Shown in pieces: positions 1 to 35,253 of a stretch of 35,253 nucleotides of DNA; position 1 is the first letter of the stretch, and each line of letters opens with the position of its first letter. The notes under the pieces are model-generated. The model saw only the letters and a program-made list of their open reading frames with translations, was not told the origin of the DNA and did not search any database. The position numbers and the translations under genes are program-made. The stretch comes from Candidatus Effluviviaceae Genus V sp. (GTDB lineage Bacteria; Joyebacterota; Joyebacteria; Joyebacterales; Joyebacteraceae), in the NCBI GenBank assembly GCA_014728125.1, contig WJMD01000081.1, positions 1 to 35,253 of the forward strand. The letters run 5' to 3'.

Positions 1-399
1 GAGCTCCCGCATGGTGTGGTCGAGGATACCGAGACCGTCCTTGACGGCCTGCGACTCCCCGACGAGCACGACCGGGATGTTCATCGTGATCGGTCTGTTC
101 TCCGAGATCCTCTGGAAGTCGACGTGGAGGACGTCGCGCGACACGGGGTCGCGCTCCATGTCCCTGAGGACCGCTCTCGTCGCCTCCGTGTCGTCGTCCA
201 CGCCGAGCTGGATGATGACGTTGCGGCCGAACGGCGTTGAGAGGGCCGTCCGGAGCTCGCGGACGTCGACCGAGAGCGGGATGTTCTCCTCCTTCTCGCC
301 GTAGAGGACACCGGGGATCTGTCCGTCGTGCCTCAGGCGCTTGGCGGCCTGCTTACCGGTGGTCGTCCGTCGCCGGACGCTGAGCTTCACTGTTGCCAT
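1..399 (-). CDS. rplY: 50S ribosomal protein L25 / Ctc, 3' part cut by window edge
   Basis: The reading frame starts with ATG at 399, preceded by GGAGAG six bases upstream, and runs 133 codons in frame off the left edge with no stop. The protein opens MATVKLSVRRRTTTGKQAAK and continues with IPGVLYGEKEENIPLSV, LRDMERDPVSRDVLHVDFQRI and IPVVLVGES. This is the pattern of the L25/TL5/Ctc family, which binds 5S rRNA in the large ribosomal subunit. The long form (about 200 residues, with a C-terminal beta domain) is likely because the frame passes residue 95 without ending. It lies 85 bases downstream of prs, the same order as prs-ctc in Bacillus. Identity rests on sequence pattern plus synteny; the C-terminus is not visible. 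Confidence 0.88.
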   Translation of the reverse strand, partial: MATVKLSVRRRTTTGKQAAKRLRHDGQIPGVLYGEKEENIPLSVDVRELRTALSTPFGRNVIIQLGVDDDTEATRAVLRDMERDPVSRDVLHVDFQRISENRPITMNIPVVLVGESQAVKDGLGILDHTMREL

Positions 400-484
400 T
401 CCGTCTCTCCGGTTCCCTTCTGATGTGTCATGTTGCCCGGGCCTCACGGCCTTCGTTCAGACGACGGCCCCCATGTCCCGGTAC

Positions 485-1417
485 TCAGACGAAGAGCGAG
501 CTGACAGACCGCTCTCCGTGGATCCTGTCTATCGCCTCTCCCAGGAGCTCCGCGACCGACAGCTCGACGATGGTGTCGTTGGAGTACCCCTTGTGGCTGA
601 TCGTGTTCGTGACGACGATCTCCTCGATCTCCGAGCTCTCGAGTCTCGCGACGGCATCATTGGAGAACAGGGCGTGTGTGGCGCCCGCGGTGATGCGCCT
701 GGCGCCGAGCTTCCGGATGGCCGCCGCGCCCTGCATCATCGAGTTGCCCGTATTGATGATGTCGTCGACCATGATGACGTGCTTGTCCTCGACGTCGCCG
801 ACCACGTTCATGACCTCCGTGGCGTCGGGCCTGGGCCTGCGCTTGTCGACGAACCCGAGCGAGGCCCCGAGCCTCTTGGCGAACGCGCGTCCCATCTTGA
901 TGCTGCCGACGTCGGGCGCCATGATGACGAGATCGCCGGACGCGTGCTTGTCGAAGTACCTCAGAAGGACCGGCGCCGCGTAGATGTGGTCCAGGGGGAT
1001 GTCGAAGAACCCCTGGATCTGCGACGCGTGCAGGTCCATGGTCAGAAGCCGGTTGGCCCCGGCCGTCGTCAGGAGGTTGGCAACGAGCTTCGCGGTGATC
1101 GGCACGCGCGGCCGGTCCTTCCTGTCCTGACGGGCGTAGCCGAAGTACGGGATGACAGCCGTGATCCTCCTCGCCGAGGCCCGCTTGAGCGCATCGATCA
1201 TCACGAGGAGCTCCAGCAGATTCTCCGCCGGCGGATTGGTCGGCTGGATGACGAACGCGTCGACGCCGCGGACGTTCTCCGCGATGCTCACGCGGATCTC
1301 GCCGTCCGAGAAGCGACCGACCAGCGCGTCGCCGAGCTTCAGGTCGAGGTACTCGGCGATCTCGCGAGCCAGCGCGTTGTTCGCGTTCCCGCTGAACAGC
1401 ATGATGTCGTTCGGCAT
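485..1417 (-). CDS. prs: Ribose-phosphate pyrophosphokinase (PRPP synthase)
   Basis: This 310-residue protein makes 5-phosphoribosyl 1-pyrophosphate from ribose 5-phosphate and ATP, the precursor of nucleotides, histidine, tryptophan and NAD. Visible motifs are FSDGEI (36-41), the ATP-loop region YFGYARQDRK (91-100), the catalytic-region His in MDLHASQIQGFF (H130), the flexible-loop DKRRPRP (191-197) and the PRPP-binding loop VIMVDDIINTGNS (214-226). Length is normal for the class I family. The loop reads DDIINTG where many bacterial enzymes have DDMIDTA/G, a mild variation. Neighbours are tRNA-Gln and spoVG upstream and rplY downstream. A PRPP-consuming UbiA-type prenyltransferase gene lies about 1.5 kb upstream. 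Confidence 0.97.
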   Translation of the reverse strand: MPNDIMLFSGNANNALAREIAEYLDLKLGDALVGRFSDGEIRVSIAENVRGVDAFVIQPTNPPAENLLELLVMIDALKRASARRITAVIPYFGYARQDRKDRPRVPITAKLVANLLTTAGANRLLTMDLHASQIQGFFDIPLDHIYAAPVLLRYFDKHASGDLVIMAPDVGSIKMGRAFAKRLGASLGFVDKRRPRPDATEVMNVVGDVEDKHVIMVDDIINTGNSMMQGAAAIRKLGARRITAGATHALFSNDAVARLESSEIEEIVVTNTISHKGYSNDTIVELSVAELLGEAIDRIHGERSVSSLFV

Positions 1418-1488
1418 CGCTCGTCTCCGCGTGTGGGAGTCGTTCTTACCGTGGATCCCTCGAAGCCCCGTCGAACGCCGCTGCCGGC

Positions 1489-1562
1489 TGGCTGGGGCGG
1501 GAGGATTCGAACCTCCGATGCGGGATCCAAAGTCCCGTGTCTTGCCACTTGACGACGCCCCA
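1489..1562 (-). tRNA. tRNA-Gln(UUG)
   Basis: The cloverleaf is read on the minus strand: acceptor TGGGGCG (1562-1556) pairs with CGCCCCA, the anticodon stem is CGGGA/TCCCG around loop CTTTGGA (anticodon TTG), and the T arm is GGAGG-TTCGAAT-CCTCC. The discriminator G is at 1492 and an encoded CCA at 1491-1489. It sits 8 bases after the spoVG stop and 71 bases before prs, so it is probably cut from a spoVG-prs transcript. In Bacillus the spoVG-prs interval holds glmU instead. Confidence 0.96.
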
Positions 1563-1570
1563 GTCCCGAA

Positions 1571-1888
1571 CTAGTCGGACCAGTCGTCGGCGTGTACCAG
1601 CTCCGCGTCGGAAATCGCCTGCCCTGATGAGACAAGATCAAGCTGCCGCTGGTACTCGCCGAGCACGGCCTCCTCGATCATCTCCCGCGTCTCGTTGTTG
1701 ATAGGGTGCGCGATGTCCCTGAACTCCCCGTCCTTCCGCCGTCTGCTGGGCATCGCGACGAAGAGCCCGGAGTTTCCCTGGATCACCTTGAGACCACGCA
1801 CGACGAACGCGTTGTCGAAGGTGATGCTGACGAAGGCCTTCAAACGGTCCTCGTCACGCAGCGTCAGCCTGACCTCAGTGATCTCCAT
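1571..1888 (-). CDS. spoVG: SpoVG family RNA/DNA-binding regulator
   Basis: The product (105 residues from this start) matches SpoVG closely: [10 protein letters not shown] at the N-terminus, the core [19 protein letters not shown] and [13 protein letters not shown]. SpoVG is a small nucleic-acid-binding regulator, named from Bacillus sporulation but present in many non-sporulating bacteria. Two starts are possible: GTG at 1897, with GAGGGC close upstream, and ATG at 1888, which gives the family's usual N-terminus; I prefer 1888. It lies between ispE (stop at 1976) and tRNA-Gln. The ispE-spoVG-prs-rplY order resembles Bacillus. Its presence here is not evidence of sporulation. Confidence 0.93.
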
Positions 1889-1975
1889 GCATTTCACCGC
1901 CCTCAGCCTGGAACAAGGGACTAGACCGACCGGGCGCTGCTGCGTGAACCGCGCTTCCTCTCGTGCGCGATTCGT

Positions 1976-2863
1976 CTATTGTGTCGAGATTCTGTACCCG
2001 ACGTCGATCGGTTCTGCGACGTATACGGTGTGTCCGCGTCCCCGAAGTCGCGACGCGGCTGACTTCGCGCTCTCCTCCTTCTCGAAGATACCGAACACCG
2101 TCGGTCCGCTTCCGGACATGGCGGCGCCGGCGGCGCCGGACGCGAGAAGCTGCTGCTTGAGCGAACTCACGCTCGGACACAATGATACGACTCCAGGCTC
2201 GAGATCGTTCCTGAGCGCTCCCGCGAGCGCCGGAAGATCCCGTTCCCGGATACCTGAACAAATGAGTCTAATGAACCCCTCATCATCTGTCAACCCGATT
2301 CTGGCTCGAGCGTAGGCGTCGCCCGCGCGGATGGCCCTTGCCGGCGTCGCCAGAACGAACCAGACGCCCGTCAGAGCCGGAAGGGGTTCGAGCAGTTCGC
2401 CGCGTCCCCCGCCCCGCATGGTCCCGCCGCTCAGGAAGAACGGCACGTCGGAGCCGACGTCCAGTGCGGCCTTCCCCAGCGTCTCCTGCCCGAGCGAGAG
2501 GCCGTGGAGCGCGACCACCCCGACGAGCGCCGCCGCGGCGTCCGAGCTGCCTCCGCCCAGGCCCGCCGCGACCGGGATGCGTTTCGTCAGCTCGGTTCTG
2601 ACCGGCGCGAAGGCGGTCTGCGCCCGGAGACGCGCGAGGGCCCTGAGGATGAGGTTGTCTGCACCCGTGGGCACCGGCGCGCCGCGAACAACGAGCTCGT
2701 CTGAGTCGCCGGAAGCCGCTGACAACCGGAGGGTGTCCGAGAGCGAGATCGACTGGAAGATGGTCGCGATCTCGTGATAGCCGTCGTCACGCTCCCGGCC
2801 CACGGCGAGCCCCAGGTTGAGCTTCGCATACGCTTCGACGGTGAGCGCACCGTCAGGCTGCAT
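1976..2863 (-). CDS. ispE: 4-diphosphocytidyl-2-C-methyl-D-erythritol kinase
   Basis: IspE is the GHMP-family kinase that phosphorylates CDP-methylerythritol in the MEP route to isoprenoid precursors. The 295-residue product has AYAKLNLGLAVG (11-22), the glycine-rich ATP loop PVAAGLGGGSSDAAAA (97-112) and the C-terminal GAAGAAMSGSGPTVFGIF motif. Start: ATG at 2863, with GGCGGTG about seven bases upstream, 14 bases after the UbiA stop at 2878. The frame stays open far upstream, but that part is out-of-frame reading of the UbiA gene and not a fusion. It is probably cotranscribed with the prenyltransferase. The MEP product feeds polyprenyl phosphate, a substrate of that neighbour, and GGPP used by the GGGP synthase at 7073. 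Confidence 0.95.
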   Translation of the reverse strand: MQPDGALTVEAYAKLNLGLAVGRERDDGYHEIATIFQSISLSDTLRLSAASGDSDELVVRGAPVPTGADNLILRALARLRAQTAFAPVRTELTKRIPVAAGLGGGSSDAAAALVGVVALHGLSLGQETLGKAALDVGSDVPFFLSGGTMRGGGRGELLEPLPALTGVWFVLATPARAIRAGDAYARARIGLTDDEGFIRLICSGIRERDLPALAGALRNDLEPGVVSLCPSVSSLKQQLLASGAAGAAMSGSGPTVFGIFEKEESAKSAASRLRGRGHTVYVAEPIDVGYRISTQ

Positions 2864-2877
2864 CGTCGTCACCGCCG

Positions 2878-3765
2878 TTATCTCGGGTAGATCACGAGGA
2901 TCACCGCGGCGATCCAGAGCGCGATGTTGATGGCCAGTGGCGCGTCGCCGACCAGCGAACGGGCCGGCTGTCCCCCCTTGTCCCGCGCGTACATGAGGTA
3001 GAGATACCGGAGCACCCCGTAGACGACGAACGGCACGGTGTAGACGAGGCGGGCGCTGCCGACCTTGGCCACGGTACCCGGCCAGATCGTGTAGATGGCG
3101 TACGAGACGACGGTCGATGCGGTGACAACGCCCACGAGCTCGTCGATGAGTGGCTGCGGATAGTCCGCGAGCACGCTGCGGTGCCGTGCGGCCCCCTCGC
3201 CCAGGATCAGCACCTCGTGGCGGCGTTTCGCCAGACCGAGGAAGAGCGCCAGGAAAAACGTGCAGACGAGGAGCCACGGGCTGAGTTCGATCCCCGGCCT
3301 CTGTCCGGCAAGTACCTCGACGCTGCCGACGGCCCGGAGGACGAAGCCGATCGCGATCGCCATCACGTCGAGCACGACCATGTGACGGAGGGCCAGGCTG
3401 TAGAGGACGTTCAGTCCGAGATACCCGACCGCGACGTGTCCAAAGGCTGGATGGATCCGATAGGCCACTGCGAGCCCGCCGGCCGAAGCGACGACGGCCG
3501 CCGTCGCGGCGACCGCGAGCGGCAACCTGCCCGAGGCGAGCGGCCTCGTCCGCTTGACCGGATGCTCCCGGTCGGACGCGATGTCGGTGATGTCGTTCAG
3601 GATGTAGGTCGCGCCCGAGAGCAGACAGAACACCAGGAACCCGGCCGTCGCCAGGCCGAGCAGAACGGGTTCGTCGAGCGCGCCGGCGAAGATGAGCCCG
3701 GCGAAGAGAACGAGGTTCTTCGTCCACTGCCCCGGCCTCATCGTCTTCAGGAGCGGTACGACCAT
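2878..3765 (-). CDS. UbiA-family prenyltransferase, decaprenyl-phosphate phosphoribosyltransferase-like
   Basis: This integral membrane protein (295 residues from ATG 3765) has about eight or nine hydrophobic segments. It carries the UbiA Asp motif NDITDIASDREHP followed by KRTRPLASG, and a second motif LAKRRHEV. That pair fits the DPPR synthase branch (like mycobacterial Rv3806c) better than quinone or ether-lipid prenyltransferases. Such enzymes transfer phosphoribose from PRPP to polyprenyl phosphate, making a lipid-linked pentose donor for cell-envelope glycans. ATG 3765 has AAGGAG eight bases upstream. An open frame extends to 3906, but its extra residues are low-complexity and unlike the family. 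Nearby prs would supply PRPP and ispE isoprenoid. The exact lipid and sugar product are unproven, and no DprE1/DprE2-like epimerase is in the window. Confidence 0.85.
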   Translation of the reverse strand: MVVPLLKTMRPGQWTKNLVLFAGLIFAGALDEPVLLGLATAGFLVFCLLSGATYILNDITDIASDREHPVKRTRPLASGRLPLAVAATAAVVASAGGLAVAYRIHPAFGHVAVGYLGLNVLYSLALRHMVVLDVMAIAIGFVLRAVGSVEVLAGQRPGIELSPWLLVCTFFLALFLGLAKRRHEVLILGEGAARHRSVLADYPQPLIDELVGVVTASTVVSYAIYTIWPGTVAKVGSARLVYTVPFVVYGVLRYLYLMYARDKGGQPARSLVGDAPLAINIALWIAAVILVIYPR

Positions 3766-3859
3766 CACGTCTTCTCCTTGGGCCACATCGTCCTCGAGAG
3801 CGATACGAGCACCACCGGCCGCCCTCCGGCTCCATCGTTGTCGGGGGGCGACGGGGGGA

Positions 3860-4516
3860 TTACCGGTTCCCCTCGGGTCTGAGTTCCGCGTGCTGCGCAA
3901 GGACATCCCGGATCTTGGTGACGATCAGGTCGACGGCCACCACGTTCAGGCCGCCCTCCGGGATGACGACGTCCGCGTAGCGCTTGCTGGGCTCTACGAA
4001 CTGGAGATGCATCGGCCGCACGGTCATCAGATACTGCTCGATGACCTGCTCGACCGTCCGTCCCCGCTCGACGATGTCGCGCTTGAGGCGTCGGATGAAG
4101 CGCTCGTCGGCGTCGGTGTCGACGAAGAGCTTGATGTCCATGAGATCCCTCAGCTCCGGATCGCCGAGCACGAGGATCCCCTCCAGAAGGATGATGCTGG
4201 CGGGCCTGACCGTTGCCGTGTCGCCGCGGCGCGTGTGCGTCTCGTAGTCGTAGATGGGACGCTGGATCGTTCTGCCGGATCTGAGATCGGCGAGCTGCCG
4301 TCTGAGGAGCTCGTTGTCGAAGGCGTCGGGATGGTCGTAGTTGATCATGTCCCGCTCCGCGCGGGGCAGCTCAGCGCGGTCGAGGTAGTAGGAGTCGTGG
4401 TGGATGATGACGACGCTCTCCTCCGGGAGATGGCCCCGCACGCTCTTCGCGACCGTCGTCTTGCCCGAACCGGTTCCTCCTCCGATGCCGATGATGACCG
4501 GGCTCAGGGGACTCAT
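3860..4516 (-). CDS. udk: Uridine kinase
   Basis: The 218-residue P-loop kinase phosphorylates uridine and cytidine in pyrimidine salvage. Walker A is [12 protein letters not shown] (10-21). Other family motifs are the HHDSYY segment (39-44), NYDHPDAFD (59-67), [12 protein letters not shown] and LLEGILVL. Length matches bacterial Udk (about 210). Start: ATG at 4516 overlaps the gmhA stop (ATGA), with GGAGGGAGC upstream, so translation is probably coupled. A 94-base gap follows before the UbiA gene. Confidence 0.94.
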
Positions 4517-5100
4517 GCTCCCTCCGCCGGATGGAGTTCGTCCTCCACGACCTCACACAGCGCATGGCCGATGGCGATGTGGAGTTCCTGCACGCGCTGC
4601 GTCCGTGTCGCGGGCGCCCTGACGGCGATGTCGGCCGCCTCGGCGACAGGCCCCCCGCGCTCTCCCGTCAGGGCCACCGTGGTCAGCCCGCGGTCGCGTG
4701 CCGCATGGAGCGCCTCGACAACGTTGAGCGACCCGCCGCTCGTCGACAGGCCGATCAACACGTCCCCCGGCCGACCGACCGCCTCCACCTGGCGGGCGAA
4801 GACGCGCTCGTAGCCGTAGTCGTTCGACAGCGCCGTGAGCGTGGACGGGTTGACCGTCAGCGCCTCGGCGGCCATCCCCGGGCGCTCGCGGCCGAGACGT
4901 CCGACGAGCTCGGCCGCGATGTGTTGCGCGTCCGACGCGCTGCCCCCGTTTCCGCAGAGCAGGGCACGGCCTCCGCCGCGGAGCGCCGCGACGACCGCGT
5001 CGGCCGCACGCTGGACGTCAGGGGCCGCCCGGGGCGCGTTCGCCATCGACCGGGCGCACTCCGTCAGGATCGCCTCGATCCGTTCGAGCTCGATGCTCAT
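4513..5100 (-). CDS. gmhA: D-sedoheptulose 7-phosphate isomerase (SIS domain)
   Basis: GmhA makes D-glycero-D-manno-heptose 7-phosphate, the first step to ADP- or GDP-heptose for LPS core or S-layer glycans. The 195-residue product matches the family length. It has the phosphate-sugar loop [21 protein letters not shown], the SIS motif [15 protein letters not shown] and the C-terminal [17 protein letters not shown], which carries the conserved Gln and His. Start: ATG at 5100 with GAGGAA upstream, overlapping the rmlD stop as ATGA. Further upstream frame is read-through of rmlD in the wrong frame. The remaining heptose genes (hldE, gmhB) are not in the window. A generic phosphosugar isomerase is the alternative. 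Confidence 0.9.
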
Positions 5101-5951
5101 GTGTTCCTCCATCGGAGGTACTCTACGAGGGCCTTCTTCCAGTGCCGCGGCGTCCACCCCAGGACCTCCTCGAGCCTCTCGAGCGAGAGGACCGAGTAGC
5201 GCGGTCGCGGCGCCGGACGGCCGAAGTCCTCGGTCGCGATCGGCTCGACGGGAACGTCGTCGCGTCCGACGGCGTTGAGAATGGCCGTGGCGAACTCGTA
5301 CCAGGTGCAGGTTCCGCTGTTCGTTGCGTGAACGTACCCCGCGACATCGGTCGCCGCCAGGTCCTTCAGGACGGCCGCGAGGTCGGTCGCGTACGTGGGG
5401 CTCCCGGTCTGGTCGTCCACGATACGGAGCGTGTCTCCCCCGTCGGCGAGTCTGAGAACGGTCTCGACGAAGTTCCTCCCGCCGTGTCCGTAGAGCCAGG
5501 CTGTTCTGACGATGAGCGCGTTCCCGCACGCTGAGAGGACCTCGCGCTCTCCGGCGAGCTTCGACTGCCCGTAGACCGACGACGGGTCGGTCGGAGCGTC
5601 CTCGGCGTACGGCTCCGTGGCCCTGCCGTCGAAGACGTAGTCGGTGCTCACGTGGAGAAGCCTGGCTCCCGCCTCGGCGGCGGCGCGGGCCACGTTCCCC
5701 GCTCCGACGGCGTTCACTCTGAATGCCGTCTCGCGGTCGCTCTCTGCGCCGTCGACGTTCGTGTAGGCCGCGCAGTTGAAGACCACGTCGGGCGCGGTCT
5801 GGAGCATCGCGGCCATGACGGCATCGCCGTCCCCGATATCGAAGTCGTCGAGGTCGACGGCCGTCACCTCGGCGTTTCCTTCGAGCGCCCCCACGAGCGC
5901 CCGTCCCAGCATACCCCTGGCGCCCGTGATCAGCGTGCGGCGTCCCGGCAC
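5097..5951 (-). CDS. rfbD: dTDP-4-dehydrorhamnose reductase
   Basis: This is the last enzyme of dTDP-L-rhamnose synthesis, an NAD(P)H-dependent short-chain reductase. The 284-residue product shows the Rossmann loop TLITGARGMLGRAL, NCAAYTNVDGAE, STDYVFDG, the catalytic YGQSK (Tyr and Lys) and RTAWLYG; all are typical of RmlD. Start: GTG at 5951 with TAGGAGG four bases upstream, eight bases after the rmlA stop. The open frame upstream of this has no family similarity. It forms a unit with the RmlA-like nucleotidyltransferase and gmhA. RmlB and RmlC are not present here, so the pathway must be completed elsewhere. Confidence 0.92.
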   Translation of the reverse strand: MPGRRTLITGARGMLGRALVGALEGNAEVTAVDLDDFDIGDGDAVMAAMLQTAPDVVFNCAAYTNVDGAESDRETAFRVNAVGAGNVARAAAEAGARLLHVSTDYVFDGRATEPYAEDAPTDPSSVYGQSKLAGEREVLSACGNALIVRTAWLYGHGGRNFVETVLRLADGGDTLRIVDDQTGSPTYATDLAAVLKDLAATDVAGYVHATNSGTCTWYEFATAILNAVGRDDVPVEPIATEDFGRPAPRPRYSVLSLERLEEVLGWTPRHWKKALVEYLRWRNT

Positions 5952-5959
5952 GTTCCCTC

Positions 5960-7021
5960 CTACGGCACTTCGATCCTGCTGGAGTCGCCCACCATGAAAC
6001 GATAGGTCTTCGGCATCGTCGAGCACTGCTCGATGGCCACGTCCTTGCCGATGAGGCTGCGCTCCATGCGCTGTCCGAGATTGACGATCCGTGAGTTCTC
6101 GAGCACGATCGAGTGCTCGATCTCAGAGCTCTGGATGGAGACGTCGTGGTAGATCGACGTGAAGGGCCCGATATACGAGCTCTCGATACGGGTCCTCGCT
6201 CCGATGACGAGCGGTCCGCGGAGGACGCTGCCGACGATCTCGGCGCCCTCTTCGACGACGACGTTGCCGTCGATCCGTGAGTCCCCGTCGACAGAACCCC
6301 TGACGTCACGCTCGAGCGTCTCGAGGATCATCCGGTTCGCCTCGAGAATGTCCTCGAGCTTGCCGGTGTCCTTCCACCACCCGGTCACCTCGTGCGCGCG
6401 CACGTCGCTTCCGTCGTCGATGAGGTACTGGATGGCGTCGGTGATCTCGAGTTCGTTCCTCCACGAGGGGGTGATCGAGTTGACCGCCTCGAAGACCGAC
6501 GCGTCGAACATGTAGACGCCGACGAGCGCCAGGTCCGATCGGGGCTGCTTGGGTTTCTCCTCGAGCCTGGTGACGCGGCCGCTCTCGAGCTCGGCCACGC
6601 CGAACTCCGAGGGGTTCGGCACGCGTGCCAGGAGGATCTGCGCGTTCGGCCTGTTGGTACGAAATTCCTCGACGAAGTCCGTGATACCGCCGCGGATCAG
6701 GTTGTCCCCGAGATACATGACGAACGGTTCCTCGCCGATGTACGACTCCGAGATCTTGACGGCATGCGCCAGACCGAGGGGGGCGTCCTGCCGGATGTAG
6801 GTCACGCGAAGCCCGAGGGCGTCGCCGTCCCCGACGGCCTCCTCGATCTCCCTGTGAGTGTCGCCGACAACGATCCCGACGTCCTCGACACCCGCGGCCC
6901 GGATCGACTCGAGTCCGTAGAAGAGGATCGGCTTGTTCGCGATCGGCACGAGCTGCTTCGCGCTCGTGTGCGTGATCGGTCGGAGGCGGGTGCCCTTGCC
7001 TCCTGAGAGCACGAGTGCCTT
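5960..7021 (-). CDS. rfbA: Glucose-1-phosphate thymidylyltransferase, long (RmlA/StrD-like) form
   Basis: The protein makes dTDP-glucose. It has the nucleotidyltransferase signature LSGGKGTRLRPIT, SAKQLVPIANKPILFY, the metal-site YLGDN, FGVAELESG, EEKPKQPRSDLALVGVYMFD and WWKDTGK, then a left-handed beta-helix C-terminus with isoleucine-patch-like repeats (about 240-345). That architecture is the long RmlA type. The start is odd: the first standard codon is GTG at 7012, which gives V-LSGGKG and lacks the first beta strand. Three codons upstream, at 7021, an ATC would restore the usual N-terminus (I)KALVLSGG, and an in-frame stop lies two codons before that. I annotate from 7021, treating ATC as a possible rare start; 7012 is the conservative option. 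Confidence 0.85.
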   Translation of the reverse strand, partial: KALVLSGGKGTRLRPITHTSAKQLVPIANKPILFYGLESIRAAGVEDVGIVVGDTHREIEEAVGDGDALGLRVTYIRQDAPLGLAHAVKISESYIGEEPFVMYLGDNLIRGGITDFVEEFRTNRPNAQILLARVPNPSEFGVAELESGRVTRLEEKPKQPRSDLALVGVYMFDASVFEAVNSITPSWRNELEITDAIQYLIDDGSDVRAHEVTGWWKDTGKLEDILEANRMILETLERDVRGSVDGDSRIDGNVVVEEGAEIVGSVLRGPLVIGARTRIESSYIGPFTSIYHDVSIQSSEIEHSIVLENSRIVNLGQRMERSLIGKDVAIEQCSTMPKTYRFMVGDSSRIEVP

Positions 7022-7072
7022 GATGTCGGATCACCGCCTTTCCTGTTGCGCGGCCCGGGCCGACGCGCAGTG

Positions 7073-7837
7073 TCAGCCGCCGTGGACCGCGTCCGCGATC
7101 TCCCGCATGAGCTCGTCCGAAGCGCCCTTCTCCACGACGTCTCCCGTCACGACGAAGCGGGCGCCCGCCCCGATCGCGGCCGACGCGGCCTCGGGGGTCC
7201 GTATGCCCCCGCCCGCGACGATCGGGAGGTCGGTGTTCTCAGCGACCGCGCCGATGAGCTCCGGTGGAACGGGCTTCGACGCCCCGCTCCCGGCGTCGAA
7301 GAAGATCAGCTCGAATCCCAGATACTGGGCCGCGAGCGCGTGGGCCACGGCGATCCCGGTCTTCTCTCTGGGCAGCGGGCGCGTCGCGCTCATGAACTCG
7401 ACCGACGTGACCGAGCCGCCGTCGACCAGCAGGTATGCCGTCGCGATCGTCTCGAGGCCGGTCTCCCGGATCAGGGGGGCCGCGACGACATGCTCGCCGA
7501 TGAGAAACTGCGGGTTCCGGCCGCTGAGGAGCGAGAGGAAGAGGATCGCATCGGCCTCCGGGGTGACGAACGAGACATTCCCCGGGAACAGGATGACGGG
7601 ACGTCCGGTCTCCTGCTTCACGAGCCGCGCCGTCTCGGACGTTCTGTCGTGGACGGCCAGGCTGCCGCCGACGAAGAACGCATCGCAGCCCGCGTCGGCG
7701 GCTCGCCCGGCGAGCGTCGCGTTCTCGGCCGCGGAGAACCGGTCGGGGTCGAGGAGCACGACGTAGCAGCCTCCGCGTTCCCCGGCCGTTGCAAGAAGCC
7801 TGTCAAGCACGACTCCGCGTGCGGTACGGTCGCTCAC
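7073..7837 (-). CDS. Geranylgeranylglyceryl phosphate synthase family protein (GGGPS/PcrB-like)
   Basis: This TIM-barrel prenyltransferase family joins a polyprenyl diphosphate to sn-glycerol 1-phosphate, the first step of archaeal-type ether lipids. The 254-residue product shows YVVLLDPDRF, ADAILFLSLLSGRNPQFLIG, FFDAGSGASKPV and the phosphate loop LPIVAGGGIRTPE. The length and the SGRNPQFLIG motif fit the group II enzymes of Bacteroidetes-like bacteria and some archaea better than the shorter Bacillus PcrB. Start: GTG at 7837 overlaps the alaS stop (GTGA), with GGGGAGG upstream. Prenyl chain length and in vivo product cannot be read from the sequence. Confidence 0.9.
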   Translation of the reverse strand: MSDRTARGVVLDRLLATAGERGGCYVVLLDPDRFSAAENATLAGRAADAGCDAFFVGGSLAVHDRTSETARLVKQETGRPVILFPGNVSFVTPEADAILFLSLLSGRNPQFLIGEHVVAAPLIRETGLETIATAYLLVDGGSVTSVEFMSATRPLPREKTGIAVAHALAAQYLGFELIFFDAGSGASKPVPPELIGAVAENTDLPIVAGGGIRTPEAASAAIGAGARFVVTGDVVEKGASDELMREIADAVHGG

Positions 7838-10533
7838 GCATCCTCCCCGCCGAGGAGGGCCTCGACGTCACCGGCGACCTCGTCGAGCGCCTCCTCGAGC
7901 TTCGCGGGATCTCCGCCGCCGCCCTGGGCCAGATGCGGCCTGCCGCCGCCCTTTCCTCCGATCCGCTCCGCCGTGCGGCGGATGAGGTCGCCCGCCTTCA
8001 GGCGCCCGGGTTCGGCGAGGTCCTTCGAGACGACGGCGAGCAGCACGGGCCGCCCGTCGCGGACCGTTGCGAGCACGGCCGCACCCGTTCCGAGACGGTC
8101 GCGAAGGGCGTCGGCCTGTGAACGCATCGTCTCGACGTCCGGCGCGTCCGTCAGCGCCGCGACGACGAGCGCTTCCCCGACCTGCCTGGCCTGCTTCAGC
8201 ATGTCGTCGACCGCGTCACCGGCCGATCGACGGCGCTCGGCGGCCAGTTCCTTTCTGAGTGTCGAGAGCTCCTCGTTGAGCGACCTGACCCGCTCCTCAA
8301 GCTCGTCCGGTGAGGTCTTGAGCTCGGCGGCGCTTCGCTGGAGCGTCTCCGCCTCCCGTCGTGCCGTCCGCAGCGCCTCGACGCCGGTCACGGCCTCGAT
8401 CCGCCGGGTTCCAGCGGCCACGCTCGACTCGGAGAGGATGCGCATCAGCCCTATCTCGCCCGTTCTTCTGACGTGCGTTCCTCCGCAGAGCTCGAGGCTG
8501 ATCTCGGCGTCGTTCCCGGCCGAGATGCAGACGACGCGGACCTCCGAGTCGTACTTCTCGTCGAAGAGCGCCATCGCCCCACGTTCCAGGGCCCGATCGA
8601 GCTCCATCGTCTCCGGTGTGACCGGAAGGTCGGCTCTGATCCAGGCGTTGACGAGCGACTCGATGCGGTCGAGCGTCGCCTTGTCGATCTCAGAGTGATG
8701 TGTGAAGTCGAAGCGCAGACGCTCCGGTTCGACCGACGAACCGGACTGGTGGACGTGGTCGCCCAGAACGGAGCGCAGCGCCGACTGCAGCAGGTGGGTC
8801 GCCGTGTGGTTCTTCTCTATGCGGCGACGCCGGCCGAGATCGACGAGCGCCTCGGCCCGCGCGCCGGGAGCGATCGCCTCCGACACGCCCTCCAGGTAGT
8901 GGATGACGTCGTCGCCGCTCCTGTAGACGTTCGTGACGGCAACCGATCTTCCGCCCGGGAGTCGGAGCGTTCCCGCGTCGGCCGCCTGTCCTCCCGCCTC
9001 GGCGTAGAACGGTGTCCTGTCGAGGATGACCTCGAACGAGCCCTCGGACGGTCCGGGTCTCGCGCCGACGATCTCGACCTCTACCGGCTCGGCCGGCATC
9101 GGTTCCTCGTCGAGCTCCGCCACGTCGACCCGGTCGGGAACGAGGCCGTAGCCGACGAACTCCGTCGTCCCGCCCTCTGATCCGCGTGCGCGCCGCCACG
9201 GCCGTCTGCCCGCGTCGCCCTCGAAGGACGACGCGCGGCGTGCGCGCTCGCGCTGGCCCTCCATTGCCCGCCGGAATCCCTCGACGTCGACCGAGAGTCC
9301 CCGTTCGCAGGCCATCTCCTCGGTCAGGTCGAGCGGGAAACCGTACGTGTCGTAGAGACGGAAGGCATCGTCGCCGGTGATCAGGCCGCCGGGGCCGTCG
9401 AGACGCGACACGATCTCCTCGAAGAGGACCGTGCCCGACTCGAGGGTCTCCAGGAAGCGCTCCTCCTCCGAACGCACAACGAGCGCGATGTGCTCGCGCT
9501 TCGCGTCGAGGTGAGGATGCGCGTCCTTCATCGCCTCGATCACCCGTCCGGCGGCCCGATAGATGAACGGCTCGGACGCGCCGAGCGCCAGGCCCCGTCT
9601 CACGGCGCGCCGTATCAGACGGCGCACGACGTAGCCGCGTCCGTCGTTCGCCGGCAGGATGTTCTCGGCGATGGTGAAGACGGCCGATCTGGTGTGGTCG
9701 GCAAGGACGGCGAGCTCCGTCGAGACGGGCGATCTCGGGAGGTCCGTGCCCGTGAGGCGCACGATCTCATCGGCACACGCCGTCACGGCGGGGCGGAAGA
9801 GATCGGTCTCGTGGATCGAGTCGACCCCCTCGATGACGGTCATCAGCCGCTCGAAGCCCATGCCCGTGTCGATACCCGGTCTCGCAAGCGGTTCGCGGCT
9901 GCCGTCGAGGTCCTGGAGATACTGGGGAAAGACGAGGTTCCACACCTCGAAGTAGCGGCTGCAGTCGCAGCCGGGTCTGCAGTCCGGGCGGCCGCAGCCG
10001 GCCTCCTCCCCCATGTCGTAGTGGATCTCGGAGCACGGGCCGCACGGTCCCCAGTCGCCGGCGGGACCCCAGAAGTTGTCCTCGTCGCCGAGCGGGACGA
10101 CGCGGCCTGCGTCGAGCCCGACGTGCTTCTTCCAGATCTCGGCGGCGGCCTCGTCGTCCTTGTAGACCGTCGCCCACAGCCTCTCTGCGGGAAGCCCGAT
10201 GACCTTCGTCAGGAACTCCCACGCCCAGAGGATGGTCTCCTCCTTGAAGTAGTCGCCGAAGGAGAAGTTCCCGAGCATCTCGAAGAACGTGCCGTGATAC
10301 GGTGTGTGGCCGACCTCGTCGAGGTCGGAGAGACGAAGGCAGCGCTGGATCGAGACCGCCCGCCTGTGCGGAGGATTCTCCTGCGTGTAGTACGGCTTGA
10401 ACGGGACCATGCCCGCCGACGTGAAGAGCAGGGTCGGGTCGTCCGCCGGTACGAGCGGCGCGCTCGCCACCACGTCGTGGCCCCGCTCCTCGAAGAAACG
10501 AAGATAGGCGGCGCGGACCTCGCTGGACGTCAT
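7834..10533 (-). CDS. alaS: Alanyl-tRNA synthetase
   Basis: The 899-residue enzyme charges tRNA-Ala. Domain order is complete. The class II catalytic core comes first (LFTSAGMVPFKPYY, HTPYHGTFFEMLGNFSFGDYF, DNFWGPAGDWGPCGPCSEI). A Cys-rich strip follows (CGRPDCRPGCDC) before FEVWNLVF. The editing domain has the zinc ligands HTATH (H576, H580) and CGGTH (C683, H687), and a coiled coil of about 720-770 precedes the C-Ala/DHHA1 region with GGKGGGRPHLAQGGG. Start: ATG at 10533 overlaps the recX stop (ATGA). A cognate tRNA-Ala(CGC) gene lies at 20826. Confidence 0.97.
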   Translation of the reverse strand: MTSSEVRAAYLRFFEERGHDVVASAPLVPADDPTLLFTSAGMVPFKPYYTQENPPHRRAVSIQRCLRLSDLDEVGHTPYHGTFFEMLGNFSFGDYFKEETILWAWEFLTKVIGLPAERLWATVYKDDEAAAEIWKKHVGLDAGRVVPLGDEDNFWGPAGDWGPCGPCSEIHYDMGEEAGCGRPDCRPGCDCSRYFEVWNLVFPQYLQDLDGSREPLARPGIDTGMGFERLMTVIEGVDSIHETDLFRPAVTACADEIVRLTGTDLPRSPVSTELAVLADHTRSAVFTIAENILPANDGRGYVVRRLIRRAVRRGLALGASEPFIYRAAGRVIEAMKDAHPHLDAKREHIALVVRSEEERFLETLESGTVLFEEIVSRLDGPGGLITGDDAFRLYDTYGFPLDLTEEMACERGLSVDVEGFRRAMEGQRERARRASSFEGDAGRRPWRRARGSEGGTTEFVGYGLVPDRVDVAELDEEPMPAEPVEVEIVGARPGPSEGSFEVILDRTPFYAEAGGQAADAGTLRLPGGRSVAVTNVYRSGDDVIHYLEGVSEAIAPGARAEALVDLGRRRRIEKNHTATHLLQSALRSVLGDHVHQSGSSVEPERLRFDFTHHSEIDKATLDRIESLVNAWIRADLPVTPETMELDRALERGAMALFDEKYDSEVRVVCISAGNDAEISLELCGGTHVRRTGEIGLMRILSESSVAAGTRRIEAVTGVEALRTARREAETLQRSAAELKTSPDELEERVRSLNEELSTLRKELAAERRRSAGDAVDDMLKQARQVGEALVVAALTDAPDVETMRSQADALRDRLGTGAAVLATVRDGRPVLLAVVSKDLAEPGRLKAGDLIRRTAERIGGKGGGRPHLAQGGGGDPAKLEEALDEVAGDVEALLGGEDA

Positions 10534-11030
10534 GCTGTGGGTTCCTCCTCCGCTTCAGGAAGCTCGTGGACCACCGTGTTCGCGACCTCCCGGGAGAAGC
10601 CTCGTCCGAGCAGGAAGCGCATCAGGCGCGCGCGTTCCTTCGTGGTGAGCCCGCGGCCTCGGGTCTTCCTGTCGGCTGCCGCTCTGGCGAGGGCGAGCTC
10701 GGTCTCTCCGGTGTAGGTCTCGTCGATCGTCTCCTCGACAAGGTCGCGCGCGACGCCCTTCCTGAGAAGCTCGTGCCGCAGCCGCGCGGGACCGACGGGC
10801 CGAAGCCGCGCCCTTTCGTCGGCCCACGCCTTCGCAAAGGAACGGTCGTCGATGAGACCGACGGCCTCGAGGTCATCGAGGACCGCCGAGACCGTCGTCT
10901 CGTCGTACGACTTCCTCGCGAGTCTGAGCTCGAGCTCGCGTCGGCTGCGAGCGCGCACCGAGAGCAGGCGGAGCGCCGCCTCGCGGGCCCGCGCGGCCGC
11001 ATCGGTGCCGGCTTCCCGGCCGTTCGTCAC
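10530..11030 (-). CDS. recX: RecA regulatory protein RecX
   Basis: RecX binds RecA filaments and modulates their growth. The 166-residue product is rich in Arg and has the three-helix repeats typical of the family: [46 protein letters not shown] and [20 protein letters not shown]. Length is normal. Start: GTG at 11030 overlaps the recA stop (GTGA). Direct coupling to recA is the usual arrangement and supports the call. Confidence 0.93.
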
Positions 11031-12088
11031 TTCGCAACCTGCGCAGCGGCCTCGGCCTTCTCGTCCTCCTTTTCGGGAGGAGCTTTCTCGCCGCTCAGAC
11101 CGGCGGCCTGACGGACCTCTGCCATGAGCCGCTCCCGGACGTCGTCGTTCTCCTCGAGGAAGGTCCGGGCGTTCTCGCGGCCCTGTCCCAGCTGAAGGTC
11201 ACCGTAGCTGAACCAGGTACCCTTCTGGGTCACGATGTCATAGTCGAGCCCGAGGTCGATCAGGTCGCCCTCGAGCGAGATGCCGCGGCCGTACATGATG
11301 TCGAACTCGGCCACTCTGAACGGCGGCGCGACCTTGTTCTTGACCACCTTGACCTTCGTCCGGTTCCCGACGATCGCGTCGCCGCTCTTGAGCGAGCCGA
11401 TGCGGCGGATGTCGAGCCGGGTGCTGGCGTAGAACTTGAGCGCCCGTCCTCCGGAGGTCGTCTCGGGGTTCCCGAACATGACGCCGATCTTCATCCTGAT
11501 CTGGTTGATGAAGAGGACGCACGTCTTCGAGCGCGAGATGGAGCCGGCGAGCTTCCTCAGGGCCTGCGACATCAGGCGCGCCTGGAGACCGACGTGCGAG
11601 TCGCCCATCTCCCCCTCGATCTCGGCCTTCGGCACGAGCGCGGCGACCGAGTCGACGACAACGATGTCGACCGCCCCGCTCCTCACCAGCATGTCGGTGA
11701 TCTCGAGCGCCTGCTCTCCCGTGTCCGGCTGCGAGATCAGGAGGTTGTCGGTGTCGACGCCGAGGTTCCGGGCGTATCCGGGATCGAGCGCGTGCTCCGC
11801 GTCGATGAAAGCGGCGACGCCGTCGAGCTTCTGGGTGTTCGCCACGATCGAGAGCGCGAGCGTCGTCTTCCCCGACGATTCGGGGCCGTACACCTCCACC
11901 ACCCGCCCCCGCGGAACACCGCCGATGCCGAGCGCGATGTCGAGCGAGAGCGATCCGGTCGGGATCGCGGACACGCCCTTCGACACCTCGTCGGCGCCGA
12001 GCCGCATGATGGAGCCCTTGCCGAACTGCTTCTCGATCTGCGAGACCGCGAGATCGAGCGCCTTGGCCTTCTCCTTCTTCTCTGCCAT
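11027..12088 (-). CDS. recA: Recombinase RecA
   Basis: RecA is the strand-exchange ATPase of homologous recombination. The 353-residue product has [10 protein letters not shown], Walker [10 protein letters not shown] (68-76), [11 protein letters not shown], the Walker B region [14 protein letters not shown], loop regions [20 protein letters not shown] and [20 protein letters not shown], and a charged C-terminal tail ([17 protein letters not shown]). Start: ATG at 12088 with GGAGG upstream. It follows thpR by 37 bases. I see no promoter and no recognisable LexA box in that gap, so recA seems to be transcribed from further upstream (pgpA-cinA-thpR). Confidence 0.99.
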
Positions 12089-12125
12089 GCTGTGGTCCTC
12101 CGACTCTCCTCGTGGTGCGTGACTC

Positions 12126-12707
12126 TCACGTTCCGGGGGCGTCGCCGCCCCCCGTCAGGGGAAGATGTTCGAGCGCCTCATGCAGAGCACCGCCCGGTCG
12201 GAGCGTGCTCCGCATCAGAAGGAGCTCGTTCGAGGGGACCGACAACGCCGGAATCTCGACGTCCGCCATGTGCCGCTCGAGCCCGGCGGCGTCGCTCGCC
12301 CGCCTCACCCGTCCGAGCGTGATGTGCGGACGGAACCGCCGTCGGTCCGGCGAGTATCCCAGGGGTCTGAGCTCCGCGTCGATCTCCCGCTTCAGCTCGA
12401 AGAGCTCGTCGGGCGCGTCGACGCCCGCCCAGATGACGCGCGGGCGACGCGGCGAGGGGAACGCTCCGAGTCCGCGAATGCTCCACTCGAAGGGACGCAC
12501 GTTCGAGGCGGCCTCTCTCAGGGCCCCGCCGATCGACGCGACAAGTGCTTCGTCGGTGTCACCGAGGAACGCCAGTGTCAGGTGGATCGTCCCCGGGCGC
12601 GCCCATGATGCGCGGACGCCGCGGGACCTGAGGTCCCCGACGACGGTCAGTATGCCGTCTTTGACTTCCGGTGGCAACTCCAAAGCCACGAAGAGACGAA
12701 GGTCCAC
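12126..12707 (-). CDS. thpR: RNA 2',3'-cyclic phosphodiesterase (2H family)
   Basis: The 193-residue product carries the two HxTx motifs of 2H phosphoesterases: IHLTLAFLG (about 41-49) and [10 protein letters not shown] (about 127-136), in the ThpR/LigT context ([12 protein letters not shown] at the N-terminus, [18 protein letters not shown]). These enzymes hydrolyse 2',3'-cyclic phosphates on RNA ends. Start: GTG at 12707 with GGGAG five bases upstream, 9 bases after the cinA stop. A place between cinA and recA is common for this family. Confidence 0.93.
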
Positions 12708-12716
12708 GCCGACTCC

Positions 12717-13955
12717 CTAACCTCCCGCCAGACGTAGTCTCACGGCATCGAGGGCGGCCTGCTCGGCCTGCCTGCGGACGGCGTCCCGGTCGCCGGCGAA
12801 GAGGGCGCTCCCGGCCGTCGTGTCCCCGAGTCCGGCGATGCCGAGCCAGACGAGCCCGACGGGCTTGTCGTCGGTTCCTCCTCCGGGGCCCGCGATGCCG
12901 GTGATGCTCAGGCCTATGTCCGACCGGCACCGCTTGAGGACGCCGTCGGCCATCTCGACGGCCGTCTCCTCCGAGACCGCACCGTGCGTCCTGAGGGTCC
13001 CGGCCCTGACACCGAGCACCCGCTTCTTGATGTCGTTGGAATATGCGATAACGCCGCCGGCGAAGTAGTCCGAGCTCCCGGGGACCGACGTGATCCGTCG
13101 TCCCACGCCTCCCCCGGTGCACGACTCCGCGACGGCGAGCGATCGGCGCTGCATCGTCAGAAGATAGCCCACGACCTCCTCGAGGCTCTGGGCTTCGCGC
13201 GCGTAGACGGCGTCGCCGATGAGCTCCGCCAGCCGGTCGGCAGCCCTGTCGGCGGTCTGCCTGGCTGCTCCGGGCGAATCGCCCCTGCCGACGATCCGGA
13301 CCTCGACGCCGAGGATCGACGGCAGGAAGGAGATCTCGGTCCGGGCGAGACGTCGCGCTACCTTCTCGACCCGCGAGGCGATCTCCGACTCAGGGAGGCC
13401 GGTCGTGCGGAGCACGCGCTCCGCCTCGAGGCGCCGGTGACCCCGTCCCTCGAGAAACGGGGCCACGTACTCCCTGAGCATGGCGTTCATCTCGGCCGGC
13501 ACGCCCGGCATGAGGAAGACGGTGGTTCCCTTGCTCTCGAGAGCGAAGCCCGGTGCGGTGCCCACGCGGTTCGGGATGATCCGTGCTCCCTCGGGGACCA
13601 TGGCCTGCGAGACGTTGATCTCCGGCATCGTGAGACCCCGCTCCTCGAAGCGGCTTCTCACGTCCGAGAGCACGCTCTCATCGAGCACGAGCTTGCTGCC
13701 GAAGACCCTCGCAGCTATCTGCTTCGTTCGGTCGTCGGAGGTCGGTCCCAGACCGCCGGTCGTCAGGACCAGATCGGCGCGCTCGATAGCCTCGCGCAGG
13801 GCGGCCTCGACGTCGTCGGGCTCATCGGGAACGAGCGTGGTGCGCGAGACGGGTATCCCGAGGCCGCGGAGGGTCTTTGCTATGCGGGCGCCGTTCGTGT
13901 CGCTCCGCGTGCCGTCGACCAGCTCGTTTCCGATGATCAGGAGCTCGGCTGTCAC
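12717..13955 (-). CDS. cinA: CinA-like protein: nucleotide-processing domain plus NMN amidohydrolase (PncC) domain
   Basis: CinA has an N-terminal MoaB-like domain and a C-terminal nicotinamide-mononucleotide deamidase domain that recycles NAD breakdown products. The N-terminus reads TAELLIIGNELVDG, then DLVLTTGGLGPTSDD and FLMPGVPAEM. The C-terminal PncC motif is VAESCTGGGVGRRITSVPGS, followed by IAYSNDIKKRVLGV and SITGIAGPGGGT. I choose GTG 13955 (412 residues) because GGAGG lies eight bases upstream and it gives the usual N-terminus; an upstream GTG at 13970 would add five residues. It starts four bases after the pgpA stop. Proximity to recA matches many bacteria. Confidence 0.95.
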   Translation of the reverse strand: MTAELLIIGNELVDGTRSDTNGARIAKTLRGLGIPVSRTTLVPDEPDDVEAALREAIERADLVLTTGGLGPTSDDRTKQIAARVFGSKLVLDESVLSDVRSRFEERGLTMPEINVSQAMVPEGARIIPNRVGTAPGFALESKGTTVFLMPGVPAEMNAMLREYVAPFLEGRGHRRLEAERVLRTTGLPESEIASRVEKVARRLARTEISFLPSILGVEVRIVGRGDSPGAARQTADRAADRLAELIGDAVYAREAQSLEEVVGYLLTMQRRSLAVAESCTGGGVGRRITSVPGSSDYFAGGVIAYSNDIKKRVLGVRAGTLRTHGAVSEETAVEMADGVLKRCRSDIGLSITGIAGPGGGTDDKPVGLVWLGIAGLGDTTAGSALFAGDRDAVRRQAEQAALDAVRLRLAGG

Positions 13956-13959
13956 GGTC

Positions 13960-14445
13960 TCAACCTCCACGGACGAGCAGCATGAGCCGGACGAGCAGGT
14001 TCGCGTAGACCCCGGCGACCAGATCGTCCGTCACGATACCGAGACCGCCCGGCAGCGACTCCGCCCGTCGGGCGGGAAAGGGCTTCACGACGTCGAGTAC
14101 CCTGAAGAGCAGGAATGCGGCCACGGCGACGAGCAGCGTCTTCGGGAGGAGGAAAATGGCCACGAGATACCCCGCAAACTCGTCGACGACGATCCGCGAC
14201 GCGTCGTGGCCGTAGACGGCCTGGGCGCGGTCGGAGGCCCAGACGGCGAGCGCCGCGAAGGCCGCGAGCGAGACCGCGTGGGCCGCGATGTTGAGCATGG
14301 GGTCCGCCGCCGTCGTCTCAGGCACGAGGAACCACGCGAGGACGGCGCACAGGAAGGAACCGGCCGTCCCCGGTGCAACGGGGGAATAGCCTGAGCCGAG
14401 GCCCGTCGCGACCAGACGGGCCGTGAGCCCGAGCCTCTCAGTCAC
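13960..14445 (-). CDS. pgpA: Phosphatidylglycerophosphatase A
   Basis: PgpA dephosphorylates phosphatidylglycerol phosphate in membrane phospholipid synthesis. The 161-residue product has GLGSGYSPVAPGTAGS at the N-terminus, RIVVDEFAGYLVAIFLLP in the middle and FRVLDVVKPFPARRAESLPGGLGIVTDDLVAGVYANL, all PgpA hallmarks (conserved Asp/Glu and PGGxGIVxDD). Three or four hydrophobic segments fit a membrane protein. Start: GTG at 14445 with AAGGAG about ten bases upstream. It is the first gene after the por-operon terminator, but I see no convincing promoter just upstream. Confidence 0.94.
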   Translation of the reverse strand: MTERLGLTARLVATGLGSGYSPVAPGTAGSFLCAVLAWFLVPETTAADPMLNIAAHAVSLAAFAALAVWASDRAQAVYGHDASRIVVDEFAGYLVAIFLLPKTLLVAVAAFLLFRVLDVVKPFPARRAESLPGGLGIVTDDLVAGVYANLLVRLMLLVRGG

Positions 14446-14532
14446 GCGTGCTCGCTCCTTTCGTCGGCAAGCCGCTCAGGCCGTGCGGCCGCTCGAGCGG
14501 ACCGCCGGTGGACCTGAGGCCACAAGAACGAA

Positions 14533-14567
14533 GCCGACAGGGCCCGGGTGCCCGGGGCCCTGTCGGC
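14533..14567 (-). terminator. Strong hairpin downstream of porB
   Basis: An inverted repeat pairs 14533-14548 with 14551-14567: 16 base pairs with one bulged G and a tiny loop. It starts about 80 bases after the porB stop. On the minus strand the stem is followed by TTCGTTCTTG, a moderately T-rich tail. It probably ends the por transcript, and insulates pgpA. Confidence 0.7.
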
Positions 14568-14646
14568 CGGATCCTCCACAAGCAGGAGCTTCGCGCCATG
14601 CGTGACGAACTCCCCTGCCCCGTCTGTCGACAGGCCGTGCCTCGCG

Positions 14647-15585
14647 TCAGGAGGCCTCGGACCGGGTCATCTCCTCACGCTTCAGGAGCCAGTCCCAGTT
14701 CTCGTCGACCTGCGACTGGATGTCGTCGATGATGTGCTTGTTCTCTTCCTTGAAGAGATGCCTGAAACGCCCCTGCTTCTTCAACCACTCGGCGACCGGC
14801 TTCTTCTCCTTCGGCTTGCGCGTCACGCGGAAGACGCCGTTCTCGACCTCGTAGAGAGGCCAGAAGCACGTGTCGACGGCGAGGCGTGCTATCTCCATGG
14901 ACTCCTCCATGGGATAGCGCCACCCGCGCGTGCAGGGCGCCAGCACGTTCATGAAGGCCGGTCCCTCGATGGTCAGGGCCTTCTCGACCTTGTCCGAGAG
15001 GTCCTTGGGGTACCCGGCGGTCGCCTGACCGACGTACGGGATGTTGTGCGCGATCATGATGTCGGTCAGCGCCTTGGCATACTCCTGCTTGCCGGGTCGC
15101 ACCTTCCCCACGGGCGTGGTCGAGGTGGCCGTGCCCTTCGGCGTGCCGCCGGAGCGCTGGATGCCCGTGTTCATGTACGCCTCGTTGTCGTAGCAGACGT
15201 ACAGCATGTTATGGCCGCGCTCCATGGCGCCCGAGAGGGACTGCAGACCGATGTCGTACGTGCCGCCGTCGCCGCCGAACGCGATGAACTTGATGTCCTT
15301 GTCCACCTTACCCTGGCGCCTGAGCGACTGGTAGGCCGCCTCCGCGCCGCTGATCGTCGCGGCGGAGTTCTCGAACGCATTGTGGATGAACGGCGTTCTC
15401 CACGCCGTGTACGGGTAGATCGATGTCACAACCTCCACACAGCCCGTCGCGCACCCGCACACCGTGTCCTTCCCGGCTGTCAGGAGGATCTGTCTGATGG
15501 CCGTCATCGGCAGACACCCGGCGCACGCCCGGTGTCCGGGAGCCATCATCTCTTCCCGTCCCGCAAGCTGCTTGACTCCTGGCAT
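14647..15585 (-). CDS. porB: Pyruvate:ferredoxin oxidoreductase, beta subunit (TPP-binding)
   Basis: PorB binds thiamine diphosphate and the proximal 4Fe-4S cluster. The 312-residue product has C21-x2-C24 (RACAGCLPM), a Cys-rich TVCGCATGCVEV segment (43-49), and the TPP/Mg motif GGDGGTYDIG (about 104-113) leading to YVCYDNEAYMNTG and TPVGK. Cluster ligands and TPP motif are all present. Start: ATG at 15585 with AGGAGG seven bases upstream, 11 bases after the porA stop. It is the last gene of the porGDAB unit, before the hairpin at 14533. A related 2-oxoacid:ferredoxin oxidoreductase specificity cannot be excluded. Confidence 0.94.
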   Translation of the reverse strand: MPGVKQLAGREEMMAPGHRACAGCLPMTAIRQILLTAGKDTVCGCATGCVEVVTSIYPYTAWRTPFIHNAFENSAATISGAEAAYQSLRRQGKVDKDIKFIAFGGDGGTYDIGLQSLSGAMERGHNMLYVCYDNEAYMNTGIQRSGGTPKGTATSTTPVGKVRPGKQEYAKALTDIMIAHNIPYVGQATAGYPKDLSDKVEKALTIEGPAFMNVLAPCTRGWRYPMEESMEIARLAVDTCFWPLYEVENGVFRVTRKPKEKKPVAEWLKKQGRFRHLFKEENKHIIDDIQSQVDENWDWLLKREEMTRSEAS

Positions 15586-15596
15586 CGTGACTCCTC

Positions 15597-16781
15597 CTAG
15601 CCTCTCAGTCCCACGTAGCGGATGTTCTGGTCGGGCGTCCGGCCCGCGTCTGCCACCGGCTTCAGCTCCTCGAAGACGCCGCGGATGTGCTCGCGGTTGA
15701 TGTCGCGGCCTCCGAGGCCGTAGATGAAGTCGACGACCGGCGGCGTCTTCCCGCCCCCGTAGAGAGCCGACTTGACCTCCTTGTGGACCGGTCCTCCCGG
15801 CGCGCCGAACGACACGGAGCGGTCGAGGATGCCGACCGCCTTCGCGCCGGAGAGCGCCGCGGCGACCGCCTCTTCGTCGAACGGGCGGAAGGCGCGGATC
15901 TTGAGAAGACCGACCGCCTCACCCTCGTCCCTCAGCTCATCGACGACCACCTTCGAGGTGCCGCAGGTCGATCCGAGAGCCACGATGATGCGCTCCGCGT
16001 CGTCGGTGCGGTACGCCTCGATCAGCCCGTACGATCGTCCCGAGAGCTTCCCGTAGGCTTCTCCGATCTCCTTGATGACCCTCGGCGCGTGGTTCATGCC
16101 CTCGATCTGCTGCCGCTTGTGCTCGAAGTAGTAGTCCTGCAGGTCGAGCGGTCCGTAGGTCACCGGATCGTCAGTGTTGAGGAGGGAGTAGTTCGGCGTC
16201 CAGGTGCCGACCCACTCGCGTGCTTCGCCGTCCTCGAGGGCATCGAGGACCTCGGCCGTGTGGCTGATGATGAACCCGTCGAACGTCACCATCGCCGGAA
16301 GCAGGACGTCCGGATGCTCGGCGATACGGATCGCCTGCAGGATGTTGTCGTAGACCTCCTGAGCGCTCTCCGAGTAGAGCTGGATCCAGCCGGAGTCGCG
16401 GCACCCCATGGTGTCCGAATGGTCGCAGTGGATGTTGATCGGGCCCGACAGGGCGCGGTTGATGACCGGCATGACGATCGGGAGCCGACAGGAGGCTGCG
16501 ATGTAGACGATCTCCCACATGAGCGCCAGCCCGTTCGCCGACGTGGCCGTCATGGCTCTGGCGCCCGCGGCCGCCGCGCCGACCGACGCGCTCATCGCGC
16601 TGTGCTCGGACTCGACCAGGACGAACTCGGACTTCACGTCGCCGTCCGCCACGTGTTCCGCGAACTTGTGCATCAGCTCGGTCTGCGGTGTGATCGGGAA
16701 CGCCGCCACGACGTCCGGGTCGATCTGACGCATCGCCTCCGCGCCGGCGTCGTTGCCCGTGAGTGTCAGTCTTCTGCTCAC
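15597..16781 (-). CDS. porA: Pyruvate:ferredoxin oxidoreductase, alpha subunit
   Basis: PorA forms the pyruvate/TPP active site with PorB; the complex oxidises pyruvate with CoA to acetyl-CoA, CO2 and reduced ferredoxin, or runs in reverse. The 394-residue product has LTGNDAGAEAM, the conserved FPITPQTELMHKF, EHSAMSASVGAAAAGARAMTATSANGLALM and the HCDHSDTMGCRDSGWIQLY region, then the transketolase C-domain (RAFRPFDEEAV, DRSVSFGAPGG). Start: GTG at 16781 with a purine-rich AAAGGGG some ten bases upstream. The open frame further upstream to 17342 belongs to the wrong frame over porD and porG. Confidence 0.94.
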   Translation of the reverse strand: MSRRLTLTGNDAGAEAMRQIDPDVVAAFPITPQTELMHKFAEHVADGDVKSEFVLVESEHSAMSASVGAAAAGARAMTATSANGLALMWEIVYIAASCRLPIVMPVINRALSGPINIHCDHSDTMGCRDSGWIQLYSESAQEVYDNILQAIRIAEHPDVLLPAMVTFDGFIISHTAEVLDALEDGEAREWVGTWTPNYSLLNTDDPVTYGPLDLQDYYFEHKRQQIEGMNHAPRVIKEIGEAYGKLSGRSYGLIEAYRTDDAERIIVALGSTCGTSKVVVDELRDEGEAVGLLKIRAFRPFDEEAVAAALSGAKAVGILDRSVSFGAPGGPVHKEVKSALYGGGKTPPVVDFIYGLGGRDINREHIRGVFEELKPVADAGRTPDQNIRYVGLRG

Positions 16782-16837
16782 TGGGTGAAACCCCTTTCCT
16801 CGTTCGCTCGAGAGCCTCCAGCAGCAAGGCGCCGGCG

Positions 16838-17137
16838 CTAGGCTTCCTCGTCGCCGGAATCGAGCTTCATCTCGATGGCCTTCGGGTCCACGGGGCACTC
16901 GAAGGAGCAGATCCCGCAGCCCTTGCAGTGCTCGTAGTCGATGCCCGTCACCTTGCCCTCGCTCAGGACGATCGAGGCGTCCGGGCACGCGATCCAGCAT
17001 CTGAGGCAGTGAATGCAGCGGTCGGCGAACCAGTGCGGCTTGTACGTCCGCCACGAACCGGTCTCGTAGGTCGCCGCGTTCCCGGCCTCCTCGATGACGC
17101 CGGCGATCGGTATCTCCTTCCAGGTCTTCTCTCTCAT
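16838..17137 (-). CDS. porD: Pyruvate:ferredoxin oxidoreductase, delta subunit (2x[4Fe-4S] ferredoxin)
   Basis: The 99-residue ferredoxin-like subunit has two cluster motifs, CIHCLRCWIACP and CKGCGICSFECP, each CxxCxxCxxxCP, and the preceding TGSWRTYKPHW typical of PorD. It passes electrons from PorB to external ferredoxin. Start: ATG at 17137 overlaps the porG stop (ATGA). The gap to porA is 56 bases. Confidence 0.95.
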   Translation of the reverse strand: MREKTWKEIPIAGVIEEAGNAATYETGSWRTYKPHWFADRCIHCLRCWIACPDASIVLSEGKVTGIDYEHCKGCGICSFECPVDPKAIEMKLDSGDEEA

Positions 17138-17706
17138 TCCGCCTCCACCTCCTCGTACGCCCGTTTGATGGCGCGGACGTTCCCTTCCAGCACCTCCGGA
17201 CGGAAGCCGTGGGAGAACTTCTTCGTGATCTCGTCGATGACGCTGTCCAGCTCCAGAAGGGGTTCCACCTTGATGAGGGCCCCCAGCATCGGCGCGTTCG
17301 GAATGGGACGTCCGATCTCGTCGATGGCGATCCCGGTCGCATTGACGACGTAGAGCTTCCTGCCCTCGAATCCCAGGATCCTGCGGATCTCCGAAGCAGA
17401 ACGCGCCGTGTTGACGATGATGATGCCGTCGTCCGGCATGCCGTCTGCGACGTCGACCGCGGTCAGCAGCGTGTCATCGAGTACGATGACGATGCTCGGC
17501 GAGTAGATGGCGCAGTGAACGCGGATCGGATCCTCACTGATCCGCGTGAACCCACGCATCGGGGCGCCCATACGCTCCGGACCGTAGTCGGGGAAGCCCT
17601 GACTGTACTTCCCCTCCATCGCCGCAGCGCTCGCCAGGAGCAGCGCAGCTGTCTTCGCTCCCTGTCCTCCGCGGGCGTGCCAGCGAATCTCCAGCGGTGC
17701 AGACAT
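17134..17706 (-). CDS. porG: Pyruvate:ferredoxin oxidoreductase, gamma subunit
   Basis: The 190-residue product matches PorG: LEIRWHARGGQGAKTAALLLA, YSQGFPDYGPERMGAPMRGFTRI and the IVLDDTLL segment, with PNAPMLGALIKV near the C-terminus. Start: ATG at 17706 with GGGAGGAA about seven bases upstream; the longer frame to 17781 covers the promoter region and has no family match. First gene of porGDAB, with its own promoter at 17772-17800. Separate G, D, A and B genes are the archaeal or anaerobe-type layout, not the single fused enzyme of many bacteria. Confidence 0.94.
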   Translation of the reverse strand: MSAPLEIRWHARGGQGAKTAALLLASAAAMEGKYSQGFPDYGPERMGAPMRGFTRISEDPIRVHCAIYSPSIVIVLDDTLLTAVDVADGMPDDGIIIVNTARSASEIRRILGFEGRKLYVVNATGIAIDEIGRPIPNAPMLGALIKVEPLLELDSVIDEITKKFSHGFRPEVLEGNVRAIKRAYEEVEAE

Positions 17707-17771
17707 CAGGTTTCCTCCCTGACCGTAGTGACCGATCGGGCTTTCAAGACTCCCAGATAAATCAAGCCCTG

Positions 17772-17800
17772 ACGCTATCATCTGATGCTTGTGGGGTCAA
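17772..17800 (-). promoter_or_regulatory. Sigma-70-type promoter for porGDAB
   Basis: On the minus strand TTGACC (17800-17795) is followed after 17 bases by TAGCGT (17777-17772). It lies between recR and porG, 66 bases before the porG ATG. The same -35/-10 style recurs at 31127, 21664, 32510 and 33033. Confidence 0.55.
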
Positions 17801-17822
17801 CCGAAAACGCCCTGCGCGGGGA

Positions 17823-18428
17823 CTACTCCCGCATGTCGCGGCGTTCGTCGAGCGCGGTACCGAGCGTCAGTTCGTCGGCGAGGTCCAGCTCGCCGCCGAC
17901 GGGAAGTCCGCTCGCGGGACGGGTGACGCGGACCCCGTGGGGCGTCAGCAGGCGGCCGATATAGAGAGCGGTCGCCTCGCCCTCCGTCGTGGGGTTCAGC
18001 GCGAGGATAGCCTCCGAAAGCTCTCCTCCCCGAGCCCGCTCGATGAGGGTGTCCATCCTGAGGTCCTCGGGGCCGACCCCATCGAGCGGCGACAGGAGGC
18101 CGCCGAGCACGTGATACCGGCCCCGGTAGCGGCCGGTCCTCTCGATGGCCAGCACGTCGCTCGGACGTTCGACGACGCAGATGAGCGACGCGTCGCGCCG
18201 TTGGTCGCGGCAGATCGAGCAGACCTCGTCCTCCGTGAAGGCGCCGCAGACGGAGCACCTGAGCGTGCGCCTCCGCGCCTCGACGAGCGTCCGGGCGAGC
18301 TCACGGACCTCCGGTTCGTTCCGGTCCATGAGCTTGAGCGCGATGCGAGTGGCTGACTTCCGGCCGACGCCGGGCAGTGTGGAGAGCAGTCTGACGAGCC
18401 TCTCGAGTGTCTCGGGGAAGCCGAACAT
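17823..18428 (-). CDS. recR: Recombination mediator RecR
   Basis: RecR loads RecA at gaps with RecF/RecO. The 201-residue product has the helix-hairpin-helix LSTLPGVGRKSATRIALKL, a four-Cys zinc finger (C58, C61, C70, C73: CSVCGAFTEDEVCSIC) and a Toprim domain with VVERPSDVLAIE, HVLGGLLSPLDGVGP and ALNPTTEGEATALYI. All features are present. Start: ATG at 18428, 8 bases after the ybaB stop; the ribosome site is weak (TAGG overlapping that stop). Last gene of tadA-tRNAs-SRP-dnaX-ybaB-recR. Confidence 0.97.
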   Translation of the reverse strand: MFGFPETLERLVRLLSTLPGVGRKSATRIALKLMDRNEPEVRELARTLVEARRRTLRCSVCGAFTEDEVCSICRDQRRDASLICVVERPSDVLAIERTGRYRGRYHVLGGLLSPLDGVGPEDLRMDTLIERARGGELSEAILALNPTTEGEATALYIGRLLTPHGVRVTRPASGLPVGGELDLADELTLGTALDERRDMRE

Positions 18429-18436
18429 CGCGTGGC

Positions 18437-18751
18437 CTACATCGTGCCCGGAGGAATGGCCATGCCCGTCACCTTCGACATCTCCTCGGCGGCGAGCTTG
18501 TCGGATCGTTCCTTGGCGTCCCGGAGAGCCGAGACGAGAAGGTCCTCGAGCATCGACGCGTCACCGTCCTCGATGACCGACGGGTCGATAGAGACGCCCA
18601 GCACGTCACGCTGTCCGTTCATCGTGACGCTGACGGCGCCGCCGCCGGCCGTTCCCTCGACCTTCATGTCGGCCAGCGATGCGCGGACCTCCGCGACGCG
18701 CTTCTCGAGCTTCTGTGCTTCCTTGAGCATCTTCTGCAGGTTCTTCGCCAT
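18437..18751 (-). CDS. ybaB: YbaB/EbfC family nucleoid-associated protein
   Basis: The 104-residue product opens MAKNLQKMLKEAQKLEKRV, has the glycine-rich GTAGGGAVSVTMNGQ, and the VSIDPSVIEDGDASMLEDLLVSALRDA stretch typical of YbaB/EbfC, a small dimeric DNA-binding protein. Start: ATG at 18751 with GGGGAG eight bases upstream; the dnaX stop is 5 bases before. The place between dnaX and recR is conserved in many bacteria. Confidence 0.95.
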   Translation of the reverse strand: MAKNLQKMLKEAQKLEKRVAEVRASLADMKVEGTAGGGAVSVTMNGQRDVLGVSIDPSVIEDGDASMLEDLLVSALRDAKERSDKLAAEEMSKVTGMAIPPGTM

Positions 18752-18756
18752 GCGTT

Positions 18757-20445
18757 CTACTCCCCGTCAGAGGTCTCGGTCACTGAACCGTCGAACACCT
18801 CGACGATCCGCTCCACCATGGGGTCGCCGCCCACCGGCCTCTTCTCCGCAACGGGTTCGTTCGCGCCTGTCTCCTCCGCCTTCGTTCTCGGAGCGGCGGA
18901 GGAGAACTCCAGGCGGATCCGTACGCGACGGCCGAGCACCTCGTCCGCCGCCTCCCGGAGGATCCCCATGTTGTTCCCGTCGAGCAGCTGGTCGCGGTGG
19001 AACGGCGAGCCGTTCTCGATATGCACGACGAGTTCCTCGTCGCCGCCCCAGCGGGCCGCGGACTCGGCCAGCGACGCAGCCAGCCCCGGCTTGCGGCTGC
19101 GGACGGCCGAGACGACCCGCTCCCAGCTCGGTTCGGCCGGGCCGTCGGGCCTCGCCTCTCCCCGTCCAGCCACGACATCGTGGGAACGGCCCGCCCGCGC
19201 CTTCCCGCGGCCGGCCGCGGCGGACGTCTGCGTCCTCGGAGCCGCGCCGGGCTGCGACCGCTCCATGCGACGGCCCCGCGGACCGGCGCGACCCTCGGTC
19301 GTCCCGGTGCCGGAGGCGCCGCCGGAGAACGAGCGAACAATCTCATCGATGGCCACCGTCCGCGGCAGTCTGGCCATGCGCACGAGTGCCATCTCCACAA
19401 GCACACCCGGCTGCGTGCTCCAGCGCACGTTGCTCGCGGCCTCGGTGGCGATGTGCACCAGACGGATGAGGTCGTCCTCGCCGAGGGTCGAGGATGAGCC
19501 ATCCCGTGATCGGTACTCCTCGATCCGGCCCACGAGCCGCTCCGGATCGGGCGCCGTGCGGACGATGAGCAGGTTCCGGAGATGCTCCAGGAGGCCGTCG
19601 ATCAGGTCGCGCGGGTCGAACCCCGCGTCGAGCGCCTTCTCGAGAGCCTTGAGCGTTCCCGCGACGTCTCCGTCGGCGACGGCGTCGGACAGGGCGAAGA
19701 AGATCTCGCTGTCCGGGATACCGAGCACGTCGACGACGCTGTCGACGTCGATCGAGCCGCCCCCGACCGATATGAGCTGGTCGAGCAGACTCTCGGCGTC
19801 CCGCATACTGCCGTCGGCCCGGGTCGCAACGAGACGCAGGGCCGCGGGGTCGATCTCGATCTCCTCGGAGCGCGCGATCTCGCGCAGGCGCTCCTCGATC
19901 TCGGGCGTGGCGATGCGGTGGAAGTCGAAACGCTGACATCTCGAGAGGATCGTGTCCGGAATGCGGTTGGGCTCGGTCGTGGCGAGGATGAAGACGACGT
20001 GAGGCGGGGGCTCCTCGAGCGTTTTGAGGAGCGCGTTGAAAGCCTCACGGGTCAGCATGTGCGCCTCGTCGATGATGTAGATCTTCGTGCGGCCGGAGAG
20101 CGGGGCGTACTGCACGGTCTCTCGGATACCCCTGGCGTCCTCGATGCGCCGGTTCGAGGCGCCGTCGATCTCGATAACGTCCAGGCTCTTGCCGGATGAG
20201 ATCTCCCGGCACGCGTCACACTTTCCACAGGGCGATGGTGTGGGGCCCTGCTCGCAGTTCAATGCCTTCGCCAGAATGCGCGCGATCGTCGTCTTGCCGA
20301 CGCCGCGCGGTCCGGCGAACAGGTACGCGTGCGCAAGGCGGTCGGACGTGACCGCCGCCTCGAGCGTCACGACGACGTGGCGCTGCCCGACGACGTCGGC
20401 GAATGTCTCAGGACGCCACTTGCGTGCGAGGACGAGATAGGACAT
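18757..20445 (-). CDS. dnaX: DNA polymerase III subunit gamma/tau
   Basis: The 562-residue clamp-loader ATPase has Walker A GPRGVGKTT (45-53), four zinc Cys (C64, C73, C76, C79; CGKCDAC), Walker B with KIYIIDEAHML, the sensor-1 region VVFILATTEPNRIPDTILSRCQRF and DGSMRDAESLLDQ. Domain III follows to about 350, then a Gly/Arg/Ala-rich linker (about 380-440) and a C-terminal region of tau type. Start: ATG at 20445 with GGAGG four bases upstream. I did not see an obvious programmed frameshift (A-rich slippery run) for making gamma. It sits just downstream of the SRP RNA. Confidence 0.96.
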   Translation of the reverse strand: MSYLVLARKWRPETFADVVGQRHVVVTLEAAVTSDRLAHAYLFAGPRGVGKTTIARILAKALNCEQGPTPSPCGKCDACREISSGKSLDVIEIDGASNRRIEDARGIRETVQYAPLSGRTKIYIIDEAHMLTREAFNALLKTLEEPPPHVVFILATTEPNRIPDTILSRCQRFDFHRIATPEIEERLREIARSEEIEIDPAALRLVATRADGSMRDAESLLDQLISVGGGSIDVDSVVDVLGIPDSEIFFALSDAVADGDVAGTLKALEKALDAGFDPRDLIDGLLEHLRNLLIVRTAPDPERLVGRIEEYRSRDGSSSTLGEDDLIRLVHIATEAASNVRWSTQPGVLVEMALVRMARLPRTVAIDEIVRSFSGGASGTGTTEGRAGPRGRRMERSQPGAAPRTQTSAAAGRGKARAGRSHDVVAGRGEARPDGPAEPSWERVVSAVRSRKPGLAASLAESAARWGGDEELVVHIENGSPFHRDQLLDGNNMGILREAADEVLGRRVRIRLEFSSAAPRTKAEETGANEPVAEKRPVGGDPMVERIVEVFDGSVTETSDGE

Positions 20446-20481
20446 GAGGCCTCCGTTCGCGGGACGGCATCCGAACCCCCT

Positions 20482-20759
20482 GCTCTGGCACGCGTCTGTC
20501 TCGACGCCTCGACGCGGAGGGTCGCCGGCCAGTTGGCTCCGGCCAAGCGTCCCCGCGGCACATCGAACTGGCGGCTTACGGCTGCTGCCTCCCGGCCCTG
20601 ACCGGATTCACCGGGTCCGATTGCGCGGGACCTGACCCTCGACACCACTTCTCCGGCTCGCCTGCCGCGACTGAGGACGCCTCGGACAGATGTTCGACCC
20701 CGCTTGAGCGGATTGCGGGTTACAGGGCACCGCTGGCTCCCCGTCTAGCGTGCCAGAGC
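20482..20759 (-). ncRNA. ffs: Large (Bacillus-type) signal recognition particle RNA with Alu domain
   Basis: The minus strand contains the conserved SRP helix-8 core GGTCAGGGCCGGGAGGCAGC (around 20590-20610), with a GGGA tetraloop. Two stems flank it: ATCGGAC/GTTCGAT and GTCCCGCGCA/TGTGC..GGGAC. The 5' part carries Alu-domain sequences much like Bacillus scRNA: GACGGGGAGCCAGCGGTGCC, CTGTAACCCGCAATCCGCTC and GAAGTGGTGTCGAG. The ends pair perfectly over 12 bases (20748-20759 with 20482-20493). Beyond a short internal loop, an outer 8-base stem (20764-20771 with 20471-20478) may extend the precursor. Total about 278 nucleotides, so this is the large type, not the 4.5S form. Position between tadA/tRNAs and dnaX equals Bacillus. 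Confidence 0.93.
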
Positions 20760-20825
20760 GGGCGGGTTCGGTTGGAGGTCATCCGGAGGCCCGCCGCGTG
20801 AGCTGCGACGGGCCCCGGTGTCGTC

Positions 20826-20901
20826 TGGTGGAGATGAGCGGGTTCGAACCGCCGACCTCTGCCTTGCGAAGGCAGCGCTCTCCCAACTGAGCTACATCCC
20901 C
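20826..20901 (-). tRNA. tRNA-Ala(CGC)
   Basis: The minus-strand cloverleaf starts GGGGATGTAGCTCAGTTGG. The anticodon stem CTGCC/GGCAG encloses TTCGCAA (anticodon CGC), the T loop is TTCGAAC, and the acceptor end CATCTCC is followed by A and an encoded CCA (20828-20826). It lies 66 bases upstream of the SRP RNA. Confidence 0.95.
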
Positions 20902-20930
20902 ATGGGGTGTTCATTGTGGCCGTGCACGTC

Positions 20931-21020
<90 letters not shown>

Positions 21021-21035
21021 TGCACTCAAGCGGTC

Positions 21036-21125
21036 TGGCGGTGGGGGTGGGATTCGAACCCACGGTACCCAGAGGGTACAACGGTTTTCGAGACCGCCAC
21101 GATCGACCAGCTCCGTCACCCCACC
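21036..21125 (-). tRNA. tRNA-Ser(CGA)
   Basis: Acceptor GGTGGGG/CCCCACC, anticodon stem GCGGT/ACCGT with loop CTCGAAA (anticodon CGA), long variable arm (GTACCC-TCT-GGGTAC), T loop TTCGAAT, discriminator G and an encoded CCA. It lies 8 bases after the tadA stop and 15 bases before tRNA-Ser(GGA), so all are probably cotranscribed. Confidence 0.95.
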
Positions 21126-21133
21126 GGCGTTCG

Positions 21134-21610
21134 CTATCGCCTTCGGGAACGCAGCGACCGGAAGAACGAGGACACCAGGTCGCCGCATTCGTCCGCCATG
21201 ACTCCCGAGGTCAGGGCCACCCGATGGTTGAGGCGCGGATCATCCAGTGTGTTGGCGAGCGAGCCCGCGTACCCGGTCTTCGGGTCGGGACAACCGTAGA
21301 CGAGACGTTCCAGTCGGGCCAGCACGATCGCTCCCGCGCACATCGGGCAAGGCTCCATCGTAACGTAGAGCGTTGCCCGAGTCAAGCGCGGGACCCCGAG
21401 CGACCGGGACGCTGCGCCGATGGCGAGGACCTCGGCGTGCGCGGTCGGATCTCCCGTGGTCTCCGTCTGGTTCCGGCCGCGGCCGACGATGCGTCCGTCC
21501 TGGACGACGACCGCTCCGACGGGCACCTCGCCCTCATCATATGCGGCGCGCGCCTCGTCGAGTGCCGCCTCCATCCAGACGCTGTCGTCCCCCGAGACGC
21601 GTCCCCGCAT
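21134..21610 (-). CDS. tadA: tRNA-specific adenosine deaminase
   Basis: TadA converts A34 to inosine in tRNA-Arg(ACG). The 158-residue product has the deaminase signature: H58-A-E60 (TAHAEVLAI) and PCPMC (C88, C91; MEPCPMCAGAIVLAR), plus VPVGAVVVQDG and GRGRNQ. Start: ATG at 21610 with AAGGAG six bases upstream; it has its own promoter at 21664-21692. The substrate tRNA-Arg(ACG) is encoded at 32740. Upstream of tRNA-Ser, SRP RNA and dnaX, the position matches Bacillus yaaJ. Confidence 0.95.
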   Translation of the reverse strand: MRGRVSGDDSVWMEAALDEARAAYDEGEVPVGAVVVQDGRIVGRGRNQTETTGDPTAHAEVLAIGAASRSLGVPRLTRATLYVTMEPCPMCAGAIVLARLERLVYGCPDPKTGYAGSLANTLDDPRLNHRVALTSGVMADECGDLVSSFFRSLRSRRR

Positions 21611-21663
21611 CCTGCTCCTTCCCTGTCAGGCGACCCGCGGGCCGCACGATGCCGTTCGCGCCA

Positions 21664-21692
21664 AACCTATCGCGGCGGCGCCCCGTTGTCAA
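21664..21692 (-). promoter_or_regulatory. Sigma-70-type promoter for tadA-tRNA-SRP-dnaX unit
   Basis: TTGACA (21692-21687), a 17-base spacer and TAGGTT (21669-21664), in the 114-base gap between the diguanylate cyclase stop and the tadA start. The -35 is a perfect consensus match; the -10 matches at three positions. Confidence 0.6.
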
Positions 21693-21724
21693 TCGGTCGG
21701 GATGTGCAGGAAGGGGCGGGAGCT

Positions 21725-22696
21725 TCAGTTGAGCTGGCCCTCGCCGAAGACGACGATACGGTTGCGCCCGTTCGACTTGGCCCGGTAGAGCGCCTTGTCC
21801 GCGGCGTCTATGATCTCGCACTTGCCCGAGGCCTGCAGCGGGTAGGTCGCGACACCCGCGCTGATCGTCAGGCTGGCGCCCGCCATGACCTCCTCGCCGT
21901 CGAACTGCGTCTCGTCGACGAGCTTCCGGATCCGCTCCGCCATGCGGCGGGCGGAGTCGGTTCCGACCTCGGGGACGATGATGGCGAACTCCTCGCCGCC
22001 GTACCTCGCGACGTAATCGCAGCTTCTCGAGGAGTCCGTCAGGAGCCTGGAGATCTGCCTCAGGGCGAGATCGCCGGCGGGGTGTCCGTGCGAGTCGTTG
22101 TAGCGCTTGAAGTTGTCGATGTCGAGCATGATCAGGCTGACGACGCGGCCGTACCGGTCGGCGCGCGAGAGCTCGGTCTCGAGCAGCTGGTGGAAGAAGC
22201 GATGGTTGTAGAGGTCGGTCAGGCCGTCCTTCCTCGAGAGTTCCTTGTAGAACTCCCCCTCGGCGGCCTGCTGCTTGATCGTCCGTTCCTTGAGCGTGTT
22301 CTCGACGATGATCCTGATCTGGTCGATGTTGAACGGCTTCGTGATGTAGTCCCGCGCCCCGAGCTTCATCGATTCGACGGCCGTCTCCATCGAGGCGTAG
22401 CCCGTCATGACGATGACGTCGACGTCGTAGTTGAGCCCCTTCGCCGCCGCCACCACACCGAGTCCGTCGAGCTCCGGCATGACGATGTCCGTGATAACGA
22501 GCTCGTACTGTCCCTTCTCGAGCATCTCGACGGCCTCGCGTCCCGAGGACGCGAGGTCGATGTCGTAGCCCTGGTCCGCCAGGACCTCACGCAGGAACTG
22601 GCGCATGATCTCCTCGTCGTCGACGATGAGAATGCGCGGCCTGGTTTCACACTCGGCCCCCTCCATCTCGTGTCGGGGGCTTTCCTCGGGTGCCAT
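21725..22696 (-). CDS. Response regulator with REC and GGDEF domains (diguanylate cyclase)
   Basis: The N-terminal receiver domain (about 20-137) has ILIVDDEE, phospho-acceptor Asp in VITDIVMP (D70), MTGYAS and the switch Lys in ITKPF. After a helical linker comes a GGDEF domain (about 158-320) with DGLTDLYNHRFF, LDIDNFKRYND, the active-site RYGGEEF and a product-inhibition I-site RxxD (RSCD) five residues before it. It therefore should make cyclic di-GMP under phosphorelay control and be feedback-inhibited. The start overlaps the kinase stop: ATG 22696 (TGATG) or GTG 22699 (GTGA). The kinase encoded just upstream is the obvious phosphodonor, by inference. Confidence 0.94.
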   Translation of the reverse strand: MAPEESPRHEMEGAECETRPRILIVDDEEIMRQFLREVLADQGYDIDLASSGREAVEMLEKGQYELVITDIVMPELDGLGVVAAAKGLNYDVDVIVMTGYASMETAVESMKLGARDYITKPFNIDQIRIIVENTLKERTIKQQAAEGEFYKELSRKDGLTDLYNHRFFHQLLETELSRADRYGRVVSLIMLDIDNFKRYNDSHGHPAGDLALRQISRLLTDSSRSCDYVARYGGEEFAIIVPEVGTDSARRMAERIRKLVDETQFDGEEVMAGASLTISAGVATYPLQASGKCEIIDAADKALYRAKSNGRNRIVVFGEGQLN

Positions 22697-24879
22697 CACT
22701 GGACTACCTCGGTTCCCGTTGTCGCGTCCGCCTTCGTCGTCTCTCCGGTCGGCCTCGACCGCACGGCAGCGGGCAGGCGGATGGTGAATGTGGTTCCGAT
22801 GCCGATGTCGCTCTCGACGGAGATGCTCCCTCCGTGTTCTCTGATGATGCCGTAGCTGACCGAGAGGCCGAGCCCCGTCCCTGAGCCCGGTGAGCGCGTG
22901 CTGTAGAACGGTTCGAAGACGCGGGACAGGTTCTCTTCGCTGATGCCCATCCCCGTGTCGCTGAAGCTGACCGACACGCCGTTCGCACCGTCGTCCAGCA
23001 GCGCCCTGCCGGTGCGCACCGTGAGCCTGCCGCCGTCGGGCATGGCGTCGCGGGCGTTCATGATGATGTTCGCGAACGCCTGCTGCAGCTCGACGGTATC
23101 GGCTGATATCTTCGGCAGTTCGTCATCGAGCGATGTCTCGAGATGGATGCCGCGCATGGCCAGTTGGCTCGCTGTGAAGTCTATCGCTGTCCTGATGACG
23201 CCGTTCAGGCCGACGACGCGCATCGAACGACCGGAGGTCTCGGCGAACCTGACGAGACCTTCAACGATGCCCCGGCACCGCTGCGTCTCCCGCTCGATGT
23301 ACGTCATGTGCTCGGTGAGGCGTTCGAGCCCGTCCCTGTCGAGGCTCTCTCCGGCGCTCTTCAGTTTCTCGAGGTCGTACTGCGCATATCCCAGGATGCC
23401 CCCGAGCGGGCTGTTGAGCTCGTGGGCGACGCCGGCGGCGAGCTCTCCGACCGCCGCCAGCTTCCCGGACTCGATGATCTTCTCCTGCATCGAATGCAGC
23501 TCGCCGGTCCTCTCGCGGACCCGGTCCTCGAGCTCGGCGTTCAGTTCCTCCAGCTGTGCACGGGCCTCCTCGAGCTCCTCCGTGCGCTGCCTCACGCGCT
23601 TCTCGAGCTCCCGGTTCCAACCGGCGATCTGCTCGTTCGACGTCTCCAGCTGCTCGTAGAGCTCCGCCTTCTCCAGCGCGCGCGCCACCTGGCTTCCGAT
23701 GGTCCCGTAGAGCTCGGTGTCGCTCTCTCGGAAGGTCTTCGGCCTGGTCGCGACGATCGTGAGTGCGGCCGAGTCGGTGCCGGCGACCGAGAGAGGGAGG
23801 CTGATGCACCCGCGCGCCGCCAGCCCCCGCCGTTCGAGCTCCTTCAGGAGACCGTCGGGCAGCGGCGGGGAGCCGTCGCGTGCCAGATCCTCGGCTACCC
23901 TCGTCTCGCCGCTCTCCAGGACACCGTCGATCAGCGTCGTGCCCGGTCCACGCTCCATGACCGAGAACACCCTGCTCTCACCGTCGAGCACGGCGAGCGA
24001 CTGCCGTTCACCCTCGTGCCGGAAGGTCACGGCGAGACAGCCGATATCGACGAGAGGGCAGATGTGGTCTCTGAGGGACAGAACGATGTCGTCGCGGTGG
24101 ACGGCCGATGAGAGTCCCCGTCCGGTCGCGTTCAGCAGTTTGAGCTCATCGAGACGTCCGACGAGCGAACGTCCGGCGTCCCACAGCGTCCGCCCGGCTG
24201 CGCTCGATACCATGAGGACGACGGCCAGAAGCGGGAACGTCGCCTGGTCGTCGGGTCCGTACGACGCGATCATCAGGAGGGCCAACGGGAACATCGCGAG
24301 TTCGATGACGACGCCGCGCCCGGCCATCCACCGGACGTATCTGAGGAGCGGATTGGCATCGCTCTCATCGGTCGCCCGCGTGAAAAGGGACGCCACGGCG
24401 CTGAACGAGAAGAAGGTCACGGCGAAGCGGCCGACGTCTATCAGCTGCATCCCCTGCGGAGGCGTTCGTCCGCCCAGGAGCGAGTAGACGATGGCTGCGG
24501 CTCCGAGCGCCAGAACCTCCATCCCCGTGTCGCGGGCGGTGACGCGCCATCCACGGTGGAAGAAGATCCCCTCGAGCACGAGGCTCGTCGCGATCGCCAC
24601 CCACACGGCGACGTTGAGCCCGAAGAGACCGAGCGACGCCAGAAGAACGGCCGTGCCGAATGAGACGTAGATCCGCCGCCCGACAGGAAACGCGAAGACG
24701 CCCGTTCCTATCCCGAGGGCCGACATGATGCCGACGGCGCCCCAGTCCAGCCATTCCATCGTGCTGGTGGCCAGGATGACGACGGCCAGTCCGGAGACGG
24801 CCGTCAGCCACCAGCGCCCGGGCGTCCCGGTATCAGGCTCGTTCTCGATGCTCGCGATCGAGGCGGCGAGGTCGCTCAT
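22696..24879 (-). CDS. Membrane sensor histidine kinase (7-TM N-terminus, GAF, HisKA, HATPase)
   Basis: The 727-residue kinase has an N-terminal block of about seven hydrophobic segments (23-230), a GAF-like domain (about 240-405), a coiled coil rich in Glu/Arg (405-465), HisKA with the phospho-acceptor H486 (GVAHELNSPLGG), and a HATPase_c domain: N box FANIIMNARDAM (N608), G1 SDTGMGI (641-646) and G2 GTGLGLSVSYGI. The order suggests a sensor of membrane or cytoplasmic ligand state; the ligand is unknown. Start: ATG at 24879 with GAGGAA upstream. It is translationally coupled to the diguanylate cyclase and has a sigma-54 promoter at 24970-24985. Confidence 0.92.
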   Translation of the reverse strand: MSDLAASIASIENEPDTGTPGRWWLTAVSGLAVVILATSTMEWLDWGAVGIMSALGIGTGVFAFPVGRRIYVSFGTAVLLASLGLFGLNVAVWVAIATSLVLEGIFFHRGWRVTARDTGMEVLALGAAAIVYSLLGGRTPPQGMQLIDVGRFAVTFFSFSAVASLFTRATDESDANPLLRYVRWMAGRGVVIELAMFPLALLMIASYGPDDQATFPLLAVVLMVSSAAGRTLWDAGRSLVGRLDELKLLNATGRGLSSAVHRDDIVLSLRDHICPLVDIGCLAVTFRHEGERQSLAVLDGESRVFSVMERGPGTTLIDGVLESGETRVAEDLARDGSPPLPDGLLKELERRGLAARGCISLPLSVAGTDSAALTIVATRPKTFRESDTELYGTIGSQVARALEKAELYEQLETSNEQIAGWNRELEKRVRQRTEELEEARAQLEELNAELEDRVRERTGELHSMQEKIIESGKLAAVGELAAGVAHELNSPLGGILGYAQYDLEKLKSAGESLDRDGLERLTEHMTYIERETQRCRGIVEGLVRFAETSGRSMRVVGLNGVIRTAIDFTASQLAMRGIHLETSLDDELPKISADTVELQQAFANIIMNARDAMPDGGRLTVRTGRALLDDGANGVSVSFSDTGMGISEENLSRVFEPFYSTRSPGSGTGLGLSVSYGIIREHGGSISVESDIGIGTTFTIRLPAAVRSRPTGETTKADATTGTEVVQ

Positions 24880-24969
24880 GTGTGTTCCTCAAGCGTGCTG
24901 CGCGCGGTCCCTGTCCCGCATGGCATGACGGGCAGGGAATCCCGACGGTGGTCTTCCGGAGAACGTAAA

Positions 24970-24985
24970 TGCAAGTCCTGTGCCA
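24970..24985 (-). promoter_or_regulatory. Sigma-54 (RpoN) promoter for the kinase/diguanylate cyclase pair
   Basis: The minus strand reads TGGCACAGGACTTGCA, which fits the -24/-12 consensus TGGCAC-N5-TTGC with exactly ten bases between GG and GC. It predicts a start near 24959, leaving an untranslated leader of about 80 bases before ATG 24879. Sigma-54 promoters need an enhancer-binding activator, which is not encoded in the window. The 24880-25080 gap contains no other convincing element; a weak TGCGGC/GCCGCA hairpin just after the anti-sigma stop may be a terminator. Confidence 0.75.
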
Positions 24986-25080
24986 CGGTGGAGACAGTTG
25001 AAGGGGCCTCAGAGTGGCGGCTCAAGTGTGGGAATTACGGCATGATGTGCTTGCGGCGACCGCAGGGGCTGCCGCACCTC

Positions 25081-25875
25081 TCAGCAGGGGTCGGCCCGTT
25101 CGAGCGTCAGTCCGAGGACCGCGGGCCGTTCGGCTCCCGGAGCCCGTATGAGGATGCGGTTCTCGCCGTCTGAGAGGCCCCAGGGGCCGAAGCGTCCCGC
25201 CCCGTCGGGGCTCTCCGGGCCCCGTTCGCCGGAGGCCCCCGCGAGCGCGACCGTGAGGTCGGGCGCCGGGCTGCCCTCGACGAGAGCCCGGCCGATCACC
25301 TCGGCCTCGTCTCCTCTGGCGCGGACGGTCAGCCCCACGGCGAGACCCCCGGGTCCCGCCCACGTCAGCACGACGTCCCCTGGTCCTCTCGCGGGAGCCG
25401 GCTCAAGAGCGGGTCCCGCCGCCTCCTCAGCGAAGCGGCGCACCACCTCGACGCCCTCACGCACGAGTCGGACGACGGCCGATGTCGCGTCGGCCTCCAG
25501 GCGGTCGAGTACCCGCCGCACTACGTGACCCGGCACGTCCATGTCGGACTCGCCGGACATCGCCCACAGGTCGGCGAGAAGCGCACGACAGCTGCTGCAT
25601 CGCGCAACGTGCTCCTCGATGTCGCGGCGCGCGTCCGCCGGAGCCGAGCCTTCGGCGAACGCCAGGACATCGTCGGAACGGGCACAGGCCGCGCCGGACA
25701 GGTTCGGCCCCGCCGCCGTCCCCAGCGCGGCGACGACTGAGCGGAGTTCCCGCAGGCGCACGCGACAGGCCGGGCAGCTCTCGATGTGCCGCTCGAGCCC
25801 CCGGCGATCCTCGGTACGAAGTTCGTCGCCCATCAGGAGCGGAAGACGTTTTTCCTCAGGACAGTGTTCTCTCAT
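25081..25875 (-). CDS. Putative zinc-finger anti-sigma factor
   Basis: The 264-residue product has two HxxxCxxC zinc-binding motifs of the anti-sigma type: HIESCPAC (about 30-37, with an upstream Cys5) and HVARCSSC (about 88-95, with an upstream Cys). A helical stretch follows (about 115-155), then a beta-rich tail rich in Gly/Pro. There is no membrane segment, so it should be cytoplasmic. It begins 3 bases after the ECF sigma stop (ATG 25875, GGAG upstream), the standard sigma/anti-sigma pairing. The C-terminal half matches no family I recognise and could be the target of the upstream CHAT protease (inference). Confidence 0.8.
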   Translation of the reverse strand: MREHCPEEKRLPLLMGDELRTEDRRGLERHIESCPACRVRLRELRSVVAALGTAAGPNLSGAACARSDDVLAFAEGSAPADARRDIEEHVARCSSCRALLADLWAMSGESDMDVPGHVVRRVLDRLEADATSAVVRLVREGVEVVRRFAEEAAGPALEPAPARGPGDVVLTWAGPGGLAVGLTVRARGDEAEVIGRALVEGSPAPDLTVALAGASGERGPESPDGAGRFGPWGLSDGENRILIRAPGAERPAVLGLTLERADPC

Positions 25876-25878
25876 CGT

Positions 25879-26484
25879 TCATGCTCCGGTTCGCTTCAGC
25901 TCGGCGATGCCGCCCGCGTCCTTGAGCTTCGCAAGCGCTCTGTAGACCAGGCCGCTCATGGCGCCCACCGTTGTATCGAGCCGCTCGGCGACCTCTCTGT
26001 AGGTGAAGCCCTCGAAGTAGATCAGCCTGACGGCGAGAGCCTCCCGCGGGGAGAGCGAGCGCTCGATGGCCTGCTCGAGCGACATTCTGAGATCGGCGCG
26101 TTCCGTCCGGTCGGGCGCTGCGACCGACCGTCCCGGCTCCGCGTCCAGCTCCTCCCCGTCCGGACGCCGCGACCGTCTTCGCAGAGCGTCCACGCAGACG
26201 TTTCTGACGATCCGGTAGATCCACGTCTCCAGCTTGCATTGCCCGCGCCACGAGCGCAGCGCTCTCCCATCGCGCCGGAGCAGCTTGAACACGGCCTCCT
26301 CGAAGAGCTCCTCCATGTCGGCCTCGTCCCATGCGGCCCCGTAGCGCTCGTTGACGCGGTGGATGGCGCTGAAGATCAGACGGCGATAACGGGCGATGAA
26401 CGACTCCCACGCTTCGCGCTCTCCCCGGGCAAGGCGTTTGACGAGTGCCCTCGTATCGACATCGTGGGCGGACGGATCGACCAC
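25879..26484 (-). CDS. ECF-type sigma-70 family RNA polymerase sigma factor
   Basis: The product has a region 2 with FIARYRRLIFSAIHRV, LFEEAVFKLL and the W-rich CKLETWIYRIVRNVCVDALRRRSRR, then a region 4 helix-turn-helix: SLSPREALAVRLIYFEGFTYREVAERLDTTVGAMSGLVYRALAKL. There is no region 1 or 3, as in ECF factors. Start: GTG at 26484 (201 residues) has AGAGGGAG six bases upstream; a TTG at 26508 is open but poorly served. It sits between the CHAT protease gene (60 bases upstream) and the zinc-finger protein. Target promoters are unknown; the operon's own promoter looks sigma-70-like. Confidence 0.92.
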   Translation of the reverse strand: MVDPSAHDVDTRALVKRLARGEREAWESFIARYRRLIFSAIHRVNERYGAAWDEADMEELFEEAVFKLLRRDGRALRSWRGQCKLETWIYRIVRNVCVDALRRRSRRPDGEELDAEPGRSVAAPDRTERADLRMSLEQAIERSLSPREALAVRLIYFEGFTYREVAERLDTTVGAMSGLVYRALAKLKDAGGIAELKRTGA

Positions 26485-26544
26485 GCGCGGCTCCCTCTTC
26501 TGTTCCAACCGTCGTCTGAGTGCGGGATTCTCTTCGGAAAGGGC

Positions 26545-27831
26545 TCAGGATGCTCCGATGGTGAGTGTCGGATCACCGTACAGCACGTAGTTGGCCGCGC
26601 AGAGCGGCGAATCGGGCAGCACGCGCTCCCGGGCCGCCGTGACGGCCTCACCGAGGGTGGCCCGCTCGATCAGCGCCCCGTAGAAGGCGCGCGCGAACGA
26701 CGCGGCGGCCGCATCCTGGATGTCCCAGAGCGTTCCCACGTAGGCACGGACGCCCCACTGTGAGAGCAGACGGGCCGTCTCGCCGAGGTCCGCGCATGAA
26801 GATCCGGCGACCGTGCCGCACGCGTTGGCGAACACGATGGCGGGCGGTCGGGCCGCGGCGAGCTCGTCGACCGGAGCACGCCGGCCGCCAGGCAGCACCC
26901 AGGCGGTGTTCCCATGGAACGAGACCGCATGGCCGGCGAAATGAAGCACGTCGTAGCCCTCGAACAGAAGCGTCGCCAGTTCGTCGACGGTCCTCGGCGA
27001 CTTGCGGACGACGCGCAGCACGTCGGGCCGGCGGGCGGCCAGTTCGAGGACGGCCGTCGCCTCCTCCTCGCTGGAGGGCGGCGTCTCATCACTGGAAGTC
27101 GCCGCCACGAGGAGCAGTCTCAGCGGCACAACGGGGCGGACGGCAGCAGGGCGCGTCGCGCCGGGGGCCCGAAGCTGTCGAGCGACTCTGAAGAGACGCC
27201 AGAGCGGCATGCCGCCCTCGCGGGGCACCAGGTGCTCCCACGGAAGCCCCGCGAGGTCGGCCTGAACTCCGAGCTGGAGGTGGTTCCCCGGAAGGTCGGC
27301 CAGACGTCCCGCGGCGCCTCTCTCGCCGCCGAGGACCATCTCTGCCAGAGCTCTGCCGAGTGCGTGGAGCTCCCTGCCGGCCTCCTGCGCGCCACGCTCC
27401 CTTCCGCCCCCATACGAGGCCGCGCGCGCCGCCAGGGCCGCGAAGCGTCCGCTGATGTCCCTCTCTGCCTCGGGGTTTCTCGGAAGGACGATGTCGGCGG
27501 CAGCAGCGCCGTCTCGGTCCGAGACGACGACCGTCAGATGGCCGACCGGCTCGGCTCTCAGTTGGACATCGGGAGCGGGGTCCGGCAGGAGCGTCCGCGG
27601 CGCGCGCGCCGACAGGATGAGACGCGCGGCCAGGGCCGCCGCCGCGGCGACAACGGCCAGCAGCCACCACGGGGACCGGTAGGCATCGAGGAGTGACGCG
27701 ACGCCCCGGTAGATCGCGCTGTAGGAAGCGGTCCTGACCATGAACCACAGGAGCGCAGCGCACGCGAGGACGATGAGCGCCGCGATGGAACACCCGCGGC
27801 CGGTCGAACCGCGGCCCCCGCCGGTCGACAT
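26545..27831 (-). CDS. Membrane-anchored CHAT-domain (caspase-like) protease
   Basis: The protein (428 residues from ATG 27831; GTG 27834 also possible) has two N-terminal membrane segments (about 16-34 and 56-74). A CHAT domain follows (about 95-425) with the family's LAGLPWEHLVP, catalytic His301 in DVLHFAGHA, catalytic Cys338 in IVFANACGT, GVRAYVGTLWDI and the closing NYVLYGDPTLTI. CHAT proteases are caspase relatives cleaving specific proteins, such as gasdermins or the Csx30 partner in type III-E CRISPR. The start overlaps the stop of the SbcC-like ATPase gene (TGATG), and the ECF sigma gene follows by 60 bases, so it joins a DNA-end ATPase/nuclease to a sigma switch. Catalytic competence is inferred from the intact His/Cys dyad; the substrate is unknown. 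Confidence 0.9.
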   Translation of the reverse strand: MSTGGGRGSTGRGCSIAALIVLACAALLWFMVRTASYSAIYRGVASLLDAYRSPWWLLAVVAAAAALAARLILSARAPRTLLPDPAPDVQLRAEPVGHLTVVVSDRDGAAAADIVLPRNPEAERDISGRFAALAARAASYGGGRERGAQEAGRELHALGRALAEMVLGGERGAAGRLADLPGNHLQLGVQADLAGLPWEHLVPREGGMPLWRLFRVARQLRAPGATRPAAVRPVVPLRLLLVAATSSDETPPSSEEEATAVLELAARRPDVLRVVRKSPRTVDELATLLFEGYDVLHFAGHAVSFHGNTAWVLPGGRRAPVDELAAARPPAIVFANACGTVAGSSCADLGETARLLSQWGVRAYVGTLWDIQDAAAASFARAFYGALIERATLGEAVTAARERVLPDSPLCAANYVLYGDPTLTIGAS

Positions 27832-29966
27832 CACGATCCGTCCTCCGTTTCACCGGGCGCCGCCGCGATCCCGCCCGCCCGGACCGGCGGAGGGAACCGA
27901 TGGGCCGGTGTCCCCGCCTCGGGGTGAAGCTCGCTGGTCAGGAGGATGACCTGACGGTCGTCTGCGATCGAATCGAGAAGCTCGTAGGCGGCTCTGCGGC
28001 GCTCCGGATCGAATCCCGCGAACGCGTCATCGAGGAGAAGGGGCGTCGTTCCCTCCGGCGCAAGGAGATCGAGCAGCGCGCACCGCGCCGCCAGATAGAG
28101 TTGATCGCGCGTGCCGGAGCTCAGGTCCTCCGTGTTGATCGCGTCCGGCCGGCCCGCTCCCTGCTCGGGGTTGACGACGCGGAACGCCAGGTCCGGGTCA
28201 GCGATGATCTCGTCGTAGCGCGAGAGCGTCAGGCGGCTGAGAAGTCTGGCGACCGCGGGCCCGAGCACCGTCGCGGCCCTTTCCTTGGTCGCCGCGAGCG
28301 CCTCGGCGATCCCGTCGCGAACCGCCGTGAGGACACGGACCCTTCTCCCATGCCGGGAGATCTCCGACTCGGCGGACTCCACCCTGGCCTCGAGCTCCGG
28401 GAGTTCCTCGCCCGCTTTCGCCCGGGCGAGACGCCCCTCGCCACGCGCGACGCGCTCCGACAGCTCCTGCTCTCGTGCACGCGCCTCGTCCCGCTCCGCG
28501 CGGATCCTGGCAAGCGCCTCGTCGTCGAGTGGCGGCGCCTCCGCGTCGAGTCCGCGGTCAAGCTCCCTGACACGACGCGCCAGGCCGGTCGCCTCCTCCT
28601 CGAGCCTGGCCAGGAAGCCCTCCTCGTCGCCGTGCGTGAGGTCCTCGAGCAGCCGGTTGTTCACGTCGATACGAAGCCGAAGCTCGTCCTGGTGGGCAAC
28701 CAGTTCCTCGAACTCCGAGTATCCCGCGACGCCGAGCTCCCTCAGTCCGTGCTCGAGAGCCTCCTGTCGCTGGGCCAGCTCGGCCTCGGCCTCGGACAGC
28801 GCATGTGCTGCCTCGGTCAGGCGCGCGGCCCTGCGGAGGCCCAGCACGGCGACCGCGACCGCCACCGCACCCAGACCGGTCCAGACCGGCCAGCCCTCGA
28901 CCCGGAGGATGGCCCCGACGATGAGCCCCGCGCCCACGGCGGCGGCGATCCAGCTGACGATCCTCGCTGCACTCGAGGCGCGCGCCGAGTTCGGCGGCGC
29001 GCTCCGGCGCACGCGGTCGAGATGCTCCTCGGCGGCGACCAGCGCTGCCCGCAGGTCCTCCACGCGGCGCTCCTTGAGTGGAGAGCCGCGCTTGAGTGCG
29101 GCCCACGCATCCGCATGCTCCTGCCTCAGGCGGCGGACCTCGCGGATCCTCCCCTCGACCTCCTCCAGCCGGCCTCTCACCCTCTCGAGCTCCGTGGCGC
29201 TCTCCCGTCGCTCGAGCTCGCGCCTGTAGAGCCTGTCAGAACGCTTCAGTCGCTCCCGCGTCTCCTCGAGCTCCGCGCGGTCGCGCGTCAGGCCGTCGAG
29301 CGCCTCCAGGTAGTCCTCCCACTCCCCCCTGGCCTCTTCGAGTGCGCTTCCGATGAGGCGGCGCTGTTCGATCGCCGCGCGCAGCGGTCCCGGGCGCTTG
29401 GAGGGTCTGTCCATGCCGACACGGATCCTCGATATCTCGCGGTCGACCCCTTCGATGACACCCGCCGCGCCCGTCGTCCCGCCCGCGCTCGTGAGGCGTG
29501 CCTCGATGAGCGGCAGCAGGCCCTTTCGACGAGAGGGAAGCGCGACGTCGGCAAGCTCATTCTGGCGGACGGCGGCCACCGATTCGAAGACCTCCCGGGC
29601 CCTGAAACCGACGATAGAGGCGACCCGGCGGTCGACCTCCTTCCTGTCGGCCACCGTCACCGAACCGTCCGGAGAGCTGAGACGGCTCTCGCCGTTCCCG
29701 AAGTCCTTCTCGAGGATCCAGACCTCGCCGTCGTGATCGAACTCGAGCCTCAGACGCATGGCCCCCGGCGAGCCCCATCGCTCGTGCTTCAGGGTCTTCT
29801 TCGCCGTAGTTGCCGGATCGACATAGAGGACCGTCGCGACCGCCTCGAGGAAGGTGCTCTTGCCCGACTCGTTGGGGCCGACCAGCACGTTCAACCCCGG
29901 TTCGAACTCGACCACGTGCTCCCTGAAGCGACCGAAGTTGAGCATGTCCAGGCGTCTGAGTCTCAC
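27831..29966 (-). CDS. SbcC/YhaN-like SMC-type ATPase with a membrane-spanning hinge
   Basis: The product (711 residues) is built like Rad50/SbcC. Walker A is GPNESGKST (30-38) near the N-terminus. Long coiled coils flank the centre (about 195-330 and 385-560). The ABC signature LSSGTRDQLYLAARCALLDLL and Walker B LLLDDAFAGFD follow at about 615-652. Where Rad50 has a CxxC zinc hook there are two hydrophobic segments (about 334-354 and 359-377), as in the YhaN family. I choose GTG 29966, four bases after the nuclease stop, because it gives the family N-terminus (V)RLRRLDMLNFGRF; a longer start at 30002 is possible. With the neighbour it should form a nuclease/ATPase on DNA ends, probably at the membrane. 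Confidence 0.9.
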   Translation of the reverse strand: MRLRRLDMLNFGRFREHVVEFEPGLNVLVGPNESGKSTFLEAVATVLYVDPATTAKKTLKHERWGSPGAMRLRLEFDHDGEVWILEKDFGNGESRLSSPDGSVTVADRKEVDRRVASIVGFRAREVFESVAAVRQNELADVALPSRRKGLLPLIEARLTSAGGTTGAAGVIEGVDREISRIRVGMDRPSKRPGPLRAAIEQRRLIGSALEEARGEWEDYLEALDGLTRDRAELEETRERLKRSDRLYRRELERRESATELERVRGRLEEVEGRIREVRRLRQEHADAWAALKRGSPLKERRVEDLRAALVAAEEHLDRVRRSAPPNSARASSAARIVSWIAAAVGAGLIVGAILRVEGWPVWTGLGAVAVAVAVLGLRRAARLTEAAHALSEAEAELAQRQEALEHGLRELGVAGYSEFEELVAHQDELRLRIDVNNRLLEDLTHGDEEGFLARLEEEATGLARRVRELDRGLDAEAPPLDDEALARIRAERDEARAREQELSERVARGEGRLARAKAGEELPELEARVESAESEISRHGRRVRVLTAVRDGIAEALAATKERAATVLGPAVARLLSRLTLSRYDEIIADPDLAFRVVNPEQGAGRPDAINTEDLSSGTRDQLYLAARCALLDLLAPEGTTPLLLDDAFAGFDPERRRAAYELLDSIADDRQVILLTSELHPEAGTPAHRFPPPVRAGGIAAAPGETEDGS

Positions 29967-29970
29967 GGTC

Positions 29971-31092
29971 TCAAAGCTCCCTTCCCTGAAGAAGGGAGAC
30001 ACCGAGCTGGAGGGCGTCCTCGAGCTCCGCCCTCTCCTCAGGGTCGTCCGCCTTCTCGATCCTCGATCGCATCAGCCGGGCGAACCGCCCGACGACCATC
30101 TCGGACGGGAGCCTTGAGAGCGACTCCTCGTCGAGCCGGACGTGAAATGCACGTTCGGGGACCGACACGTGGAAGTACTCGTCCGACAGAAGCTCCAGAA
30201 GTACGGACTCATCGAACCCCGCGTCCGCGTCAATGAGACCCTCGAGCGTCAGCTCGAGGATCGTGTCGTCGGACGGCGGGACGATGCCTCGGATCCTCCC
30301 GGCCAGCGCCGCCGCGTCTCCATCGCCGATCTCAATCTCGGCCTTCCGAACGGCGCGCCTGGCGACCGGGACCCGTTCGACACGGGGGTCGTGGTCCGCG
30401 AAGTGGACGAGCGCCACGCTCCCGGCTCCCTCCTGGTCCGGCGCGACGATCTCGGGCGACCCGGCGTAGACCGCGGACGAGGTCACCTCCTTCCAGGAGT
30501 GCCAGTGGCCGAGGGCCACGTACGACCATCCGGCGTCGAGCTCAGCCGTCGACATCGGATGGTCGGACGATGCTCCGGGGACGATCTCCACGGAGCCGTG
30601 GGCGACCGCCACGTTGATGGGGATTCCCGGGCTCGGCTTGAGGTTCGCGAGCGGGCGCTCGGACGACGCGTTCGTCGTCAGAGGTCGGCCATGGACCGCG
30701 AGCCCCCTGTGGGTGAGCTCGACGCTGTCCCGCTCCTCCAGACCGAGCACCACGAGCCGCTCGGCGCGGGAGAACTCCTGGCGGTAGCTCTCGAAGACCG
30801 TTCCTGTGCCGAGATGGTCGTGGGAACCGGGAAGAACGACGGCCGTTCCCCCGCTTCCCGATGCGTAGCGCGTGAGTTCGGAGATGGCGAAGCGGACGTC
30901 GGAGGCCGGCGGGCTCGTCGAGTCGAAGAGGTCACCGGCGACGATGAGACAGTCGGCCCGGCGGTCGAGCGCGAGGTCGACGATCGACGCGAACGTTTCC
31001 CTGAGCTGCCGTCGCTGTTCTCCGGCTGCCTCGCCGAGCCAGCCGAGCGGCGCTCCCAGGTGTACGTCGCAGGTGTGGACGAGCAGTGCCAC
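29971..31092 (-). CDS. SbcD/YhaO-like metallophosphoesterase nuclease
   Basis: The 373-residue product is a calcineurin-fold phosphoesterase of the Mre11/SbcD/YhaO type. Motifs: CDVHLG (D9, H11), AGDLFD (D54), PGSHDH (H91, D92; the usual GNHD Asn is Ser), VAHGSV and ALGHWHSW. A C-terminal helical region (about 300-370) could contact the ATPase. Start: GTG at 31092 with GGAGGAGG upstream; an open frame extends to 31155 over the promoter. It is first in the five-gene unit, and its stop is four bases before the ATPase start. Function as a DNA nuclease is inferred from family; the Ser in motif III might lower activity. Confidence 0.9.
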   Translation of the reverse strand: MALLVHTCDVHLGAPLGWLGEAAGEQRRQLRETFASIVDLALDRRADCLIVAGDLFDSTSPPASDVRFAISELTRYASGSGGTAVVLPGSHDHLGTGTVFESYRQEFSRAERLVVLGLEERDSVELTHRGLAVHGRPLTTNASSERPLANLKPSPGIPINVAVAHGSVEIVPGASSDHPMSTAELDAGWSYVALGHWHSWKEVTSSAVYAGSPEIVAPDQEGAGSVALVHFADHDPRVERVPVARRAVRKAEIEIGDGDAAALAGRIRGIVPPSDDTILELTLEGLIDADAGFDESVLLELLSDEYFHVSVPERAFHVRLDEESLSRLPSEMVVGRFARLMRSRIEKADDPEERAELEDALQLGVSLLQGREL

Positions 31093-31126
31093 GGATCCTC
31101 CTCCAGGGTACGTCGTTGTCCGCTCG

Positions 31127-31155
31127 ATGCTACGTTCGCGCCGCGGCGCGGTCAA
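31127..31155 (-). promoter_or_regulatory. Sigma-70-type promoter for the nuclease-ATPase-CHAT-sigma operon
   Basis: TTGACC (31155-31150), 17-base spacer and TAGCAT (31132-31127), ending 34 bases before the nuclease GTG. The spacer carries a perfect palindrome GCGCCGCGGCGC, a possible repressor site. Same promoter style as upstream of porG. Confidence 0.6.
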
Positions 31156-31171
31156 GCGGCTCCGGACATGA

Positions 31172-31202
31172 AAGGAGCGCGGGCACCGGGCCCGCGCTCC
31201 TT
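31172..31202 (-). terminator. Hairpin terminator after the lipoprotein gene
   Basis: A perfect 13-base-pair stem (31172-31184 with 31190-31202) with a 5-base loop, 40 bases after the lipoprotein stop. On the minus strand it ends in CTCCTTTCATG, a short T run. It separates the lipoprotein gene from the nuclease operon promoter. Confidence 0.7.
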
Positions 31203-31242
31203 CGGGTACGGCAGATGAGGAGAGGCGTGCGAGCCCCGTGGT

Positions 31243-32463
31243 CTATCGCCTGACCTCCATCCAGTCGTAGATCTGCTGCCAGTCGTTGTTCGTCATGTTC
31301 GGCGTCACATTGCTGAACGACGGGTCGGGGAACGCGATCGGCTCGGTCACGACCATGACGGAGTCGCCCTCCCACGTGTGGTAAGGGAAATAGTCCCTCA
31401 GGTCGTCCAGCGGGTCGTTGAAGAACTCGGCGACGTCGAAGTAGACGTCGATGTCGGGTGCCGCCACATCGTCCGTGTCCTCGGACGGATTGAATGTGAC
31501 CCCGTAGATCAACCAGTCCTGCATCTCACCGGCGTAGAAGCGGATCGAGTCGACGGCGCCTGCCCCCATCATGTCGTCGAGCGGGATGAGCCCCAGCGTC
31601 TCCGTGATGAGGTCGTTCGTCTGATCGTCGGTCTCCGCCTCGAGCTCGTCGCACCCGTCGAGGAGATGCTCCGACATGTCGACCATCTTGTCGTAGGCGG
31701 TCGCCATGTGGTCGTCGTTCCTGAGGGTGAGGAAGTCCTCATCCTCCTCGATCAGGTGGTACTGCGTCTCGCCGGCCTCGACGTCCATGTTGTACGAGAC
31801 GACCATGGCGAACATGCTCTCGAGACCGTCGAGCGGCGCGTGGATGAAGTACGCGTCGGTCGCGTCGATCTCGATCTGGACGGTCTCCCGGCGCTCCGGG
31901 ATCTCGACCTCGATCGTGAAGGAGCAGTCCTGCGTTTCGAAGGCGGTCAGCCTGCTGTCGGCGTAGGCGAGCGCGGGCATGACCTCTGACTCGATGAACT
32001 CCTGGATCTCCGAGAAGAGGATCGGGTCGTCCTGCCTGATACGGTCGATCCGGTCGGCGACGGCGAAGACGTTGGGCTTGTCGAGCATCCAGAGCAGCGG
32101 CGCCTCGCGCGAGGCCCGCTCCTCCTCCCACCCCTCGTCCATGATATCGCCCAGATCCTCATCGGTCGCCACCATGAGCAGGCGGACGAACGCCGAGAAG
32201 AACAGGGCGCCGCAGTGGTCCGAGTCCGCGTCGAGGGCGTCCTCGAAGTCCGACTGGGCCTTCGACAGGTCGACCTCCCACTCCCAGGGGGCCTCCTCGG
32301 TGTCCACGTCCTCCATCTCGTCCATCAGCTCGTCCATACCCGTCGCGAACGAGGCCTCCGCCTCCGCCTCGTCGGCCTCCTCGAAGAGGTCGCTGCAGCC
32401 GGCGAGACCGAGCACGAGCGCCGTCAGCAGCAGACCGCAGCTGAGAATCCTCACCAGTTTCAT
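31243..32463 (-). CDS. Acidic lipoprotein of unknown function
   Basis: The 406-residue product has a classic lipoprotein signal: MKLVRILS, a hydrophobic core and lipobox LAGC with Cys23, followed by Ser-Asp, which suggests the outer membrane by the +2 rule used in other diderms. The mature part is very rich in Asp and Glu (for example DEAEAEASFATGMDELMDEM, EDVDTEEAPWEWEVD), with long helical repeats, and may bind cations. I do not recognise the family; an N-terminal TPR-like part is possible. Start: ATG at 32463 with AAGGGGG upstream (ATG 32466 adjacent). It is a single-gene unit with promoter at 32510 and terminator at 31172. Confidence 0.8.
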   Translation of the reverse strand: MKLVRILSCGLLLTALVLGLAGCSDLFEEADEAEAEASFATGMDELMDEMEDVDTEEAPWEWEVDLSKAQSDFEDALDADSDHCGALFFSAFVRLLMVATDEDLGDIMDEGWEEERASREAPLLWMLDKPNVFAVADRIDRIRQDDPILFSEIQEFIESEVMPALAYADSRLTAFETQDCSFTIEVEIPERRETVQIEIDATDAYFIHAPLDGLESMFAMVVSYNMDVEAGETQYHLIEEDEDFLTLRNDDHMATAYDKMVDMSEHLLDGCDELEAETDDQTNDLITETLGLIPLDDMMGAGAVDSIRFYAGEMQDWLIYGVTFNPSEDTDDVAAPDIDVYFDVAEFFNDPLDDLRDYFPYHTWEGDSVMVVTEPIAFPDPSFSNVTPNMTNNDWQQIYDWMEVRR

Positions 32464-32509
32464 CATCTTCCCCCTTGAGAGAGTCTGTTTCCCGAACCTC
32501 ACCGCTGCG

Positions 32510-32539
32510 AGCATAGAAGGGTCAGGACGATCCTGTCAA
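32510..32539 (-). promoter_or_regulatory. Sigma-70-type promoter for the lipoprotein gene
   Basis: TTGACA (32539-32534), 18-base spacer, TATGCT (32515-32510): a near-consensus promoter, with the start expected near 32503 and a leader of about 40 bases. Confidence 0.75.
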
Positions 32540-32658
32540 TGCACAAGATGAGCAGACGTCACCAGTTCGTATCACCCCTGAATGAGCAAATCGCGTGCCT
32601 GCAATGTACGACACGGGGCGCTCCCGACAGACCGTCGGACAGCGGCGCTCTGAGCGGC

Positions 32659-32734
32659 GGAGCGGCGCCGCGTGGGAGCGGTCGGCCCGCTCGAAATGCA
32701 GGCGCCGCTCCCCCGTCGGTGCGGAGGAGCGGCG
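32659..32734 (-). terminator. GC-rich hairpin region after tRNA-Arg
   Basis: Two mutually exclusive perfect stems are possible: 32703-32711 with 32726-32734 (9 bp), directly after the tRNA-Arg 3' end, or 32659-32669 with 32701-32711 (11 bp). A nested GAGCGG/CCGCTC hairpin lies inside. There is no long T tract, so termination is uncertain. The 32540-32739 stretch holds no gene I can support. Confidence 0.35.
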
Positions 32735-32739
32735 ACCGG

Positions 32740-32816
<77 letters not shown>

Positions 32817-32824
32817 GTTGCCTC

Positions 32825-32914
<90 letters not shown>

Positions 32915-32933
32915 GTTGGGAGCTCGTTCACGC

Positions 32934-33022
32934 TGGCGGAGGGCGAGGGACTCGAACCCCCAAGGGCCGTGAGGCCCGGCGGTTTTCAAGACCGCTGCCT
33001 TACCAGTTAGGTCTAGCCCTCC
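32934..33022 (-). tRNA. tRNA-Ser(UGA)
   Basis: Acceptor GGAGGGC/GCCCTCC, anticodon stem GCGGT/ACCGC with loop CTTGAAA (anticodon TGA), long variable arm (GGGCC-TCAC-GGCCC), T loop TTCGAGT, discriminator G and an encoded CCA. First of the three-tRNA unit; promoter at 33033. Confidence 0.94.
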
Positions 33023-33032
33023 TGCCGGGAGC

Positions 33033-33061
33033 AGTATAGCAACCCCCTAAACCCCTGTCAA
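33033..33061 (-). promoter_or_regulatory. Strong sigma-70 promoter for the Ser-Ser-Arg tRNA unit
   Basis: TTGACA (33061-33056), 17-base spacer, TATACT (33038-33033). Near-consensus, with the start only a few bases before tRNA-Ser(UGA). The -35 overlaps the T-rich tail of the preceding terminator. Confidence 0.85.
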
Positions 33062-33090
33062 ACAACAACAAGCGGCGTCCTCGATGCCGC
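33059..33090 (-). terminator. Terminator of the cysteine desulfurase-peptidase unit
   Basis: Stem GCGGC/GCCGC (33090-33086 with 33076-33072), 9-base loop, followed on the minus strand by TTGTTGTTGTTTG. It lies 23 bases after the peptidase-like stop. The stem is short but the T-rich tail is good. Confidence 0.55.
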
Positions 33091-33113
33091 CCAGGGGCCG
33101 TTCGAAGGGCCTG

Positions 33114-34055
33114 TCATTCCCACGAGCTGTCTGAGCCGGGTCTCCAGCGCGGCGGCCCCCCGTCGCTGTCCGACAGGGCCTCGAGACGGCGGCGCGACGT
33201 CGCCGCCCGGACGATCACGGCGACGATGACGAGGACCGCGATGACCAGGAACAGCAGCCTCCCGCTCCGCAGGAACATCGGCAGTCTGTAGGAACGGTTC
33301 ATCTCCCCGAGCACGCTCTCCTCGAAGGACGCGCGCGCCTGCCCCGTCAGGCGTGCGACGCCCTCGTCGAAACTCCCGGCCGCGGCGATGGCCCGGACGA
33401 CGCCGGGCGCCGTGCCGATCCCGCTCGTCTCGGCGAGGTGGTTGACGGCGAAGAAGCTCTCGACGTAGGCCGCCGCAGCGTCGCTCGAACCGTAGGGGAA
33501 CGACGCGTCGAGCTCGCTCAAGGGGATCGTACCGCCCCCCTCCACGCGGGCCACCATCGCGTCGAGGTTCCCCAGGCGCCACTCCCCCGCCGACATCATC
33601 GCGACGCCCTCGTGGAACCATCGGGGAGCCCGCACCCCCCTGAGGCCGCGTTCGGTCGCGACGTGGGCCAGTTCGTGGACCACGATCTGGCCCAGTGCGA
33701 GTGGGTAGTCGATGATACGGGGGCTCCTGAGAACGATCAGTGACCGCGAGGCGTAGGCCACGCCGACACCCCACTCCGGAACGGCGCCTCCGGTCAGTTC
33801 CCGGAAGGTCGTCTCGTCGGGCGCCACGACGACGCGGATGTCCGCGGGTGACTCGACGCCCATCTGCCGGTGCAGCCGTTCGGACGCCCCGGCTCCGATC
33901 TCGAGCACCCGCCGTGCGGCGAGCTCGTCTCCACTCGCGAACTCCACGGTCAGGTGGCCGCTCGTCTCCCGCATCCAGCCGGCCCCCGACGCGGCGAATG
34001 TCAGGGCGGACAGAAGAGCGAGGGCGACAAAGACGGTCCTGAGGCCGGGGCTCAC
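33114..34055 (-). CDS. Membrane-anchored HExxH (peptidase MA-like) metallopeptidase
   Basis: The 313-residue protein has an N-terminal signal or membrane segment (about 6-26). The gluzincin motif is HELAH (H127, E128, H131), with a downstream WFHEG (E149 as probable third zinc ligand). A C-terminal membrane segment (about 267-285) is followed by a short charged tail. This fits the peptidase MA-like family, most of the chain facing outside. Substrate unknown. Start: GTG at 34055 overlaps the cysteine desulfurase stop (GTGA). A dead or regulatory peptidase is possible, but all expected ligands are present. Confidence 0.8.
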   Translation of the reverse strand: MSPGLRTVFVALALLSALTFAASGAGWMRETSGHLTVEFASGDELAARRVLEIGAGASERLHRQMGVESPADIRVVVAPDETTFRELTGGAVPEWGVGVAYASRSLIVLRSPRIIDYPLALGQIVVHELAHVATERGLRGVRAPRWFHEGVAMMSAGEWRLGNLDAMVARVEGGGTIPLSELDASFPYGSSDAAAAYVESFFAVNHLAETSGIGTAPGVVRAIAAAGSFDEGVARLTGQARASFEESVLGEMNRSYRLPMFLRSGRLLFLVIAVLVIVAVIVRAATSRRRLEALSDSDGGPPRWRPGSDSSWE

Positions 34056-35221
34056 GCGGACCGCCTGTAGGTGGGTGACATCGCACGGAGACGCTCCACA
34101 ACGCCCGGGAGCACGTCGAGCAGCCGGTCGACGTCGTCGGACTTCGTCGAGCGCCCGAGTCCGAACCGTACGGAGCCCTGGGCGTCGCGGGGGGCGACCC
34201 CCATCGCCGAGAGCACGTGGGACGGTTCGTCGGAGTCGGTCGTGCAGGCTGAACCGGTCGAGACGGCGAAGCCCTCCATGTCCAGCGACAGCACGACGCT
34301 CTCCCCCTCGACATGCTTGAAGGCGAGGTTGAGTGTCCCGGGAATGCGGTGCTTCTCCGCTCCGTTCAGGAGAACCTCGGGGATACTGCCGAGGGCGCCG
34401 ACCTGAAGCCGCTTCGTGAGGGCCGCGAGTCTCTCTCCCTCTTCCGCGAGGTGCTCCGTCGCTATGCGGAGGGCCTCCGCGAGACCGACGATCCCGGGGG
34501 TGTTCTCCGTTCCGGGGCGCAGGCCCGCTTCGTGGCCGCCGCCGTGGGAGAGCGGGTCGAGTTTCACCCCGGGTCGGACGTAGAGGGCTCCGACGCCCTT
34601 CGGACCGTAGAGCTTGTGGGCGGACAGGGACAGAAGGTCGACCCCGAGTTCCGAGACGTCCAGCGGGATCTTCCCAACACTCTGCACGGCGTCGGTATGA
34701 AGCGTCACAGACCGCTCACGTGCGATCCGGGCGATCTCGCTGAGGGGCTGAATGACGCCCGTCTCGTTGTTGGCGTGCATGATGGAGATGAGCACCGTTT
34801 CCGGCCGCAGGGCATCTTCGACCGCACGCGGGTCCACGCGGCCGTCCCCGCCGACCGGAACGAATGTCACGTCGAATCCGAAGCGGTCCCGCATGTACTG
34901 GAGCGTATGGAGTACCGCATGGTGCTCGATGGCGGAGCTCACCACGTGGGCACGTTCGTCTCGCGCCCTGAACAGAACGCCCTTGATCGCGATGTTGTCG
35001 GACTCGGTGCCCCCGCTCGTGAACACGATGTCCTCAGGTCCCGCTCCGATGGCCGTCGAGACCTGCTCTCTGGCTGCGTCCACGGCGTGCCTGCTGCGCG
35101 CCGCGAGTTCGTACGGGCTCGATGGGTTGCCGAAGCTCTCGGAGAAGTACGGCAGCATCGCTTCGACGACGCGCGTGTCGACGGGTGTCGTCGCGTTGTG
35201 ATCCATGTAGACCGTGCTCAT
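34052..35221 (-). CDS. nifS: Cysteine desulfurase, NifS/IscS type
   Basis: The PLP enzyme removes sulfur from cysteine for Fe-S cluster or tRNA thiolation. The 389-residue product has YMDHNATTPVD, SGGTESDN, EHHAV (H101), HANNETG, the PLP lysine in SLSAHKLYGPKG (K203), GTEN and the active-site Cys326 in STGSACTTDSDEPSHVL. The Cys loop is of the class I (NifS/IscS) kind. Start: ATG at 35221 with GGGAG about eight bases upstream. No iscU or mnmA is visible nearby: the left neighbour is a peptidase and the right is beyond the window, so its partner is unknown. Por and other Fe-S enzymes here would need it. Confidence 0.94.
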   Translation of the reverse strand: MSTVYMDHNATTPVDTRVVEAMLPYFSESFGNPSSPYELAARSRHAVDAAREQVSTAIGAGPEDIVFTSGGTESDNIAIKGVLFRARDERAHVVSSAIEHHAVLHTLQYMRDRFGFDVTFVPVGGDGRVDPRAVEDALRPETVLISIMHANNETGVIQPLSEIARIARERSVTLHTDAVQSVGKIPLDVSELGVDLLSLSAHKLYGPKGVGALYVRPGVKLDPLSHGGGHEAGLRPGTENTPGIVGLAEALRIATEHLAEEGERLAALTKRLQVGALGSIPEVLLNGAEKHRIPGTLNLAFKHVEGESVVLSLDMEGFAVSTGSACTTDSDEPSHVLSAMGVAPRDAQGSVRFGLGRSTKSDDVDRLLDVLPGVVERLRAMSPTYRRSA

Positions 35222-35253
35222 CGAAGCTCTCCCGCTCCCTGACAGGACCGGGC

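What the first reader, a model, noticed from the sequence alone, without database searches (positions are those of the whole stretch)
20471..20771. Large SRP RNA with Alu domain in a Gram-negative-looking bacterium
Many diderm bacteria have only the short 4.5S RNA. Here the 5' and 3' ends pair over 12 bases, plus 8 more after a small internal loop, and the Alu-domain sequences resemble Bacillus scRNA. The order tadA-SRP-dnaX-ybaB-recR is also Bacillus-like. This suggests an ancestral arrangement retained outside Firmicutes, or misjudged taxonomy.
Basis: partly seen in the sequence, partly recalled or inferred. Interest (0 to 1): 0.5.

Follow-up and report, generated by a model that had tools for sequence, protein, structure and literature searches.

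The report
Large SRP RNA in Eisenbacteria
This is a genuine, full-length signal recognition particle RNA of the large kind best known from Bacillus, here in a bacterium with an outer membrane; the genomes compared with it suggest that this large form is common among such bacteria, contrary to the usual Gram-positive versus Gram-negative rule.

Summary
The minus strand at 20488-20753 matches the whole Rfam model of the bacterial large SRP RNA (169.7 bits, threshold 60), and the terminal stem continues outward as described. The Alu domain has helix 1, the UGU motif and a five-pair loop-loop pseudoknot that covaries across 68 sequences. No second SRP RNA gene was found in the genome.

"Misjudged taxonomy" is rejected: the genome shares a family with Candidatus Eisenbacteria MAGs and encodes Omp85. 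The RNA is in 17 of 20 genomes of the phylum, one copy cut by a contig end. It is not an oddity either: 40 of 126 sampled genomes of other phyla have the large form, and 38 of those 40 encode Omp85.

Large and small SRP genes often share one place, just before dnaX (29 of 40, 29 of 53), about half or fewer with the same tRNA neighbours. This supports an old shared locus; the direction of change is unproven.

In Eisenbacteria the gene lies 40-67 nt before dnaX without a T-rich terminator and has a covarying longer stem, so excision by RNase III is proposed, untested.

The parts
20488..20753 (-). large SRP RNA gene (extent of the Rfam model)
   Evidence: RF01854, 169.7 bits, model 1-256/256; no other SRP RNA match in the genome
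20698..20753 (-). 5' part of the Alu domain (5' side of helix 1, helices 2-4)
   Evidence: Rfam alignment; helices 2, 3, 4 and pseudoknot: 97.8% of 1120 cells paired, double-sided changes in 14 of 17 pairs over 68 sequences, 66 distinct
20730..20734 (-). loop 3 arm of the loop-loop pseudoknot (AGCGG)
   Evidence: 5 pairs, 99.7% of cells paired, 4 of 5 pairs with changes on both sides
20707..20711 (-). loop 4 arm of the loop-loop pseudoknot (CCGCU)
   Evidence: as above
20720..20724 (-). UGUAA, holding the UGU motif of the Alu domain
   Evidence: found at RNA position 30; UGU motif described in PMC8137916 (passages)
20538..20637 (-). S domain core (helix 8 side), site where Ffh binds in known SRPs
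   Evidence: RF00169 match, 65.9 bits, model 1-97
20590..20593 (-). helix 8 tetraloop GGGA (GNRA type)
   Evidence: read from the Rfam alignment
20754..20771 (-). 5' arm of the extended terminal stem outside the Rfam model
   Evidence: fold; 12 added pairs in 16 Eisenbacteria: 82.3% of cells paired against 36-52% when slid
20471..20487 (-). 3' arm of the extended terminal stem outside the Rfam model
   Evidence: as above
20788..20814 (-). hairpin between tRNA-Ala and the SRP gene (10-pair stem with one G-U, no T run); role unknown
   Evidence: read by eye from the sequence; similar GC-rich hairpins seen by eye in many, not all, relatives
20826..20901 (-). tRNA-Ala(CGC)
   Evidence: ARAGORN
20931..21020 (-). 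tRNA-Ser(GGA)
   Evidence: ARAGORN
21036..21125 (-). tRNA-Ser(CGA)
   Evidence: ARAGORN
21134..21610 (-). tadA, tRNA adenosine(34) deaminase
   Evidence: NCBIfam NF008113, 177.7 bits, cut-off 150
18757..20445 (-). dnaX, DNA polymerase III gamma/tau; start codon 42 nt after the SRP model end
   Evidence: NCBIfam TIGR02397, 452.8 bits, cut-off 250; gap
18437..18751 (-). ybaB/ebfC nucleoid-associated protein
   Evidence: TIGR00103, 82.0 bits, cut-off 49.45
17823..18428 (-). recR
   Evidence: TIGR00615, 242.6 bits, cut-off 162.55

Best explanation
The gene makes a full bacterial large (6S type) SRP RNA. Shown: it has an S domain, a helix 5 stalk and a complete Alu domain with helix 1 and a five-pair loop-loop pseudoknot kept by compensatory change; within Eisenbacteria, which have an outer membrane, it is conserved and follows the same clade as DnaX. 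Inferred from the B. subtilis work: the S domain carries Ffh and meets FtsY (both encoded), while the Alu domain docks at the ribosome's factor site and slows elongation during targeting. Inferred from the anatomy: in Eisenbacteria the RNA is transcribed on into dnaX without its own T-rich terminator and is cut out of the precursor at the long terminal stem, most likely by RNase III, then trimmed.
For: Full-length Rfam match. Helices 2-4 and the pseudoknot covary over 68 sequences: 97.8% of cells paired and 14 of 17 pairs with double-sided change, against 33-55% and 4-8 pairs when slid. Full-length in 16 of 20 genomes of the phylum, the window's own included, plus a contig-edge fragment in a 17th. 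No second gene found. Ffh (N-terminal end not on the stretch held), FtsY, two HU/IHF-family proteins and RNase III are encoded. Omp85: six matches. Extended stem in 16 Eisenbacteria: 82.3% of 192 cells paired over 12 added pairs, 29 cells with double-sided change against 10.7 in shuffles. In 16 of 16 the gap to dnaX is 40-67 nt with no T run above 3, whereas 3 of 4 Bacillota checked have T runs of 6-8 there. RNase III is involved in maturing the scRNA precursor of B. subtilis (PMC3328962, passages). 'Dock-and-block' by the Alu domain in B. subtilis, and a five-pair pseudoknot in bacteria and archaea: PMC8137916 (passages).
Against: No RNA data: ends, processing and abundance are unmeasured. 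The outer half of the extended stem is imperfect (0 to 6 of 6 outer pairs formed), and part of the shuffle control is weak (pairs with double-sided change reached in 36 of 500 shuffles, pair types in 97 of 500). A short gap to dnaX without a T run is not peculiar to Eisenbacteria: of 29 large-SRP genomes of other phyla with dnaX next door, 22 have gaps of at most 100 nt and 19 have no T run of 5 or more, mostly without so long a stem. Slowing of elongation is not shown here. Three of 20 genomes of the phylum gave no match in two searches. No promoter-like site was found, so the transcription unit is unknown.
Confidence: 0.85

Rival explanations
1. The gene was acquired laterally from Bacillota, or the contig is a contaminant.
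For: The Alu sequence and the place before dnaX look Bacillus-like.
Against: SRP RNAs of the phylum form one clade with full support in the RNA tree and their DnaX proteins likewise; tadA is upstream in 14 of 16 loci and dnaX downstream in 16 of 16; the best DnaX relatives are Eisenbacteria.
Confidence: 0.03
2. Only the S domain is used; the Alu part is a relic that is trimmed away.
For: The small SRP RNA suffices in many diderms, and no RNA ends are mapped.
Against: Compensatory change keeps the Alu helices and the pseudoknot, and 45 of 61 Alu columns are invariant in the 16 Eisenbacteria.
Confidence: 0.04
3. The long terminal stem is not a processing site but a leader element of dnaX, for example an attenuator or a shield of the dnaX start region.
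For: It ends 25 nt before the dnaX start codon in the window, and no terminator is seen. Most other phyla with short gaps do without so long a stem.
Against: The stem joins the two ends of the SRP RNA rather than reaching the ribosome-binding site, and RNase III is involved in maturing the corresponding precursor in B. subtilis (PMC3328962, passages).
Confidence: 0.25
4. The bacterial ancestor had a small SRP RNA and the Alu domain was gained or spread several times.
For: PMC1586193 (passages) argues that the short form is ancestral; on the DnaX tree the large/small label needs 22 changes on 98 tips, so many changes in either direction are possible.
Against: The Alu sequence is much alike in all groups, and large and small genes often share one place with the same tRNA neighbours, which fits trimming in place more simply than repeated gain. 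Starred branches force only one change, so the tree decides little.
Confidence: 0.25

Closest known systems
Rfam RF01854 Bacteria_large_SRP; B. subtilis scRNA / 6S SRP RNA
   Same: Full model length, Alu and S domains, helix 1, UGU motif, five-pair pseudoknot; place before dnaX as in the Bacillota examined.
   Different: Carried by bacteria with an outer membrane; no T-rich terminator before dnaX and a longer terminal stem. That some diderms have it is not wholly new: PMC1586193 already names Thermotoga (passages).
Rfam RF00169 Bacteria_small_SRP; E. coli 4.5S RNA
   Same: Helix 8 core, GNRA tetraloop; in 29 of 53 small-SRP genomes of other phyla the gene also sits just before dnaX.
   Different: Lacks the Alu domain; the small model scores 65.9 bits on the core of this gene, the large one 169.7.
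Archaeal and eukaryotic 7S SRP RNA
   Same: Alu and S domain division.
   Different: They have helix 6 and SRP19 (recalled); not tested here.

Membership tests
Bacterial large SRP RNA (RF01854) | Full-length match above the gathering score | tested here: met
   169.7 bits against 60, model 1-256
Bacterial large SRP RNA (RF01854) | Alu domain with loop-loop pseudoknot and UGU motif | tested here: met
   double-sided change in 4 of 5 pseudoknot pairs; UGUAA at RNA position 30
Bacterial large SRP RNA (RF01854) | Helix 1 joining the two ends | tested here: met
Bacterial large SRP RNA (RF01854) | Helix 8 core that binds Ffh, and an Ffh gene | tested here: met
   RF00169 core; ffh model TIGR00959, 479.1 bits against 473.2, on the part held; binding itself not tested
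Bacterial large SRP RNA (RF01854) | Mature RNA of about 270 nt | not testable with these tools
   no RNA data
Bacterial large SRP RNA (RF01854) | Alu domain slows elongation on the ribosome | not testable with these tools
   described for B. subtilis (PMC8137916, passages)
Bacterial small SRP RNA (RF00169) | No Alu domain, about 100 nt | tested here: not met
RNase III-matured precursor (as B. subtilis scRNA) | Long terminal duplex around the mature RNA and an RNase III gene | tested here: met
   duplex; RNase III TIGR02191, 240.6 bits
RNase III-matured precursor (as B. subtilis scRNA) | Cleavage by RNase III | not testable with these tools
   needs the enzyme

The most novel reading that the evidence does not exclude
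The Alu-bearing SRP RNA is the original bacterial form, fixed very early just before dnaX-ybaB-recR and after Ser/Ala tRNA genes and tadA, and many diderm lineages trimmed the Alu domain off in place. The textbook Gram-positive/Gram-negative split in SRP type is then an accident of which species were studied, and Alu-mediated slowing of translation would operate in much of the diderm world, Eisenbacteria among them, where the RNA is released from the dnaX transcript by RNase III.
Probability: 0.4. Interest if true: 0.6.

Novelty: new member of a known kind. Interest (0 to 1): 0.4.

Why it matters
Papers describe the SRP Alu domain as typical of Gram-positive bacteria and missing from Gram-negatives (PMC4359368 and PMC8137916, passages). 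The survey here finds the large form in many genomes with an outer membrane, so envelope type does not explain who has an Alu domain. That makes the question why some bacteria keep Alu-mediated pausing testable, by comparing lineages that have the large or the small form at one and the same locus.

Tried and rejected
Rejected: chance (full-length scores); contamination or transfer from Bacillota; a second, small SRP gene in the genome (in one search, 150 of 255 first-look candidates were scored). Also rejected as 'intermediate' forms: matches that span the whole large model with only 121-236 nt and 39-102 bits. Eight of these are in the named set; for the six examined the small model wins, and in five of the six the large-model match runs into a neighbouring tRNA gene (alignments were shown for three of the six). 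Those in the unnamed set were not examined one by one. As large I counted only the matches of at least 255 nt and 107 bits.

Led nowhere: the promoter and terminator scan found nothing; the DnaX tree is too poorly resolved to tell direction (20 of 109 inner branches starred); stems as long as in Eisenbacteria are not general in other phyla, though their flanks too pair somewhat better than swapped ones (7 of 53 below -15 kcal/mol against 2.2% of swapped pairs; means -8.9 and -6.7).

Papers: ten searches. None listed a paper on large SRP RNA in Eisenbacteria, and no held paper has both 'Eisenbacteria' and 'signal recognition particle'; the library lacks most subscription journals. Regalia 2002 (cited second-hand in PMC4359368) and Rosenblad 2009 (recalled) on SRP RNA distribution were not read, so the wide distribution may already be partly in print. 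In PMC7203096 the held part has no passage on the terms sought.

Limits of the survey: neither SRP RNA family rang in the control B. subtilis, which has the large RNA, so misses are no proof of absence and the counts of large forms are lower bounds. The 126 genomes are those the 'relatives' option drew, unnamed, one per family, 118 of them Omp85-positive; they are not a random sample and say little about monoderms.

Full report
Observation. Rfam's bacterial large SRP RNA model matches the minus strand at 20753..20488 over its entire length, 169.7 bits against a gathering score of 60. The neighbours on the same strand are tadA, tRNA-Ser(CGA), tRNA-Ser(GGA), tRNA-Ala(CGC), SRP, dnaX, ybaB, recR. 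The large and the small model each hit only this place in the genome.

Whose genome. The closest DnaX relatives among those kept are Candidatus Eisenbacteria MAGs at 50-58% identity. Three genomes of the window's own family are such MAGs by identical places, and a fourth probably, by size and candidate number. The genome holds six Omp85 matches; that family rings in the seven control genomes with an outer membrane and in none of B. subtilis, Corynebacterium, Lactococcus and four archaea (the full list of controls is seen). One weak LptD match has 27 bits, cut-off 22.4. So the organism very likely has an outer membrane and its taxonomy is not misjudged.

Conservation in the phylum. 16 of 20 genomes, the window's own included, have a full-length match of 162.6-187.5 bits; a 17th has the 5' part, cut by a contig end; three (G010, G016, G018) gave nothing in either search. 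The 16 RNAs form one clade with full support, as do 15 DnaX proteins. Of 61 Alu columns 45 are invariant.

Alu domain. Over 68 of 70 large SRP RNAs (16 Eisenbacteria, 38 of 40 unnamed, 14 named; 66 distinct), the 17 pairs of helices 2, 3, 4 and the loop-loop pseudoknot are formed in 97.8% of 1120 cells, with double-sided changes in 14 pairs; slid structures reach 33-55% and 4-8 pairs. The five pseudoknot pairs are formed in 99.7%. A five-pair pseudoknot is what PMC8137916 reports for bacteria and archaea (passages). The Alu domain is therefore under selection, not a relic.

Distribution. Of 126 genomes from other phyla drawn by the 'relatives' option, 40 have a large RNA (255-288 nt, 107-218 bits), 53 another, mostly small or partial match, and 33 none (sizes). 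Of the 40, 38 encode Omp85; of the other 86, 80 do. In the named set, 17 of 49 genomes have a full-length match above 140 bits: four Bacillota, three Eisenbacteria, three Poribacteria, Planctomycetes DG_23, an Armatimonadetes, two Chloroflexi, Dormiibacter, a Thermoleophilia and one labelled Deltaproteobacteria. In a draw of 78 from the Poribacteria phylum 71 pass the cut-off. Weaker whole-model matches are not counted: of eight in the named set six were examined and are small SRP RNAs, five of them with the large-model match running into a tRNA gene. B. subtilis, a control that has the large RNA, did not ring, so negatives are weak.

The locus. dnaX starts on the same strand within 600 nt downstream in 29 of 40 large-SRP and 29 of 53 small-SRP genomes from other phyla (31 of 53 if matches that overlap are allowed, and in one of the 40 the contig ends too soon). 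A tRNA-Ser(CGA or GGA) or tRNA-Ala(CGC) gene lies on the same strand between 700 nt upstream and 300 nt downstream in 21 of 40 and 22 of 53. tadA lies within 600 nt upstream, same strand, in only 8 of 40 and 8 of 53 by a tblastn with the window's protein. In Eisenbacteria dnaX is found in 16 of 16 loci, tadA, ybaB and recR each in 14 of 16, the missing ones being cut by contig or locus ends; all three tRNAs were found in 13 of 16. Large and small genes thus often occupy one locus, which makes change of size in place the simplest account. The DnaX tree needs 22 changes of the large/small label on 98 tips (200 shuffles: mean 32.6, range 24-39), but well-supported branches force only one, so the direction stays open.

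Maturation. In all 16 Eisenbacteria the gap from the SRP model end to the dnaX start is 40-67 nt with no T run longer than 3, while Amphibacillus, Acetivibrio and one Bacillota MAG have T runs of 6-8, and a second MAG 4, in gaps of 149-293 nt. Instead the terminal helix is prolonged: 12 added pairs, 82.3% formed, 29 cells with double-sided change against 10.7 in shuffles, and flanks pair better with their own partner than with another species'. RNase III, involved in maturing the scRNA precursor of B. subtilis (PMC3328962, passages), is encoded. I infer that the SRP RNA is cut out of a longer transcript that goes on into dnaX. Against a special arrangement: short gaps without a T run are also common in other phyla (19 of 29 without a run of 5 or more), mostly without so long a stem. 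This step is untested.

Function. Ffh, FtsY and two proteins of the HU/IHF family are encoded; in B. subtilis the HU protein HBsu binds the Alu domain (cited in PMC4359368, passages). Slowing of elongation by the Alu domain is taken over from B. subtilis and is not shown here.

Verdict. The feature is real, correctly named and ordinary in kind. Its interest lies in the distribution: papers describe the Alu domain as a Gram-positive trait (PMC4359368, PMC8137916, passages); PMC1586193 treats the short form as probably ancestral, already names Thermotoga as a bearer of the domain, and asks for it to be sought in other Eurybacteria (passages). The genomes examined here do not fit a Gram-positive rule.

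Noticed in passing
window 32740-33022: A second tRNA cluster, Arg(ACG), Ser(GCT), Ser(TGA), on the same strand.
   Followed up: no
L115 1671-1762 and L120 1168-1256: A tRNA-Sec gene stands directly after the small SRP RNA gene in Thermosulfurimonas and Thermodesulfobacterium.
   Followed up: no
The genome search controls: B. subtilis does not ring for either SRP RNA family although it is known to have the large RNA: a false negative of the first look, or a masked stretch.
   Followed up: no
L164 and L168: Large SRP RNAs with an extra insertion, by eye about 13-22 nt, between helices 3 and 4 of the Alu domain.
   Followed up: no
L167: An Alu domain whose loop sequences differ from the others in the alignment, apparently with a replaced pseudoknot.
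   Followed up: no
G000 contig C115, locus L238: ftsY follows a gene whose product looks like the end of an SMC protein (by eye), as in the rnc-smc-ftsY order of B. subtilis (PMC3328962, passages).
   Followed up: no
window 31243-32514 and 33058-34314: Two ORFs of 423 and 418 aa without a Pfam match at E 0.001.
   Followed up: no

What the first reader, a model, noticed from the sequence alone, without database searches (positions are those of the whole stretch)
25081..31155. Five-gene operon joining an SbcCD/YhaON-like nuclease-ATPase, a CHAT protease, an ECF sigma factor and its zinc-finger anti-sigma factor
Seen: one promoter (31127-31155) is followed by nuclease, ATPase, CHAT protease, ECF sigma and zinc-finger protein, with junctions of 4 bases, an overlap, 60 bases and 3 bases. 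No hairpin terminator was seen between them. Known: Mre11/Rad50-type complexes act on DNA ends. CHAT proteases are caspase relatives, and in type III-E CRISPR a CHAT protease cleaves a partner that controls an ECF sigma factor. Inference: the nuclease-ATPase senses abnormal DNA ends, activates the CHAT protease, and cleavage of the zinc-finger protein frees the sigma factor: a CRISPR-independent DNA-damage or anti-phage signalling system. I know of no described system with this exact composition.
Basis: partly seen in the sequence, partly recalled or inferred. Interest (0 to 1): 0.85.

Follow-up and report, generated by a model that had tools for sequence, protein, structure and literature searches.

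The report
CHAT-protease sigma switch beside membrane nuclease
In a little-known deep-sea bacterial phylum, a caspase-like protease anchored in the membrane sits with a stress-response sigma factor and its inhibitor, behind a DNA nuclease-ATPase pair; the protease-sigma-inhibitor trio recurs in unrelated bacteria and looks like a general protein-cutting gene switch, while its tie to the nuclease is unproven.

Summary
The five genes are real and ordered as described. The trio is present in 18 of 20 held genomes of the phylum (Candidatus Effluviviacota), 7 of 8 genera, in the same order as far as contigs reach. Conserved order proves little here, because the whole >20-kb housekeeping neighbourhood is conserved too. 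The locus is two modules. (1) A YhaON/SbcCD-like nuclease-ATPase with a transmembrane hairpin in the ATPase, behind a sigma-70 promoter. (2) A trio: membrane-anchored CHAT protein with invariant His/Cys, ECF sigma, and soluble double-ZAS anti-sigma. A complete genome (G017) keeps module 1 and lacks exactly module 2. In other phyla the trio occurs without the nuclease (7 of 13 loci picked by CHAT similarity alone). New here: GCGAAGAA-N15-CG(A/T)C, about 53 bp before the sigma gene in 18 of 18 genomes, a likely autoregulated ECF promoter, so the locus is not one transcript only. Best reading: CHAT cuts the soluble anti-sigma and frees an autoregulated ECF sigma, as in Csx29/Csx30/CASP-sigma, and akin to Myxococcus DdvA, where ZAS and CHAT are one protein. 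New variant of a known kind.

The parts
31127..31155 (-). sigma-70-type promoter TTGACC-N17-TAGCAT of the nuclease-ATPase transcript
   Evidence: only hit in the region, 0.1 expected; equivalents in g2 and g5
31175..31199 (-). GC-rich hairpin followed by a short T run, probable terminator of the upstream gene (31243-32514)
   Evidence: read from sequence, located; not scored by the terminator scan
29971..31092 (-). SbcD/Mre11/YhaO-like metallophosphoesterase (373 aa); motifs DVH, GD, GSHD (Ser for Asn), H, GHWH
   Evidence: Pfam PF00149, SbcD/Mre11 structures, motif table
27831..29966 (-). YhaN/Rad50-like ATPase (711 aa): Walker A GPNESGKS, LSSGT-DQLYLA signature, LDDAF Walker B
   Evidence: Pfam AAA_23 and AAA_27, Rad50 structures, alignment A5
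28836..28961 (-). two predicted transmembrane helices (residues 336-354 and 359-377) in the middle of the ATPase
   Evidence: hydropathy scan; both helices in 7 of 9 sequences, the first in all 9
26545..27834 (-). CHAT (caspase/separase-like) protein, 429 aa; catalytic His302 and Cys339 invariant
   Evidence: PF12770 E=5.6e-21, alignment A1, fold match to Craspase TPR-CHAT, separase and DdvA
27607..27792 (-). two N-terminal transmembrane helices of the CHAT protein (residues 15-33 and 58-76)
   Evidence: hydropathy and model helices 13-35 and 55-76
26511..26537 (-). conserved ECF-type promoter-like element CCGAAGAG-N15-CGAC upstream of the sigma gene
   Evidence: equivalent element 45-55 bp (29 bp in L023, where another start was chosen) before the sigma start in 18/18 genomes
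25879..26484 (-). ECF sigma factor (201 aa, sigma-2 and sigma-4)
   Evidence: PF04542/PF08281, TIGR02937 3.5e-29
25081..25875 (-). soluble anti-sigma: two zf-HC2/ZAS domains (H30-C34-C37; H89-C93-C96) plus C-terminal beta domain
   Evidence: PF13490, alignment A2, no TM, model, match to DdvA ZAS
24970..24985 (-). sigma-54 (-24/-12) promoter TGGCACAGGACTTGCA of the downstream histidine kinase/GGDEF response regulator; marks the end of the operon
   Evidence: found in all 13 loci of the trio-bearing genomes tested; one-base variant TGGCATGGGACTTGCA in G017

Best explanation
The locus is two neighbouring modules. The trio works as a proteolytic gene switch. An ECF sigma factor is held by a soluble anti-sigma carrying two zinc-binding ZAS domains and a C-terminal beta-sandwich. 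The CHAT protein, held in the membrane by two helices with its caspase-like domain in the cytoplasm, cuts the anti-sigma when activated. The freed sigma then transcribes its own gene and the anti-sigma gene from the conserved GCGAAGAA-N15-CG(A/T)C element, plus targets not identified here. The adjacent YhaON-like nuclease-ATPase is a membrane-tethered SbcCD relative with its own housekeeping promoter; it can exist without the trio and may or may not feed a signal to it. Shown: gene content, conserved His/Cys, ZAS cysteines, predicted TM segments, conserved promoter-like element, recurrence of the trio in other phyla, absence of the trio as a unit in one genome. Inferred: that CHAT is an active protease, that the anti-sigma is its substrate, that the sigma recognises the element. 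Unknown: the trigger and the regulon.
For: The trio recurs without the nuclease pair in 7 of 13 non-phylum loci picked only by CHAT similarity, in two gene orders, always with a CHAT protein carrying a TM segment and an anti-sigma carrying none. G017 lacks CHAT, sigma and anti-sigma together while nuclease, ATPase, HK (with its sigma-54 site) and RR stay. CHAT His302/Cys339 invariant in 15 orthologues; the model fits Craspase TPR-CHAT (E=1.1e-11), separases, SAVED-CHAT and 'transmembrane anti-sigma factor DdvA'. The anti-sigma ZAS matches DdvA, whose ZAS and CHAT lie in one chain. ECF-like element before the sigma gene in 18/18 genomes with fixed N15 spacing, kept even where it overlaps the end of the CHAT gene in genus g4. 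Protease-anti-sigma-ECF switches with CHAT (Csx29/Csx30/CASP-sigma, PMC10028731) and with Lon (CalpL/T/S, PMC11417357) are established.
Against: No biochemistry; CHAT proteins can be inactive or act as scaffolds. The regulon could not be resolved: genome hits of the element are mostly Ala-Lys-Lys/Asn codons inside genes. The element is known only upstream of the sigma gene, so its role as an ECF promoter is inferred. The ZAS domains could sense redox or zinc directly and need no protease.
Confidence: 0.6

Rival explanations
1. One reading: one five-gene pathway in which the nuclease-ATPase senses abnormal DNA ends and activates the CHAT protease, which cuts the anti-sigma to release the sigma (DNA-damage or anti-phage response).
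For: Order nuc-atp-CHAT-ECF-ZAS wherever the trio is held and contigs reach; GTGA coupling of ATPase and CHAT in the window; both ATPase and CHAT are predicted membrane proteins and could meet there.
Against: More than 20 kb around it is equally syntenic; G017 keeps the pair without the trio; in other phyla pair and trio were found apart; genus g4 lost nuclease metal ligands but keeps the trio; the ATPase-CHAT gap is tens to over a hundred bases in other genera, with a palindrome in g4; the sigma gene has its own element.
Confidence: 0.2
2. Non-proteolytic switch: CHAT is a membrane scaffold, and the ZAS domains respond to redox, zinc or ligand binding on their beta domain, releasing the sigma without cleavage.
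For: Two complete ZAS zinc sites; C-terminal beta-sandwich with only weak Ig-like matches; some ZAS anti-sigmas act by redox (general knowledge).
Against: The presumed catalytic His and Cys are invariant in all CHAT orthologues at about 40% identity, hard to explain for a scaffold; CHAT accompanies the sigma/anti-sigma genes across phyla.
Confidence: 0.15
3. The pair and the trio are coincidental neighbours: the trio merely sits in a frozen chromosomal region and has no functional tie to the nuclease-ATPase (compatible with the best explanation of the trio itself).
For: Precise absence of the trio in G017 with flanks intact; general synteny; separate promoter-like elements.
Against: The same order and orientation are kept in seven genera, and in the window and G003 the ATPase and CHAT genes overlap, which usually means shared transcription.
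Confidence: 0.45

Closest known systems
DdvS/DdvA (Myxococcus xanthus ECF sigma / transmembrane anti-sigma; PDB 8rlz, 8rot, 8rw5)
   Same: ZAS-type anti-sigma tied to a membrane-anchored CHAT domain; sequence match of the ZAS and fold match of CHAT
   Different: In DdvA, ZAS, TM and CHAT are one protein; here the CHAT is a separate membrane protein and the anti-sigma is soluble with two ZAS and a beta domain. DdvS controls a CRISPR-Cas operon (from memory); none was found beside this locus
Type III-E CRISPR: Csx29 (TPR-CHAT) / Csx30 / CASP-sigma (PMC10028731)
   Same: CHAT protease, sigma inhibitor and ECF sigma encoded together; protease relieves inhibition
   Different: No Cas7-11 or crRNA machinery found among the flanking genes examined; CHAT lacks TPR and has TM helices; the inhibitor is a ZAS protein rather than a Csx30
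CalpL/CalpT/CalpS (type III CRISPR; PMC11417357)
   Same: Protease cuts a soluble anti-sigma to release an ECF sigma
   Different: Lon-SAVED protease triggered by cA4; here CHAT with no SAVED domain seen
ECF54-type loci with CHAT genes in context (review PMC8999054)
   Same: ECF sigma with CHAT protein encoded nearby
   Different: ECF54 was proposed to work without an anti-sigma; here a dedicated ZAS anti-sigma is present
YhaO/YhaN and SbcCD/Mre11-Rad50
   Same: Nuclease plus Rad50-type ATPase with the known motifs; membrane-hairpin ATPases next to such nucleases in several other phyla
   Different: GSHD instead of GNHD in the nuclease; metal site eroded in genus g4; short ATPase with TM hairpin

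Membership tests
CHAT (caspase-HetF associated with TPRs) peptidases | CHAT profile and caspase/separase-like fold | tested here: met
   PF12770 75.7 bits vs cut-off 24; Foldseek to Craspase, separase, gingipain
CHAT (caspase-HetF associated with TPRs) peptidases | catalytic His/Cys dyad | tested here: met
   His302 and Cys339 invariant in 15 sequences
CHAT (caspase-HetF associated with TPRs) peptidases | proteolytic activity | not testable with these tools
   needs biochemistry
ECF sigma factors | regions 2 and 4 with short linker, no region 3 | tested here: met
   PF04542 at 38-115 and PF08281 at 151-195 of the 209-aa frame; TIGR02937
ZAS anti-sigma factors | zf-HC2 with H-x3-C-x2-C and sigma gene next door | tested here: met
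   two copies, H30/C34/C37 and H89/C93/C96 invariant; 3 bases after the sigma gene
ZAS anti-sigma factors | binding and inhibition of the partner sigma | not testable with these tools
   needs biochemistry
SbcCD / YhaON (Mre11-Rad50-like) | Mre11 motifs including GNH(D/E) and GHxH | tested here: inconclusive
   all present in the window except Asn to Ser in GNHD; GHxH second His lost in genus g4, motif I His lost in G006
SbcCD / YhaON (Mre11-Rad50-like) | Rad50-type Walker A, signature and Walker B | tested here: met
   alignment A5, Rad50 structures
Type III-E CRISPR (Craspase) | Cas7-11 and CRISPR components next to the CHAT gene | tested here: not met
   flanking genes are housekeeping in the window and syntenic; the whole genome was not searched for Cas7-11
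DdvA-type transmembrane anti-sigma | ZAS, TM and CHAT in one polypeptide | tested here: not met
   separate genes; anti-sigma without TM
Known anti-phage defence systems (PADLOC) | match to system-specific models | tested here: not met
   only the ATPase matches, to many unrelated AAA-bearing families; no hit for the other four

The most novel reading that the evidence does not exclude
In Effluviviacota a membrane-tethered Mre11/Rad50-like complex passes a DNA signal directly to a membrane CHAT protease, which cuts a soluble anti-sigma and starts an autoregulated ECF response: a CRISPR-independent DNA-sensing protease-to-transcription pathway.
Probability: 0.2. Interest if true: 0.85.

Novelty: new variant of a known kind. 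Interest (0 to 1): 0.55.

Why it matters
CHAT-gated sigma switches are known mainly from CRISPR loci and, by structure, from DdvA. A stand-alone trio with a membrane protease and a soluble anti-sigma, recurring in unrelated genomes and with a conserved candidate promoter, would make protease-to-transcription signalling a general bacterial device rather than a CRISPR accessory. The conserved element and the natural trio-less genome make it directly testable, and the nuclease link, if real, would tie DNA damage to it.

Tried and rejected
Finding named relatives by the single CHAT sequence in genome contigs gave nothing; the sigma alignment did. Regulon search with GCGAAGAA-N15-CGWC across 20 genomes: hits exceed the reversed-pattern control but are mostly coding (AKK/AKN codons); of 20 inspected only one or two lie just upstream of a gene, in single genomes, so no regulon is claimed. 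A split five-gene locus in G290 was considered because its nuclease and its trio both lie near contig ends; the sequence before CHAT there does not look like an ATPase end, rejected. Fold search with the anti-sigma: only weak Ig-like beta-sandwich matches, none at E<=0.001. Gene order as proof of coupling was rejected because the whole neighbourhood is syntenic. Literature searches on YhaN/YhaO and on CHAT with zinc finger and sigma gave nothing useful. The anti-phage island reading was rejected as main reading: fixed, vertically kept chromosomal position.

Full report
What was checked. The nuclease most likely starts at GTG 31092 (GGAGG just upstream) rather than TTG 31155, which coincides with the -35 box. 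The promoter TTGACC-N17-TAGCAT at 31155-31127 is the only sigma-70-like site in the region (0.1 expected) and has counterparts in genera g2 and g5.

Whose genome. The window is contig C81 of a 2.5-Mb assembly, 97.6% complete. Relatives carry the names Candidatus Eisenbacteria and Candidatus Effluviviaceae; the phylum is Candidatus Effluviviacota, described from seep sediments (PMC11323493). Twenty genomes of it are held: one family, eight genera.

Conservation in the phylum. CHAT orthologues were found in 17 of 20 genomes by one search, and a contig-edge fragment in G016 by profile, so 18 in all. The order is upstream gene, nuclease, ATPase, CHAT, sigma, anti-sigma, histidine kinase, GGDEF response regulator as far as contigs reach. 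In G002, G004 and G016 it is pieced together across contig ends; G005, G010, G014 and G018 show only part. But the neighbouring block from the aminotransferase to dnaX, ybaB and recR is equally conserved (names), so the order by itself is weak evidence that all five genes work together.

The natural deletion. G017 (genus g7, rated 100% complete) keeps nuclease and ATPase, followed at once by the kinase and regulator with the sigma-54 site intact; CHAT, sigma and anti-sigma are absent from the place, and CHAT and the orthologous sigma from the genome. On a tree of six flanking proteins G017 pairs with G018, which has the trio (support 0.97; midpoint root), so loss is likelier than late gain, although a root on the G017 branch is not excluded. 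G019 (57% complete) is uninformative.

Anatomy. Nuclease: DVH, GD, GSHD, H, GHWH. Ser replaces the usual Asn (Cys in G018). In six g4 genomes the last His of GHxH is Arg, Pro or Gly, and G006 also lost the first His. Related nucleases in other phyla have GTHD or GNHD. ATPase: 703-734 aa, Rad50-like, with hydrophobic helices at about 336-354 and 359-377, as in several membrane-hairpin relatives. CHAT: two N-terminal TM helices; most relatives also have a CxxC...CxxC ribbon before them, which the window's protein lacks. Sigma: ECF, 69% mean column identity. Anti-sigma: two ZAS domains and a beta domain, no TM in eight of nine sequences (one borderline C-terminal stretch).

The trio outside the phylum. 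A CHAT profile search of 386 genomes gave loci fetched by CHAT similarity alone. Of 13, seven have an ECF sigma and a zf anti-sigma next to CHAT (L124, L125, L126, L128, L129, L132, L136), some in the order CHAT-ECF-anti-sigma and some ECF-anti-sigma-CHAT; none shows the nuclease or ATPase. Four of the six others lie close to a contig end. In all seven, CHAT has a TM segment and the anti-sigma none. Conversely, the closest nuclease-ATPase pairs in other phyla have no CHAT or sigma of this kind next to them.

Control. GCGAAGAA-N15-CG(A/T)C (allowing one or two changes in the first part) lies about 53 bp before the sigma start in 18 of 18 genomes of seven genera; the relaxed pattern occurs only nine other times in about 314 kb of the same loci, both strands. 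In g4 the element overlaps the end of the CHAT gene and is still kept. An ECF autoregulated promoter is the natural reading. The sigma-54 element before the kinase sets the downstream limit.

Mechanism. The CHAT model matches the type III-E protease, separases and 'transmembrane anti-sigma factor DdvA'. DdvA joins ZAS and CHAT in one chain: 8rlz (named DdvA) and 8rot (named CHAT protein) give the same aligned sequence, and 8rot is titled DdvA. With Csx29/Csx30/CASP-sigma and CalpL/T/S this makes protease-gated sigma release the most economical function of the trio. What activates CHAT is unknown. A link from the nuclease-ATPase remains possible, since both are predicted membrane proteins and adjacent, but the evidence above is against it being obligatory.

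Verdict. Observation confirmed; interpretation partly supported; new variant of a known kind; the coupling of pair and trio is open.

Noticed in passing
window 24970-24985 (and upstream of the kinase in the other loci): Highly conserved sigma-54 promoter TGGCAC-N5-TTGCA before a GAF histidine kinase and a REC-GGDEF response regulator; why this pair is RpoN-controlled is unknown.
   Followed up: partly
L023-L027, L029 (genus g4), nuclease gene: Nuclease metal-site residues eroded (GHxH to GHx[R/P/G]; DVH to DVD in G006; start region odd in G005) while gene and operon persist.
   Followed up: partly
g4 loci (e.g. L026), ATPase-CHAT gap: Near-perfect palindrome CACACGCTCTTCCCTGAGGGAAGAGCGTGTG between ATPase and CHAT, without a T run; could be an attenuator or a binding site.
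   Followed up: no
L024, L033 upstream of the nuclease: Sigma-54-like sites (AGGCACGAACTCTGCA, CGGCACGGCCTCTGCA) before the nuclease gene, where other genera have a sigma-70 promoter: possible promoter swap.
   Followed up: no
CHAT N-terminus in L020-L034: Zinc-ribbon-like CPxCG...CxxCG before the first TM helix in most orthologues, lost in the window's protein.
   Followed up: no
L195 (G001:C15:76517): Single intergenic copy of the ECF-like element about 40 bp before a gene for a protein with a signal peptide; possible regulon member, one genome only.
   Followed up: partly
window 20488-20753, 20826-21125, 32740-33022: Large bacterial SRP RNA and two clusters of tRNA genes (Ala/Ser/Ser and Arg/Ser/Ser) in the same block.
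   Followed up: no
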